Shown here: positions 1 through 49,295 of the stretch, piece by piece | Numbering within the stretch: position 1 is the stretch's first letter | Layout: each line of letters opens with the position of its first letter | Origin: Thiotrichaceae bacterium | GTDB taxonomy: Bacteria > Pseudomonadota > Gammaproteobacteria > Thiotrichales > Thiotrichaceae | Direction: 5' to 3' | DNA length: 49,295 bases | Assembly (NCBI GenBank): GCA_023144895.1 | Contig: JAGLEV010000065.1 | Coordinates: 1 to 49,295 of the forward strand | Translations under genes and position numbers: made by a program | Notes under the pieces: model-generated | What the model saw: only the letters and a program-made list of their open reading frames with translations | Database searches by the model: none | Told to the model about the DNA's origin: nothing

Positions 1-557
1 TCAAGTTCTTGTAGTAGGTCATTGGGAAAGTCTCGTGGTGCTTTATCAATCTCATCAATTAATAATACACATTCACCTTGATTCTCATATGCCTTCCAAA
101 GTGCGCCTGATTTTAAGTAGCGTTTATTGGCGCGTGGGTCTTGGCTTTGATCTTGAGGGTTTTCTATTGCTGGCTCTGCTGTCGCTTGCCCAATATAAGC
201 ATCACGTAAATAGGCAACGGCATCAAAGTCATAACGCATATCATTGGCTTGGCTATTTGAATGAACCTGATAGGAATAGAGCGGAATATTAAAGAAGCGT
301 TGTAGGTACCAAGCCACCTGTGTTTTTCCCGTACCAGGTTCACCCGTTAGTAATAGGGGGACTCGTGCCGCTAGTGATGCATTAATGGCATTGAGTAGGT
401 TTTTAGAGGGCACAAAGCGTTTAGCTGCTTTGGATAAATCACGCTCTGCGGCTTGGCTCGCATTGATATTGAGTTGATTCAGGCGCTCGGCACGATCGTT
501 TTGAGCGTGGTGTTGCCAGTCTTTGACAGCGGTGACAATAGTAAAGCGATTATTCAT
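1..557 (-). CDS. MoxR-type AAA+ ATPase, N-terminal part (gene runs off the left edge)
   Basis: The 185 codons present start at ATG 557 and read leftwards out of the window, so the C-terminus is missing. About 70 residues in is a Walker A motif, LLLTGEPGTGKTQVAWYL. Near the edge is Walker B, VLLIDEIDKAPRDFPNDLL, with the acidic DEID core and the 'KAP..FPNDLL' run typical of MoxR-like ATPases. The segment between (about residues 100-150) carries an Asp/Gln/Pro-rich insertion. MoxR ATPases are chaperone-like AAA+ proteins that usually work with a vWA-domain partner; none is visible here, but it could lie further left. The start is 2 bp after the stop of the CHAT-like gene, so the two are probably co-transcribed. 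The class is well supported; the biological role is inferred from the partner only. Confidence 0.88.
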   Translation of the reverse strand, partial: MNNRFTIVTAVKDWQHHAQNDRAERLNQLNINASQAAERDLSKAAKRFVPSKNLLNAINASLAARVPLLLTGEPGTGKTQVAWYLQRFFNIPLYSYQVHSNSQANDMRYDFDAVAYLRDAYIGQATAEPAIENPQDQSQDPRANKRYLKSGALWKAYENQGECVLLIDEIDKAPRDFPNDLLQEL

Positions 558-559
558 TT

Positions 560-2563
560 TCAAACTCTTTCTATAGCTCTGGCTGTGGTTCTGCAATCAT
601 TGCGATAGTGACGATAATTGCTTTGGTATTCAAGCCAGATTTGATGAATGACGGCATTAAAGTCGCCATTTGTTTTTGTGTGAATCCAATCGGCAAAGTG
701 ACTGTAATCATTGATATGTTTATTTAAATTTAGCCTTTTTTGCCAGTAGGTATTGGTTTCAAAAAAGTTAGTAATTTCCATGCTTTCTAGTCGCCCTAGT
801 GCATTGGTAAATTTTAGAAATTTGATATTACAATCTTTTCTTTTGCCAATACTGAGTGCTTGATTAACTGCTTGATAGGTGTTTTTGGCGACTTCATGTG
901 TTTGATGTTGTAAGCAAAGTGCATGAAGTATCATGGCTTTCTGGGGTATGACTGTGTCAAATTCTTTACAAATAGTGTTGAGCCAAAGTTTAATCCAGTC
1001 CGAGAGCTTGTCCTGCATATCTTCAGGTACATCAAAGAACCAGTTGAAAGCAATACAACATTCTTGGTTGTTATACGCTCTACGAATAATTTCCTGCTGT
1101 ATGACTTCAGCCGTCGGTAGGGTATTTTTTATTCCATGTTCAATAGCATCATCAATGCTGTTATCCATGTCGATGCTTTTTGCTCTTGGAGCAATGTGTA
1201 TATTGAAGTAATAAGAGATGACAGGGACTTTATTGGAATCAACATATTGTAACTGATTTTGTACTTGAGAAGGCACATCAAATGGGCAGGCACTTTTTGC
1301 CCCAGAAACAGCATATACGAGCATATTGGTCGTTTTTATATTTCGACCAACACCACCTGATATCTGATCTTTCAAGCCTTCACGTCCTAGAACAATCCGA
1401 AGTATGGCAACACGAAATTGTTGTTTTTTACGTTGTTCGCTTTGGCTGATGGTTAACTGAGGGGGTTGGTAGCTATTCCAGACAATACTTTGTATACGGC
1501 GTTCATGATGATTATTTTCCTTTTTGATTAAGTCGGTTATGTCTCCATTACTTGGTAGTTTTTCAAGGACATTAAAGAGTTGTTGTTCTATTTTGCATAT
1601 TTTGCTGGAGTGTGTTGTTGCTAAAATCCATAATAGACAGCTATTATTAATTAATATTTTGGGGTATTCGTCAATTTCTTGAGTGCTAATTAAGCTGATG
1701 ATAATAATGGGTTTAATTTCTGCTTCTTCTAGCAAACGACCTAATTGCTCTAGTGAAATATGATATTCACCGTTATTACCCGTGTCTAATAGTATTTTTC
1801 TACCCTCTGTTTTTGCATAAAGGTGGATTAGATCGGGTTTTTCAATCTTTAATTCACGCTGTAGTTGTTCTGGTGTGCTTAGGCGTGTCGCTGTGCCTGT
1901 TATTTTAAAGTGACTTTCAAGATAAGCCTGTATTTGTGCAAAGTGCTGGTCTCCCATGATGTTGTGCTTTTTATCTATGGGGATAATGACGAGAGGGTTA
2001 CTGATGACCATTGGATGAAAGTTTGAATGTGCATGTTGTATAGGACCGACTTCAATGACCCAGCCGTTGTGCATCAGGTGCTTTCCTGTTTCTGGATTCG
2101 GTAAACAATGCCAATGTAATAATGCCAGACTCTGATTATCGGTCATTATGCGTAAACGTATAGGTTTTTTGCTAGCGTTAGCCTGTTGAATATCTTGATA
2201 TTGAAATAAGGTGGTAGCGATTTTTTGCCAGTTTGGGTGATCGTGTGTGTCAGGAAGGCGGTCTAGTTCTATGCTATATCGACGCTTGTCTTGTTCAAAA
2301 GTAACTTCATTGTCGTGCTTGCTAACTTTGATAGTCAGCCAATTCTCTTGGGTTTCTGATAGGGTTGGAGGGTTGGTAGCAGGTGTTGGTTCTTTTAATA
2401 CTGGATCGCTATCTATATCTGTATTCGTAGCGGGTGTTGGCTTCCGCATGATCTGAACAGTTAAATGGGTTAGATAAAGAGAAATTACAGTTGCTAACAG
2501 CCCTGCAAGGCTTATGATAGTAGTACTGTACTGTTGGATCGTGTTTAAAAAATCAGTGACCAT
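560..2563 (-). CDS. Membrane-anchored protein with degenerate CHAT (caspase-like) domain
   Basis: This 667-residue protein has one N-terminal membrane helix (about residues 14-36), then a Pro/Thr linker with the motif KPTPATN nearly repeated (KPTPATN and EPTPATN). Residues about 136-330 look like a CHAT fold: LALLHWHCLPNP matches the usual 'LPWELL.DP' strand, PDLIHLYAKTEG the catalytic-His strand, and IIIISLIST the catalytic-Cys strand. In active CHAT proteases the second His of 'HfaGHG' and a Cys in 'vvLsAC' are catalytic. Here those positions read Lys251 and about Leu291, so protease activity is doubtful. The C-terminal 300 residues match nothing I recognise. It precedes the MoxR ATPase by 2 bp. 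A receptor or scaffold in an NTPase-driven conflict system is an inference. The reading frame is secure; the fold is moderately so. Confidence 0.72.
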   Translation of the reverse strand: MVTDFLNTIQQYSTTIISLAGLLATVISLYLTHLTVQIMRKPTPATNTDIDSDPVLKEPTPATNPPTLSETQENWLTIKVSKHDNEVTFEQDKRRYSIELDRLPDTHDHPNWQKIATTLFQYQDIQQANASKKPIRLRIMTDNQSLALLHWHCLPNPETGKHLMHNGWVIEVGPIQHAHSNFHPMVISNPLVIIPIDKKHNIMGDQHFAQIQAYLESHFKITGTATRLSTPEQLQRELKIEKPDLIHLYAKTEGRKILLDTGNNGEYHISLEQLGRLLEEAEIKPIIIISLISTQEIDEYPKILINNSCLLWILATTHSSKICKIEQQLFNVLEKLPSNGDITDLIKKENNHHERRIQSIVWNSYQPPQLTISQSEQRKKQQFRVAILRIVLGREGLKDQISGGVGRNIKTTNMLVYAVSGAKSACPFDVPSQVQNQLQYVDSNKVPVISYYFNIHIAPRAKSIDMDNSIDDAIEHGIKNTLPTAEVIQQEIIRRAYNNQECCIAFNWFFDVPEDMQDKLSDWIKLWLNTICKEFDTVIPQKAMILHALCLQHQTHEVAKNTYQAVNQALSIGKRKDCNIKFLKFTNALGRLESMEITNFFETNTYWQKRLNLNKHINDYSHFADWIHTKTNGDFNAVIHQIWLEYQSNYRHYRNDCRTTARAIERV

Positions 2564-2735
2564 ATCTGCCCTACTATTGTTGGTAAGTTCTATGATTTTA
2601 CATGATTTTTATAAAGTGGCTATAGTAAAGTGGTAAATTATTGCTAGTTAGCAATTCTTGTGAAGGCAAAGTATTTTAGTCTAAGATAGCTTATTATCTG
2701 ACTTTAGGTTTTTAACAAATTGAAGTTAAATAATA

Positions 2736-3329
2736 ATGGTACGAAAGAAATCACAAAAGTCCGCAAGAAAAATAAAGAGCCATCAAACTCAGCCGTTACG
2801 CATTATTGCAGGGCAGTGGAGAGGTAGAAAGTTGCACTTTGCTTCTGTACAAGGTTTACGTCCAACACCTGACCGAGTACGGGAAACCTTATTTAACTGG
2901 CTACAAGGGCAGTTATTAGGAAGACGTTGTCTTGACCTCTTTGCAGGTAGTGGTGCATTAGGTTTTGAAGCCATATCACGAGGGGCGGCGGATCTAGTTT
3001 TAGTCGAATCTCACCGAGAGGCAAGCACTTATTTACGTGAAAATATCCGCCGATTAAAAGCTGAAAATATTGATTTACAGGCAATGGATGCTTTTCAATA
3101 CTTGCAACAATGTACCCAGTCTTTTGACTTAATTTTTATTGATCCACCTTTTTCTCAGCACTATTGGACTGAGGTACTAAAGATGATTAGAGCGTTAAAA
3201 TTACTGAATAACGAAGCATTGGTTTATATTGAATATCCTCAGGGTGAAGATATGGCTTTAGAAGGCTATGAAGTGATGAAGCAAAAAAAGGCAGGTCAGG
3301 TAGTGAGCTGCCTTTTAAAGCTTACTTGA
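2736..3329 (+). CDS. rsmD: 16S rRNA (guanine-966-N2)-methyltransferase RsmD
   Basis: RsmD methylates N2 of G966 in 16S rRNA using S-adenosylmethionine during 30S assembly. The 197-residue product has the family blocks in order: RIIAGQWRGRKL near residue 22, RPTPDRVRETLFNWL near 42, the SAM-binding DLFAGSGALGFEA near 67, and the catalytic DPPF near 136. Length is typical. The extra Lys/Arg-rich N-terminal 20 residues are common in this family. It is divergent from the CHAT/MoxR pair across 172 bp, and convergent with yggT, whose stop lies about 10 bp beyond its own stop. Confidence 0.95.
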   Translation: MVRKKSQKSARKIKSHQTQPLRIIAGQWRGRKLHFASVQGLRPTPDRVRETLFNWLQGQLLGRRCLDLFAGSGALGFEAISRGAADLVLVESHREASTYLRENIRRLKAENIDLQAMDAFQYLQQCTQSFDLIFIDPPFSQHYWTEVLKMIRALKLLNNEALVYIEYPQGEDMALEGYEVMKQKKAGQVVSCLLKLT

Positions 3330-3339
3330 ATTTTATTTC

Positions 3340-3885
3340 CTAGCCAAAGACACTTGCTATAACAATCAAAGCAATATTCAGTAATACCATTGCTACTAAT
3401 ACGGATAAATCAATCATTCCTGTATCAGGCATATGGCGACGAATTGGGTCTAACAAAGGTTTAGTGAGGCTATTGGCTAATGGGATAATAGGGTTATCAT
3501 TGCTGGTTTCAATCCAGCTCGCAATGACTTGAATAATCAGTGCAATAAGGAATACCCATACCGCTAATTTCAGCGTGCCACCAATCACATAAGGTATCAG
3601 TTCTTGGGCAAAACTACTGACTCCAATGATTGTGAGTAATAGCAATTGAATGGTTTTACAAGCCAAAACCGCTACCACCGCACCTGTATCGATCTTACCA
3701 ATGGAAGGGATAAAACGTCGTAGTGGTTTGATCACAGGGTTTGTCGCTTTGACTAGAAACTGTGAAATAGGATTATGAAAATTTGCTCGTACTAAGCCCA
3801 GTAGCACCCTAATTAACAATAGCGATGCATAAATACTAAAAGCAGTATTGATTAATAATGAGAGTATTTCTTGTAACATATTCAT
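3340..3885 (-). CDS. yggT: YggT family inner-membrane protein
   Basis: The 181-residue, strongly hydrophobic protein has two tandem YGGT units, each a pair of membrane segments with a short polar 'NP(I)..' connector. The first repeat contains NPVIKPLRRFIPS and the second TKPLLDPIRRHMP. This duplicated 'P.l.piRr..P' signature defines the family. Its biochemical role is not established; plastid relatives (CCB3/YlmG) are linked to cytochrome assembly and nucleoid distribution. It is the third gene of a minus-strand yggS-proC-yggT set, 15 bp after proC, an arrangement common in gammaproteobacteria. Confidence 0.92.
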   Translation of the reverse strand: MNMLQEILSLLINTAFSIYASLLLIRVLLGLVRANFHNPISQFLVKATNPVIKPLRRFIPSIGKIDTGAVVAVLACKTIQLLLLTIIGVSSFAQELIPYVIGGTLKLAVWVFLIALIIQVIASWIETSNDNPIIPLANSLTKPLLDPIRRHMPDTGMIDLSVLVAMVLLNIALIVIASVFG

Positions 3886-3900
3886 TTTTAAAGGTATCCC

Positions 3901-4719
3901 TTAATTAGCTTTTGCCAGCTCAATAGAACGTTGTGCCGCCGCATTTAATGCTTGAGAAAATAAGTCTTCAAGCCCACCATCTTGTAGTACTTTAATTGCC
4001 GCTTCGGTTGTTCCACCTTTCGAGGTAACTCGTTGGCGCAGTAAGCCTGCATCATCATTACTTTCCATTGCCAGCTTTGCCGCACCTAAAGCGGTTTGAA
4101 CAACGAGTAATTGAGCCTCTTCTTTACTCAGCCCCAGTGTCATTGCTGTATTTTGCATGGCTTCCATCACAAGGAAAAAATAAGCAGGTCCACTACCTGA
4201 AACGGCAGTAATCGAATCAATCAATGATTCTTTATCTACCCAGAGTGTAATACCGACAGCTCGCAAAACCATCTCTGCAAGATTACGTTGGGTTGTATTG
4301 GCTTGATCATTGGCATATAAGCCCGTTGCTCCTGCTTGTACCAAGGCAGGGGTATTCGGCATACAGCGCACAATCGCCATATTTCCACCCAGTGCCTTAT
4401 TAATCACTTCTTCTGTTATACCTGCTGCCACTGAGATAATTAATGGCTTAGTTTTTTGTACGATATCTTTTATATCATGGCAAATTTTGGTGAGAATCTG
4501 TGGCTTCACGGCAAGCACAATAACGTCGGCATGATCACAGGCGAGACGATTATTATCAAAGGTTTTTATCGGTGACCATTGTCGCTGGATATGATCTCGC
4601 TGTATGGGATCAGGGTCACTCACTTGCAATTTAAGTGGGGTCTTATCGTCTATCAATCCAGCAATCAGGCTACTTGCCATATTACCAGCACCAATAAAGG
4701 TGAGTGTATTCTCTGTCAT
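3901..4719 (-). CDS. proC: Pyrroline-5-carboxylate reductase
   Basis: ProC carries out the last step of proline synthesis, reducing 1-pyrroline-5-carboxylate with NAD(P)H in the cytoplasm. The product opens with the Rossmann motif FIGAGNMASSLIAGL and contains VLAVKPQ, IVRCMPNTPA and the C-terminal signature VSGSGPAYFF...VTSKGGTTEAAI. I placed the start at ATG 4719 (272 aa), because the Rossmann strand must begin near the N-terminus and AAGAGAAC lies just upstream. A start 60 bp further out would overlap yggS and add an unrelated leader. It lies 25 bp downstream of yggS. Confidence 0.95.
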   Translation of the reverse strand: MTENTLTFIGAGNMASSLIAGLIDDKTPLKLQVSDPDPIQRDHIQRQWSPIKTFDNNRLACDHADVIVLAVKPQILTKICHDIKDIVQKTKPLIISVAAGITEEVINKALGGNMAIVRCMPNTPALVQAGATGLYANDQANTTQRNLAEMVLRAVGITLWVDKESLIDSITAVSGSGPAYFFLVMEAMQNTAMTLGLSKEEAQLLVVQTALGAAKLAMESNDDAGLLRQRVTSKGGTTEAAIKVLQDGGLEDLFSQALNAAAQRSIELAKAN

Positions 4720-4744
4720 TGAAGTTCTCTTAAAATAGGAGGGA

Positions 4745-5425
4745 TCAATCGATTCGTTGGCCAAAAATAGCCGTACCAATACGTACTATGGTAGCACCTT
4801 CAGCAATTGCAATAGGCATATCGTTGGACATGCCCATCGATAAAGTATCTAGCTGATAACCTTTTTGATTTAAGTTTTCTAATGCTTTGCGAAGTTGGGC
4901 AAAACTCTGGGCTTGTTGTTTTGGATTGGAATGAGCCATAGGGATTGCCATTAGCCCCCTTAGTTTTAAGCCTGCTAGCGTACTCACTTGAGCGGCTAGA
5001 CCTTCTAGCTGATTCAATAGAATACCTGACTTAGTGGCTTCATTATCAATATTAACCTGTAAACATATATTAATATCGGGATGATCATCTGGCTTTTGTT
5101 CACTTAGCCGTCGAGCAATTTTAAAACGATCAACTGAGTGTACCCAATGTGCGGTATTGGCAATTAATTTAGTTTTATTTGATTGGATAGGTCCGATAAA
5201 ATGCCACTCAATATCTAAGTCTGCCAGTTGTTCTGCTTTATCACCCATTTCTTGAGCATAGTTCTCTCCAAAAGCCCGCTGTCCTGCGGTGTAAGCTATT
5301 TGAATAGCCTGACTAGGATGATGTTTACTAACGGCTAATAATTTAGCACTATAAGGCTCACGATGATTCGTTTCAAGTAAGTCCTCGATTTTATTGCCTA
5401 TTATCTGTAGCTGGTTCTGTATCAT
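4745..5425 (-). CDS. yggS: YggS family PLP-binding homeostasis protein
   Basis: YggS is a fold-III-type pyridoxal-phosphate carrier that affects PLP and amino-acid homeostasis without a known catalytic reaction. The 226-residue protein has the PLP lysine in KLLAVSKHHP (about residue 33), then FGENYAQE, WHFIGPIQSNKTK, a GLMAIP strand, and the phosphate-binding SMGMSNDM...EGATIVRIGTAIFG at the C-terminus. Length matches the family. It heads the yggS-proC-yggT set and is divergent from pilT, with 89 bp between starts that must hold both promoters. Confidence 0.95.
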   Translation of the reverse strand: MIQNQLQIIGNKIEDLLETNHREPYSAKLLAVSKHHPSQAIQIAYTAGQRAFGENYAQEMGDKAEQLADLDIEWHFIGPIQSNKTKLIANTAHWVHSVDRFKIARRLSEQKPDDHPDINICLQVNIDNEATKSGILLNQLEGLAAQVSTLAGLKLRGLMAIPMAHSNPKQQAQSFAQLRKALENLNQKGYQLDTLSMGMSNDMPIAIAEGATIVRIGTAIFGQRID

Positions 5426-5514
5426 GTTTTCTCTATGTTATTATCAGATGATCTGCATATATTGATTACATGCTCGGTATTTATTGACTAATAAAAATAA
5501 TAAAGGTTTCAATC

Positions 5515-6570
5515 ATGAACATACAACAATTACTTACTTTTGGTGTGAAGAATAATGCTTCAGATTTACATCTGTCTGCAGGAATGGCTCCTATCATACG
5601 AGTCGATGGTGAGATGCGAAAGATTAATATGCCTGAGTTCTCACATGAAAAAGTATTAGAATTGATTGAATCGGCAATGGATGATGAACAACGTAAACTG
5701 TATAAAAAAGACTTAGAAATTGACTTTGCGATTGCTGTCCCTGATGTTGCTCGTTTTCGTGTGAATGCTTTTAATCAAAACCGTGGTGCGGCGGCTGTTT
5801 TACGAACGATTCCTTCCAAAGTGTTATCATTAGAAGACTTAGATGCACCTCCTATATTTAAAAAACTTGCGATGTTACCACGAGGTCTTGTTTTAGTGAC
5901 AGGTCCAACAGGATCAGGTAAATCAACAACATTAGCGGCAATGCTCGATTATAAAAATAGTAAAGAAGCGAGCCATATTATTACCATTGAAGATCCAATT
6001 GAATTTGTTCACCAAAGTAAAAAGAGTTTAATTAACCAGCGTGAAGTACATCGTCATACACAAAGCTTTGATATGGCATTACGCTCAGCGTTACGTGAAG
6101 ACCCTGATACTATTCTGGTGGGGGAGATGCGAGATTTGGAAACCATTCGTTTGGCATTGACTGCTGCTGAAACGGGGCATCTTGTTTTAGCCACATTACA
6201 TACAACCTCTGCGCCTAAGACCATTGACAGAATCATTGATGTTTTTCCTGCGGGTGAACAAGGGATGGTTCGTACGATGTTATCAGAATCAATCCAAGGC
6301 GTTATTTCACAGGCTTTATTGAAAAAAGAAGGAGGAGGGCGTGTTGCTGCTCATGAGATTCTTATTGGTACACGTGCTATTCGAAGTATGATCCGCGAAA
6401 ATAAAATTCCACAAATGAAGTCAAATTTACAAACAGGTTCGAGTGATGGTATGCAAACGATGGATCAATGCCTTAAAGAATTAATTTTAATGGGTAAGAT
6501 TTCTCGTGAAGAAGCGGTTAAAAAGGCGGATGATGCCGATAGCTTGCGTGATGATCTGGCGATGGCTTAA
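5515..6570 (+). CDS. pilT: Type IV pilus retraction ATPase PilT
   Basis: PilT is the hexameric cytoplasmic ATPase that depolymerises type IV pili, powering twitching and DNA uptake. Seen in order: an N-terminal PAS-like region with ASDLHLSAG; Walker A GPTGSGKST at residues 130-138; the Asp box (ITIEDPIEFVH); Walker B around DPDTILVGEMRDLETI; the His box GHLVLATLHTTSA; and the retraction motif AIRSMIRE (AIRNLIRE in well-studied PilT). The 351-residue length is typical. An AAAGG ribosome site lies about 8 bp before the ATG. pilU, often next to it, is absent. No other pilus genes are in the window, but a ComEA-like protein at 26643 fits a DNA-uptake role. Confidence 0.96.
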   Translation: MNIQQLLTFGVKNNASDLHLSAGMAPIIRVDGEMRKINMPEFSHEKVLELIESAMDDEQRKLYKKDLEIDFAIAVPDVARFRVNAFNQNRGAAAVLRTIPSKVLSLEDLDAPPIFKKLAMLPRGLVLVTGPTGSGKSTTLAAMLDYKNSKEASHIITIEDPIEFVHQSKKSLINQREVHRHTQSFDMALRSALREDPDTILVGEMRDLETIRLALTAAETGHLVLATLHTTSAPKTIDRIIDVFPAGEQGMVRTMLSESIQGVISQALLKKEGGGRVAAHEILIGTRAIRSMIRENKIPQMKSNLQTGSSDGMQTMDQCLKELILMGKISREEAVKKADDADSLRDDLAMA

Positions 6571-6648
6571 ATAGCCCTGATAGGAAGTACTAGCGATTTT
6601 CACTTTATTCAAGGACAATACTAACTAAATCAATTAAAGAGATGGATT

Positions 6649-6963
6649 ATGAGTGACATTAGTGCGAGTGAAAATAAGCAGTTTATTAATATGGCTGATG
6701 GCTTTATTGATTTAGCTAATAAACAGTGTGAAGGTAATCAAAATGCCTTGGTTAATGCATCCTTTCTTTATGGTGCTGCGCGTTTTAGTGCTTTTATGAC
6801 GGCTTCTGGTGCAAAATCAAAAGAAAGTTATACTAATGAGATGGACAATGCGGTTGAATACTATACTCAAGAATTTTCTAAGATGTTAAAAGAACATATG
6901 CAGCAATATGTTACTGTTTTCAAAGAAGAGTCTCGCTATGAGCATTTAGTTAAAAAGGAGTAA
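6649..6963 (+). CDS. DUF3144 family small protein
   Basis: A 104-residue soluble, acidic protein with no signal peptide. The 'FIDLANKQCEG...NASFLYGAARFSAFMTA' core is what I recognise as the DUF3144 family, whose function is unknown. The C-terminal half (about 65-100) is predicted helical and charged (EYYTQEFSKMLKEHMQQY). It lies 78 bp after pilT and 6 bp before dapF, so it is probably co-transcribed with dapF. An AAGAGATGG-like ribosome site precedes the ATG. Confidence 0.75.
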   Translation: MSDISASENKQFINMADGFIDLANKQCEGNQNALVNASFLYGAARFSAFMTASGAKSKESYTNEMDNAVEYYTQEFSKMLKEHMQQYVTVFKEESRYEHLVKKE

Positions 6964-6969
6964 TCTATC

Positions 6970-7812
6970 ATGCAGTTATCATTTACAAAAATGCATGGTT
7001 TGGGTAATGATTTTATTATGATTGATGGTATTAACCAGACCTTAGATCTTAGTCATCGTGATATTCAATATTTAGCGAATCGCCACTTTGGTGTGGGTTG
7101 TGATCAGGTCTTACTTGTTGAGGCAGCGGATAGTGAGGATGTAGATTTTCGTTATCGTATTTTTAACTCAGATGGTACTGAAGTAGAGCAATGTGGTAAT
7201 GGTGCTCGTTGTTTTGCCCGTTTTGTTCGTGAGAAGGGTTTGACAGATCAGTCTACCATTGCAGTCAATACACAAGGTGGACGGATTATTTTACAGGTCA
7301 TCGATGAGAGTCAAGTGTGTGTTGATATGGGAATGCCTATTTTTCAACCCAATTTAATACCGATTGTTTCACCTAAGCAAAAAACGGTTTATAATTTGGA
7401 TGTAGTAACTGATGGGAAAAAACAATCGATTGCTTTTTCTTCAGTATCCATGGGAAATCCACACGCTATTGTTGTTGTTGATGATATTGACACTGTGAAT
7501 GTCAGCGAAATAGGGCAAGGCTTAGCGAGTCAATCATTCTTTCCTGAAGGAGTGAATGTTGGTTTTATGCAGGTGATTAATTCGCAGCAGATTCGTTTAC
7601 GTGTTTTTGAGCGAGGCGTTGGTGAAACTTTGGCTTGTGGGTCAGGTGCCTGTGCTGCTGTCGCTGTAGGTAATATGCTGGGGCTTTTAGCCACAAAGGT
7701 TGAGGTGAGTTTATCGGGCGGTAAGCTGGCGATTCAATGGGATGGTGGTGAACAGGCTGTTTTAATGACAGGATCAACTGAAATAGTATTTGAAGGGGTT
7801 ATAAATTTATGA
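6970..7812 (+). CDS. dapF: Diaminopimelate epimerase
   Basis: DapF converts LL- to meso-diaminopimelate for lysine and peptidoglycan synthesis, without cofactor, using two cysteines. Both are present: Cys75 in CGNGARCFARF and Cys223 in ACGSGACAA. The N-terminal signature FTKMHGLGNDF and the MGNPHAIVVVDD strand are intact. The 280-residue length is standard. It starts 6 bp after the DUF3144 gene, and its stop shares the ATGA overlap with the DUF484 start, so translation is probably coupled through dapF-DUF484-xerC. Confidence 0.97.
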   Translation: MQLSFTKMHGLGNDFIMIDGINQTLDLSHRDIQYLANRHFGVGCDQVLLVEAADSEDVDFRYRIFNSDGTEVEQCGNGARCFARFVREKGLTDQSTIAVNTQGGRIILQVIDESQVCVDMGMPIFQPNLIPIVSPKQKTVYNLDVVTDGKKQSIAFSSVSMGNPHAIVVVDDIDTVNVSEIGQGLASQSFFPEGVNVGFMQVINSQQIRLRVFERGVGETLACGSGACAAVAVGNMLGLLATKVEVSLSGGKLAIQWDGGEQAVLMTGSTEIVFEGVINL

Positions 7813-8492
7813 GCAGTCAGATTAATAAAGCAGATGTATTGACACTCAATGATGAAATAGTGGCGAACTATCTAAAGACACATCCTGATTTTTTTGATCA
7901 TCAGGAAGAGTTACTTGGAAATCTCAAAGTTCCTCACTTCTCTGGTAGTGGCACGGTCTCCTTAATTGAACGTCAAGTGGTACAGTTACGCTCACAAAAA
8001 CAACAAGTCGTTGATCAGCTCAATAGCTTGATTCAAGCAGCACGTAAAAATGAGCAAATTGTAGGGCATATTCAACGCTTTACCTTAGAGATGATTCATA
8101 CACATAATATTGCTGATGTGGTGACTGCTTGCCAAGAAAATATGAATAATCACTTCAAAGCTGATTTTGTGGGTATTCGTGTACTGATTGGTGATGCTAA
8201 TAGTGCTCATTTCTTACCACCTAAAGACAATGCTTTGCGTAGTTTTACACAGCTATTTAAAAATCGTAAACCCATTTGTGGGCAGATTACAGAAAAACAG
8301 CGTCTGCATTTATTTGGTGCTGATAATGATCAGGTCAAATCAGCGGTTATGATGCCATTACAAACAACGGATAATCTTGGTATTATTGCACTAGGTAGTA
8401 AAGATGCCGGCCGTTTTTACTCAGGAATGGGGACTTTATTCCTAAGCTATATGGCAGAATTGATTACCGCTTCACTTGCTCGCCATCTTTGA
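7809..8492 (+). CDS. DUF484 family protein
   Basis: A 227-residue cytoplasmic protein with the N-terminal signature 'IVANYLKTHPDFFDHQEELL', a coiled segment with SLIERQVVQLRSQ, and a GAF-like C-terminal half (about 90-225). DUF484 proteins are found between dapF and xerC in many gammaproteobacteria; no activity is established. The start overlaps the dapF stop (ATGA) and its own stop overlaps the xerC start (TTGA), so it is translated as part of this set. Confidence 0.92.
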   Translation: MSSQINKADVLTLNDEIVANYLKTHPDFFDHQEELLGNLKVPHFSGSGTVSLIERQVVQLRSQKQQVVDQLNSLIQAARKNEQIVGHIQRFTLEMIHTHNIADVVTACQENMNNHFKADFVGIRVLIGDANSAHFLPPKDNALRSFTQLFKNRKPICGQITEKQRLHLFGADNDQVKSAVMMPLQTTDNLGIIALGSKDAGRFYSGMGTLFLSYMAELITASLARHL

Positions 8493-9412
8493 GTAATGAC
8501 GCGTTAGACACTGAGCAGATAGATCATTTTATTCGCTATTGTCGTATTGAAAAACGTTACTCGATACATACAATCAATGCGTATCGACGTGACATTAAAC
8601 AGTTTCAAGTCGCTGTATTGAAAAATGATGAAACGGTATCGATTATTTCCAGCCAAGCCACCGATATTCAATCATTTGTTGCCCATTTGCATCGCCAAGG
8701 GCAACAACCAAAAACGATCAAGCGCAAGCTTTCTAGTCTTTCTTCCTTTTTTAATTATCTTGTTCGGCAGGAGATAATAAAAAGTAGCCCTGTTATTGGT
8801 ATTCATAGTCCCAAGCTAACGCGCAGTCTACCCCAAACCTTAGAAATCGAAACATTAGATCGTTTATTAGCGATTCCCTGTGATAGTTTTATTAATGCAC
8901 GAGATCAAGCTATTTTAGAAGTCTTTTATTCCTCTGGATTACGCTTGAGTGAGCTGGTGTCTTTAGATTATGTTGATATTAATTTTTATGATAAAACAGT
9001 GAAAGTCTTGGGTAAGGGTAATAAAGAGCGCTTGCTACCTTTAGGGGATAAGGCGATGACAGCATTAAAGCAGTGGTTTGAATATCGTCAACACAAGCTT
9101 GAGATGGGTGAGAATGCTGTTTTTATTAGTAATCGTGGTCAACGTATTCATCAACGTTCTATTCAGCAACGAGTGAATCATTGGCAGAAGAAATTAGGGA
9201 TTGAGCAAAGTGTTCACCCTCATAAACTACGCCATTCCTTTGCAACGCATTTATTACAATCCTCTGGAGACCTACGTGCAGTGCAAGAGCTGTTAGGTCA
9301 TGCTGATATCTCAACAACACAGGTCTATACCCATTTAGATTATCAGCATTTAGCAAAAGTTTATGATCAGGCTCACCCACGAGCGAGGAAGAAGGATGAC
9401 TTAAAAAAGTGA
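8489..9412 (+). CDS. xerC: Tyrosine recombinase XerC
   Basis: XerC acts with XerD at dif sites to resolve chromosome dimers. The 307-residue protein has a SAM-like N-terminal core-binding domain (about 8-95) and the catalytic set Arg152 (SSGLRLSEL), Lys176 (KGNKE), His245 and Arg248 (HPHKLRHS), His271 (LGHADIS) and Tyr280 (QVYTHLD). Position after dapF-DUF484 favours XerC over XerD. The only plausible start is TTG at 8489, overlapping the TGA of DUF484, so initiation probably depends on coupling. It is convergent with lysA across 43 bp with no strong terminator. Confidence 0.93.
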   Translation: MSNDALDTEQIDHFIRYCRIEKRYSIHTINAYRRDIKQFQVAVLKNDETVSIISSQATDIQSFVAHLHRQGQQPKTIKRKLSSLSSFFNYLVRQEIIKSSPVIGIHSPKLTRSLPQTLEIETLDRLLAIPCDSFINARDQAILEVFYSSGLRLSELVSLDYVDINFYDKTVKVLGKGNKERLLPLGDKAMTALKQWFEYRQHKLEMGENAVFISNRGQRIHQRSIQQRVNHWQKKLGIEQSVHPHKLRHSFATHLLQSSGDLRAVQELLGHADISTTQVYTHLDYQHLAKVYDQAHPRARKKDDLKK

Positions 9413-9455
9413 TATTAATGGAATGTTGTTAATATTGCTTTATAGCTTGAGTTCA

Positions 9456-10706
9456 TCACTCAGGCAATAATGTTTCTCCTGCCATTAACTGTTCAATCGT
9501 CTCACGCGCTTTAATGCAATAGTGTTTTTCACCATCGACCATCACCTCTGCCACACGAGGTCGGCTATTGTAGTTAGATGACATCGTGGCACCATAAGCA
9601 CCTGATGAACGTATAGCAAGCAAATCACCTTGCTTAATAGTGAGTTTACGGTTCTTTCCTAGGAAATCACCCGTTTCACAAATAGGGCCTACAATATCGT
9701 AGTTTTTACTCGGAGAGTCATGACTATTATCAACGGGAATAATCGCTTGCCATGCTTGGTATAAGGCGGGTCGAATTAGGTCATTCATTGCAGTATCAAC
9801 AATAGCAAAGTTCTTTGCTTCGGTATGTTTTAGATACTCCACACGAGTCACCAAAATCCCTGCATTCGCGGTAATAGCACGCCCAGGTTCGATAATAATT
9901 TTATAATCCTTGACCGCAGGATTGCTAAATAATTGCTTTGTATAGTCAGCGGGTAAAGGAGGTGTTTCATTATCATAGGTCACGCCTAAACCACCCCCTA
10001 AATCAAGGTGCTGAATATTAATGCCCGATGCTTTTAATTTATTAGCGAGAAGCAATATTCGGTCTAAAGCATCAGAAAAAGGGGCTAGCTCGGTTAGCTG
10101 TGAACCAATATGACAATCGATTCCTATAATATTTAAATACGGTAAGCGGTTAGCCTGTTGATAGGCTAGCTCAGCAATTTCAATATCAATACCAAATTTA
10201 TTTTCTTTTAAACCTGTTGAGATATAGGGGTGTGTGCCTGCATCAACATCGGGGTTGACCCGAATAGAAATAGGGGCGACTTTACCCATCGCACCAGCGA
10301 CTTCATTTAAACGCTCTATTTCTGCGGTAGATTCAATATTAAAACAATGAATACCGACTTCTAAAGCCCGTTGCATTTCATCAACTCGTTTACCTACACC
10401 AGAGAAAACGATTTTACTGGGTTCTGCACCCGCAGCTAATACTCGCTCTAATTCACCTAATGAAACAATATCAAAACCAGAACCCATTCGTGCAAAGAGG
10501 TTTAAAATAGCAAGATTAGAGTTTGCTTTAACGGCATAACACACTAAATGATCATGATTACCAAAGGCATCATTAAAAGCGTTCCAATGACGTTCTAATG
10601 TACTGCGCGAGTAGATATAACAAGGGCTACCATATTTTTCGGCTATTGTTGATATCGCTGTCTCTTCAGCATGTAGCTGTTTATTACGGTAATTAAAATG
10701 ATCCAT
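9456..10706 (-). CDS. lysA: Diaminopimelate decarboxylase
   Basis: LysA decarboxylates meso-diaminopimelate to L-lysine, the last step of the pathway to which dapF also belongs. The 416-residue protein is a fold-III PLP enzyme: the PLP Lys60 lies in CYAVKANSN, followed by GSGFDIVSLGEL, a His-containing DCHIGSQL loop, LDLGGGLG, the phosphate-binding EPGRAITANAG, and the substrate motif PICETGDFLGK with the C-terminal Tyr region GAYGATMSSNYNSR. It begins 15 bp after the lptM stop. Together these form the lptM-lysA pair seen widely in proteobacteria. Confidence 0.97.
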   Translation of the reverse strand: MDHFNYRNKQLHAEETAISTIAEKYGSPCYIYSRSTLERHWNAFNDAFGNHDHLVCYAVKANSNLAILNLFARMGSGFDIVSLGELERVLAAGAEPSKIVFSGVGKRVDEMQRALEVGIHCFNIESTAEIERLNEVAGAMGKVAPISIRVNPDVDAGTHPYISTGLKENKFGIDIEIAELAYQQANRLPYLNIIGIDCHIGSQLTELAPFSDALDRILLLANKLKASGINIQHLDLGGGLGVTYDNETPPLPADYTKQLFSNPAVKDYKIIIEPGRAITANAGILVTRVEYLKHTEAKNFAIVDTAMNDLIRPALYQAWQAIIPVDNSHDSPSKNYDIVGPICETGDFLGKNRKLTIKQGDLLAIRSSGAYGATMSSNYNSRPRVAEVMVDGEKHYCIKARETIEQLMAGETLLPE

Positions 10707-10721
10707 AGCGCTTTACTTAGT

Positions 10722-10868
10722 TTATTGTGATGGTGTATTGGTTGTTTTTACAGGTTTATCATGAGTATCAGGTAAGTAAAGATTACCTTTATTCCCACAG
10801 CCTGTTAGAGAGCTTAGCATTGAAAGTATGAGGATAATAAAAAAAAGCTGAAATTTTGCTGAAAGCAT
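10722..10868 (-). CDS. lptM: LptM (YifL-like) small lipoprotein
   Basis: A 48-residue reading frame starts at ATG 10868. It has a hydrophobic signal sequence, a lipobox LTGC with the acylated Cys at residue 24, and the diagnostic continuation CGNKGNLYLP, close to the 'CGxKGPLYxP' of LptM/YifL. In Escherichia coli LptM binds the LptD-LptE translocon and helps LptD oxidation. The mature part is only 25 residues and ends in a polar Thr/Asn tail. It sits directly upstream of lysA, the usual place for this gene. It is easily missed because of its length. Confidence 0.88.
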   Translation of the reverse strand: MLSAKFQLFFIILILSMLSSLTGCGNKGNLYLPDTHDKPVKTTNTPSQ

Positions 10869-10894
10869 AGAATAGTGTGTAAGTTTTAGGTCGT

Positions 10895-10947
10895 TTGATG
10901 ATCATTAATTTAATGATCACTAAGGTCTTAACTCTAGGTCAGACCTT
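10895..10947. promoter_or_regulatory. Clustered palindromes upstream of lptM-lysA
   Basis: A near-perfect palindrome, TGATCATTAA-T-TTAATGATCA (10899-10919), is followed by a second inverted repeat, AAGGTCT (10922-10928) with AGACCTT (10941-10947). The first also contains TTGATGATCATTAA, one base from the FNR consensus TTGAT-N4-ATCAA. It lies about 30 bp upstream of the lptM start, so it could be an operator. It could instead be a terminator-like structure for the upstream DUF2892 gene. No T-tract follows either hairpin. Confidence 0.35.
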
Positions 10948-11022
10948 AAGCCTAACAAATACCGATCCGTTGATCATTGATGAGTATTTACTGGCTTAAA
11001 GTCAAACCGACAAGAATGCGCT

Positions 11023-11214
11023 TTAGCTTGACTTAAAACCCATTTTTTCTAAGATCATTGCTAATGGGCAAAAACCTGTAAAGGCTGATTGGAATAAGTT
11101 AAGTCCAACAAAAGCGGTCACCCATAAAAAGTTAGGGTTGACTTTCATACCAAGTATTGCCGTGATTAGAACGACAGCGCCAGCAACGGCAAGGATTATT
11201 TTATCAATAGTCAT
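11023..11214 (-). CDS. DUF2892 (YgaP-like) inner-membrane protein
   Basis: A 63-residue protein with two membrane helices (about residues 6-22 and 27-45) and the motif 'FTGFCPLAMILEKMG', which marks the DUF2892 family. This domain is the membrane anchor of YgaP rhodanese proteins and also occurs alone, as here. The conserved Cys in FCPL is present. No rhodanese domain is attached or adjacent. It is the next minus-strand gene after gltA, about 90 bp downstream. Confidence 0.82.
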   Translation of the reverse strand: MTIDKIILAVAGAVVLITAILGMKVNPNFLWVTAFVGLNLFQSAFTGFCPLAMILEKMGFKSS

Positions 11215-11306
11215 AAGGTTGTTTCCAATAATTTTAAGTGAGATTTTTATCTCAGTATAAGAGTAATCAACAGCTTACTCACTGTTAATTAGTATATCCA
11301 TATTTT

Positions 11307-12614
11307 CTAACGTTTATCTAGTTTAGCATAATTTCTAAGTTCTTCACCAGAATAGAGCTGTCGAGGACGACCGATACGTGATTCAGGGTCTTGCATCATT
11401 TCATTCCAGTGTGAAATCCAGCCAATAGTGCGAGATAAAGCGAAGATGACAGTAAACATATTTAATGGGATTTTCATCGCTAAAAGGATAATACCTGAAT
11501 AGTAATCGACGTTCGGATAGAGGTTTCGTGATTTGAAATAGTCATCTTTTAATGCAACACTTTCAATCTTCATTGCTGTATCAAATAATTCTTGATAGTC
11601 ATTGCCTGGTTCTAGTTGTTGTAATATTTTATGGCACATATTACGAATAATAACCGCACGAGGATCATAGTTTTTATAAATACGATGTCCAAAGCCCATT
11701 AAGCGAAAGCGATCCGTTTTATCTTTGGCGCGGTCAATATAATGTTGTACATCGTTATCAGAATTGGAAATATCCAATAACATTTGGATAACCGCCTCAT
11801 TAGCGCCACCATGAGCAGGCCCCCATAGAGAAGCAATACCTGCTGAAACCGCAGCAAAAGGGTTTGCCTCAGAGCTACCCGTTAGGCGAACGGTGGAAGT
11901 TGATGCATTTTGCTCATGATCTGCATGTAAGATCATAATTAAGTCTAAGGCTTTAACAAATAGGGGGGGAGGGGTGTATTCCTCGGTCGGCATGGCAAAC
12001 ATCATGTAAAGGAAGTTGCTGGCATAATCGAGGTGATTCTGTGGGTACATAAACGGTAAGCCGTGCGCATAGCGATATGACCATGCGGCAATGGTTGGCA
12101 TTTTGGCAATTAAACGGTGGGCAGCTCGTTGGCGTAGCTTGGCATCATGGACATTTTCATGATCATGAAAGAAAGAGGATAAGGCTCCTACTACGCCCAC
12201 CATAATTCCCATCGGGTGAGCATCACGACGAAAGCCTGTATAAAAGCTTCTTAATGCTTCATGGAGTAGAGTGTGCTGGCGAATATCTTCTTGAAAGTCA
12301 TCAAATTGTTTTTCATTCGGTAAATTACCATAATAGAGTAAATAACAGACTTCTAAAAAAGTACTTTTCTCAGCTAATTCCTCAATAGGATAACCACGAT
12401 AACGTAAAACTCCTTTTTCACCATCTAAATAAGTGATAGCACTTTGACAGCTTGCTGTGGCTAAAAAACCAGGGTCATAGGTAAAATAGCCTAGCTCCTT
12501 ATAAAGTCCACGTACATCTATCGTTGGTGTACCAACAGTAGGGCGCAGAATAGGAAGTTCTAGTTTTTTTCCTGTACTATTGTCAATTAGGGTAATGGTC
12601 TCTGTATTCTTCAT
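11307..12614 (-). CDS. gltA: Citrate synthase (type II, hexameric class)
   Basis: GltA condenses acetyl-CoA and oxaloacetate to citrate, entering the TCA cycle. The 435-residue protein carries the three catalytic residues: His268 (GPAHGGANEA), His310 (GFGHRIYKN) and Asp370 (YPNVDYYSG). The N-terminal beta-rich domain seen in NADH-inhibited Gram-negative enzymes is present (about 1-60). HADHEQNASTSTVR near 230 is intact. It is divergent from the unknown gene at 12751. Downstream, TGAGAT-aaaa-ATCTCA near 11240 in the minus orientation is at best a weak terminator. Confidence 0.97.
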   Translation of the reverse strand: MKNTETITLIDNSTGKKLELPILRPTVGTPTIDVRGLYKELGYFTYDPGFLATASCQSAITYLDGEKGVLRYRGYPIEELAEKSTFLEVCYLLYYGNLPNEKQFDDFQEDIRQHTLLHEALRSFYTGFRRDAHPMGIMVGVVGALSSFFHDHENVHDAKLRQRAAHRLIAKMPTIAAWSYRYAHGLPFMYPQNHLDYASNFLYMMFAMPTEEYTPPPLFVKALDLIMILHADHEQNASTSTVRLTGSSEANPFAAVSAGIASLWGPAHGGANEAVIQMLLDISNSDNDVQHYIDRAKDKTDRFRLMGFGHRIYKNYDPRAVIIRNMCHKILQQLEPGNDYQELFDTAMKIESVALKDDYFKSRNLYPNVDYYSGIILLAMKIPLNMFTVIFALSRTIGWISHWNEMMQDPESRIGRPRQLYSGEELRNYAKLDKR

Positions 12615-12750
12615 TGGCTCTTATTCGCTCGGTCATTGTCGCTAAGGGGCGCATTCTAACAAAACACAGACTAAGTTGATAAACTTATCGCTTTGCTATG
12701 GTTTTTTTGGGATTATATCTTGATATCCTTATTATAATGGAATCTTTAGT

Positions 12751-13437
12751 ATGATTAAAAAATCTACAATTGGCTTGAGCTTAGTCTCAATTTTATTTCT
12801 TGGAATACTTATCGTAATGATGACAGGGGGCTTTTCACCTCAGCCACAACAGCGAGATCATGTTCATTTGCCTTGGCTTATTAATGCTGATGATGACAAT
12901 CAAACTAAAGTTATTTCATTATCAATAGGATCACAAACATTTTCTGAAGTTGTTCACACTTTGCGTAAATTACCAGAATTGGCAATATTTGAAACACCGA
13001 AAGGAGAACGTACTATTGAGGGTTTTTTTTCTAAGGTAAGGCAAGGGGTTTTGCTTGCTAACCTTGTAGTAGAAGTGGATATTACTGGTAAAAATCTGGC
13101 TCCTTTGGCACGTTTAGAACAGAAGGGTGAGCCGACACCGAGTGGCTTATGGCGCTGGAATCTTTCAAAAACTGGCATTGTTACTGTGAATCAGTGGCGG
13201 GTTTGGAAGCTGGCTTATATTCCAACAACACAATATTCTACTGAGCAATTGCTTAAATTCTTCGGACAACCTGAGAGTAAAAAAATGCTGGGTAATGACG
13301 TAAAATTGTGGCGTTATTCTGCAAAAGGTTTGATTATTACTGAAGATAGTGAAGGACGAACTATTTTTTACTATAGTTCACGAAAGGATTTTTTACGTTT
13401 AGAAAAGTCGCTTTCAATTATCACAACGCCAATTTAA
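12751..13437 (+). CDS. Uncharacterised single-pass membrane or exported protein
   Basis: A 228-residue protein with one N-terminal hydrophobic segment (about 7-27: GLSLVSILFLGILIVMM) and a soluble, probably periplasmic remainder. I do not recognise a family. A 'SIGSQTFSEVVHTLRKLPELAIFE' stretch and a late 'RLEKSL' helix are the main visible features. Its stop overlaps the ycgN start by one base (TAATG), tying it to the ycgN-hslR-ygjP set. A TATAAT lies at 12733-12738, only 12 bp before the ATG. No good ribosome site is visible, so a near-leaderless transcript is possible. Confidence 0.8.
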   Translation: MIKKSTIGLSLVSILFLGILIVMMTGGFSPQPQQRDHVHLPWLINADDDNQTKVISLSIGSQTFSEVVHTLRKLPELAIFETPKGERTIEGFFSKVRQGVLLANLVVEVDITGKNLAPLARLEQKGEPTPSGLWRWNLSKTGIVTVNQWRVWKLAYIPTTQYSTEQLLKFFGQPESKKMLGNDVKLWRYSAKGLIITEDSEGRTIFYYSSRKDFLRLEKSLSIITTPI

Positions 13438-13898
13438 TGACTATTTCATCAATAGCAACGCCTTGGTGGGAAGCTAAAAGGTTGAGCGAGATGAGTGAGG
13501 CAGAGTGGGAAATGCTCTGTGACCGTTGTGCTAAATGTTGTTTAATGAAGTTAGAAGATGAGGACACAGGAGATGTGTATTATACCGATGTGACTTGTCA
13601 GCTTATGGATGGTAGTGATGGCAGTTGTACACAATATGGGCAGCGTGAACGTTTGGTTCCTACGTGTATTAAATTGACTAAAAATAATCTAGAACAAGTC
13701 GAATGGATGCCACTCAGTTGTGCGTATCGACGTTTAATGGAAGGGCGAGGTTTAGCAAGCTGGCACCCTTTAGTCACAGGAAATAAAGACTCAACACAGC
13801 AATCAGGTAATTCTGTCTTAGGGCGCTTTGTTTATGAAACCGAAGTTGAAGATTTAGAGGAAAGAATTGTTACATGGCCACTCAACGAAGGCAATTAG
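13437..13898 (+). CDS. ycgN: YcgN family cysteine-cluster protein (UPF0260)
   Basis: A 153-residue soluble protein with the family's cysteine arrangement: CDRCAKCC near residue 29, a later VTCQLMDG, a single Cys in GSCTQYG, PTCIKLT and SCAYR. The pattern suggests metal or Fe-S binding, but no function is established. The motif WMPLSCAYR...GRGLASWHPLVTG is characteristic. It overlaps the preceding gene by one base and the following hslR gene by 25 bp, so all are probably on one message. Confidence 0.9.
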   Translation: MTISSIATPWWEAKRLSEMSEAEWEMLCDRCAKCCLMKLEDEDTGDVYYTDVTCQLMDGSDGSCTQYGQRERLVPTCIKLTKNNLEQVEWMPLSCAYRRLMEGRGLASWHPLVTGNKDSTQQSGNSVLGRFVYETEVEDLEERIVTWPLNEGN

Positions 13899-14281
13899 AA
13901 TTAACCAAGGTTCGATTAGATAAATGGCTTTGGGCAGCGCGTTTTTTTAAAACACGTAAGTTAGCAACCGAAGCCATTACGGGCGGACGTGTGCATCTTA
14001 ATGGTGCTAGAGTTAAGCCAGCTAAGGCAGTAATTTGTGGTGATATGCTGGAAGTTACGCGTGGCATGGAGCATTTTGAGGTTGAGGTGTTAGGTTTAAA
14101 TGATCAACGTCGACCCGCGAAAGAAGCCGTTTTACTCTATGCAGAAACAGAGGAAAGTATAGAAAAACGAGCACAAGAAGTTGAAGCGATAAAAATGACG
14201 GGAGCACATGTTAATTATGGTAAAAAACCTGGTAAACATGAACGTAAACAATTACGAAATATAAAGAAATATGGTAGCTAA
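13874..14281 (+). CDS. hslR: Heat shock protein 15 (S4 RNA-binding protein)
   Basis: Hsp15 binds 50S subunits carrying nascent chains and helps recycle stalled subunits after heat stress. The 135-residue product has an S4 domain at about 9-75 (VRLDKWLWAARFFKTRKLATEA, then GGRVHLNGARVKPAKAV, given in two pieces) and a basic C-terminal tail with GKKPGKHERKQLR. Length matches. The start lies within ycgN and the stop within ygjP, with 25 bp and 11 bp overlaps. Confidence 0.93.
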   Translation: MATQRRQLELTKVRLDKWLWAARFFKTRKLATEAITGGRVHLNGARVKPAKAVICGDMLEVTRGMEHFEVEVLGLNDQRRPAKEAVLLYAETEESIEKRAQEVEAIKMTGAHVNYGKKPGKHERKQLRNIKKYGS

Positions 14282-15029
14282 AAGCGTACCTGAAATTTAT
14301 TCGATTGATTTAGGGGGAGGGATGCGTTGTGATTATACTCTCCGTATTTCTACTCGGGCGAAGCGTTTAAGACTTAGCGTGACTCCTATAGGGAAAGTTG
14401 AAGTGATTCGACCTGTTTTTGTTTTGACTCGTGATGCACATGCGATGGTGTACGAAAAACGAGAATGGCTAAAGAAGACTTTACTTGAAGTTGATCAAAC
14501 GCCAGATGCTTCACTGTATCCTGATCCACCGAGTACATTGAATTTACAAATGATTGATAGGGTTGTTAAGATTAAATATAGTGATCATCATAGCTCAGAA
14601 TCTTATCTTAGTGGTCAATTAGTGAGTGATACTGATTTAACCATCAAGGGTAATACCAAGGATTATCCTGAACAAGTTTATACGTTATTAATCGATTATT
14701 TAAAGCATCTGGGGAAGTCCTATTTACCTGATGTACTTGAAGAAGTAAGCCAGCAATGCCGTTTAAAATATAGTAAAGTCACTATTCGAGCACAAAAAAC
14801 ACGTTGGGGTAGCTGTACTAATAAAAATAATATTAGCCTTAATTGTAAATTATTATTTTTTCCTCCTGAAATTGCTCGCTCGGTTTGTATTCATGAGCTG
14901 TGTCACACTTTGGAATTGAACCATTCGGCTAGGTTTTGGGCTCATGTGAAGCAGTATGACCCTAAATATAAAGAACATGATGAGTTGTTGAAGAAGAGGT
15001 TGGAGGAGTTTCTGCCGTTTGGGTTTTGA
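14271..15029 (+). CDS. YgjP-like zinc metallopeptidase-fold protein
   Basis: A 252-residue protein of the YgjP/DUF45 family. The active-site HELCH motif (about residue 209) and the preceding WGSCTNKNNISLN signature (about 181) are present, as is a later His in NHSARFWAHV that would complete the zinc site. The fold is shared with WLM/SprT-like peptidases; some YgjP proteins have been reported to hydrolyse UTP, so the in vivo substrate is uncertain. It overlaps hslR by 11 bp and ends the operon, facing the dead antitoxin gene on the other strand. Confidence 0.87.
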   Translation: MVAKSVPEIYSIDLGGGMRCDYTLRISTRAKRLRLSVTPIGKVEVIRPVFVLTRDAHAMVYEKREWLKKTLLEVDQTPDASLYPDPPSTLNLQMIDRVVKIKYSDHHSSESYLSGQLVSDTDLTIKGNTKDYPEQVYTLLIDYLKHLGKSYLPDVLEEVSQQCRLKYSKVTIRAQKTRWGSCTNKNNISLNCKLLFFPPEIARSVCIHELCHTLELNHSARFWAHVKQYDPKYKEHDELLKKRLEEFLPFGF

Positions 15030-15045
15030 GTATCTAAAAGATATT

Positions 15046-15286
15046 TCATAACTCAATATCTCTTGGAAAATCTTTATCTCTTGTAATTTCAAGCTCAAAA
15101 TTAATAAAAGGGGAGCACCTAAAGAAAGAAATAATATCTTGTTTAGGTTTTATCATTTTTTTTGTATTCCTCAAAAGAAAGAATAACAACGGCATTATTA
15201 CCATGTTTCGTTACAAACTATGGCTTATTATGCATTGCATTTTCAACAAGTTGGCTAAATTTACTTTTAGTATCTTGAAGTTGCCA
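15046..15286 (-). pseudogene. Phd/YefM-family antitoxin remnant
   Basis: Read on the minus strand, the pieces WQLQDTKSKFSQLVENA, FVTKHGNNAVVILSFEEYKK and IKPKQDIISFFRCSP...PRDIEL are unmistakably a Phd/YefM antitoxin. The gene is broken three ways: no ATG, GTG or TTG lies between the upstream in-frame stop and the Trp codon; a TAG at 15220-15218 replaces the residue before FVTK; and an eight-base T run (15156-15163) puts the C-terminus one base out of frame. No toxin follows; the next gene downstream is the convergent ygjP. It is a relic of a type II toxin-antitoxin module. Confidence 0.8.
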
Positions 15287-15397
15287 TATTAGATGTCGGG
15301 TATCGTGTTAGCTTTTATATAATACAAGAAGTCAGTATGATACAACGATATAAATTTAACAATGCCAACTTATAAAGGTTCTCAGTTATCTATGATG

Positions 15398-18300
15398 TCA
15401 AGCTTGTACCAACAAGCTAGCCTGATAAAAATCAGTTTTGCCACTACCGAGTTTAGGTATCGCTTCCACAGTAATAAACTGACTAGGAATCATTAATGGA
15501 TTAGTATCATGATCAATTAACTGTTGTCTAATTGCCTTTGCATCTAAATCACTCACAATCAGGCAAACTACTTTTTCACCCTTTTTAGCATCAGGTAAAT
15601 TGACAGCAACGACCTCAAGTTCTGGCTCTTGTAAACAGTGGCTGATCTGGTTTTCAACCGCAGTCAGGCTAATCATTTCTCCTGCTATCTTGGCAAAGCG
15701 AGAATAGCGATCAACAATAATTAAGAAACCCTCTTCATCAAGGTGACCTTTATCCCCCGTTTTGTACCATATTTGTTCATCTTGCTCGACGATAACATCC
15801 GCTGTTTTCTCTGGTGCTTTAAGATAGCCTTTCATGACTTGTGGACCACTAATAAGAATTAAGCCATCGACATCAGTAGGCAATTCTGATAGATCAACAG
15901 GATCAACAATACGAAAACTTGTTCCTGGTAGTGGCATTCCTACACTACCCACCTTATTACCAACTTGCACTTTCCAATGCGTTGTATCCATTTCATCATG
16001 AACATTGACCGCGGCAACGGGTGAGGTTTCTGTTGCACCATAGCCTTCAAGAATTGTCTTATTGAATTTGAGCTGAAAGGCTTTTCTAATTTCAGGGTCA
16101 AGCTTTTCAGCTCCTGCAATAACCAGTCTCAATGACTTTAACATTAAGGGGTGTACCCGACGATTACGAGTATATAAACGTAAAAATGTTGAAGTACCAA
16201 AGATTGCAGTACCTTCATATTTAGCAATACCTTTAGCGATATTCAATACATCGGTTGGATCAGGGTGACAAACAATCGGTACACCTTCACTCAGCGGCAT
16301 AAGAGTGGATGCAAGTAAACCAAAGGCATGAAAAGTAGGTAATACCGACATAATAACATCAGCTTCTTGTGTGTTCAGCGCATTCGCAACTTGTCGAGAA
16401 TTGGCGACAATATTTTGGTGGCTTAACTCAATACCTTTGGGTTCACCTTCACTACCACTGGAAAATAAAATTGCAGCAGTTTGTTGGCTATCAATAGGGC
16501 TAAGGTAAATGGCTTGTAGTAGTCGGGTGGGTAGGGCGGCTACCATCAAGAGAGTGAATAGCATCTTAGATTTAGAAAGCTGTTCTTTAATCTCTTCTAA
16601 ATAAACTAAATCAGTGCCTTTAGTCATTTCTACTAAATCAATACCACGACCTTTAAGCTTTTTTACAAAGCGACTGGAGGTATAGATTGTCTTAATTTCA
16701 GCTTTTTTAATGGCGGCTTGAACTGATTCCTTGCTGGCAGAGTAATTTAAATTGACGATAGTTTTACCTATCGATAAAACCGCCATATTGGTAATGGCTC
16801 CCGCTGTACTGGTAGGGAGTAATAGACCAATATTTTGTTCAGGGCTTCGAGTTTTAATCACTTGACCAAAACTAAAGACAGCAGTAATAAATCGACGATT
16901 AGTGAGTGCCACACCAATAATATCAGCACTTGCCATACGAGAACTTTTACCCTTGGCTGTTTTTAGCCACTGTACTGGCAGAGAGGGGAGTTCATCGCTA
17001 TAATTTTTCCATGAAGAAACACTAAGATCAAAAATGCGTCGTTTTAGCTCATCGACTTGAATGCTATCCGCTTGTGCCTCACCAAAGGCAACAATAAGGT
17101 CGCGTTTAAATCCTGACTGTCTGTTTTCTTTAAGGAAAGTGCTCGCCCGAGAGAAGCGACTACCCCAAAGCCCATGGAGGTAGAAAGGAATGACAGTTGC
17201 ACCAGAGCCTTCAACCGCTTTTTGGTAGCCTCGTTTTAAGCTAGATATTTGCCCAGTACGACTAATTGTTCCTTCTGGAAATAAACAAACAGCTTTACCA
17301 TCCAGCAAAAGTTGGCGGATGGTTTGTATGGATGATTTGCTATTGCCTGATGAAATAGGGACAACGCCAAAGAGCTTAAGAAACCATTTGAGATACCAGC
17401 GCTCATAGTAGCTGCGTTCCATAACAAAGTGAATATTGCGGGGTGCAGCAAGTTGCACTAATGCCCAGTCGATCCAGCTAATATGATTGCCGAGTAGTAA
17501 TACACCTTTTCCAGCAGGAACATTTTCATAACCTAGGACACGAATGTTGTAACGAGAATGGAATAAACCCCCAAGTAAAAAGCGGAGTAAAGACTGGGGT
17601 AGCTTGATAATAGTGTAGAGACTACCAATCACTAGCACCACCGCAAGCATAAGGAATAAGCTAATGCTATCAACCAGACTGTAATAGACGAGTATGGCGG
17701 TTAAAATAAGAAAGCCCACCATAATGGCATGATGAATAAAATTGTATGCTGCAATGACCTTGCCCAGTTCATTAGCTTTTGCGTGATACTGCATATAAGC
17801 ATTGAGTGGAACAACAAAAAGTCCACCAGCAATGCCTAAAACGAGGAGGTTAATGGCTTGCAGAGCAATAGAGTCTAAAAGCGTAATTAATAAGGTAGTA
17901 ATAGCAATACCTAATGCACCAATAGGGATTAGTCCGCTTTCAATATGGTCTCGTGAGAATCGTCCTGCAACCATGGCTCCAATCATAATGCCAATGCCTG
18001 AGCAAGCGAGTAGGGCGTTAAGCTGATCGGTACGAGTTATGCTGAGATATTCTTTAGCATAGGCAGGATAAGTTGCGTGAATAACCTGAGCGGTAGACCA
18101 GAAAACAGATAAGCCTAAAATAGATAACCAGATATATTGATTATCTTTAACACTTTTTAAAATGCGTTTTTGTGTTTTTCCACGTAAATAATCACTCCAG
18201 TTATATTGAACATTATCATCAGCTTTAGTGAGTTGAGGTAAGCGATAGGCAAGTATTAACTCAATGGTTGTAAAGGCAACAAGCCCCCAGCCTAAGAGTG

Positions 18301-18847
18301 CAATATGGGGTAAGACTTCATTCGGTGAGGTGAATTTAATATCAGGTAAGAGTTGTTCGAATAATATAGAAAAGCTCAAACCACCAAGCAAAATAGCAAC
18401 CATTGTCGCAGCTTGAACAAAGCCATTCCCTTCAGCTAAATGTTTTTCACCAACGATTTCACGAATAAATCCCATTTTAGCAGGAGAGTATAAGGCACTT
18501 TGGGTGGCGAGCAAGAAGGTTAATGCAAAACTAATTTTAAACCAGCCTTGGTAGTAGCTATAGGTGATCATTAAGGTGATCGCTAATGCAAACCAAGCAC
18601 TGATTCGCATAATTTTATTTTTTGGATATTTATCCGAGATATAGCCAGCAGGTGTAAAGAGCAAAATAAAAGGTAGCAGGATAAGCCCATTGACCAGTGC
18701 GGTGAGGATGATTTGATCACCTTGATCAAATACCTTAAAGATGGTATTGGAGATAATGATTTTATGCCCAAGGTCAACAAAGGCATTGAGAAAAAGCATC
18801 ATCACAAAAGTGAGAAAGCCAGCTGTTTTAAATAAGCTAGTCTGCAT
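15398..18847 (-). CDS. aas: Fused lysophospholipid transporter / acyltransferase / acyl-ACP synthetase (LplT-Aas)
   Basis: One 1149-residue chain carries three activities of lysophospholipid recycling. Residues about 1-420 are a 12-helix MFS transporter like LplT. About 435-610 is a PlsC-type acyltransferase with GNHISWIDWAL (catalytic HX4D) and FPEGTISRTG. About 650-1145 is an AMP-forming acyl-ACP synthetase with FSSGSEGEPKGIELSH, GYGATETSP and YKTGDKGHLDEEG. Inner-membrane lysophosphatidylethanolamine would be flipped in and re-acylated. Escherichia coli has separate lplT and aas genes; the three-domain fusion occurs in other bacteria. I start at ATG 18847; TTG 18859 four codons earlier is possible. 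It is the next minus-strand gene after rapZ. Confidence 0.92.
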   Translation of the reverse strand: MQTSLFKTAGFLTFVMMLFLNAFVDLGHKIIISNTIFKVFDQGDQIILTALVNGLILLPFILLFTPAGYISDKYPKNKIMRISAWFALAITLMITYSYYQGWFKISFALTFLLATQSALYSPAKMGFIREIVGEKHLAEGNGFVQAATMVAILLGGLSFSILFEQLLPDIKFTSPNEVLPHIALLGWGLVAFTTIELILAYRLPQLTKADDNVQYNWSDYLRGKTQKRILKSVKDNQYIWLSILGLSVFWSTAQVIHATYPAYAKEYLSITRTDQLNALLACSGIGIMIGAMVAGRFSRDHIESGLIPIGALGIAITTLLITLLDSIALQAINLLVLGIAGGLFVVPLNAYMQYHAKANELGKVIAAYNFIHHAIMVGFLILTAILVYYSLVDSISLFLMLAVVLVIGSLYTIIKLPQSLLRFLLGGLFHSRYNIRVLGYENVPAGKGVLLLGNHISWIDWALVQLAAPRNIHFVMERSYYERWYLKWFLKLFGVVPISSGNSKSSIQTIRQLLLDGKAVCLFPEGTISRTGQISSLKRGYQKAVEGSGATVIPFYLHGLWGSRFSRASTFLKENRQSGFKRDLIVAFGEAQADSIQVDELKRRIFDLSVSSWKNYSDELPSLPVQWLKTAKGKSSRMASADIIGVALTNRRFITAVFSFGQVIKTRSPEQNIGLLLPTSTAGAITNMAVLSIGKTIVNLNYSASKESVQAAIKKAEIKTIYTSSRFVKKLKGRGIDLVEMTKGTDLVYLEEIKEQLSKSKMLFTLLMVAALPTRLLQAIYLSPIDSQQTAAILFSSGSEGEPKGIELSHQNIVANSRQVANALNTQEADVIMSVLPTFHAFGLLASTLMPLSEGVPIVCHPDPTDVLNIAKGIAKYEGTAIFGTSTFLRLYTRNRRVHPLMLKSLRLVIAGAEKLDPEIRKAFQLKFNKTILEGYGATETSPVAAVNVHDEMDTTHWKVQVGNKVGSVGMPLPGTSFRIVDPVDLSELPTDVDGLILISGPQVMKGYLKAPEKTADVIVEQDEQIWYKTGDKGHLDEEGFLIIVDRYSRFAKIAGEMISLTAVENQISHCLQEPELEVVAVNLPDAKKGEKVVCLIVSDLDAKAIRQQLIDHDTNPLMIPSQFITVEAIPKLGSGKTDFYQASLLVQA

Positions 18848-18910
18848 AATTAAGCCCAATGTGTCAGATTATAGAGTAGCCCTTGAGTGTAACGTAAATG
18901 ATAGTTTACC

Positions 18911-19762
18911 CTAGTGGCTTTCCCGATGAAAAGCAATAGCATCAATGGCTAGATCTTTATTAAAGTGTTTTGTCAGTTGCTCGCAAAGATAAACTGAGCG
19001 ATGACGACCGCCAGTGCAACCAATCGATATCGTGAGATAAGAGCGTTGATTTTCTAAAAAAGAAGGTATCCATTTCTCTAAAAATTGGCTTATATCCTTT
19101 TGTAGTTCTTTGACTTCATCATGTTTGCCCAACCAGTCAATAATAGGTTTTTCGGTGCCATTGTATTGGCGTAGTTCATTAACCCAGTAAGGGTTTGGTA
19201 GACAACGTACATCGAACATAAAATCAGTGGCTGTTGGAATGCCGTGCTTATAACCAAAGGATTGAAACATGAGTGATAAGCTGAGCTTGTTTGTACTGCA
19301 AACACGTTGTCGAATAATGCCAGCAAGCTGGTAAATATTAGTATAGGTTGTATCAATTTCTAAGTCAGCAAGGCTACGAATTTCTTCCATGCGCTTGGTT
19401 TCTAGCTCAAGTGCTTCAGGTAGAGAGCGACTAGCATTGCTTAGTGGGTGTTTACGACGGGTTTCATTGTAGCGTTTGAGTAGTATTTGTTGTTCAGCAT
19501 GGAGAAAAATTAGATCAACTTCATGACCATGTTGGTGAATTTTCTTTAAATTATGGGGTAGGTCATGGAGTCCCATTTTGCTGTTGCGAACATCAATGCC
19601 GATGGCAACTTTTTCCTGCTGCTGTAGGCTAGGTGTGCTATAGAGCTGACTTAATAGTTCTATTGGTAAGTTATCTATACAATAGTATCCATGATCCTCT
19701 AGTGTATTGAGAACCATCGTTTTCCCCGATCCTGATAGACCGCTAACAATAACAAAGTTCAT
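18911..19762 (-). CDS. rapZ: RNase adapter protein RapZ
   Basis: RapZ binds nucleotides and, in enterobacteria, senses glucosamine-6-phosphate and guides RNase E to the GlmZ sRNA. The 283-residue protein has Walker A GLSGSGKT at 8-15, the Walker B-like GIDVRNSKM, a DFMFDVRCLPNPYW segment and the C-terminal GCTGGRHRSVYLCE metabolite-binding motif. Length is standard. It is downstream of hpf but separated by a strong terminator, so it probably has its own promoter in the 19763-19828 interval. ptsN, which usually lies between hpf and rapZ, is absent. Confidence 0.95.
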   Translation of the reverse strand: MNFVIVSGLSGSGKTMVLNTLEDHGYYCIDNLPIELLSQLYSTPSLQQQEKVAIGIDVRNSKMGLHDLPHNLKKIHQHGHEVDLIFLHAEQQILLKRYNETRRKHPLSNASRSLPEALELETKRMEEIRSLADLEIDTTYTNIYQLAGIIRQRVCSTNKLSLSLMFQSFGYKHGIPTATDFMFDVRCLPNPYWVNELRQYNGTEKPIIDWLGKHDEVKELQKDISQFLEKWIPSFLENQRSYLTISIGCTGGRHRSVYLCEQLTKHFNKDLAIDAIAFHRESH

Positions 19763-19828
19763 GTTTTTTAGTTTTTTTTGGTTAAGATTTAAATTATTTC
19801 ATCTATTTTCCTTCTTAGTATAGAAGAA

Positions 19829-19863
19829 AAAAGCCCCAGTACAAATACTGAGGCTTTTTTTAT
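19829..19863 (-). terminator. Rho-independent terminator after hpf (possibly bidirectional)
   Basis: The stem AAGCCCCAGTA pairs with TACTGAGGCTT (one G-T mismatch) around a short CAAA loop, flanked by A- and T-runs on both sides. On the minus strand it follows the hpf stop by 20 bp, and the run of T after the hairpin satisfies the usual rule. It isolates rapZ from hpf and rpoN. Confidence 0.88.
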
Positions 19864-19883
19864 TTCATATTAATGGATTAAAA

Positions 19884-20213
19884 CTAAGCCGTATATTGTA
19901 TATTGCGGTGCTCTCCTTCACTGCTATGGTGGCTTTTAGTCTTTTCTTTATGCTTTAAAACTTGGCGTTCTAATTTATCGGCAAGTTGATCAATAGCGAT
20001 ATACATATCATGTGATTTGGCTTCGGCAAAAACACGATTACCTCTGAAATGTAAGATAGCTTCTGCTGTATGATCGAGTTTTTTTACTTTTAGAATGACA
20101 TGAATGTCGAGTACCTGGTCAAAGTGGCGCTTTAAACGAGAAATTCGCTTATTTATATGATTACTAAGTGGAGCAGTGATATCGATATGGTGACCAGTGA
20201 TTTCTAATTGCAT
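19884..20213 (-). CDS. hpf: Ribosome hibernation promoting factor (short HPF)
   Basis: HPF binds the 30S decoding centre in stationary phase and promotes 100S dimers with RMF. The 109-residue product starts MQLEITGHHIDITAPL, contains the KISRL-like basic helix (KRISRLKRHFDQV) and the AEAKSHDMYIAIDQLADKL helix, and lacks the C-terminal dimerisation domain of long HPF. It is on the same strand as rpoN, 265 bp downstream, with an unusual hairpin between them. Confidence 0.94.
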   Translation of the reverse strand: MQLEITGHHIDITAPLSNHINKRISRLKRHFDQVLDIHVILKVKKLDHTAEAILHFRGNRVFAEAKSHDMYIAIDQLADKLERQVLKHKEKTKSHHSSEGEHRNIQYTA

Positions 20214-20295
20214 GTGATAACTCCTATTTTTATGAATTAACTATTGTCTTAAGAATCTACACGAAAGCGCTACTCAGCCCCCCGTTAGTTCTCAA

Positions 20296-20322
20296 TAGTG
20301 CGGGCATATGCCCTCTGCACTA
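20296..20322. other. Nested hairpin in the rpoN-hpf gap
   Basis: TAGTGC (20296-20301) and GCACTA (20317-20322) flank a perfect 12-base palindrome, GGGCATATGCCC (20302-20313), leaving a three-base bulge. No T-run follows on either strand, so it is not a classical terminator. It lies about 83 bp upstream of hpf and could be part of its leader, a processing site, or a protein-binding site. The function is unknown. Confidence 0.45.
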
Positions 20323-20478
20323 GATAGAATAATCTAGGCAGTTTATGATGCAACACTAGGTTGCATTTTACCTTGAAAGATTTCATAACGAAATATTAAG
20401 CAATATCCTTATTATCTTAATGTAACGTTAGGGGGTTAATGAACCCGATAACTCTCTCAAAGTGAAAATCTTATCATC

Positions 20479-21915
20479 CTAAACTAAGCTTCTACGTTCT
20501 CTGGATGAGGGTATTGCCATACCTTCGCGGTATTTGGCAACCGTACGACGCGCAACATTAATACCTTGTTGCTTGAGTATTGTTGTTAACTTATTGTCGC
20601 TCAATGGTTTTTGCGTATTTTCTTTATTAATAAGCTGTTTAATCATGGCGCGAATAGCCGTTGAGGAGCATTCTCCTCCAGTATTTGTTTCAATATGGCT
20701 AGAAAAGAAATGTTTTAATTCGTAAATTCCATGCGGTGTATGCATGAATTTTTGTGTGCAAACGCGTGAAATAGTCGATTCGTGCAACTCTAATGCGCCC
20801 GCAATATCTTTTAAGATCATGGGTTGCATGGCTTGATTGCCGTATTTAAGAAAGCCAGCCTGACGATGGATAATTTCATTAGCAACATTGATAATAGTAG
20901 TACTACGGTTTTGCAATGCTTTAATGAACCACTTCGCATTTTGAAGTCGTTCCTTTAGATATTGCTTATCCGTCGTATTATTTGTCGTTGGTATCATGTT
21001 TGCATAATAATCATTAATTTTTAATGTTTGTTCCGTATCTTGATTAAGAGTTGCTATCCACTGTCCTGTTTCGGTTTTACTAACATAGACATCAGGAGTG
21101 ATATAATTGACGCTACTATCTTCAAAGGCGAGCCCAGGATTTGGGTTGAGTGAGCGGATAAGGTCAATGATTTGTTCATATTCGTTGTCTTCTAAATGAT
21201 GAACCTTCTTTAGTCCTTTATAGTCTCCTTTGGTCAGTAAGTCTAGTCTTTTTTCTAATAATTGGCATGACTTTCTGTATAAAACATGATCACTGTGAAG
21301 TATGGAAAGCTGTACTAGTAGACACTCCTGAAGGTTTCTACTAGCCGATCCAATAGGGTCTAAATGTTGAATGTAAACAACAATATTTTCGATTTCATCA
21401 AGATCGACAATCAATTGTTCATTAAGGTTAGAATGAATTTCCTCAATCGGTTCGAGAAGATACCCTCGTTGGTCAAGCCCATCAATAATGCTATTAGCAA
21501 TAATTCTATCTTGAATAGACAAATTATCCATATTCACTTGCCACAATAAATGCTCTTTCAAGTCAACCGTTGCAGCATTCAATGTTTCAAGTAAATTCGC
21601 ATTACCTGATTCAATTTGAGCATCAGAACTGGATAAGTCATAAGTATCATCCCACTGACTATCACTACTCAGTTCACTATTAATAATTTCTTCTAATGAG
21701 CTAGGTTCTGGAGTTTCTTGATCACTCTTATCTTCGGAAAGATTATTCTCAGTCATTGCTTCATCCTGTTCTAATAAAGGATTACTTTCTATGACTTGTT
21801 GGATTTCTTGTTGTAAATCAAGTGTGGATAGCTGTAGCAAACGAATAGCTTGTTGTAGCTGAGGTGTCATGGTCAGGCTTTGCCCGAGCTTGATGTTAAG
21901 ACTTTGTTTTATCAT
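20479..21915 (-). CDS. rpoN: RNA polymerase sigma-54 factor
   Basis: RpoN directs RNA polymerase to -24/-12 promoters and needs enhancer-binding ATPases. The 478-residue protein shows region I (about 1-50: Gln/Leu-rich, LRLGQSL-like KLGQSLTMTPQLQQAIRLLQ), an acidic region II (about 50-110), a core-binding domain, an HTH, and the near-invariant RpoN box ARRTVAKYRE at the C-terminus. It is followed by hpf on the same strand. lptB, which often precedes rpoN, is not upstream here; a 977 bp gap is. Confidence 0.96.
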   Translation of the reverse strand: MIKQSLNIKLGQSLTMTPQLQQAIRLLQLSTLDLQQEIQQVIESNPLLEQDEAMTENNLSEDKSDQETPEPSSLEEIINSELSSDSQWDDTYDLSSSDAQIESGNANLLETLNAATVDLKEHLLWQVNMDNLSIQDRIIANSIIDGLDQRGYLLEPIEEIHSNLNEQLIVDLDEIENIVVYIQHLDPIGSASRNLQECLLVQLSILHSDHVLYRKSCQLLEKRLDLLTKGDYKGLKKVHHLEDNEYEQIIDLIRSLNPNPGLAFEDSSVNYITPDVYVSKTETGQWIATLNQDTEQTLKINDYYANMIPTTNNTTDKQYLKERLQNAKWFIKALQNRSTTIINVANEIIHRQAGFLKYGNQAMQPMILKDIAGALELHESTISRVCTQKFMHTPHGIYELKHFFSSHIETNTGGECSSTAIRAMIKQLINKENTQKPLSDNKLTTILKQQGINVARRTVAKYREGMAIPSSRERRSLV

Positions 21916-22224
21916 TTGACTAGTGTTAGCTACCTTGGTCGCTAAGTTTAAGAATTACAGACTTTTAGGTTTCACCTCTATTTTATCTCTTTTTAATTAT
22001 TATGTTAGTGAAACTTTACATCATAGTGCATAATTTTGAGAGTAGGGTAATGTAGCATAATCACTTTAGTCATGGGGATTTTTTCAGATACTCTGTCATG
22101 GCTTTAGCCATACTATATTAGTATATTCTTCTATTAAGTTCATGATTTAAATAGAGACTTGTTTGAAAAATATTGTTGTATTTGTTGATTTATTATCCTT
22201 TGTGGTGTACGGTTTCGCCAGAGT

Positions 22225-22255
22225 GGGCTAAGGAAGGATTAAGGTTAATCCGCCC
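22225..22255. repeat. Imperfect hairpin repeat (GGGC...GGATTAA/TTAATCC...GCCC)
   Basis: GGATTAA-GG-TTAATCC (22236-22251) is nested inside GGGC (22225-22228) and GCCC (22252-22255), with an asymmetric loop on the left. On the minus strand it reads GGGCGGATTAAC..., reminiscent of the dispersed 'GGGCGGATTA...TAATCCGCC' palindromic repeats found in many bacteria. Only one copy is seen here, so calling it a family member is an inference. Confidence 0.4.
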
Positions 22256-22315
22256 TTACACAAGATTCAGCGCTTTCTGCGTTGTGAAAAGGAATGTTAA
22301 CTTATTCAGAGCTGT

Positions 22316-22329
22316 TTGATTTATATCAA
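22316..22329. promoter_or_regulatory. FNR/CRP-type binding palindrome
   Basis: TTGATTTATATCAA matches the FNR consensus TTGAT-N4-ATCAA exactly. It lies about 570 bp upstream of the DUF1800 start and 400 bp upstream of the rpoN start. If it acts as a class II site, transcription towards DUF1800 would start near 22364, giving a leader of more than 500 nt. No FNR-family gene is in the window. Confidence 0.5.
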
Positions 22330-22860
22330 TATAAAAGTTAAACAGGCTACCTTACCTAGAAAGCATAGGGCGACTGAAAAGGTTCATTCTATTTCGGCAT
22401 AGGGCTTTTTAAACTACTATGCTCTTAATTATAATCATGGGGTTTACCTCAGATTAATTACAAGTGCTTGCTTAGGAATAAGCGCTAAATTAATAATTTA
22501 ATGGTTATTTTTCATACATTGATGCTGGCATTTAAAGCAATTCATAATTAGCTCTTCTTATAGACAATTATTTGAATGAGTTATTTTATATTTTGCCGTT
22601 TAATGCTGTTGTCGTAGGAAATCGACTCATAATCTCTTAAAAGTAGGCACATTTTCAATGTGGCTTTAAGTTATTTATTGAGAAAGAGGGAGACTCAAGG
22701 TGTTAGGGCTTCCTGTTGGTAGTTCAAAGCAATGACTTGGCTAATAGTATTAAGTTAGAGTGTTACAATAAACATCAATAGGATAGGTATCTTGGGTTAC
22801 CGGAGATTTTATTCGTCGCTTATTTAATCGAAGACAAGATTAGAGAGTGTTGAAGAATTA

Positions 22861-22895
22861 AAGGAGAGCACGTAATTAGTGCTAAAATATAAATG
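22861..22895 (+). promoter_or_regulatory. Ribosome-binding site separated from the DUF1800 start by a hairpin
   Basis: AAGGAG at 22861-22866 is 26 nt before the ATG at 22893, too far for normal initiation. Between them AGCAC (22867-22871) pairs perfectly with GTGCT (22879-22883) around a 7-nt loop. Folding would remove 17 nt and leave an effective spacing near 9 nt. A TAA (22890-22892) directly abuts the ATG in frame, so no upstream start in that frame is possible. Confidence 0.5.
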
Positions 22896-24191
22896 GTAGA
22901 TAAACTTGATTTAGCAGATGCTAGTCATTTAGTGACTAGAGCAGGAATCGGTGCAGAGTGGGCCACGATAAAAAAATTACAAGGCATGACCCGGCATCAG
23001 GCAATTAATAAGCTGATTAATGCAGCGATGATGAAGCCAAAAACTCCATCAAAGAAAATGACTCCGTGGGCTGTTCGTATGAACATGTATAAAGCGGGAA
23101 ATCCAGCATTTAAAATGAAAATGTTTAAAATGACTAGGGTTCAAAATGATGATCTAAAGATCTGGTGGTTGTCACACATGTTAGAGACATCCTCACCTTT
23201 GATTGAGAAATTAACGCTATTTTGGCATGGTCACTTTGTTTCTTCACTGACAAAAGTAGAGCAACCCAAACTTATTTATAAGCAACATCTTTTGTTACGA
23301 CAACATGCAATGGGGAGTTATGCCTCAATGCTAAAAGCAGTAGTAAGAGACCCCGCAATGTCGGTTTACTTAGACGGGAGAAATAATAAAAAAGACAGCC
23401 CCAATGAAAACTTTGCTCGTGAGTTACTTGAGCTTTTTACAGTAGGTCATGGTCACTATAACGAGTTTGATATAAAAAATGTAGCAAAAGCCTTTACAGG
23501 TGCATCAGTAAATCGTTTCCGTGAGCAGTATGCGTTTAACGCGAATGAACATGATTTTTCAGTAAAGAAGGTTTTTGGTAAAAATGTGAAAACAGGTGAT
23601 GATGTAGTTCGTGTTTTATTAGCACAATCTCGTACATCACTCACTATCGCTGAGAAATTCTGGAACCTATTTATTAGTGATTCTAAGCCAGATCCACGTT
23701 ATACCCAGCGTTGGGCACATCAGTTTAAACGATCTAATTATAATATTAAAATATTGCTATCCGCTGTATTGAACAGTGATGCCTTTTGGTCACCACGTTA
23801 TCGTGGTCAGTTAACAAAATCCCCTGTTGATTTAGTGGTTGGTAGTCTTCGTACTATTCCTTCAAAGCTTTTTAATAAGGCTGAATTAGTCGGTATTTTA
23901 CGACTATTAGACCAAGATTTGTTTGATCCACCGAACGTGAAAGGTTGGCGAGTAGGGCACTCATGGATTGATGCAGAAACGATTATGGTGCGCTCTTCTA
24001 TGGTGAATAAGTTAACGCGTGGAAGTATGAATGCTAGAGTGAATAGAGGTGATCAATTCCCTAATCTGACACCTAGTGAATTTCAAGCATGGTTGCTACC
24101 CAATAAAGCAATCAAAGCACTGCCTGAGACCCCAGGTAAAGTGCGTCTTGTTCGAGCCTTAGTGCTTGATCCTATGTATCAGTTGATGTAA
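22893..24191 (+). CDS. DUF1800 family protein
   Basis: The 432-residue protein has the DUF1800 hallmarks: HLVTRAGIGA at the N-terminus, 'LTLFWHGHFVSS' (about 108), the 'NENFARELLELFTVGHG' block (about 174), and FDPPNVKGWRVGHSWI late. Many relatives carry an export signal; this one does not obviously, and an in-frame stop immediately upstream rules out extension. Function is not established. The partner DUF1501 gene follows by 14 bp, and this pair recurs together in many bacteria, implying a joint role. The protein is Lys/Met-rich around 40-75. Confidence 0.88.
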   Translation: MVDKLDLADASHLVTRAGIGAEWATIKKLQGMTRHQAINKLINAAMMKPKTPSKKMTPWAVRMNMYKAGNPAFKMKMFKMTRVQNDDLKIWWLSHMLETSSPLIEKLTLFWHGHFVSSLTKVEQPKLIYKQHLLLRQHAMGSYASMLKAVVRDPAMSVYLDGRNNKKDSPNENFARELLELFTVGHGHYNEFDIKNVAKAFTGASVNRFREQYAFNANEHDFSVKKVFGKNVKTGDDVVRVLLAQSRTSLTIAEKFWNLFISDSKPDPRYTQRWAHQFKRSNYNIKILLSAVLNSDAFWSPRYRGQLTKSPVDLVVGSLRTIPSKLFNKAELVGILRLLDQDLFDPPNVKGWRVGHSWIDAETIMVRSSMVNKLTRGSMNARVNRGDQFPNLTPSEFQAWLLPNKAIKALPETPGKVRLVRALVLDPMYQLM

Positions 24192-24205
24192 GAAGGAGTT
24201 GTCTA

Positions 24206-25354
24206 ATGAACAGAAGAGATTTCGTAAAAGCGGCAGGTCTAGTACCTCTACTAGGATCAATGCCAGAACTACTTTTTGCCAATCAGAGACCCAAAGGTCA
24301 ACGTGTATTATTATTAGTTGATTTAGACGGTGGTAATGATGGGCTTAATACCTTAGTACCGCATTACCAGCAAGGAAAGTATGAAGAATATAGGCCAACA
24401 TTGGCGCAACCAAGGTCAAGGACATTAGATCTTGGTTCTGATGTGGGTATGCATGATGCACTACAGCCATTAAAGTCTTTTTGGGATAGAAGGGAAATGG
24501 CATGGATACAAAACGTTGGTTATCCAAAGCCAGATAGGTCGCATTTCCGTTCTAAAGATATATGGGAAACGGCTTCTAATTCTGATTATCTACGTGATGA
24601 AGGGTGGTTGTCAGCAGTGCTACCCGATAAAGATACAGGCTTACATGGTGTTGTTGTAGGGTCTGGGTTAGGGCCATTAACAGGAAAGGGCTGTCGAGCG
24701 GTTGCTATGCATGACCCTAAAACTTTTGTGAATCAAGCAAAGCTAGTGAGTAACGTGCAACACAAATCAAATAACCCCTCCTTAACCCATCTATTGGATG
24801 TTCAGGATCAATTACATGGTGCTAAAAAGCTCATTGAAAATGCCAATAATATGGATACAAAAGTCAATCGCTACTTCAAGCGCAGTAGCTTTAACAATGA
24901 CCTTTCATCGGTCGCTAAGATGATTGTTGGTGGGTCAGATGCCACTGTTTACAAAGTTAAGCTCTCTGGCTTTGATACACACTCCAATCAAGAAGTGGCT
25001 CATAAAAATCAATTAAAATATTTAGCAGAAGGCTTAGAGTCATTTGCAAAGGTGATGAAAGCATTTAAGCTTTGGGATCAAGTGTTAGTTATGACTTACT
25101 CTGAGTTTGGTCGCCGTGTTAAAGAGAATAATAGTAGAGGCACTGACCATGGTACTTCTGCCCCTCTTCTGGTGATGGGAGGGAGAGTTGCGGGTCGACA
25201 GCTATTTGGTACTCGTCCTGATTTGAATAAACTTGATAAGGGCGGTGATTTACGTTTTTCAACCGATTTTCGCAAAGTTTATGGAACGGTTGCTACACGC
25301 TGGCTAGGGCAAAAAAATCCATGGAGTGGCTACGGTACGATTCCCTTTATTTAA
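24206..25354 (+). CDS. DUF1501 family protein with Tat-type signal
   Basis: The 382-residue protein begins MNRRDFVKAAGL, a twin-arginine export signal, followed by a hydrophobic stretch. The DUF1501 motifs are present: VDLDGGNDGLNTLVPH near residue 35, SHFRSKDIWETA near 112, TYSEFGRRVKEN near 296 and GTDHGTSAPLLVMGG near 312. The family shares the alkaline phosphatase/sulfatase-like metal-binding fold, but no substrate is known. AGAAGGAG precedes the ATG. It is co-transcribed with the DUF1800 gene and followed by about 220 bp before rplM. Confidence 0.9.
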   Translation: MNRRDFVKAAGLVPLLGSMPELLFANQRPKGQRVLLLVDLDGGNDGLNTLVPHYQQGKYEEYRPTLAQPRSRTLDLGSDVGMHDALQPLKSFWDRREMAWIQNVGYPKPDRSHFRSKDIWETASNSDYLRDEGWLSAVLPDKDTGLHGVVVGSGLGPLTGKGCRAVAMHDPKTFVNQAKLVSNVQHKSNNPSLTHLLDVQDQLHGAKKLIENANNMDTKVNRYFKRSSFNNDLSSVAKMIVGGSDATVYKVKLSGFDTHSNQEVAHKNQLKYLAEGLESFAKVMKAFKLWDQVLVMTYSEFGRRVKENNSRGTDHGTSAPLLVMGGRVAGRQLFGTRPDLNKLDKGGDLRFSTDFRKVYGTVATRWLGQKNPWSGYGTIPFI

Positions 25355-25572
25355 TGGTATCTAGGATGGCAGGCTGATAATTGGTTAAGCTGTTGTTATT
25401 CTTTGCATTAAATGCTAATCATGGTTTAATGTTAGGAATAATTAATAATTCACTTGAGTATATTGAGTAATTCCAATAGTATATGCCGTCCTTTATACGA
25501 TTAACAATTAGAACAAGTTGGATAGCGGCTGGACAGCTAGCGGGCTTGTTGTGAATGAGTGGAGTCTCCGAA

Positions 25573-26001
25573 ATGGGAACATTCAGTGCCAAGGCAGCAG
25601 AGGTAAAACGAGATTGGTTTTTAGTTGATGCTGATGGAAAAACATTAGGTCGATTAGCCAGTGAAATTGCTTTACGCTTGCGTGGTAAGCACAAGCCAGT
25701 GTATACCCCTCATGTGGATACAGGTGATTACATAGTAGTAATTAATGCTGAAAAAATCCGTGTTACGGGTAATAAAGCAAAGAATAAAATATACTACAAG
25801 CACACTGGTTATATTGGTAATTTAAAATCAATTAGCTTTGAAAAGTTGATCAAAAAAGCACCTGAGCGTGTTTTAGAGACAGCAGTAAAAGGCATGTTAC
25901 CTAAAGGGCCTCTCGGTCGTGACATGTATAGAAAGCTTAAAGTATACGCAGGCACTGAGCATAAGCATGATGCTCAACAGCCACAGCCTCTGGAAATATA
26001 A
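25573..26001 (+). CDS. rplM: 50S ribosomal protein L13
   Basis: L13 is an early-assembling 50S protein. The 142-residue product from ATG 25573 matches the family from [21 protein letters not shown] through [29 protein letters not shown] and [22 protein letters not shown] chose 25573 over an in-frame start 18 bp upstream because L13 conventionally begins M-K/G-T-F and GGAG lies about 9 bp before it. rpsI follows by 9 bp, forming the usual L13-S9 operon. Confidence 0.97.
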
Positions 26002-26010
26002 GGAATCAGC

Positions 26011-26403
26011 ATGGCAGAGACACAATATTACGGCACTGGCCGACGCAAAACTTCAACCGCCCGTGTTTTCATGAAGTCTGGTAGTGGTCAAATTGTTATT
26101 AACAAATTGTCATTAGAAGAATATTTTGGTCGCGAAACCGCACATATGATTCTTCGTCAGCCTCTTGATGCAACGGATAATAATGACAAGTTTGATTTCA
26201 AAATCACAGTAAAAGGTGGTGGTGATAGTGGTCAAGCGGGTGCTATTCGTTTAGGAATTGCTCGCGCTTTATTACAGTATGATGAAGGTCTACGTGGTGA
26301 TTTAAAGAAAGACGGTTTACTGACTCGTGATGCACGTAAAGTTGAGCGTAAGAAAGTGGGTCTACATAAAGCACGTCGTGCAACTCAGTTCTCTAAGCGT
26401 TAA
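26011..26403 (+). CDS. rpsI: 30S ribosomal protein S9
   Basis: S9 binds 16S rRNA in the 30S head, and its C-terminal tail reaches the P-site tRNA. The 130-residue protein has the canonical [15 protein letters not shown] start, [19 protein letters not shown], and ends [11 protein letters not shown], with the conserved C-terminal Lys-Arg. AAGGAATC precedes the ATG. A strong terminator follows about 60 bp downstream. Confidence 0.98.
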
Positions 26404-26462
26404 GCTATACGAGAAATATCGATAGAGTTTGTACCATGTCGGTTAGATTTTAATCTAATCAC

Positions 26463-26503
26463 AAAAAAGCCAATACTAGTTTTCTAGTATTGGCTTTTTT
26501 TTG
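26463..26503 (+). terminator. Rho-independent terminator of rplM-rpsI
   Basis: A-run plus GCCAATACTAG pairs perfectly with CTAGTATTGGC around a TTTT loop and runs into eight Ts. It lies about 60 bp after the rpsI stop. The symmetrical A-run also allows termination from the opposite direction, but no minus-strand gene faces it closely. Confidence 0.93.
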
Positions 26504-26642
26504 TTTGGGCTTTATTGCTGACTATTTACTCTTATCCTTTTATCAGCAAAATAGATCATTTTAATGGCTAAGTTTTCGACATAATATTGACCTTTCTATA
26601 GACTAAGATTTTTTATTTATTGCACATAATTAGGAATCCCCT

Positions 26643-27074
26643 ATGGCTATTAAATCTTTAATTTTCGCACTTATTTTATCAATAACTTCATTCTCTGCGA
26701 TGGCAGAAGTTGTTAATATCAATAAAGCAAATGAGGCTGCTCTTCAGCATTATTTAAAAGGTATTGGTGTCAAAAAGGCTAAGAGTATTGTTGCTTACCG
26801 TGCAGAGTATAAAAAATTCACAAGCATTGAGGAGATTATGGAAGTGAAAGGCATTGGCAAAGGAATCTTTAAGAAAATAAAAGATAACTTGTCATTGCAT
26901 GAAGGTGTCGTTTCTGTTTTTAAATCAACTCATACGATAGAGAAAAAGGCTAAGGTAAAAGCTGAAGCTGTTAAGGTAAAAGCCGAAGCTGTTAAGATAA
27001 AAGCCGAAACGGTTAAGGTAAAAGCCGAAACTGTTAAGGTAGAGTCTCAGCCTATAGTACCTAAAGAGAGCTAA
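26643..27074 (+). CDS. ComEA-like exported helix-hairpin-helix protein with repeat tail
   Basis: The 143-residue product has a signal peptide (about 1-21, ending AMA), then a helix-hairpin-helix DNA-binding domain at about 22-85 with VNINKANEAALQHYLKGIG and ITVVEVKGIGKG-like 'MEVKGIGKGIF'. This is the ComEA-type periplasmic DNA receptor used in uptake with type IV pili. The C-terminal 45 residues are a Lys/Glu/Ala/Val heptad run (KVKAEAV) encoded by a 21-bp tandem repeat. ComEA normally lacks this tail. PilT is in the same window. Confidence 0.87.
   Translation: MAIKSLIFALILSITSFSAMAEVVNINKANEAALQHYLKGIGVKKAKSIVAYRAEYKKFTSIEEIMEVKGIGKGIFKKIKDNLSLHEGVVSVFKSTHTIEKKAKVKAEAVKVKAEAVKIKAETVKVKAETVKVESQPIVPKES
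26952..27035 (+). repeat. 21-bp tandem repeat encoding KVKAEAV heptads
   Basis: Four tandem copies of AAGGTAAAAGCYGAARCKGTT occupy 84 bp (starts 26952, 26973, 26994 and 27015), with a partial fifth. Copies differ by a few substitutions. Each copy adds seven residues, so copy-number changes keep the frame. Confidence 0.88.
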
Positions 27075-27093
27075 ATCTTATTGAGCTATGAGA

Positions 27094-27117
27094 AGACACC
27101 TGTTTTTTTTGGTGTCT
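27094..27117. terminator. Hairpin between convergent comEA-like and rhomboid genes
   Basis: AGACACC (27094-27100) pairs with GGTGTCT (27111-27117) around a loop of TG plus eight Ts. The T-run is in the loop rather than after the stem, so it is not a standard intrinsic terminator. Its position between convergent genes makes a role in ending both transcripts plausible. Confidence 0.35.
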
Positions 27118-27131
27118 ATGGCTTGAAGTTT

Positions 27132-27764
27132 TTAAGGTCCAGCAAAGCTTAGTTCTATAAATCGACCAAACAATGCGGGGTTCATTAATCCTGTCAAAGC
27201 AAATCCCCAAATAGCCCCAGTAAGGTGTGCCATATGACCAATATTATCAGTGGCATTTTTATCTTTATACCATGAGTAAACAAGATAACCGATGCCAGCA
27301 ACAATCTGAGGGATAGGTAAAATACCATAAAGGTATAGGTTTTGCCACGGTGCAAAAATGATTGCAGCAAAGACAACGGCAGCGACACCGCCAGAAGCAC
27401 CTAGGGCGCTATATCGGGGGTCATCTTTATGACGTATATAGCTAGGAATAGAGGCAACAATAATGCCACCAAAATAAAGAGCAACAAAATACATCGGGCT
27501 ATTCTCACCTAGAAAGTGAGGGTAAAGGTAGTTTTCTACTGCATTACCAAATGACCATAATACAAACATATTGATAGCAAGGTGCATAAAGTCGGCATGG
27601 ATAAAACCAGAGCTTAAAAATCGATGCCACTGTTGTTCTTGCCTCATAGTGACAGGATGGAAGAGCCATTTTGCTTTTCCTTTTGGGTCGTTCATTAATA
27701 AAAATGAAATGAGGCAAGTGATGGCGACGGTTATATTCGTGATGCTGAGTAAATCAGAGTTCAT
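27132..27764 (-). CDS. Rhomboid family intramembrane serine protease
   Basis: The 210-residue protein has about six membrane helices and the catalytic dyad: Ser124 in GASGG and His180 in HMAHLTGAIWG. The HLAINMFVLWSFG helix (about 61-73) holds the conserved His/Asn of the oxyanion region, and the L1 loop region WHRFLSSGFIHADF is intact. Rhomboids cleave single-pass membrane proteins within or near the bilayer; the substrate here is unknown. It is convergent with the comEA-like gene. Confidence 0.92.
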   Translation of the reverse strand: MNSDLLSITNITVAITCLISFLLMNDPKGKAKWLFHPVTMRQEQQWHRFLSSGFIHADFMHLAINMFVLWSFGNAVENYLYPHFLGENSPMYFVALYFGGIIVASIPSYIRHKDDPRYSALGASGGVAAVVFAAIIFAPWQNLYLYGILPIPQIVAGIGYLVYSWYKDKNATDNIGHMAHLTGAIWGFALTGLMNPALFGRFIELSFAGP

Positions 27765-27884
27765 AGTGAGGATAAGGCAGTTATTAGTGCGCTATAGGTT
27801 AGCATCAGTATGCTAGTTTTACTATGAAGCTTGCTCTTTAGGTGTTAACCATTCTAGTATCTACAAAATGTGAGCAGTACATTG

Positions 27885-28005
27885 ACCTGTTCAAAATTTC
27901 GGTGACAATGAATCTTCAAGCCGTCAGTTAACGTTGCCTTACTCGAAATAGAGTGATTATAGTTAACTATTTGAAACATCATTGAGAGCAATATTTTGAA
28001 CAGGT
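27885..28005. repeat. 121 bp element bounded by 13-bp perfect inverted repeats
   Basis: ACCTGTTCAAAAT (27885-27897) and ATTTTGAACAGGT (27993-28005) are exact reverse complements. Inside, a nested pair of GTTAAC palindromes and ACTC/GAGT arms give a large imperfect hairpin. No obvious target-site duplication flanks it and no transposase is inside. It could be a MITE-like remnant or a structured RNA. Only one copy is in the window. Confidence 0.6.
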
Positions 28006-28015
28006 GGGTGCTGGC

Positions 28016-28231
28016 TTATACACCAAGCCCTAAGGTTAAAAAAAATATAAATAGCCGAACAAAAGAATCTTTATATTTTTTAAAGTCATACTTTGCAAGT
28101 TGATGCAATCCTTGTGTGGTTTTGTTAATAAAGATAGGGCTGGCAATGAAAAGATAAGTAGTAAAGGTAGTATTCATGGGTTCATTATTATAATTATTAT
28201 TAAGGGGATGTGGGGATAAATATTTAATCAT
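28016..28231 (-). CDS. Possible small hypothetical protein
   Basis: A 71-codon frame, or 53 codons from an internal ATG (MNTTFTTYLFIASPIF...). The product has a hydrophobic start, a Lys/Tyr-rich middle (GLHQLAKYDFKKYKDSF) and a C-terminal hydrophobic segment (FIFFLTLGLGV). No ribosome site is evident and I recognise no family. It may be a chance frame. Confidence 0.25.
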   Translation of the reverse strand: MIKYLSPHPLNNNYNNEPMNTTFTTYLFIASPIFINKTTQGLHQLAKYDFKKYKDSFVRLFIFFLTLGLGV

Positions 28232-28392
28232 ATTAGTGCTTCTAATACAGATTGCTCAGACTAGAGGTTCTGCTTCATTCGAGTTAAAGAGGGCATTGAC
28301 ACTAAAGAGAGTCATTAGGTTTGCGATAGCGCTAAAAACTGGTACGATGCGCTGATTATCAGCATTGTTTTGTTAAAATTGATTGAATCATT

Positions 28393-29488
28393 ATGGAATT
28401 AAACCCTTTATATACTGCCATTAAGAACCTGCAAAGTCGTACATCCGAACTTAGGGGGTATCTTTGACTATGCTGAAAAACAGGAATATCTTGAAGAAGT
28501 TAATTTAGAATTAGAAGATCCTAGCATTTGGAATGATCCAAAAAAAGCACAATCATTGGGTAGGCAACGTGCTGAATTAGAAGCGGTTGTGGGAGGTATT
28601 GATAAGCTCACGATTGGCTTGGATGATGCCCATGAGCTATTAACTATGGCAGAAATGGAAAATGATAAAGAGGCTGTTGCTGAGGTTGAAAGTGATGTTG
28701 CTGACTTGCGAGCCATTGTTAAAAAACTTGAATTTCAACGCATGTTTAGTGGGGAAATGGACAATAGTCATGCCTTTCTAGAGATACAAGCGGGTTCTGG
28801 CGGGACAGAAGCACAAGACTGGTCAGAAATGTTGTTGCGTATGTATTTACGCTGGGGCGAACAAAGTGGCTTTAAAGTTGACTTGATTGAAGCCTCTGAT
28901 GGTGATGTTGCAGGTATTAAAAGTGCGGTGATACGCTTAGAGGGTGATTATGCTTATGGCTGGTTGCGTACTGAAACGGGGGTACATCGCCTCGTGCGAA
29001 AATCTCCTTTTGACTCAGGTAGTCGTCGGCATACTTCCTTTGCTTCGGTGTTTGTTGTCCCTGAAGTTAATGATGATATTGAAATAGATATTAATCCTGC
29101 TGATTTACGGATTGATGTTTATCGTGCCTCTGGAGCGGGTGGGCAACATGTTAATAAGACCGAATCTGCGGTACGAATTACTCACTTGCCTACGAACACC
29201 GTTGTACAATGTCAAAATGGTCGCTCTCAACATGCGAATAAAGACACAGCAATGAAGCAACTTAAATCTAAGCTTTATGATTTAGAAGTACAAAAGAAAA
29301 ATGCCGAACAAAAAGCACTAGAAGATAGTAAATCAGATATTGGTTGGGGTAGTCAAATACGCTCCTATGTCCTCGATCAGTCCCGAATTAAAGATCATCG
29401 AACAGGTGTTGAAAGTAGTAATACACAACGTGTGTTGGATGGTGAGTTAGAAATATTTATTCAAGCAAGTCTAAAACAAGGCTTGTGA
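28393..29488 (+). CDS. prfB: Peptide chain release factor 2 (programmed +1 frameshift)
   Basis: RF2 terminates translation at UGA and UAA. The first 24 codons (from ATG 28393) end at an in-frame UGA (28465-28467). The rest of the protein continues one base ahead from 28466 ([12 protein letters not shown]...). The full product is about 365 residues. The tripeptide anticodon SPF occurs in [11 protein letters not shown], and GGQ in [19 protein letters not shown]2 abundance thus autoregulates its own synthesis, as in Escherichia coli. lysS follows by 46 bp, a common pairing. Confidence 0.96.
28453..28468 (+). promoter_or_regulatory. RF2 +1 programmed frameshift site
   Basis: AGGGGG (28453-28458) acts as the internal Shine-Dalgarno, three bases before the slippery CTT (28462-28464), then TGA C. 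This is the canonical AGGGGG-TAT-CTT-TGA-C arrangement. Slow termination at UGA lets the P-site tRNA slip from CTT to TTT. Confidence 0.97.
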
Positions 29489-29534
29489 GTGGGTCGTATT
29501 AAGTCGCAATAAAAAAGTATTAAGAGTGAATATC

Positions 29535-31046
29535 ATGAGTAATAAAGCCAATAATCCAGAAGCATCAAGCAATGAAAACCAGTTAGTGACACAGCGTCGA
29601 GAAAAACTGGAAAATATTCGTGCGACTCAGAAAACTGCTTTCCCTAATGACTTTAAGCGTCGGGACTATGCTGCGCCAGTAAAAATGACTTATGGTGAGC
29701 ATGATCGTGAGTGGTTTGAACATAATATTGTACAAATTAGTATTGCGGGTCGGGTTATGCTGAAACGGGTGATGGGAAAAGCCAGTTTTATTACCATCTC
29801 GGATACTACGGGTCGTATGCAGATTTTTGTTAAAGGCGATAACGTGGGTGCTGAAGTCTATGCTGATTTTAAAACATGGGATAGTGGCGATATTGTTGGT
29901 ATAGAAGGTGAGTTATTTAAAACTAAAACGGGTGAACTATCAATACGTGCATCAAGTATTCGCTTACTCACTAAGTCACTCAGACCACTACCAGAAAAAT
30001 TTCATGGCTTAACTGATCATGAGCAACGTTATCGCCAACGTTATCTTGATTTGATTATGAATGATGATGCGCGCGCTGTTTTTATGGTACGTTCGATGAT
30101 TGTTACTTATATCCGTAATTACTTCCAGCAGCGTGACTTCCTCGAAGTAGAAACACCCATGTTACAAGCCATTCCTGGTGGAGCAACAGCCCGTCCCTTT
30201 GTGACTCATCATAATGCCTTGGGTATGGATATGTATCTACGTATTGCACCTGAGCTATATCTCAAGCGCTTGGTCGTTGGTGGCTTTGATCGAGTCTTTG
30301 AAATCAATAGAAATTTTCGTAACGAAGGCGTATCAACGCGCCATAATCCAGAATTTACGATGCTTGAATGGTATCAGGCGTATGCAACTTATCATGATTT
30401 AATGGATACAACAGAAGAATTACTTAAAGGTATTGCACGTGATTGTATTGGTAATACAACCATTACCTATCAAGAAGATGTTTATGACTTTACTAAACCT
30501 TTTGAACGTATTACGGTCAAACAATCTATCTTAGATTACAATGAAGCCATTAGTGGCGAGGATCTAGATGACTTCGACAAGGTGGTGAGTATTGCTGAAG
30601 GTCTCGGTATCAAAGTAGAATCTTATTGGGGTTTAGGTAAACTCCAAATGGAGATTTTTGATAAAACCGTTGAGCATCAGTTAATTCAACCGACCTTTAT
30701 TACTGCTTACCCAGCAGAAGTATCGCCTTTAGCGCGTCGTAATGATGATGATCATTTTGTAACAGATCGTTTTGAGTTCTTTATTGGTGGTCGTGAAATT
30801 GGTAATGGTTTCTCTGAGCTGAATGATGCTGAAGACCAAGCTGAGCGTTTTAAACAGCAAGTCGCTGAGAAAGATGCTGGTGATAATGAAGCGATGCATT
30901 ATGATGATGATTATATCCGTGCTTTAGAATATGGTATGCCACCTACAGCAGGTGAGGGCATTGGTATTGATCGTTTAGTCATGCTATTTACTGATGCACC
31001 TTCGATACGAGATGTTATTTTATTTCCACATATGCGTCGTGAGTAA
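29535..31046 (+). CDS. lysS: Lysyl-tRNA synthetase (class II)
   Basis: LysS charges tRNA-Lys. The product from ATG 29535 (503 aa) has the N-terminal OB-fold with [18 protein letters not shown], class II motif 1 (FLEVETPML), motif 2 ([22 protein letters not shown], split as RNFRNEG and [11 protein letters not shown]), and motif 3 ([13 protein letters not shown]). I prefer ATG 29535 over a GTG 9 bp upstream because AAGAG is well spaced from the ATG. It follows prfB and precedes the Skp-like gene. Confidence 0.96.
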
Positions 31047-31093
31047 TAATGCAGGGGTAGCGGAATTCTAGTAATATTTTTTAGGTGCTTAAA

Positions 31094-31669
31094 ATGTTTA
31101 ATTATAAACTTTTGTTTGGACTCACATGCCTTACTTTTACGCTGGCTTTAATTCCTTTTTCATTTGCTGAAAAAAAACCTACCATTACGGTTGCGGTGGT
31201 TGATGTTGCTTATCTTATGGAAAAAATACCACAAAGACAGAGGGCGATTCGGGAATTATATCAGCGTTTTGGTGGACGAGAAAAACAACTAGATGCAAAA
31301 GCACTGGCTATTGCTGAATCGGCAAAAGCTTTTAAAGCAACAAAAAAAAACTTAGCTAAAAAAGAAATAATTGCCCAAGAGCGAAAGCTTCGGGAGCGTG
31401 AACGAGCCTACAATCGTGAGCTTGAAGATTTCCGTGAAAACTTGGAATTGGCTCGGTCAGAAGCACTGGATAAGGTGCAGACTACCGTTTTTCAGGCGAT
31501 TGGAAGCGTCAGAGAGCAAGAGAGTATTGATATTATCATTCAAAGCTATGTTGCTGCGAGTAAGAGTGTTGATATCACAGAAAAAGTACTGGTGTTTCTT
31601 AATGCCAAGGCTGAAAAAATAAAAGCTATTGAGGGCAATAATAAAGCCTTGCTTCATCAAGTACAATAA
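31094..31669 (+). CDS. skp: OmpH/Skp family periplasmic chaperone
   Basis: Skp holds unfolded outer-membrane proteins in the periplasm. The product from ATG 31094 (191 aa) has a signal peptide (ending about FSFA), a short beta region with ITVAVVDVAYLMEKIPQ, a long charged coiled-coil tentacle (about 45-130, Lys/Glu/Arg-rich), and a closing beta strand with ESIDIIIQSYV. GTG 31085 three codons earlier is an alternative start. Usually bamA precedes skp; here lysS does. lpxD follows by 20 bp. Confidence 0.88.
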   Translation: MFNYKLLFGLTCLTFTLALIPFSFAEKKPTITVAVVDVAYLMEKIPQRQRAIRELYQRFGGREKQLDAKALAIAESAKAFKATKKNLAKKEIIAQERKLRERERAYNRELEDFRENLELARSEALDKVQTTVFQAIGSVREQESIDIIIQSYVAASKSVDITEKVLVFLNAKAEKIKAIEGNNKALLHQVQ

Positions 31670-31689
31670 TTATAAAAGGGGAGGCTTGC

Positions 31690-32733
31690 ATGTCATTAAG
31701 CTTATTAGAGCTGGCACATTTAACGGGTGGAGAAATTCGAGGGGATGATACGATTATTCTCACTGGAATTGCAGCGCCCAATAAAGCCATCATGGGGGAG
31801 ATGTGTTTTATTACCGACCCCAAGCGTATTCCAGAGCTTGCTGATAGTAAAGCCAGTGTGGCTGTTTTACCTGAAAAGCTAGCCAATCATTTCAAGGGCA
31901 CTATATTACTACATGAAAACCCTTATTATGTTTATGCTAAGGCTTCACAGTTTTTCTCACCTTACCCAAATGCACTGCGTAAAATACATCCTTCAGCAAT
32001 GATTGATTCCAGTGCCACGCTGGGTAATAATCTAAGTATTGCTGCGAATGTAGTGATTGGGGCTGAGGTAGTGATTGGTGATCATTGTGTGATTGGAGCG
32101 AATACAGTGATTGATGATCATTGTCAGCTTGGTGAGCACTGTATCCTACGTAGTCATGTTGTCTTACATACCGGTACTCAAATGGGCATGAATGGCCGTA
32201 TTCATTCAGGTGCTATTATTGGTGATGATGGCTTTGGCTTCGCTCCTCATAATAAAAAATGGGAACGTATTGAGCAATTGGGTTCAGTGTGGATGGGTGA
32301 TAATGTTGATATTGGTACTAATACTACAATAGATCGAGCGGCTTTAGGTGTAACCCATATTGGTCATGGTGTTAAAATTGACAATCAAGTCCAAATTGGA
32401 CACGGTGTACATATCGGTGATAATACAGTCATTGCCGCTTGTACTGCAATTGCAGGTGGTACACTCTTGGGTGAAGGTTGTAAGATAGGTGGAGCTTGTG
32501 GTATTAGTGGACATATTACTTTAGCCAATCGTGTTACGGTGATGGGTATGACACGAGTTATTCGTTCGCTGAAGACCGAAGGTGAAGTTTATATGTCAGG
32601 AACAGGTATTAGTAAGGTGAGTGTGTGGAGGCGTAATGCGATACGTTTTTCTCAGCTTAATGATATGTCTCGTACTTTAAAAGACTTACAGAAACGCCTA
32701 ATACAACTTGTGAATGATAAAGATAAAGATTGA
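31690..32733 (+). CDS. lpxD: UDP-3-O-(3-hydroxyacyl)glucosamine N-acyltransferase
   Basis: LpxD adds the second 3-hydroxyacyl chain (amide-linked) in lipid A synthesis. The 347-residue protein has the N-terminal uridine-binding domain (about 1-100) and a left-handed beta helix of hexapeptide repeats (about 105-270: VVIGAEVVIGDH-type). The probable catalytic His238 lies in VQIGHGVHIGDN. A C-terminal helix with RTLKDLQKRL follows. A short TGAGAC/GTCTCA hairpin begins at its stop (32731-32752), before fabZ, and may act as a weak attenuator. Confidence 0.96.
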   Translation: MSLSLLELAHLTGGEIRGDDTIILTGIAAPNKAIMGEMCFITDPKRIPELADSKASVAVLPEKLANHFKGTILLHENPYYVYAKASQFFSPYPNALRKIHPSAMIDSSATLGNNLSIAANVVIGAEVVIGDHCVIGANTVIDDHCQLGEHCILRSHVVLHTGTQMGMNGRIHSGAIIGDDGFGFAPHNKKWERIEQLGSVWMGDNVDIGTNTTIDRAALGVTHIGHGVKIDNQVQIGHGVHIGDNTVIAACTAIAGGTLLGEGCKIGGACGISGHITLANRVTVMGMTRVIRSLKTEGEVYMSGTGISKVSVWRRNAIRFSQLNDMSRTLKDLQKRLIQLVNDKDKD

Positions 32734-32828
32734 GACTCTTATCGAGGTCTCAAATTAAATAAAAATTAATTGACCGAAAATACCTTGCTAGGAAGGCTAC
32801 GGTTAGTAACACTAGGAGTGTTAAATAC

Positions 32829-33278
32829 ATGTCAGAAATTATGGATGTTAAAGAAATTACAGAATTTTTAGCGCATCGTTACCCCTTTTTACTTGTTGAT
32901 CGTGTACTAGAAGTGATTCCAGGAGAATCCATTCGTTGTATTAAAAATGTCACCATTAATGAACCTCATTTTACTGGGCATTTTCCCGATAATCCGATTA
33001 TGCCTGGTGTCCTCATTATCGAAGCACTTGCACAAGCAACAGGCTTATTGGGTTTTCGCACGATGGGTGAGAAGCCACAAAACAATATGTTGTATATCTT
33101 AGCTGGCGTCAATAAAGTGAAGTTTCGCCGTCAAGTCGTCCCTGGTGATCAACTAGAATTACGTGCTGAGCTAATTAAACGCAAAGGTAAAATTTGGATT
33201 TTCAAAGCAGGGGCTTATGTTGAAGGAAAGCTGGCAACCAGTGCTGAACTCATGTGTGCTGTGACTGAGAAAACCTAA
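32829..33278 (+). CDS. fabZ: 3-hydroxyacyl-ACP dehydratase FabZ
   Basis: FabZ dehydrates 3-hydroxyacyl-ACP in fatty acid elongation, competing with LpxA and LpxD for the same substrates. The 149-residue hot-dog protein has the catalytic His51 ([11 protein letters not shown]) and Glu65 ([10 protein letters not shown]). Length is typical. It sits between lpxD and lpxA as in most gammaproteobacteria. AGGAG (32813-32818 region) precedes the ATG. Confidence 0.97.
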
Positions 33279-34052
33279 GTGATACACCCTACGGCAATTG
33301 TTGATCCCAGTGCGACGTTGGCTGATGATGTTGAAATCTCCGCTTATGTCATTATTGGTGCTGATGTTGAGATTGACTCAGGCACTTGGATAGGTCCCCA
33401 TGCAGTGATTCAAGGGCCTACTCGTATTGGTAAAGATAATCAAATATTCCAGTTCACATCGCTTGGGGAAATACCACAAGATAAAAAGTTTGTTCGTGGT
33501 GATAAAACGGAGCTGGTGATTGGTGATCGGAATGTTATTCGGGAGTTTTGTACGTTTAATCGGGGGACGACTCAGGATATTGGTAAAACGGTTCTTGGTG
33601 ATGATAATTGGATAATGGCTTATGTACATCTTGCACATGATTGTATTATTGGTAATCATACCATTTTTGCCAATAATGCCACCTTAGCAGGGCATGTAAC
33701 GATTGAGGATTATGTCATCTTGGGTGGGTTTTCATTAGTTCATCAATTTTGCCGTGTGGGGCAATATGCCTTTACTGGCATGGGGTCGAGCGTTGCTAAA
33801 GACATCCCTCCTTATGTCATGGCAATGGGTTCACCCGCTAGTCCACGAGGTATTAATCGTGAAGGTTTAAAGCGGCATGGTTTTACTGTGGATGAAATTA
33901 GCCAGATTAAAGACGGTTATCGTGCTCTTTATCGTTCAGGCTTAGGCTTTAATGAGGCATTGTTGCACCTACTACAGTCTGAAAATCGAACCGAGCGCTT
34001 AGACTATCTTGTTAAATTTTGTCAACAGAGTCAGCGCGGAATTATTCGTTAA
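33279..34052 (+). CDS. lpxA: UDP-N-acetylglucosamine acyltransferase
   Basis: LpxA transfers a 3-hydroxyacyl chain from ACP to UDP-GlcNAc, the first lipid A step. The 257-residue trimeric beta-helix enzyme shows hexapeptide repeats (residues about 5-190), the catalytic His120 in HLAHDC, and the C-terminal helical domain with REGLKRHGF. The start is GTG directly after the fabZ TAA, so translation is coupled. The acyl-length ruler residue aligning with Escherichia coli Gly173 is Met168 (FTGMGSS), as in the C10-selective Pseudomonas enzyme. Confidence 0.96.
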   Translation: MIHPTAIVDPSATLADDVEISAYVIIGADVEIDSGTWIGPHAVIQGPTRIGKDNQIFQFTSLGEIPQDKKFVRGDKTELVIGDRNVIREFCTFNRGTTQDIGKTVLGDDNWIMAYVHLAHDCIIGNHTIFANNATLAGHVTIEDYVILGGFSLVHQFCRVGQYAFTGMGSSVAKDIPPYVMAMGSPASPRGINREGLKRHGFTVDEISQIKDGYRALYRSGLGFNEALLHLLQSENRTERLDYLVKFCQQSQRGIIR

Positions 34053-34055
34053 AAT

Positions 34056-35216
34056 ATGAGAAAACGTATTGCGATTATTGCAGGTGAAGCTTCAGGCGAT
34101 ATTCTAGGAAGTCGTTTAATGATTGCCTTACATGCACTAAACCCTGAGATACAGTTCGAAGGTATTGGTGGGGAAGGGATGATAGCAGAAGGCTTTAATA
34201 GTTTATTTCCAATGGAACGATTGTCAGTGATGGGCTTTACTGAAGTGATCGGTCGTCTGCCTGAGTTACTGTCAATTCGTCGTCAGTTATTGAAACGCTG
34301 GAAGCACAATCCCCCTGATTTATTGATTGGTATTGATGCACCTGATTTTAATCTTAAATTAGAAGCAAAATTACACGATGTAGGTGTTAAGGTAGCACAC
34401 TATGTGAGTCCTTCAGTCTGGGCTTGGCGCTCATCACGTGTAAAAAAGATGCAGGGAAAGCTTGACCTGATGTTGTGTTTGTTTCCTTTTGAGGCATCAT
34501 TTTATCAGAAACACCAAATTCCCGTGCATTATGTAGGGCACCCTCTGGCCGATGAAATTTCGTTACAAAATTCAGTGCTAGAAGCCCGAGCTAAGCTAAG
34601 TTTAGACAAGAATGCTAAGGTGCTGGCAATCTTGCCTGGTAGCCGTGGTTCTGAATTAAAATACCTTGCTGAAGATTTTATTTTAACTGCACAGCGCCTG
34701 CAAGCCTCTAGCCCTAAGTTAATACTCATTGCACCGATGGCAACAGTGAAACTAAAGCAGATTTTTCAGGATCAATTAAATAAGCTTGCTCCTGATTTGG
34801 TGATAAGCTTGGTTAATCAACAATCGCGGGAAGTCATGGCGGCGGCGGATGTGGTACTGATGGCATCGGGTACTGCCGTACTTGAAGGTATGTTGCTAGC
34901 AAAGCCAATGGTCGCAGCAGGGCGCTTATCTTCTTTAACCGCATGGATTATTAGAGTCACAGGAATGCTGAATGTTAAGTATTATACCTTGCCTAATAAT
35001 CTTGCTGATGAAGCGTTAGTCACTGAGCTAATTCAAGAAGAGGTGACAGTGAATAATTTGGTGCGTGCAGTAGAAAACTGTTTTGCACTAAGTCTTGATG
35101 AACGTCATCAGTTAGAAGAAAAATATACACAAATACACCAACAACTGCGTAAAGATGCGAGTAAAGTGGCCGCTCATGCGTTAGTTCAATCTTTTGACTT
35201 AGGAGTGAGGGTTTAA
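34056..35216 (+). CDS. lpxB: Lipid A disaccharide synthase
   Basis: LpxB joins UDP-2,3-diacylglucosamine and lipid X into the lipid A disaccharide at the inner membrane. The 386-residue GT-B family protein begins RIAIIAGEASGDILGSRLM, contains FEGIGGEGM, LLIGIDAPDFNL, YVSPSVWAWR, ILPGSRGSELKYL and the C-terminal ASGTAVLEGMLLAKPMV. It starts 3 bp after lpxA. The block ends here; rnhB and dnaE, which often follow, are absent. Confidence 0.97.
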   Translation: MRKRIAIIAGEASGDILGSRLMIALHALNPEIQFEGIGGEGMIAEGFNSLFPMERLSVMGFTEVIGRLPELLSIRRQLLKRWKHNPPDLLIGIDAPDFNLKLEAKLHDVGVKVAHYVSPSVWAWRSSRVKKMQGKLDLMLCLFPFEASFYQKHQIPVHYVGHPLADEISLQNSVLEARAKLSLDKNAKVLAILPGSRGSELKYLAEDFILTAQRLQASSPKLILIAPMATVKLKQIFQDQLNKLAPDLVISLVNQQSREVMAAADVVLMASGTAVLEGMLLAKPMVAAGRLSSLTAWIIRVTGMLNVKYYTLPNNLADEALVTELIQEEVTVNNLVRAVENCFALSLDERHQLEEKYTQIHQQLRKDASKVAAHALVQSFDLGVRV

Positions 35217-35387
35217 TAGTATTCTCAGCTATAACACAAAATTTTGTTTCAGACTGTCTCTCAGTTGGCACATAGTCGCTCTATGTAACGATTTAAGCAG
35301 GTTCAATCGGGAAAAAAGGGCAAGTTAGCGTTGGAAAGCGATTAAATTCTTATTTCTTAGTGTGAAATAGTCTAATTAGGGGGAATC

Positions 35388-35840
35388 ATGAAAAGGCAGA
35401 TACAACAATTTATTATACTCATCACTTTATCCTTTGTGTTGAGTGCTTGTACATCAACAGGATTAAAAGGGGTGGTTGAATCACCAGAGGTTAAGGTCAA
35501 AGGAGTGCGTTTAGATAAGCTAACTTTTACTACTGCTGAGGCAATTTTGTCTTTAAACATTAAAAATCCTAATGCCTTTATGGTGCCATTGCGTGGTTTA
35601 GACTATAGTTTGTCATTAAATAGTGTCTCAGTCGCACAAGGCAAGTTAGAGAAAAACCTGAGTATAGAGTCACATCAATCAAGAATGATAGAAATTCCTG
35701 TGAGTTTTAAGCTATTAGAGTTGATTCAAACAGTACCATCGATTGTTCGTAGTCGTGACTTTACTTATCAATTAAAAGGTAATACACATTTTCCTTTTAT
35801 TAATATCCCCTTTAGCCGCATTGGTCGGGTAGGACAATAA
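35388..35840 (+). CDS. LEA14-like lipoprotein
   Basis: A 150-residue protein with a lipobox (LSAC, Cys21) and one LEA2/LEA14 domain (about 35-145): '[28 protein letters not shown]' marks the family, along with the later [10 protein letters not shown] strand. The fold resembles plant LEA14 and fibronectin III. Its role in bacteria is unknown. It lies 5 bp before dcd. A short inverted repeat (ACATAG/CTATGT, 35270-35286) lies upstream. Confidence 0.87.
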
Positions 35841-35845
35841 GTCGT

Positions 35846-36412
35846 ATGAGTATTAAGTCAGATAGATGGATTCGGCAGATGGCTGAAGAGCAACAAATGA
35901 TTACACCGTTTGAAGCAGGGCAAGTTCGCCATAAAGACAGTAATAAAATTGTTTCTTATGGTACTTCTAGCTATGGCTATGATGTTCGTTGTGCGGATGA
36001 ATTTAAAGTATTTACCAATATTAATTCTGTTATTGTTGATCCTAAAAACTTTGATGCCAATAGCTTTGTTGATGTCCAAGCGGATGTCTGTATTATTCCA
36101 CCCAATTCATTTGCTTTAGCACGAACCGTAGAATTTTTCCGAATACCTCGCAGTGTACTGACTGTTTGTTTAGGAAAATCAACCTATGCACGCTGTGGTA
36201 TTATCGTTAATGTTACCCCTTTAGAACCAGAGTGGGAGGGTCATGTCACACTAGAGTTTTCTAATACCACCCCTTTGCCTGCAAAAATTTATGCTAATGA
36301 AGGTATTGCTCAAATGTTGTTTTTTGAGTCAGATGAAGTTTGCGAAACGTCGTATAAAGATCGGGGTGGAAAATACCAAGGTCAGCAGGGCGTTACCCTA
36401 CCTAAAATATAA
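35846..36412 (+). CDS. dcd: dCTP deaminase
   Basis: Dcd deaminates dCTP to dUTP, the main source of dUMP for thymidylate synthesis in gammaproteobacteria. The 188-residue trimeric enzyme has the conserved [35 protein letters not shown] and the catalytic Glu137 in [10 protein letters not shown]. Length matches the monofunctional form. It is 5 bp after the LEA14-like gene. Confidence 0.96.
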
Positions 36413-36448
36413 GCCTATCTTACTTAAAATAGACCATAGGAGTCTGTA

Positions 36449-36829
36449 ATGAATTCTGAAAAAGTCGTCTTTGCTTTTTTTATTGTATTAGCAATGACCT
36501 TGAACTTTGGTTTTTTTACTGGAGGAATGGATAATGTGGCTTATCATAGTGAATATGAGCTATTTGCTGCCATTGTGGTCAATCTCATTGCGACTATTTT
36601 AAAGTTTGGTGACCGTACTCATCTTGGCGCTGTCTTTTTAGCCACCAGCTTAGTCGCCATTATTCAATTGCTTGTTGCCGCGATTATTTGGGGATTAAGC
36701 GAACATGTCTTTGAGACAGTGGGTGAAGAGTGGTTACCCATTGTGGTTTCCTTATCGGGTGGTGCTTTCCTTGCTAATATTACCTCAGTGGTATTATTAG
36801 TGGCAGAAACCTTGAGTGTAAGACGCTAA
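36449..36829 (+). CDS. DUF6394-like four-helix membrane protein
   Basis: A 126-residue protein with four hydrophobic segments (about 5-26, 38-53, 58-82 and 97-120) separated by short polar loops containing YHSEYELFAA and KFGDRTHLG. I recognise it tentatively as DUF6394, seen next to TrkA-type channel genes. It is 12 bp before the potassium-channel gene and is probably its partner. No enzyme motif is visible. Confidence 0.68.
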   Translation: MNSEKVVFAFFIVLAMTLNFGFFTGGMDNVAYHSEYELFAAIVVNLIATILKFGDRTHLGAVFLATSLVAIIQLLVAAIIWGLSEHVFETVGEEWLPIVVSLSGGAFLANITSVVLLVAETLSVRR

Positions 36830-36841
36830 GCCTGATTCATT

Positions 36842-38545
36842 ATGCCAAGAAGTATTTTATACATTTTATTACGCCGTTTGCGCTCTCCTTTGATCGCGCT
36901 AGTAACCGTGTATGCCATTTTTATTATTGGCTTTGTATTGATACCCGGTAAAGGTTCTGGTGGTGGGATGACCTTTTTTGATGCTTTTTACTTTGTCAGT
37001 TATACAGGTACAACGATTGGCTTTGGTGAATTAAGTAAAGGAGGTGTTGGTTTTAGTCCAGGGCAAAGAGCTTGGACTTTAGTGGCTATTTATGCAACAG
37101 TTATTACATGGCTCTATGGTATTGGCTCTCTACTAACCGTACTACAAGATCCTGCTTTTAAACGTATTCTTAAACATAGTAAGTTCTCTAGAAAAGTAAA
37201 AGAGCTACGTGAACCTTTTTATATTATCTGTGGTTATGGTGATACGGGGAGGCAATTAGTTAATGCTCTCTCTGAAGAAAATATTCGCTCAGTTGTGATT
37301 GATGTTGATGAGGATAAAATTAATGAGCTTGAGGTTGAGGACTTATTATTACCCAGCTTGGGGCTGGCTGCTGATGCCTCTCGATCAGAAGTTTTACTCG
37401 ATGCAGGTATTAAACGAGAATGGTGTAAAGGTGTTATTGCGCTTGCGACTAATGAATCAACCAACCTATCCGTTGCTATTACTGTGCAACTTTTAAATCC
37501 TAAAGCACGTTTTATTGCTCGGGCAGATAGTGTTGAGATGCAAAATAATATTCTCTCTTTTGGTGCCAATGAGGTGATCAATCCTTTTGAAACCTTTGCT
37601 GATTCCCTGTCACTATTAATTCATTCACCTTCTCTTTACACCTTATTTGAATGGTTGTCAGGTGTGCCTGGTGATACTTTGGCCGAGCCATTTTTTATTA
37701 AGAAAGGGCATTGGATACTGTCGGGTTATGGGCGTTTTGGTCAAGCGGTCTATAATCATCTGAGTGAAATAGGGGTTCAAGTTCGAGTCATAGAGCCTGA
37801 TATTGAAAAACGAGATGTACCTTCAAGTAGCGTGCTGGGCTATGCAACAGAAGCTGCAACACTAAAAAAAGCAGGAATAGAGCAAGCCGTAGGCATTATT
37901 GCAGGGACGAATAATGATCCTGACAATCTCTCTACCCTAATGACCGCAACAGAAATCAACCCTAATATCTTTACCATTGCTCGTCAGACTCAACAACAAA
38001 ATGCTGAGATATTTAAGGCGGCTAATTTAGATTTAGTGTTACAACGAGGTGGAGCAGTTGCACATAAAATATTTGCACTGATTCGAACCCCTTTGCTGGG
38101 TGATTTCTTACGAATTGCTATTCGCTTTAAGGAGCATAAAGCCAATATTTTAGTGAGTAGAATTATTGGTATTGCTCAGGATGAAACACCGAAACTTTGG
38201 GAATTTGTTATTGATAAGGAGACAACACCCGCTTTATACAATAAAGTCAGTATACAATCCGTTGTTATTGCTGACCTATTGCGTAGTCCTCGAGATCGAA
38301 GTCGTACTTTAAATGCACTACCCTTATTTCTTAATCGTGGTAAAGGTAATGTCATGCTTCCTGAAGATGATCGTCAGCTAGAAGTTGGTGATCGTATCTT
38401 GATGTGTGGATCAGAGGATGCTGATTGTTTAATGCAGTGGACAACCAAAAATATGAATGTTCTTAGTTATCTAATGACAGGGAAAACAGAGTCTAGTAGC
38501 CATGTTGCCAAATGGTTTAATAAGACGTTTGGTAAGTCCGCTTAG
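36842..38545 (+). CDS. Potassium channel protein with two RCK/TrkA-N domains
   Basis: The 567-residue protein has two N-terminal membrane helices (about 15-35 and 75-100) around a pore loop with selectivity filter TTIGFGE (compare TVGYGD). Two Rossmann RCK domains follow, IICGYGDTGRQLV (about 127) and ILSGYGRFGQAVY (about 294), each followed by a DXD/E nucleotide-binding acidic strand. A TrkA-C-like region is at the C-terminus with a GDRILMCG strand. It is a ligand-gated K+ channel. It overlaps the antisense small gene at 38517-38816 by 29 bp. Confidence 0.93.
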   Translation: MPRSILYILLRRLRSPLIALVTVYAIFIIGFVLIPGKGSGGGMTFFDAFYFVSYTGTTIGFGELSKGGVGFSPGQRAWTLVAIYATVITWLYGIGSLLTVLQDPAFKRILKHSKFSRKVKELREPFYIICGYGDTGRQLVNALSEENIRSVVIDVDEDKINELEVEDLLLPSLGLAADASRSEVLLDAGIKREWCKGVIALATNESTNLSVAITVQLLNPKARFIARADSVEMQNNILSFGANEVINPFETFADSLSLLIHSPSLYTLFEWLSGVPGDTLAEPFFIKKGHWILSGYGRFGQAVYNHLSEIGVQVRVIEPDIEKRDVPSSSVLGYATEAATLKKAGIEQAVGIIAGTNNDPDNLSTLMTATEINPNIFTIARQTQQQNAEIFKAANLDLVLQRGGAVAHKIFALIRTPLLGDFLRIAIRFKEHKANILVSRIIGIAQDETPKLWEFVIDKETTPALYNKVSIQSVVIADLLRSPRDRSRTLNALPLFLNRGKGNVMLPEDDRQLEVGDRILMCGSEDADCLMQWTTKNMNVLSYLMTGKTESSSHVAKWFNKTFGKSA

Positions 38546-38816
38546 GCTTTTTAGCGTGTTGAAAATGACTATTTTTAAAGTAACAACTAATACAAAAAGA
38601 TCCTAATAATTTTAGTGTTGCCAGCAGTGATACAAAGAGGAAAGCCACAAGTACGGTGATGACAAACTTTGCTTCTGCATTCTGTAAATGATTACCTAAA
38701 AAAATAATCATTCCTGATTCTTGTAGGCTATTCAATAGATGGGCAATATAGCTAGGGGTCAGTAAAGAGAAGGTTAGTGTGATTAAACCTAATGCTAGCG
38801 TGTGACGGTTCTTCAT
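38517..38816 (-). CDS. Small two-helix membrane protein, possible
   Basis: A 99-residue frame with hydrophobic segments at about 7-28 and 50-72 and a basic C-terminal tail with a cysteine pair (CISCYF) and KKPKRT. I recognise no family. Its last 29 bp overlap the 3' end of the channel gene on the other strand, and a hydrophobic, charge-balanced layout supports a real protein. An AGGAAATTTT-like ribosome site precedes the start. Confidence 0.5.
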   Translation of the reverse strand: MKNRHTLALGLITLTFSLLTPSYIAHLLNSLQESGMIIFLGNHLQNAEAKFVITVLVAFLFVSLLATLKLLGSFCISCYFKNSHFQHAKKPKRTYQTSY

Positions 38817-39230
38817 GTTTAAAATTTCCTAAGGTTTTCTAATGATAAAAGTTATAATTATTAGTATGTCAATACTACTCATTTAATATAAGGGGTTGTG
38901 AGGTTAAGATCAGTTATCTTTCTGGTTGAGAAAACCAACAAAATGATTGTTTTTTATATAATGTCTAGCATTACTTATTCAAAGGGATGTTCTAGAATGA
39001 AACTTCATTTGAGTTAAGCAATGGATAGATTTTTAATCTATTTTTCTTGAAAGATATCCCGCTTACTGATAATTTTTTCCAAATCATAATCTTTTAATAT
39101 TAATGAAAGCTTAATAGTTATATAATCTAATCAACACTGTAGAGTAATTGTTCGATAAAGTGGGCGATTGTTACTAATGCTTTTTTTTACTCTAGTATGA
39201 CTTACACACTAAAAGTGCCATAATCAAGCG
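38817..39230. other. 414 bp gap before rluB
   Basis: No gene is visible. It contains a terminator-like hairpin, ATAGATT/AATCTAT followed by TTTTTC (39025-39046), that does not follow any recognised gene. Tiny frames encode 14 or fewer residues. It should hold the rluB promoter and that of the minus-strand small gene. Confidence 0.45.
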
Positions 39231-40127
39231 ATGCAAGAAGAACGTATACAAAAAATACTAGCCCGTGCGGGCTATGGTTCCCGTCGTCAAATTGAACGTT
39301 GGGTGGAATCTGGTGAGATCATTGTTAATGGTGTGAAGGCATCTCAGGGTCAGAAAATCACAGAAAATGATCGGGTCACTTTGCGAGGGCAAAATTTGCG
39401 CTTGGCAACCAAGCTAAGAGTGGCTAAATCAGTATTGCTTTATCATAAAAAGCCGGGTGAAATCTGTACTCGTGATGATCCAGAAGGTCGAGAAACAGTT
39501 TATAAAAACTTACCTGACCTTAGTTCAGGGCGGTGGATATCTATTGGTCGTCTTGATATTAATACTGATGGTTTATTACTTTTCACGAATGATGGCGAAC
39601 TCGCTAATAAGCTAATGCACCCTTCCTCTGAAGTGGAGCGTGAATATGCTGTGCGAGTTTTAGGTGATGTAAAAGATGAGATGCTGGAACGGTTGAAAAA
39701 AGGCGTTGATCTTGATGGTGAAAAAGCAAGCTTTGATAGTATTCGCTTTATTGGTGGTGAAGGCGCTAACCAGTGGTATCACGTCATATTGAAGGAAGGG
39801 CGTAATCGTGAAGTGCGTCGCCTTTGGGAGTCGCAAGGCTTAATAGTGAGTCGCTTACGACGTGTACGTTATGGCATTATTTCTTTAGAGCGCAGTTTGC
39901 GTAGTGGCAAATATGAACTATTGTCACGACCTAAAATGCGTAAGCTTTATGAGAGTGTTGGTTTAGATTTAGGTGATTTCCCTGTTGAGCTTAGAAACGC
40001 TAAAGGATCTCAGCATAAAAAGCGTGGGAATAATTATAACCCACGTCATACTCCAACAAAGACACGTTCAGCAAAGCAAAAGTTGCAACAAAAACGAAGA
40101 AGGAAGAAAAAGAGCCCCCGATCTTGA
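39231..40127 (+). CDS. rluB: 23S rRNA pseudouridine(2605) synthase RluB
   Basis: RluB forms pseudouridine 2605 in 23S rRNA. The 298-residue protein starts with an S4 domain (RIQKILARAGYGSRRQIERWV, about 5-50), then the RsuA-family catalytic motif GRLDINTDGLLLF with Asp109, and EGRNREVRRLWE. The C-terminal 45 residues are a Lys/Arg/Gln-rich tail typical of this subfamily. It overlaps the next gene by 4 bp. Confidence 0.93.
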   Translation: MQEERIQKILARAGYGSRRQIERWVESGEIIVNGVKASQGQKITENDRVTLRGQNLRLATKLRVAKSVLLYHKKPGEICTRDDPEGRETVYKNLPDLSSGRWISIGRLDINTDGLLLFTNDGELANKLMHPSSEVEREYAVRVLGDVKDEMLERLKKGVDLDGEKASFDSIRFIGGEGANQWYHVILKEGRNREVRRLWESQGLIVSRLRRVRYGIISLERSLRSGKYELLSRPKMRKLYESVGLDLGDFPVELRNAKGSQHKKRGNNYNPRHTPTKTRSAKQKLQQKRRRKKKSPRS

Positions 40128-40615
40128 TTGGTCAAGCTTTTAGTTGTTTATATAAGGCTTATGGTGAGCAAAATAAGTGGTCTGGCGCGAGCTTTGAGAT
40201 AGTCGTGGCGAGACTGTTCGCTGAAGATAAACAAAGCGTAGAAAATCTAGTGACTTGGTATCAGCAAGTCGATGGAATGCCTCTATTGGATCAATGGGAT
40301 ACTGACACTTTGCGTCAGCAGTTATTAGCAATTAATGGAATCAGTGTTGAAATGGCAGATTCAATATTATTACATGCTTTTAACCGTCCTGTTTTTACTG
40401 TTAATAGTGATACACGACGTTTATTTCGTCGTCTGGGGGTGGTTCCTGAAGGTTTATCACATGATGAGACAAGGCACTTGATTGAAATATCACTAGAAGG
40501 GGATGTTGATTTGTTTCAAGAATTTCATGCACTGATTGCTAAACAGTGTCGTATCCACTGTTTAAAAGTACCGTTGTGTGAAGCTTGCGTATTAGCATCG
40601 CAATGTTATCATTAA
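40124..40615 (+). CDS. Divergent endonuclease III-like (HhH-GPD) protein
   Basis: The 163-residue protein matches the small endonuclease III / MagIII-like group: YGEQNKWSGASFEI at the start, NGISVEMADSILLHAF (HhH), VFTVNSDTRRLFRRLG, and a C-terminal iron-sulfur cluster, C-x5-C-x2-C-x5-C (CLKVPLCEACVLASQC). Three active-site features look altered: the usual 'ILTQNT' region reads RLFAEDK, the HhH GIG is GIS, and the catalytic Asp position of 'FVVDAYTRR' is Asn94. It may bind but not cleave DNA. The start is TTG overlapping the rluB stop. Confidence 0.78.
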   Translation: MIGQAFSCLYKAYGEQNKWSGASFEIVVARLFAEDKQSVENLVTWYQQVDGMPLLDQWDTDTLRQQLLAINGISVEMADSILLHAFNRPVFTVNSDTRRLFRRLGVVPEGLSHDETRHLIEISLEGDVDLFQEFHALIAKQCRIHCLKVPLCEACVLASQCYH

Positions 40616-40857
40616 TCGCATTTTTTTAGGTAAAAATGATCTTTGTAAGGGTCACTGTATTTTTATTGTTTTGCAAGGAATAATCTTTGCGATGAAAGAA
40701 TATCCCCTATACACTGTTTTTCCCTGATGTATGCTTTTTCACACCTAGCTGGAATTTATAATAATACCTAGCATAATTATAATGGAATAAGAGGTTGTAA
40801 GTTATTAAAACCCTAATTAAAGTTCTTGTTTTTTTATCCCAAGTACTACGTGTTTTT

Positions 40858-43317
40858 GTGTTAGTGGGTATTGTAACGGGCTTTTTACTTGCAGCCGCTT
40901 TTGTATTACGACAAGATCAAATAGTTACTAAGAAATTTGAAGGTAAACGTTGGTCTTTACCTGCAAGAGTCTTTGCTCGTCCTCTTGAAATCTACAAGGG
41001 TAAAATTTTAGCCGCTTCTAACCTTGAAAAAGAACTTCATTTACTACGTTATAAAAAAACAGCAAATCCTTCTTCAACAGGGCAATATAGTAAACGTGGC
41101 AATCAGTTAACGATCCATACTCGTGGCTTTCAGTTTGCTGAGGATAAAGAGCCAGAACGTCTTTTTACGGTCACTATTAATAAACATGGAAGGGTTGTTA
41201 GACTAAAGAATACTGAAAATAAAAAAACGGTGAGTCTAATACGTTTAGAACCTATTTTGATTGGTAATTTTTACCCATCACATAATGAAAACCGTATTCT
41301 GGTTAAGTTGAAAAATGTACCGCCTTTATTGTCAGAAGGTCTCATTGCGGTAGAAGATAAAAACTACTACAACCATTTTGGTATTAATCCAACCTCTATT
41401 GTTCGAGCTTTATTAGCGAATGTGCGTAAAGGACGTAAAGTGCAAGGGGGTAGTACGCTAACACAGCAGCTTGTGAAGAATTATTTTCTCAATAATGAGC
41501 AGTCCTATACACGTAAAATCAATGAAGCAACAATGGCGATGTTGCTAGAAATGCATTACAGCAAGGATAAACTATTAGAAGCCTATATTAATGAAATATA
41601 CTTAGGTCAGAATGGGCAACGAGCCATTCATGGGTTTGCTTTAGCATCACAGTTTTACTTTAATACACCTTTACGAGAATTACCCGTTGAGCAACTGGCT
41701 TTATTAATTGGTTTAGCTAAAGGAGCCTCTTATTATAATCCTCGGCGTTATCCTAACCGAGCAAAAGAGCGTCGCAATATTGTTCTCGATGTGATGGCAC
41801 GAGAAGGGGTGATCAGTGCTGAAAAAAACTTGGTTGCTAAGAAAACAGAGCTTGGTGTCACTAAGGCAAGACCTTCTAGTGCAAGTCCATTCCCTGCCTA
41901 TTTAGAGCTAGTAAAAAAACAACTAAGACGTGACTATCAAGACAGTGCTGTTAATAGTGAAGGCTTACTTATTTTCACTGCGATGGATCCTATTATTCAA
42001 ATGAATGCTGAAAATGCCGTTGTGAGTCGCATTCGTAAACTAGAAAAAAAGTATAAAATTGAAAAGGGCAAGCTTAATGGCGCAATGGTTGTTAGTGATG
42101 TTAAAACGGGTGATATATTAGCTATTGTGGGTGGTCGTAATCCACGCTATGAGGGTTATAATCGTGCTCTTGATGCGAAGCGTCAGATAGGTTCGGTGAT
42201 TAAGCCTGTTGTCTTTTTAAGTGCTTTAGAGAATAGTCCCAAATATAGCTTAGCGACACGTATTAGCGATGCTGAGGTCGTGGTTAAAGTGGGTAATGAA
42301 GAGTGGAAACCTCGTAATTATGATCACAACGATATGGGAGCTGTTTTATTTTTTAAGGCACTAGTTCTTTCAAGAAATACACCGACAGTACGGATTGGTA
42401 TTAATTCAGGGCTCGATCATGTGATTCAATTAATCCATAGTTTAGGTGTGCGTTCTGATATTCCTCCTTACCCCTCTATTTTATTAGGTACATCAGAACT
42501 AAGACCGATAGAAGTCCAACAAATGTTCCAGACACTGGCAGCAGAGGGAACCTATACTCCACTTAAAGGCATACGCTCAGTCATGGATGCTTATGGCGAT
42601 CATCTTAAACGTTACCCTTTAAATATTAAACAGGTTGCTTCACCTCAAGCAGTTTATCAAGTGACTTATGCGATGAATGAGGTGACTCGAAGTGGTACGG
42701 CACAATACCTTTCAAGAGTCTTACCTAAATGGAAAAACTCAGCAGGTAAGACAGGAACAACCAATGATAAGCGTGATAGTTGGTATGCAGGTTTTACAGG
42801 TCAGCATGTCATGACGGTTTGGATTGGGCGTGATGATAATAAACCCACAGCATTAACAGGAGCAACGGGAGCATTATTAGTCTGGGCTGATATGATGAAA
42901 AGGCTTCCAACAAAACCCTTTAAGCCAAAAACTCCTAAGGGAGTTGAATGGGTGAAAATAGATGAAGAGTCAGGATTGTTATATAATAGTTCATGTGGTA
43001 AAGCATTATCTTTACCGTTTACAGAGTTGAATAAGCCAAAAAAGAAACGTTATTGTGCTCCTGTTCCTATAATAAGATCAAGTGAGGTTGTTTCTTATCC
43101 CCAAAAGGCAAAGGCAGTACTTATTAGCAAGGTTAAAAAGAAGCACAACGATAAAAAGAGAAAGTCAGTAAAACCGCCAGTAAAACCGCGAGTTAAGCCA
43201 ATTAAACCTGCGGTAAAACCACCAGTAAAGATAAAACCAGGCGCGGTAAGGAAGAAAACTCCAACCCCACCTGCAAGCTCATCAGCAAGTCATCCTGTTT
43301 GGCAGGGTATGCAGTAA
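40858..43317 (+). CDS. mrcB: Penicillin-binding protein 1B (bifunctional)
   Basis: PBP1b polymerises and crosslinks peptidoglycan. From GTG 40858 (819 aa): a membrane helix (about 1-18), a UB2H domain (about 30-130), a GT51 domain with catalytic Glu166 (AVEDKNYYNHFG) and QGGSTLTQQLVKN, and a transpeptidase with SxxK (GSVIKP), SRN (SRNTP) and KTGTTND. A Lys/Pro-rich tail (about 745-810) ends the protein. The start is uncertain: reading-frame coding continues upstream to 40801 with no ATG, GTG or TTG. See the finding. The next gene is an LpoP-like lipoprotein. Confidence 0.95.
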   Translation: MLVGIVTGFLLAAAFVLRQDQIVTKKFEGKRWSLPARVFARPLEIYKGKILAASNLEKELHLLRYKKTANPSSTGQYSKRGNQLTIHTRGFQFAEDKEPERLFTVTINKHGRVVRLKNTENKKTVSLIRLEPILIGNFYPSHNENRILVKLKNVPPLLSEGLIAVEDKNYYNHFGINPTSIVRALLANVRKGRKVQGGSTLTQQLVKNYFLNNEQSYTRKINEATMAMLLEMHYSKDKLLEAYINEIYLGQNGQRAIHGFALASQFYFNTPLRELPVEQLALLIGLAKGASYYNPRRYPNRAKERRNIVLDVMAREGVISAEKNLVAKKTELGVTKARPSSASPFPAYLELVKKQLRRDYQDSAVNSEGLLIFTAMDPIIQMNAENAVVSRIRKLEKKYKIEKGKLNGAMVVSDVKTGDILAIVGGRNPRYEGYNRALDAKRQIGSVIKPVVFLSALENSPKYSLATRISDAEVVVKVGNEEWKPRNYDHNDMGAVLFFKALVLSRNTPTVRIGINSGLDHVIQLIHSLGVRSDIPPYPSILLGTSELRPIEVQQMFQTLAAEGTYTPLKGIRSVMDAYGDHLKRYPLNIKQVASPQAVYQVTYAMNEVTRSGTAQYLSRVLPKWKNSAGKTGTTNDKRDSWYAGFTGQHVMTVWIGRDDNKPTALTGATGALLVWADMMKRLPTKPFKPKTPKGVEWVKIDEESGLLYNSSCGKALSLPFTELNKPKKKRYCAPVPIIRSSEVVSYPQKAKAVLISKVKKKHNDKKRKSVKPPVKPRVKPIKPAVKPPVKIKPGAVRKKTPTPPASSSASHPVWQGMQ

Positions 43318-43390
43318 TTTCAATCGCTTCGTTGAATTCTAGTACCTGTCCATAGAGTGTTTATAAAAAATCATAAATTACCTATTTGTT

Positions 43391-44161
43391 ATGCTATTAA
43401 AATCAAAGTTTTACTTTTTAATTTCTTGCCTCTCGGCTTCTTTTCTTTCAGCATGTAGTGCAACACCGAGTGCTTATACACCCTCACCGAGGGTGCGAAC
43501 TCACCCAATACCAGCGCCTCATGTGCCAGTGGCAATAAAGAAAAGAGTGATTACTCACTCTGTTAAGAGACCCGCTAGGCGTAGTGTTAAGCCTCGACCT
43601 GCTGTAAAAAAATACACAAGAAGAAAACTACCAGCACCAAGAAAGCCAACACCCGTAATGCGTAGACCTAGACCTGTTCCTGTGGCGACAACGAGACAAC
43701 ATAAGCAAACAATGCGTCGTCCTGCTCGACCTATTATTGTTGCGATTCCTACACGGAAAAAAGTCATTGCTACCAATGGTCGTAATCCTTATGAAAGCGT
43801 TCCTCAGCGGCGCAATACAGCCGCTAGCAAGGAAGTATTATTACCCGCAACCAAAGGTTTGTTAGCACAAGCAGAAAGTGCTACTAGTCGACAGCAATAT
43901 TCATCGGCTATTAGCTATCTTGAGCGTGCTTTACGAATAGAGCCTAATAATCCTATTATTTGGACAGAGCTGGCAAAAACATATTATGACAAAGGCAATG
44001 ATGCACGTACCATTGTGATGGCTAAGAAGTCTAATTTATACAGTACTTCAGGTAGTGCTTTAGAGCGTAAAAACTGGAGTATTATTAAGATGGCAAGCAA
44101 ACGCTCAGGTAATATTCAATCGCTAAAAGACGCATTACGTTATGAACGAAACAGATCCTAG
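43391..44161 (+). CDS. TPR lipoprotein, LpoP-like PBP1b activator candidate
   Basis: A 256-residue lipoprotein: signal with LSAC lipobox (Cys22), then about 110 residues of Pro/Arg/Lys-rich disordered linker (about 25-140), then a TPR region (about 155-220: AISYLERALRIEPNNPIIWTEL). In Pseudomonas, LpoP is a TPR lipoprotein that activates PBP1b. The position right after mrcB and the peptidoglycan-spanning basic linker fit that role; orthology is inferred, not proven. It overlaps yoaA by 20 bp. Confidence 0.75.
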   Translation: MLLKSKFYFLISCLSASFLSACSATPSAYTPSPRVRTHPIPAPHVPVAIKKRVITHSVKRPARRSVKPRPAVKKYTRRKLPAPRKPTPVMRRPRPVPVATTRQHKQTMRRPARPIIVAIPTRKKVIATNGRNPYESVPQRRNTAASKEVLLPATKGLLAQAESATSRQQYSSAISYLERALRIEPNNPIIWTELAKTYYDKGNDARTIVMAKKSNLYSTSGSALERKNWSIIKMASKRSGNIQSLKDALRYERNRS

Positions 44162-46106
44162 TCAACAAGACTACTGGTATCAAGAGTTAGGGGCAGAGGG
44201 AGCATTAGCAAAAGTTATTGAGGGCTTCTCTCCTCGTGAGCAACAACAGGCAATGGCGAGTCATGTTGCCGCTGCAATTAAAGAGGATAGTGCGGTTATT
44301 ATTGAAGCAGGAACGGGAGTAGGGAAAACCTTTGCCTATTTAGTCCCTGCCTTATCTTCGGGAGGTAAAGTGATTATCTCCACGGGGACGAAAACTCTGC
44401 AAGATCAATTATTTCTTAAAGATATTCCACTGGTTAAAAAAGCACTGAAGACATCGACAAGAGTTGCCTTATTAAAAGGGCGTGCTAATTACCTTTGTCT
44501 TTATCGTTTGCAACAGGCATTGCATGATAGTACTTATCGAGACAGGCGTTCTATTGGATATTTACAGCGAATAAAGGATTGGTCTATTGTCACTACTCAT
44601 GGTGAAATAGCGGAAATACGTGCGGTTCCTCGTGACTCAGAAGTCTGGCCTAGTGTCACCTCAACAGCAGATAACTGTTTGAGTGCAGAGTGCCCTAATT
44701 ATGACGAATGCTATATTGCTAATGCACGAAAAGAAGCACAAGAAGCAGATATTGTTGTTGTTAATCATCACCTGTTTTTTGCCGATATGGCATTAAAAGA
44801 AGAAGGTTTTGGTGAGTTACTACCTTCAGCGAATACAGTGATTCTTGATGAGTCTCATCAATTGCCTGAGATTGCGAGTAACTTTTTTAGTATTACTTTC
44901 AGCAGTCGACAAGTTCGTGATTTAGCCAAAGATATTTTAGCTGAAGCAATGATTGAAAAAGACATGCCTGATTTGATTGAATTATCACGCACTTTGGATT
45001 CACAGATTCAAGATATGCGTCTATTGATGGATAAACCTGGTATTCGTGAGCCTTGGTATAAAATCAACACTAAGCCTGCGATTGAAACAGCAGTGGCTGA
45101 TCTCAATGATTTATTCAGTCAATTAGAAATTCAGCTTAATACCTTTGCTGAACGTGGTAAAGGCTTGCAAAACTGTTTAGAGCGAGTGCAAGCAATAAAA
45201 AATAACTTCACCGCTATTCAAAAATCAGGGGCTAATACGGTACAGTGGTATGAGACGTTTACTCGTTCATTTACATTAGTCTCTACGCCATTAGATATCT
45301 CTGATCAATTTAAAAAGCAAATGGACACAATGCCTTGTGCATGGGTTTTTACCTCTGCAACCTTGGCTGTTGATAATAGCTTTGAGCATTTTGTGCAAAG
45401 AATGGGGATTGATAATGCGACTGAATTGCAGTTGGATAGCCCCTTTGATTATTGGCACCATGCTTTAATGTATGCACCGCCTAATATTCCTGAACCACAA
45501 CAAGGTCACTTTGTTGAAGAGGTTATTAAAGCGGCTTTGCCAGTCATCGAAGCTTGTCAAGGAGGGGTGTTTATGCTCTTTACTTCCTATCGCGCATTGA
45601 ACGAGGCGGTTGAATGGCTGAGTGATGCTAAGGAGATTAAAGGGCGTAAGTTGTTGGTTCAAGGTGAAGCCAGTCAGCACGATATGATTGAGCAATTTCG
45701 CAAAGCAGGTAATGCCGTCTTACTCGGAACAGGCAGTTTCTGGGAAGGGGTTGATGTGCGAGGTACGGCTCTAAGTTGTGTGATTATTGATAAACTACCC
45801 TTTGCTTCACCTTTTGATCCTGTGACTGAAGCAAGGATACAATCAATTAGAAATAATAAGGGCAATCCTTTTGCTGAATTTCAACTTCCTCATGCTGTCA
45901 TTGTTTTAAAGCAGGGAGTTGGGCGTTTGATTCGAGATATGAATGACCGAGGTGTCTTAGTTATTTGTGATCCACGGCTACGTACTAAATTTTATGGCAA
46001 GGTTTTTTTAGAAAGCTTGCCACGTATCCCTAGAACTCAGAAAATAGATGTGGTAAAACGCTTCTTTGCACTTACTGAGCACAGCGATGAAAATACTAGC
46101 GATTGA
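44142..46106 (+). CDS. yoaA: DinG-family ATP-dependent helicase YoaA
   Basis: YoaA is a 5'-3' XPD-like helicase with an iron-sulfur cluster that works with HolC in repair of stalled replication. The 654-residue protein has Walker A EAGTGVGKT at 55-63, four Fe-S cysteines (NYLCLYRL, then CLSAECPNYDEC), VVVNHHLFFAD, the DEAH-type box VILDESHQ, and the C-terminal motifs ATLAVDNSF, GTGSFWEGVD and QGVGRLIRD. It overlaps the lipoprotein gene by 20 bp and tsaB by 20 bp, giving a compact operon. Confidence 0.94.
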   Translation: MNETDPSQQDYWYQELGAEGALAKVIEGFSPREQQQAMASHVAAAIKEDSAVIIEAGTGVGKTFAYLVPALSSGGKVIISTGTKTLQDQLFLKDIPLVKKALKTSTRVALLKGRANYLCLYRLQQALHDSTYRDRRSIGYLQRIKDWSIVTTHGEIAEIRAVPRDSEVWPSVTSTADNCLSAECPNYDECYIANARKEAQEADIVVVNHHLFFADMALKEEGFGELLPSANTVILDESHQLPEIASNFFSITFSSRQVRDLAKDILAEAMIEKDMPDLIELSRTLDSQIQDMRLLMDKPGIREPWYKINTKPAIETAVADLNDLFSQLEIQLNTFAERGKGLQNCLERVQAIKNNFTAIQKSGANTVQWYETFTRSFTLVSTPLDISDQFKKQMDTMPCAWVFTSATLAVDNSFEHFVQRMGIDNATELQLDSPFDYWHHALMYAPPNIPEPQQGHFVEEVIKAALPVIEACQGGVFMLFTSYRALNEAVEWLSDAKEIKGRKLLVQGEASQHDMIEQFRKAGNAVLLGTGSFWEGVDVRGTALSCVIIDKLPFASPFDPVTEARIQSIRNNKGNPFAEFQLPHAVIVLKQGVGRLIRDMNDRGVLVICDPRLRTKFYGKVFLESLPRIPRTQKIDVVKRFFALTEHSDENTSD

Positions 46107-46782
46107 AACAGCCACGAGTGCTTGTTCAGCGGCCTTATTAATTGATGATGAGATCAAGGTAGAGTTCAAGCTTGCACCACGAGAGCATACCCGGTTGATT
46201 TTACCGATGGTGGAATTGTTATTGCAAGATGCCGATTTAAAGCTGACTCAGCTTGATGCTATCGCCTTTAGCCGAGGTCCCGGTGCTTTTACCGGTCTAC
46301 GAATAGCCACAGGGGTCACCCAAGGGCTTGCGCTCGCTGCTGATCTTGCCGTGATTCCTGTTTCTACACTGGCAGCAATGGCTCAATCTGCTTATCATTT
46401 ATATGGTCATTCTAATGTTGTGGCCGCTTTAGATGCACGAATTGCTGAAGTGTATTGGGGGCAATATTACAATGATAATGGCATTATGAAACCGAGTATT
46501 GCTGAACAAGTGTGTAAACCCAGCGAAACTCCTTTAATTACGATACCTGATTGTTGTGCTGTCGGTTCAGCTTGGGCGGAATATGCTATAGAGCTTAATG
46601 AGCGGCAGGGTTCACAGCTAAGTCAAGTGGATAGTGAATTAAACCCTTCGGCAGAATTTATTGCCTTACTCGCAGTAGAAGATTATCAGCAACAAAAATG
46701 GGTCGATGCCAGTGAGGCTCAACCTATTTATCTACGTGACAATGTGGCTCAAACGATTGCTGAGCGTCAGAAAAATGCTTGA
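46087..46782 (+). CDS. tsaB: tRNA threonylcarbamoyladenosine synthesis protein TsaB
   Basis: TsaB scaffolds TsaD and TsaE in making t6A37 on tRNAs decoding ANN codons. From ATG 46087 (231 aa): MKILAIETATSACSAALL, the HTRLILPMVELLL helix and the FSRGPGAFTGLRIATGV signature. I chose 46087 because the family begins at this MKIL strand. Its first 20 bp lie inside yoaA, and 8 bp of its end overlap pncC. Confidence 0.95.
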   Translation: MKILAIETATSACSAALLIDDEIKVEFKLAPREHTRLILPMVELLLQDADLKLTQLDAIAFSRGPGAFTGLRIATGVTQGLALAADLAVIPVSTLAAMAQSAYHLYGHSNVVAALDARIAEVYWGQYYNDNGIMKPSIAEQVCKPSETPLITIPDCCAVGSAWAEYAIELNERQGSQLSQVDSELNPSAEFIALLAVEDYQQQKWVDASEAQPIYLRDNVAQTIAERQKNA

Positions 46783-47245
46783 ATCACTAGCGAAGACTGT
46801 CGCTAATCATTTATTGACCCAGAATTTAATCCTTGCGAGTGCAGAATCTTGTACGGGTGGCTGGGTTGCTAAGCTTATGACCGATATTGCGGGTAGTTCG
46901 GCTTGGTTTGATCGTGGTTTTGTCACTTATACTAATGAATCTAAGCAAGACTTACTCGGTGTTAATAGTGCGACTTTAGAACGGTATGGTGCAGTGAGTG
47001 AACAGACTGTTGCGGAAATGGTCAGTGGTGCATTGATACATTCCTCCGCTAATATAGCGGTTGCCATTAGTGGAATAGCAGGACCGACTGGAGGCAGTAA
47101 GGAAAAACCAGTGGGTATGGTTTGCTTTGCATGGCAACAAAAAGATCAATTCGTACGGGTAAGTACACAGTATTTTAAGGGTGATAGAGGGAGTGTGCGG
47201 GAGCAGGCGGTGGTTTTTATATTAGAGAAGATGATGGAATGTTGA
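46775..47245 (+). CDS. pncC: Nicotinamide-nucleotide amidase (CinA C-terminal domain)
   Basis: PncC deamidates nicotinamide mononucleotide to nicotinate mononucleotide, recycling NAD. From ATG 46775 (156 aa) it is the stand-alone C-terminal domain of CinA: LILASAESCTGGWVAKLMTDI with the catalytic Ser/Lys region, FVTYTNESKQDLLGV and AISGIAGPTGGSKEKPVG. No N-terminal MoCF domain is present. It overlaps tsaB by 8 bp and ends just before the IS1 remnant. Confidence 0.93.
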   Translation: MLESLAKTVANHLLTQNLILASAESCTGGWVAKLMTDIAGSSAWFDRGFVTYTNESKQDLLGVNSATLERYGAVSEQTVAEMVSGALIHSSANIAVAISGIAGPTGGSKEKPVGMVCFAWQQKDQFVRVSTQYFKGDRGSVREQAVVFILEKMMEC

Positions 47246-47246
47246 C

Positions 47247-47651
47247 TTGAATTCAGCCACTCATCAAGTTCTAAAACATCACCTTTTTGAGGAGTCAGTA
47301 AATTCTCTTTTAGTTTGGGCAATGGTTGGACTTTTTTTAATCCAAGCTGCGACCGTTTGACGAGCAACGCCAAAGCTACGCTCTATGCCTCGTAAGCTAC
47401 TACCTTCTTGATAGGCACGAATTATTTCTTCTTTTCTCTCTTCAGTATAACGAGCTTCTGGATTCAGTGTTCCGTACTTGCCACACTCATGGCAGTAGAA
47501 TTTTTGCTTGCCCTTAGTGGTTGTTCCATTTTTTTTAAGCTTTGTGCTTTTGCAGTGAGTACAGGAATGTGTTGTTCGAATCATTAGCTTTATTCATGTT
47601 ATTTAGTGTGGATCAGTATTATATAGTAACAGTTAGAATTCAACCACTACC
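47247..47651 (-). mobile_element. IS1-family insertion sequence remnant
   Basis: On the minus strand the element starts at about 47651 with GGTAGTGGTTGAATTC, resembling an IS1-family terminal repeat (GGTRNTG...). It encodes an InsA-like protein, a seven-A slippery run (47338-47332) and then the first residues of InsB in the -1 frame (KGDVLELDE, including the first DDE-box Asp). It stops abruptly at about 47262, where the DNA becomes GAGTGGCTGAATTC, a near copy of the left end in the same orientation. Most of insB and the right end are gone. Confidence 0.72.
47279..47584 (-). pseudogene. insA: IS1-family InsA-like protein of the truncated element
   Basis: A 101-codon frame with a zinc finger (CTHCKSTK...FYCHECG), a short DNA-binding arm and a helix-turn-helix with SSLRGIERSFGVARQTVAAWI. 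In IS1, InsA represses transcription and its -1 frameshift product InsAB' is the transposase. The frame is intact and the A7 slippery run (ATT-AAA-AAA-A) is retained, but the InsB part ends after about 15 residues, so the transposase is dead. InsA itself could still be made. Confidence 0.72.
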
Positions 47652-47724
47652 TCAATTTTTAAAATCCTTATTTGATCTAGAATTCAGCAAGTCTAGCGTA
47701 AATGCACCATTTTTTATTTTTAGG

Positions 47725-47852
47725 CTCTAACGCTCGCTTAAGTTGTCGGGCGGTTTGATTTAACTGAACTCAATCATACGATGAAGTTAAACGAAACTAC
47801 AGAATGACGAGAATCCCTGAGTTAGCCCGTCAAATTAAAGCGTTTGTTAGGT
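47725..47852. repeat. Integron attC-like recombination site 1
   Basis: CTCTAAC (47725-47731; R'' box, consensus RYYYAAC) pairs with GTTAGGT (47846-47852; R' box GTTRRRY). The arms next to them pair imperfectly: CGCTTAAGTTGTCGGGC on the left matches the reverse complement of the right arm (CGCTTTAATTTGACGGGC) with single bulges. The 128 bp length and imperfect-stem layout are those of attC (59-be) sites of chromosomal integrons. It marks the left boundary of the cassette carrying the next gene. Confidence 0.78.
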
Positions 47853-48145
47853 TTTTATACAGTACAGTCGTGATTTAACAACATTTCTTATTTTTTAGCC
47901 ACCCCTCATATTTTTTGTTCTTTTCTCTTTTAGCTTAAAAGCTTTTATTTGGAAATTAACAGCAATTTGCTCCTATATTATTGCTTTTAAGATGAAGCGA
48001 AATGTTTTTGACTTTAATGCGTTTTGTTGAGAACTAACAGCGACTAGCTCCCTTCCTTTTTTTTTATACTATACTAATTTGGAGTACGACTATGCTTAAT
48101 AGTTATACTTAAAGTTGAAATTTTATAAATTAAAAGGAATAAGTT
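47853..48145 (+). other. Cassette leader with duplicated mini-hairpins
   Basis: 293 bp without a gene, very AT-rich. It has an imperfect direct repeat: TAACAGCAATTTGCTCC (47957-47973) and TAACAGCGACTAGCTCC (48035-48051), 14 of 17 matching and each able to form a tiny AGC/GCT stem. TATACTATACTAAT near 48066 could hold a -10 element. AAAAGGAAT precedes the gene's ATG by about 8 bp. Integron cassettes seldom carry their own promoter, so this leader is unusual. Confidence 0.45.
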
Positions 48146-48835
48146 ATGAAATATAAAAAAAGTAATAATAAGCTCTTACTAATATCAGCAATGCTACTAT
48201 CTAGTCTACTTTCCTACAACAATGCAATAGCCAATGAATGTAAAATAAAAGTAAGCTATTCAAATAACCTTTTCAATACAAGGGTGACAGGTAGTAACAA
48301 CTTTGTGATTCATCATAATTCAACACAAACAACACTGCGCAACCATATGAGAGTTATAAGAAATACTGGAAGGCATAGTCTTAAGATAAAATATTGGGAT
48401 ATATCTGGTGATCACTGGAAAACAATCGCGCCTGGCTCTACTAAAAGAGTTTCTGGAGATTTAAAAAAGACAGAATGCTTAGGACAAGCACACTCAAGTT
48501 CAGTTGTTGTTCAAAAAAAAATAAGATGTAAAGCAGGCGGTGGTATGGATCTAGCATATAATGCTCATAGCAGGAGAGTTACTGTGCGCTTTACAAGAAC
48601 AAGAAGAGGGAATCCCTTGTCTTCTTTAAGACAAGGTGAATGTAGCTTAGTTGGAATAACTAGTGGTGTTAGTAAATTTTGCCATTCAGGTGTTAATGAT
48701 ATGATCTGGAAGCTCAATTCTCGTAGTATAAATGTCATTTCACGACAAGCCCCCTATGCGATAAAACTTAAAAATGGAGGCACTTTTACTTTATCGGTAC
48801 GAAATATTAGTAATGGATGTATTAATATCCGTTAA
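48146..48835 (+). CDS. Secreted protein of unknown function, integron cassette gene
   Basis: A 229-residue protein with a signal peptide (basic KYKKSNNKL, then a hydrophobic core, cleaved near AIAN at residue 30). The mature 200 residues hold six cysteines (in ECKIK, TECLGQ, IRCKAG, GECSL, FCHSG and GCINIR), so up to three disulfides, and no tryptophan-rich or enzymatic motif. It is Arg/Lys/Ser/Thr-rich and looks beta-stranded. I recognise no family. Codon use differs from neighbours (AGA, AGG and ATA are frequent, where the chromosome uses CGT and ATT). It lies between two attC-like sites on the expected strand. Confidence 0.82.
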   Translation: MKYKKSNNKLLLISAMLLSSLLSYNNAIANECKIKVSYSNNLFNTRVTGSNNFVIHHNSTQTTLRNHMRVIRNTGRHSLKIKYWDISGDHWKTIAPGSTKRVSGDLKKTECLGQAHSSSVVVQKKIRCKAGGGMDLAYNAHSRRVTVRFTRTRRGNPLSSLRQGECSLVGITSGVSKFCHSGVNDMIWKLNSRSINVISRQAPYAIKLKNGGTFTLSVRNISNGCINIR

Positions 48836-49061
48836 ATCTGCATGTTTGTAGATTAAAGAGAGATCTCTTATTTTTACCTATGAGGTCTGCTACAAGGGAT
48901 TTAGGATATCGGCACTACCTCATTCACTGCTCTTCTTTCTTTAATTTTTTTATAAAAATTTTCTGAAATAGGATAGATTTTCATCTATCTGACGAGACTA
49001 AAAAACTAGTATTTTTGAGAATTTAATGAATGAACGTTTATACAGCAATCCCCACTCTAAT
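48836..49061. other. Cassette 3' non-coding region
   Basis: No gene. It contains two small hairpins: AAGAG/CTCTT followed by ATTTTT (48856-48875), a weak terminator candidate for the cassette gene, and GATAGAT-TTTC-ATCTATC (48972-48989). A 230 bp tail before attC is longer than usual for a cassette, where attC normally abuts or overlaps the stop codon. Confidence 0.4.
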
Positions 49062-49178
49062 ACCTAACGCCGCGTACACACGCAGCTAACTCAACCTTGT
49101 TTTTGTGCAAAAATGAGCGATAGCGAAGCACAAAAATAAGGTTGAGTTAGCTGTCGTTTGTGATGCGACTTGTTAGCT
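49062..49178. repeat. Integron attC-like recombination site 2
   Basis: ACCTAAC (49062-49068; exact RYYYAAC) pairs with GTTAGCT (49172-49178; GTTRRRY with one mismatch). Between them, CAGCTAACTCAACCTT and its complement AAGGTTGAGTTAGCTG form an exact inner stem, extended by TTTTTGTGC/GCACAAAAA, closed by a loop. Outer arms (CGCGT-ACACACG against CGCATCACAAACG) pair imperfectly. The 117 bp size and box order fit attC. It would be the attC of the secreted-protein cassette. Confidence 0.75.
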
Positions 49179-49295
49179 ATTTTATTTAAATACAGCTACT
49201 TACATAATGAACTTTCAAAAAACAACAAATATGCTTTTCCTTCTACAAGTTATATCTTAACTGATTATTAATCAATTATTTTTTGACTAAATTTT
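49179..49295. other. Right window edge, AT-rich
   Basis: 117 bp of very AT-rich sequence with no frame, integrase or further attC visible. If the array continues, the next cassette starts here. Confidence 0.4.

Follow-up and report, generated by a model that had tools for sequence, protein, structure and literature searches.

Chromosomal integrons are recognised by an integrase gene (intI) and an attI site at the head of an array of gene cassettes, whereas clusters of at least two attC sites with no nearby integrase are classed as CALIN. The gene cassette itself is defined as one ORF between two directly oriented attC sites, and the cleavage point of attC is the G^TT of its R' box. An attC site has complementary ends (R'', RYYYAAC; R', GTTRRRY) and folds into an imperfect hairpin with an L''/L' stem, an unpaired spacer, and extra-helical bases that, in known sites, lie on the R''-L'' arm (PMC2727003). 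Near-identical attC sites break assemblies, which is a known problem of draft genomes (PMC9024848). A literature search that combined attC, integrons, and Thiotrichaceae yielded one paper, a riverine resistome study.

The window analysed here is an entire contig (C66, 49,295 bp) of a Thiotrichaceae genome of 2.64 Mb in 103 contigs. We confirm that a mobile gene cassette of 1.3 kb, flanked by two attC sites, lies at the ragged end of this contig. Both sites have the sequence, the structure, and the orientation of attC, and the genome also contains other attC sites and the C-terminus of an integron integrase. The element is of a known kind, either a chromosomal integron array split by the assembly or a CALIN. 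The locus is very probably where an array of integron cassettes has its distal end on the chromosome of a gammaproteobacterium of the Thiotrichaceae family, a reading that includes the proposed excision and integration of a 1337-bp circle by the integrase.

Sequence and Folding of the attC Sites

The two sites are as follows.

47725–47852, minus strand: attC site 1, with which the array terminates, with R'' ACCTAAC (47852–47846) and R' GTTAGAG (47731–47725); identified by folding and by covariance model R2.
49062–49178, minus strand: attC site 2, with R'' AGCTAAC (49178–49172) and R' GTTAGGT (49068–49062); identified by folding, by model R2, and by compensatory changes.

The ends are complementary in both cases, with at most one departure from the consensus in each box of site 2 and one in the R' box of site 1, whose last base does not fit GTTRRRY. 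Site 2 divides the cassette from its neighbour beyond the contig end. As single-stranded DNA, both sites form long bulged hairpins in which the R and L arms are paired, including an L''/L' stem, the spacers are unpaired, and the R''-L'' arm carries extra-helical bases. Relative to dinucleotide shuffles, the folding of site 2 is far more stable (z = −7.7/−8.0) and that of site 1 moderately more stable (z = −2.75/−2.1).

Covariance model R2 was built from four attC sites, three of them in a contig of another genome of the same genus (G004, contig C145) and one in contig C102 of the genome under study; all four lie behind genes in undisputed cassette order, and the two sites of the window were held out. 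Both held-out sites match this genus model. The score is 82.2 bits for site 2 (E = 2.5e-23) and 21.4 bits for site 1 (E = 3.3e-5 in a 2.1-kb region, 0.0036 in 224 kb). The remaining matches in the 224-kb set are again attC sites, some intact and others decayed or halves. The presence of two attC sites at these positions, which an earlier note had proposed from the letters of the sequence, is thus borne out by the folding scores and by the held-out matches. Site 1 is absent from the default R2 search of the genome, and in a constrained-fold scan of the examined genome pieces, in which site 2 and the C102 site are conspicuous, it ranks with the highest of the background scores. Taken alone, site 1 therefore has modest support. 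Its R'-side half recurs in contig C82 with 89% identity.

When seven sites are aligned to R2, 93.4% of the stem cells are standard pairs and compensatory (both-sided) changes occur in 20 of the 39 pairs, figures that lean towards the model because the alignment was fitted to it; these figures are not reproduced by shuffles or by slid structures. This bears on the idea that the sites are unrelated palindromes (REP- or MITE-like repeats, or terminators) that flank a gene by chance. Palindromes ending in GTT and AAC are common, and inner stem sequences are shared among the sites, as that idea would have it. Nevertheless, the R and L arms are conserved, the spacers are unpaired, the stems vary yet compensate, and the identical type of site occurs in true cassette arrays and near genomes that carry IntI, which makes a chance origin extremely unlikely.

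Neither site has a significant match to model R1, which was built from short class 1–type attC sites and was rejected as too narrow. A scan of Rfam gave merely chance matches, all under the gathering scores. Motif scanners overlooked attC sites that contain G-T pairs or bulges, or scored them too low, and were therefore replaced by constrained folding and covariance models.

Polarity of the Array

The polarity of attC can be read from annotated class 1 integrons on plasmids and from four other genomes, namely G008 (with intI and four cassettes in one piece), G004 (contig C145), G009, and G035. Read in the direction of the cassette, the attC sites of all these mostly have ..TAACA.. at the start and, behind a spacer of GC or AC type, ..GTTR.. 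at the end. The sites of the window fit this pattern on the minus strand. In G004 C145, in G008, and in the plasmid class 1 integrons, there are genes upstream of attC sites that read like the minus strand of the window, and this reading puts the extra-helical bases on the R''-L'' arm, as in known sites (PMC2727003). The R2 scores agree, as site 2 has 82.2 bits on the minus strand and 43.2 on the plus strand, and site 1 matches on the minus strand only. Because both sites read on the minus strand, the gene at 48146–48835 (plus strand) is antisense within its cassette, and the array runs from the contig end leftward, with site 1 as its last attC. The parts of the cassette are the following.

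47731–49067, minus strand: predicted mobile unit of 1337 bp, with cuts at the G^TT of both R' boxes, as deduced from the sequence and the established attC cleavage point.
47853–48145, plus strand: leader of 293 bp between site 1 and the gene, A+T-rich (27.6% GC), the presumed place of the promoter.
48146–48835, plus strand: P0001, gene for a 229-aa exported protein, antisense to the cassette; residues 125–228 are a four-cysteine domain with homologues.
48836–49061: tail of 226 bp between the gene and site 2, in which all wholly contained ORFs are shorter than 30 aa.

The earlier note was right to describe an integron-type cassette bracketed by two attC sites that share their relative order, but it placed the gene on the expected strand, that is, with the sites running on the plus strand and the gene as a sense cassette. 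The sites are indeed near-palindromic, and the 43 bits of site 2 on the plus strand are what such a reading has in its favour. One would then have to account for the 39 bits between the strands at site 2, for the lack of any plus-strand match at site 1, for extra-helical bases and spacers that fit the minus strand, for the agreement of all examined arrays of known polarity, and for a sole ORF separated by 293 bp from the site before it and by 226 bp from the attC that would belong to it. A plus-strand array is hence very unlikely, and the orientation of site 2, which had been considered uncertain, is resolved as minus. The lengths of leader and tail had been noted as atypical; they cease to be a puzzle with the minus-strand polarity, since the gene is antisense to the cassette. 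The minus strand of the cassette has no ORF longer than 57 aa. This is a clean case in which attC polarity taken from a covariance model overturns the intuition given by the strand of the gene.

On the minus strand, the order would be the previous cassette (off the contig), attC site 2, the cassette, attC site 1, and the chromosome with the IS1 remnant and cinA. The bottom strand of each attC, which is the plus strand of the window, would fold into a bulged hairpin, and an integron integrase would cut this hairpin at the G^TT in R', thereby excising or integrating the 1337-bp circle. We infer that the sites are still able to recombine.

The Antisense Gene of the Cassette

P0001 is a real ORF, with an N-terminus resembling a signal peptide and six cysteines outside it, in line with the exported, six-cysteine product of the earlier note. 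Its description as an orphan is wrong: no family was found in Pfam or PHROGs, but residues 125–228, in the C-terminal half, have homologues with 30–43% identity and four shared cysteines in six genomes of the same family. These homologues are secreted and occur in Thiotrichaceae MAGs, including Cocleimonas, on which the assignment of the genome to this family or its vicinity is based; a more distant homologue in an Odyssella MAG retains fewer of the four cysteines. The relatives were obtained by a same-order search and a family alignment, P0001 alone as query giving no relative in the scan of named genomes. The protein has no plasmid match, a single chance-level line in NCBIfam, and, in the PDB, short matches to designed proteins with no passing stretch. 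At the loci of the homologues, R2 finds no attC and folding finds none with canonical features. The AlphaFold models are of low confidence (mean pLDDT of 38.5 for the protein alone and of 47.0 with seven sequences) and suggest a beta-rich protein. The most probable prediction for P0001 is a small, beta-rich protein with disulphide bonds that is secreted or sits in the envelope. Exported cargo is common in cassettes, with signal peptides on 11.6% of the cassette proteins of Xanthomonas (PMC12444791). The likely history is that of a host-family secreted gene captured, with an additional N-terminal region, as a cassette. The difference in codon use between the gene and its neighbours, to which the earlier note had pointed, is present but weak (fourth lowest of 30, about 1.4 SD; G+C of 34.5% in the gene vs. 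39.2%).

An antisense gene cannot be read from the array promoter Pc and would depend on its own promoter, presumably within the 293-bp leader. Such a promoter is plausible, since cassettes with their own promoters and antisense transcription within arrays are documented elsewhere (PMC8876359, PMC11014356). A consensus promoter scan of the leader gives one weak match (47950–47979) that is no better than chance. The sequence TAACAGCRAYTWGCTCC occurs twice in the leader, in imperfect form, at 47957–48055, upstream of the P0001 gene; the two copies are spaced by about 80 bp and could be operator-like or a decayed repeat.

Chromosomal Flank and Other Integron Pieces

The cassette is bordered by the following features.

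46706–47245, plus strand: cinA (pncC), the chromosomal flank; recA lies directly 3' of it in a congener, not here.
47279–47584, minus strand: truncated N-terminus of an IS1-family transposase (InsA-like), positions 1–88 of 199 in NF033558.
49179–49295, minus strand: 3' part of the adjoining cassette, which the contig end truncates; it has a near, though diverged, copy in contig C60, adjacent to a half attC.

In the congener G003, the genes mrcB-TPR-helicase-tsaB-cinA-recA-recX-alaS-lysC form one run, with a gap of about 160 bp between cinA and recA. In the genome under study, recA-recX-alaS-lysC is found on contig C60, behind unrelated genes. Since the adjacency of cinA and recA is broken here, the interval is not conserved chromosome, and the IS1-family fragment, which sits between cinA and site 1, may have had a part in breaking it. 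The proposal of a cassette at an array edge survives, because both sites have covariance matches and the interval is not conserved in the congener; site 1 is the last attC before the cinA flank.

Other pieces of integron are scattered in the genome. Contig C102 has an intact attC (L107, 2582–2700, minus strand; 109 bits by R2), and a gene for a DNA cytosine methyltransferase, on the minus strand and truncated by the end of the contig, stops 18 bp before it. C102, at the nth/rnf locus, is a second array end in this genome. An FAD-dependent oxidoreductase gene is apparently split between the ends of contigs C103 and C38 (L033, 11337–11626; L104, 2456–3498), with decayed attC sites on both sides; it is probably one cassette. 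Contigs C60 and C82 have half attC sites. At the end of C60 (L031, 44–734), a toxin-antitoxin pair of PIN-domain/ribbon-helix-helix-like type is antisense to the half attC at 1505–1592 and is possibly another reversed cassette. In G003, contig C25 (L148, 4575–7342) has a HicAB-like toxin-antitoxin cassette followed by an attC, and then an opposite-strand gene resembling a group II intron reverse transcriptase before the following attC, as in attC-associated introns.

The earlier note saw no integrase, and indeed the window has no intI. The genome, however, has the C-terminus of an integron integrase (57 aa) truncated by the end of contig C76 and unlinked to the window. The best match of this fragment is to positions 264–315 of TIGR02249, better than to XerC/D. 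Among the 39 genomes searched (this one and its relatives), 19, including four of the five congeners, have a full IntI gene that passes the curated cut-off. The array was presumably built by the integrase whose C-terminus lies on C76.

The window thus has two attC sites, no intI, and a contig end 117 bp beyond site 2 (49178). It could be a CALIN, that is, what is left of an old, now decaying and (nearly) immobile array at cinA that an IntI acting in trans had seeded. This is a sub-case of the best explanation; the sole point of difference is the presence or absence of an integrase at the head of the array. A CALIN would be consistent with the decayed or half attC sites in several parts of the genome (C60, C103, C38, and C82), with array ends at two separate loci (cinA and nth/rnf), with a weak site 1 that has a non-consensus R', and with a sole IntI piece truncated by a contig end. 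Yet both site 2 and its counterpart in C102 are intact, with a high degree of structure, and the break of the contig falls exactly at the array, where near-identical attC sites of a longer array would be expected to cause it. An integrase-less remnant is therefore a serious possibility, somewhat short of even chances.

Comparison with Known Systems

The probable distal end of a chromosomal integron array described here is a record of integron cassettes in Thiotrichaceae-type bacteria and of an attC family specific to this lineage, as well as of the likely capture, in the form of an antisense cassette, of a host-family secreted gene. The reversed gene, the lineage-specific attC sites, and the scattered remnants are mildly surprising. 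Own-promoter cassettes, antisense transcription, and scattered attC clusters all have precedents in the literature; in the integron literature on promoters, antisense transcription, and attC clusters, we found no count of cassettes with a single reversed gene. One may speculate that terminal cassettes in this lineage carry self-promoted antisense genes (here one for an exported, Cys-rich protein) whose transcription opposes that of the array, so that the last cassette would be constitutively expressed and would act as an array silencer at the junction with the chromosome, although we consider this improbable.

Like the sedentary chromosomal integrons (the Vibrio cholerae superintegron and the Xanthomonas ilvD integron), the present locus has R''/R' and L''/L' boxes, unpaired spacers, and extra-helical bases, with cassettes at a chromosomal locus and IntI in the lineage. 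In contrast to them, the array is seen in fragments only, without its head and attI, and its attC family is lineage-specific, with long palindromic stems. With CALIN it shares a cassette bracketed by attC sites, no integrase on the same contig, and scattered decayed attC sites in the genome, but the array here is cut off by the contig end, and the absence of an integrase is a statement about this contig. The P0001 domain at residues 125–228 resembles the exported four-cysteine proteins of Thiotrichaceae (about 30–43% identity, four shared cysteines), which lie outside detectable cassettes and lack the additional N-terminal region of about 85 aa with two more cysteines. Finally, a long non-coding leader and a gene independent of Pc are also found in cassettes with their own promoters (cmlA, toxin-antitoxin cassettes, and the gene-less promoter cassettes of Vibrionaceae), from which the present one differs in that its coding strand is antisense to the array and its promoter is putative.
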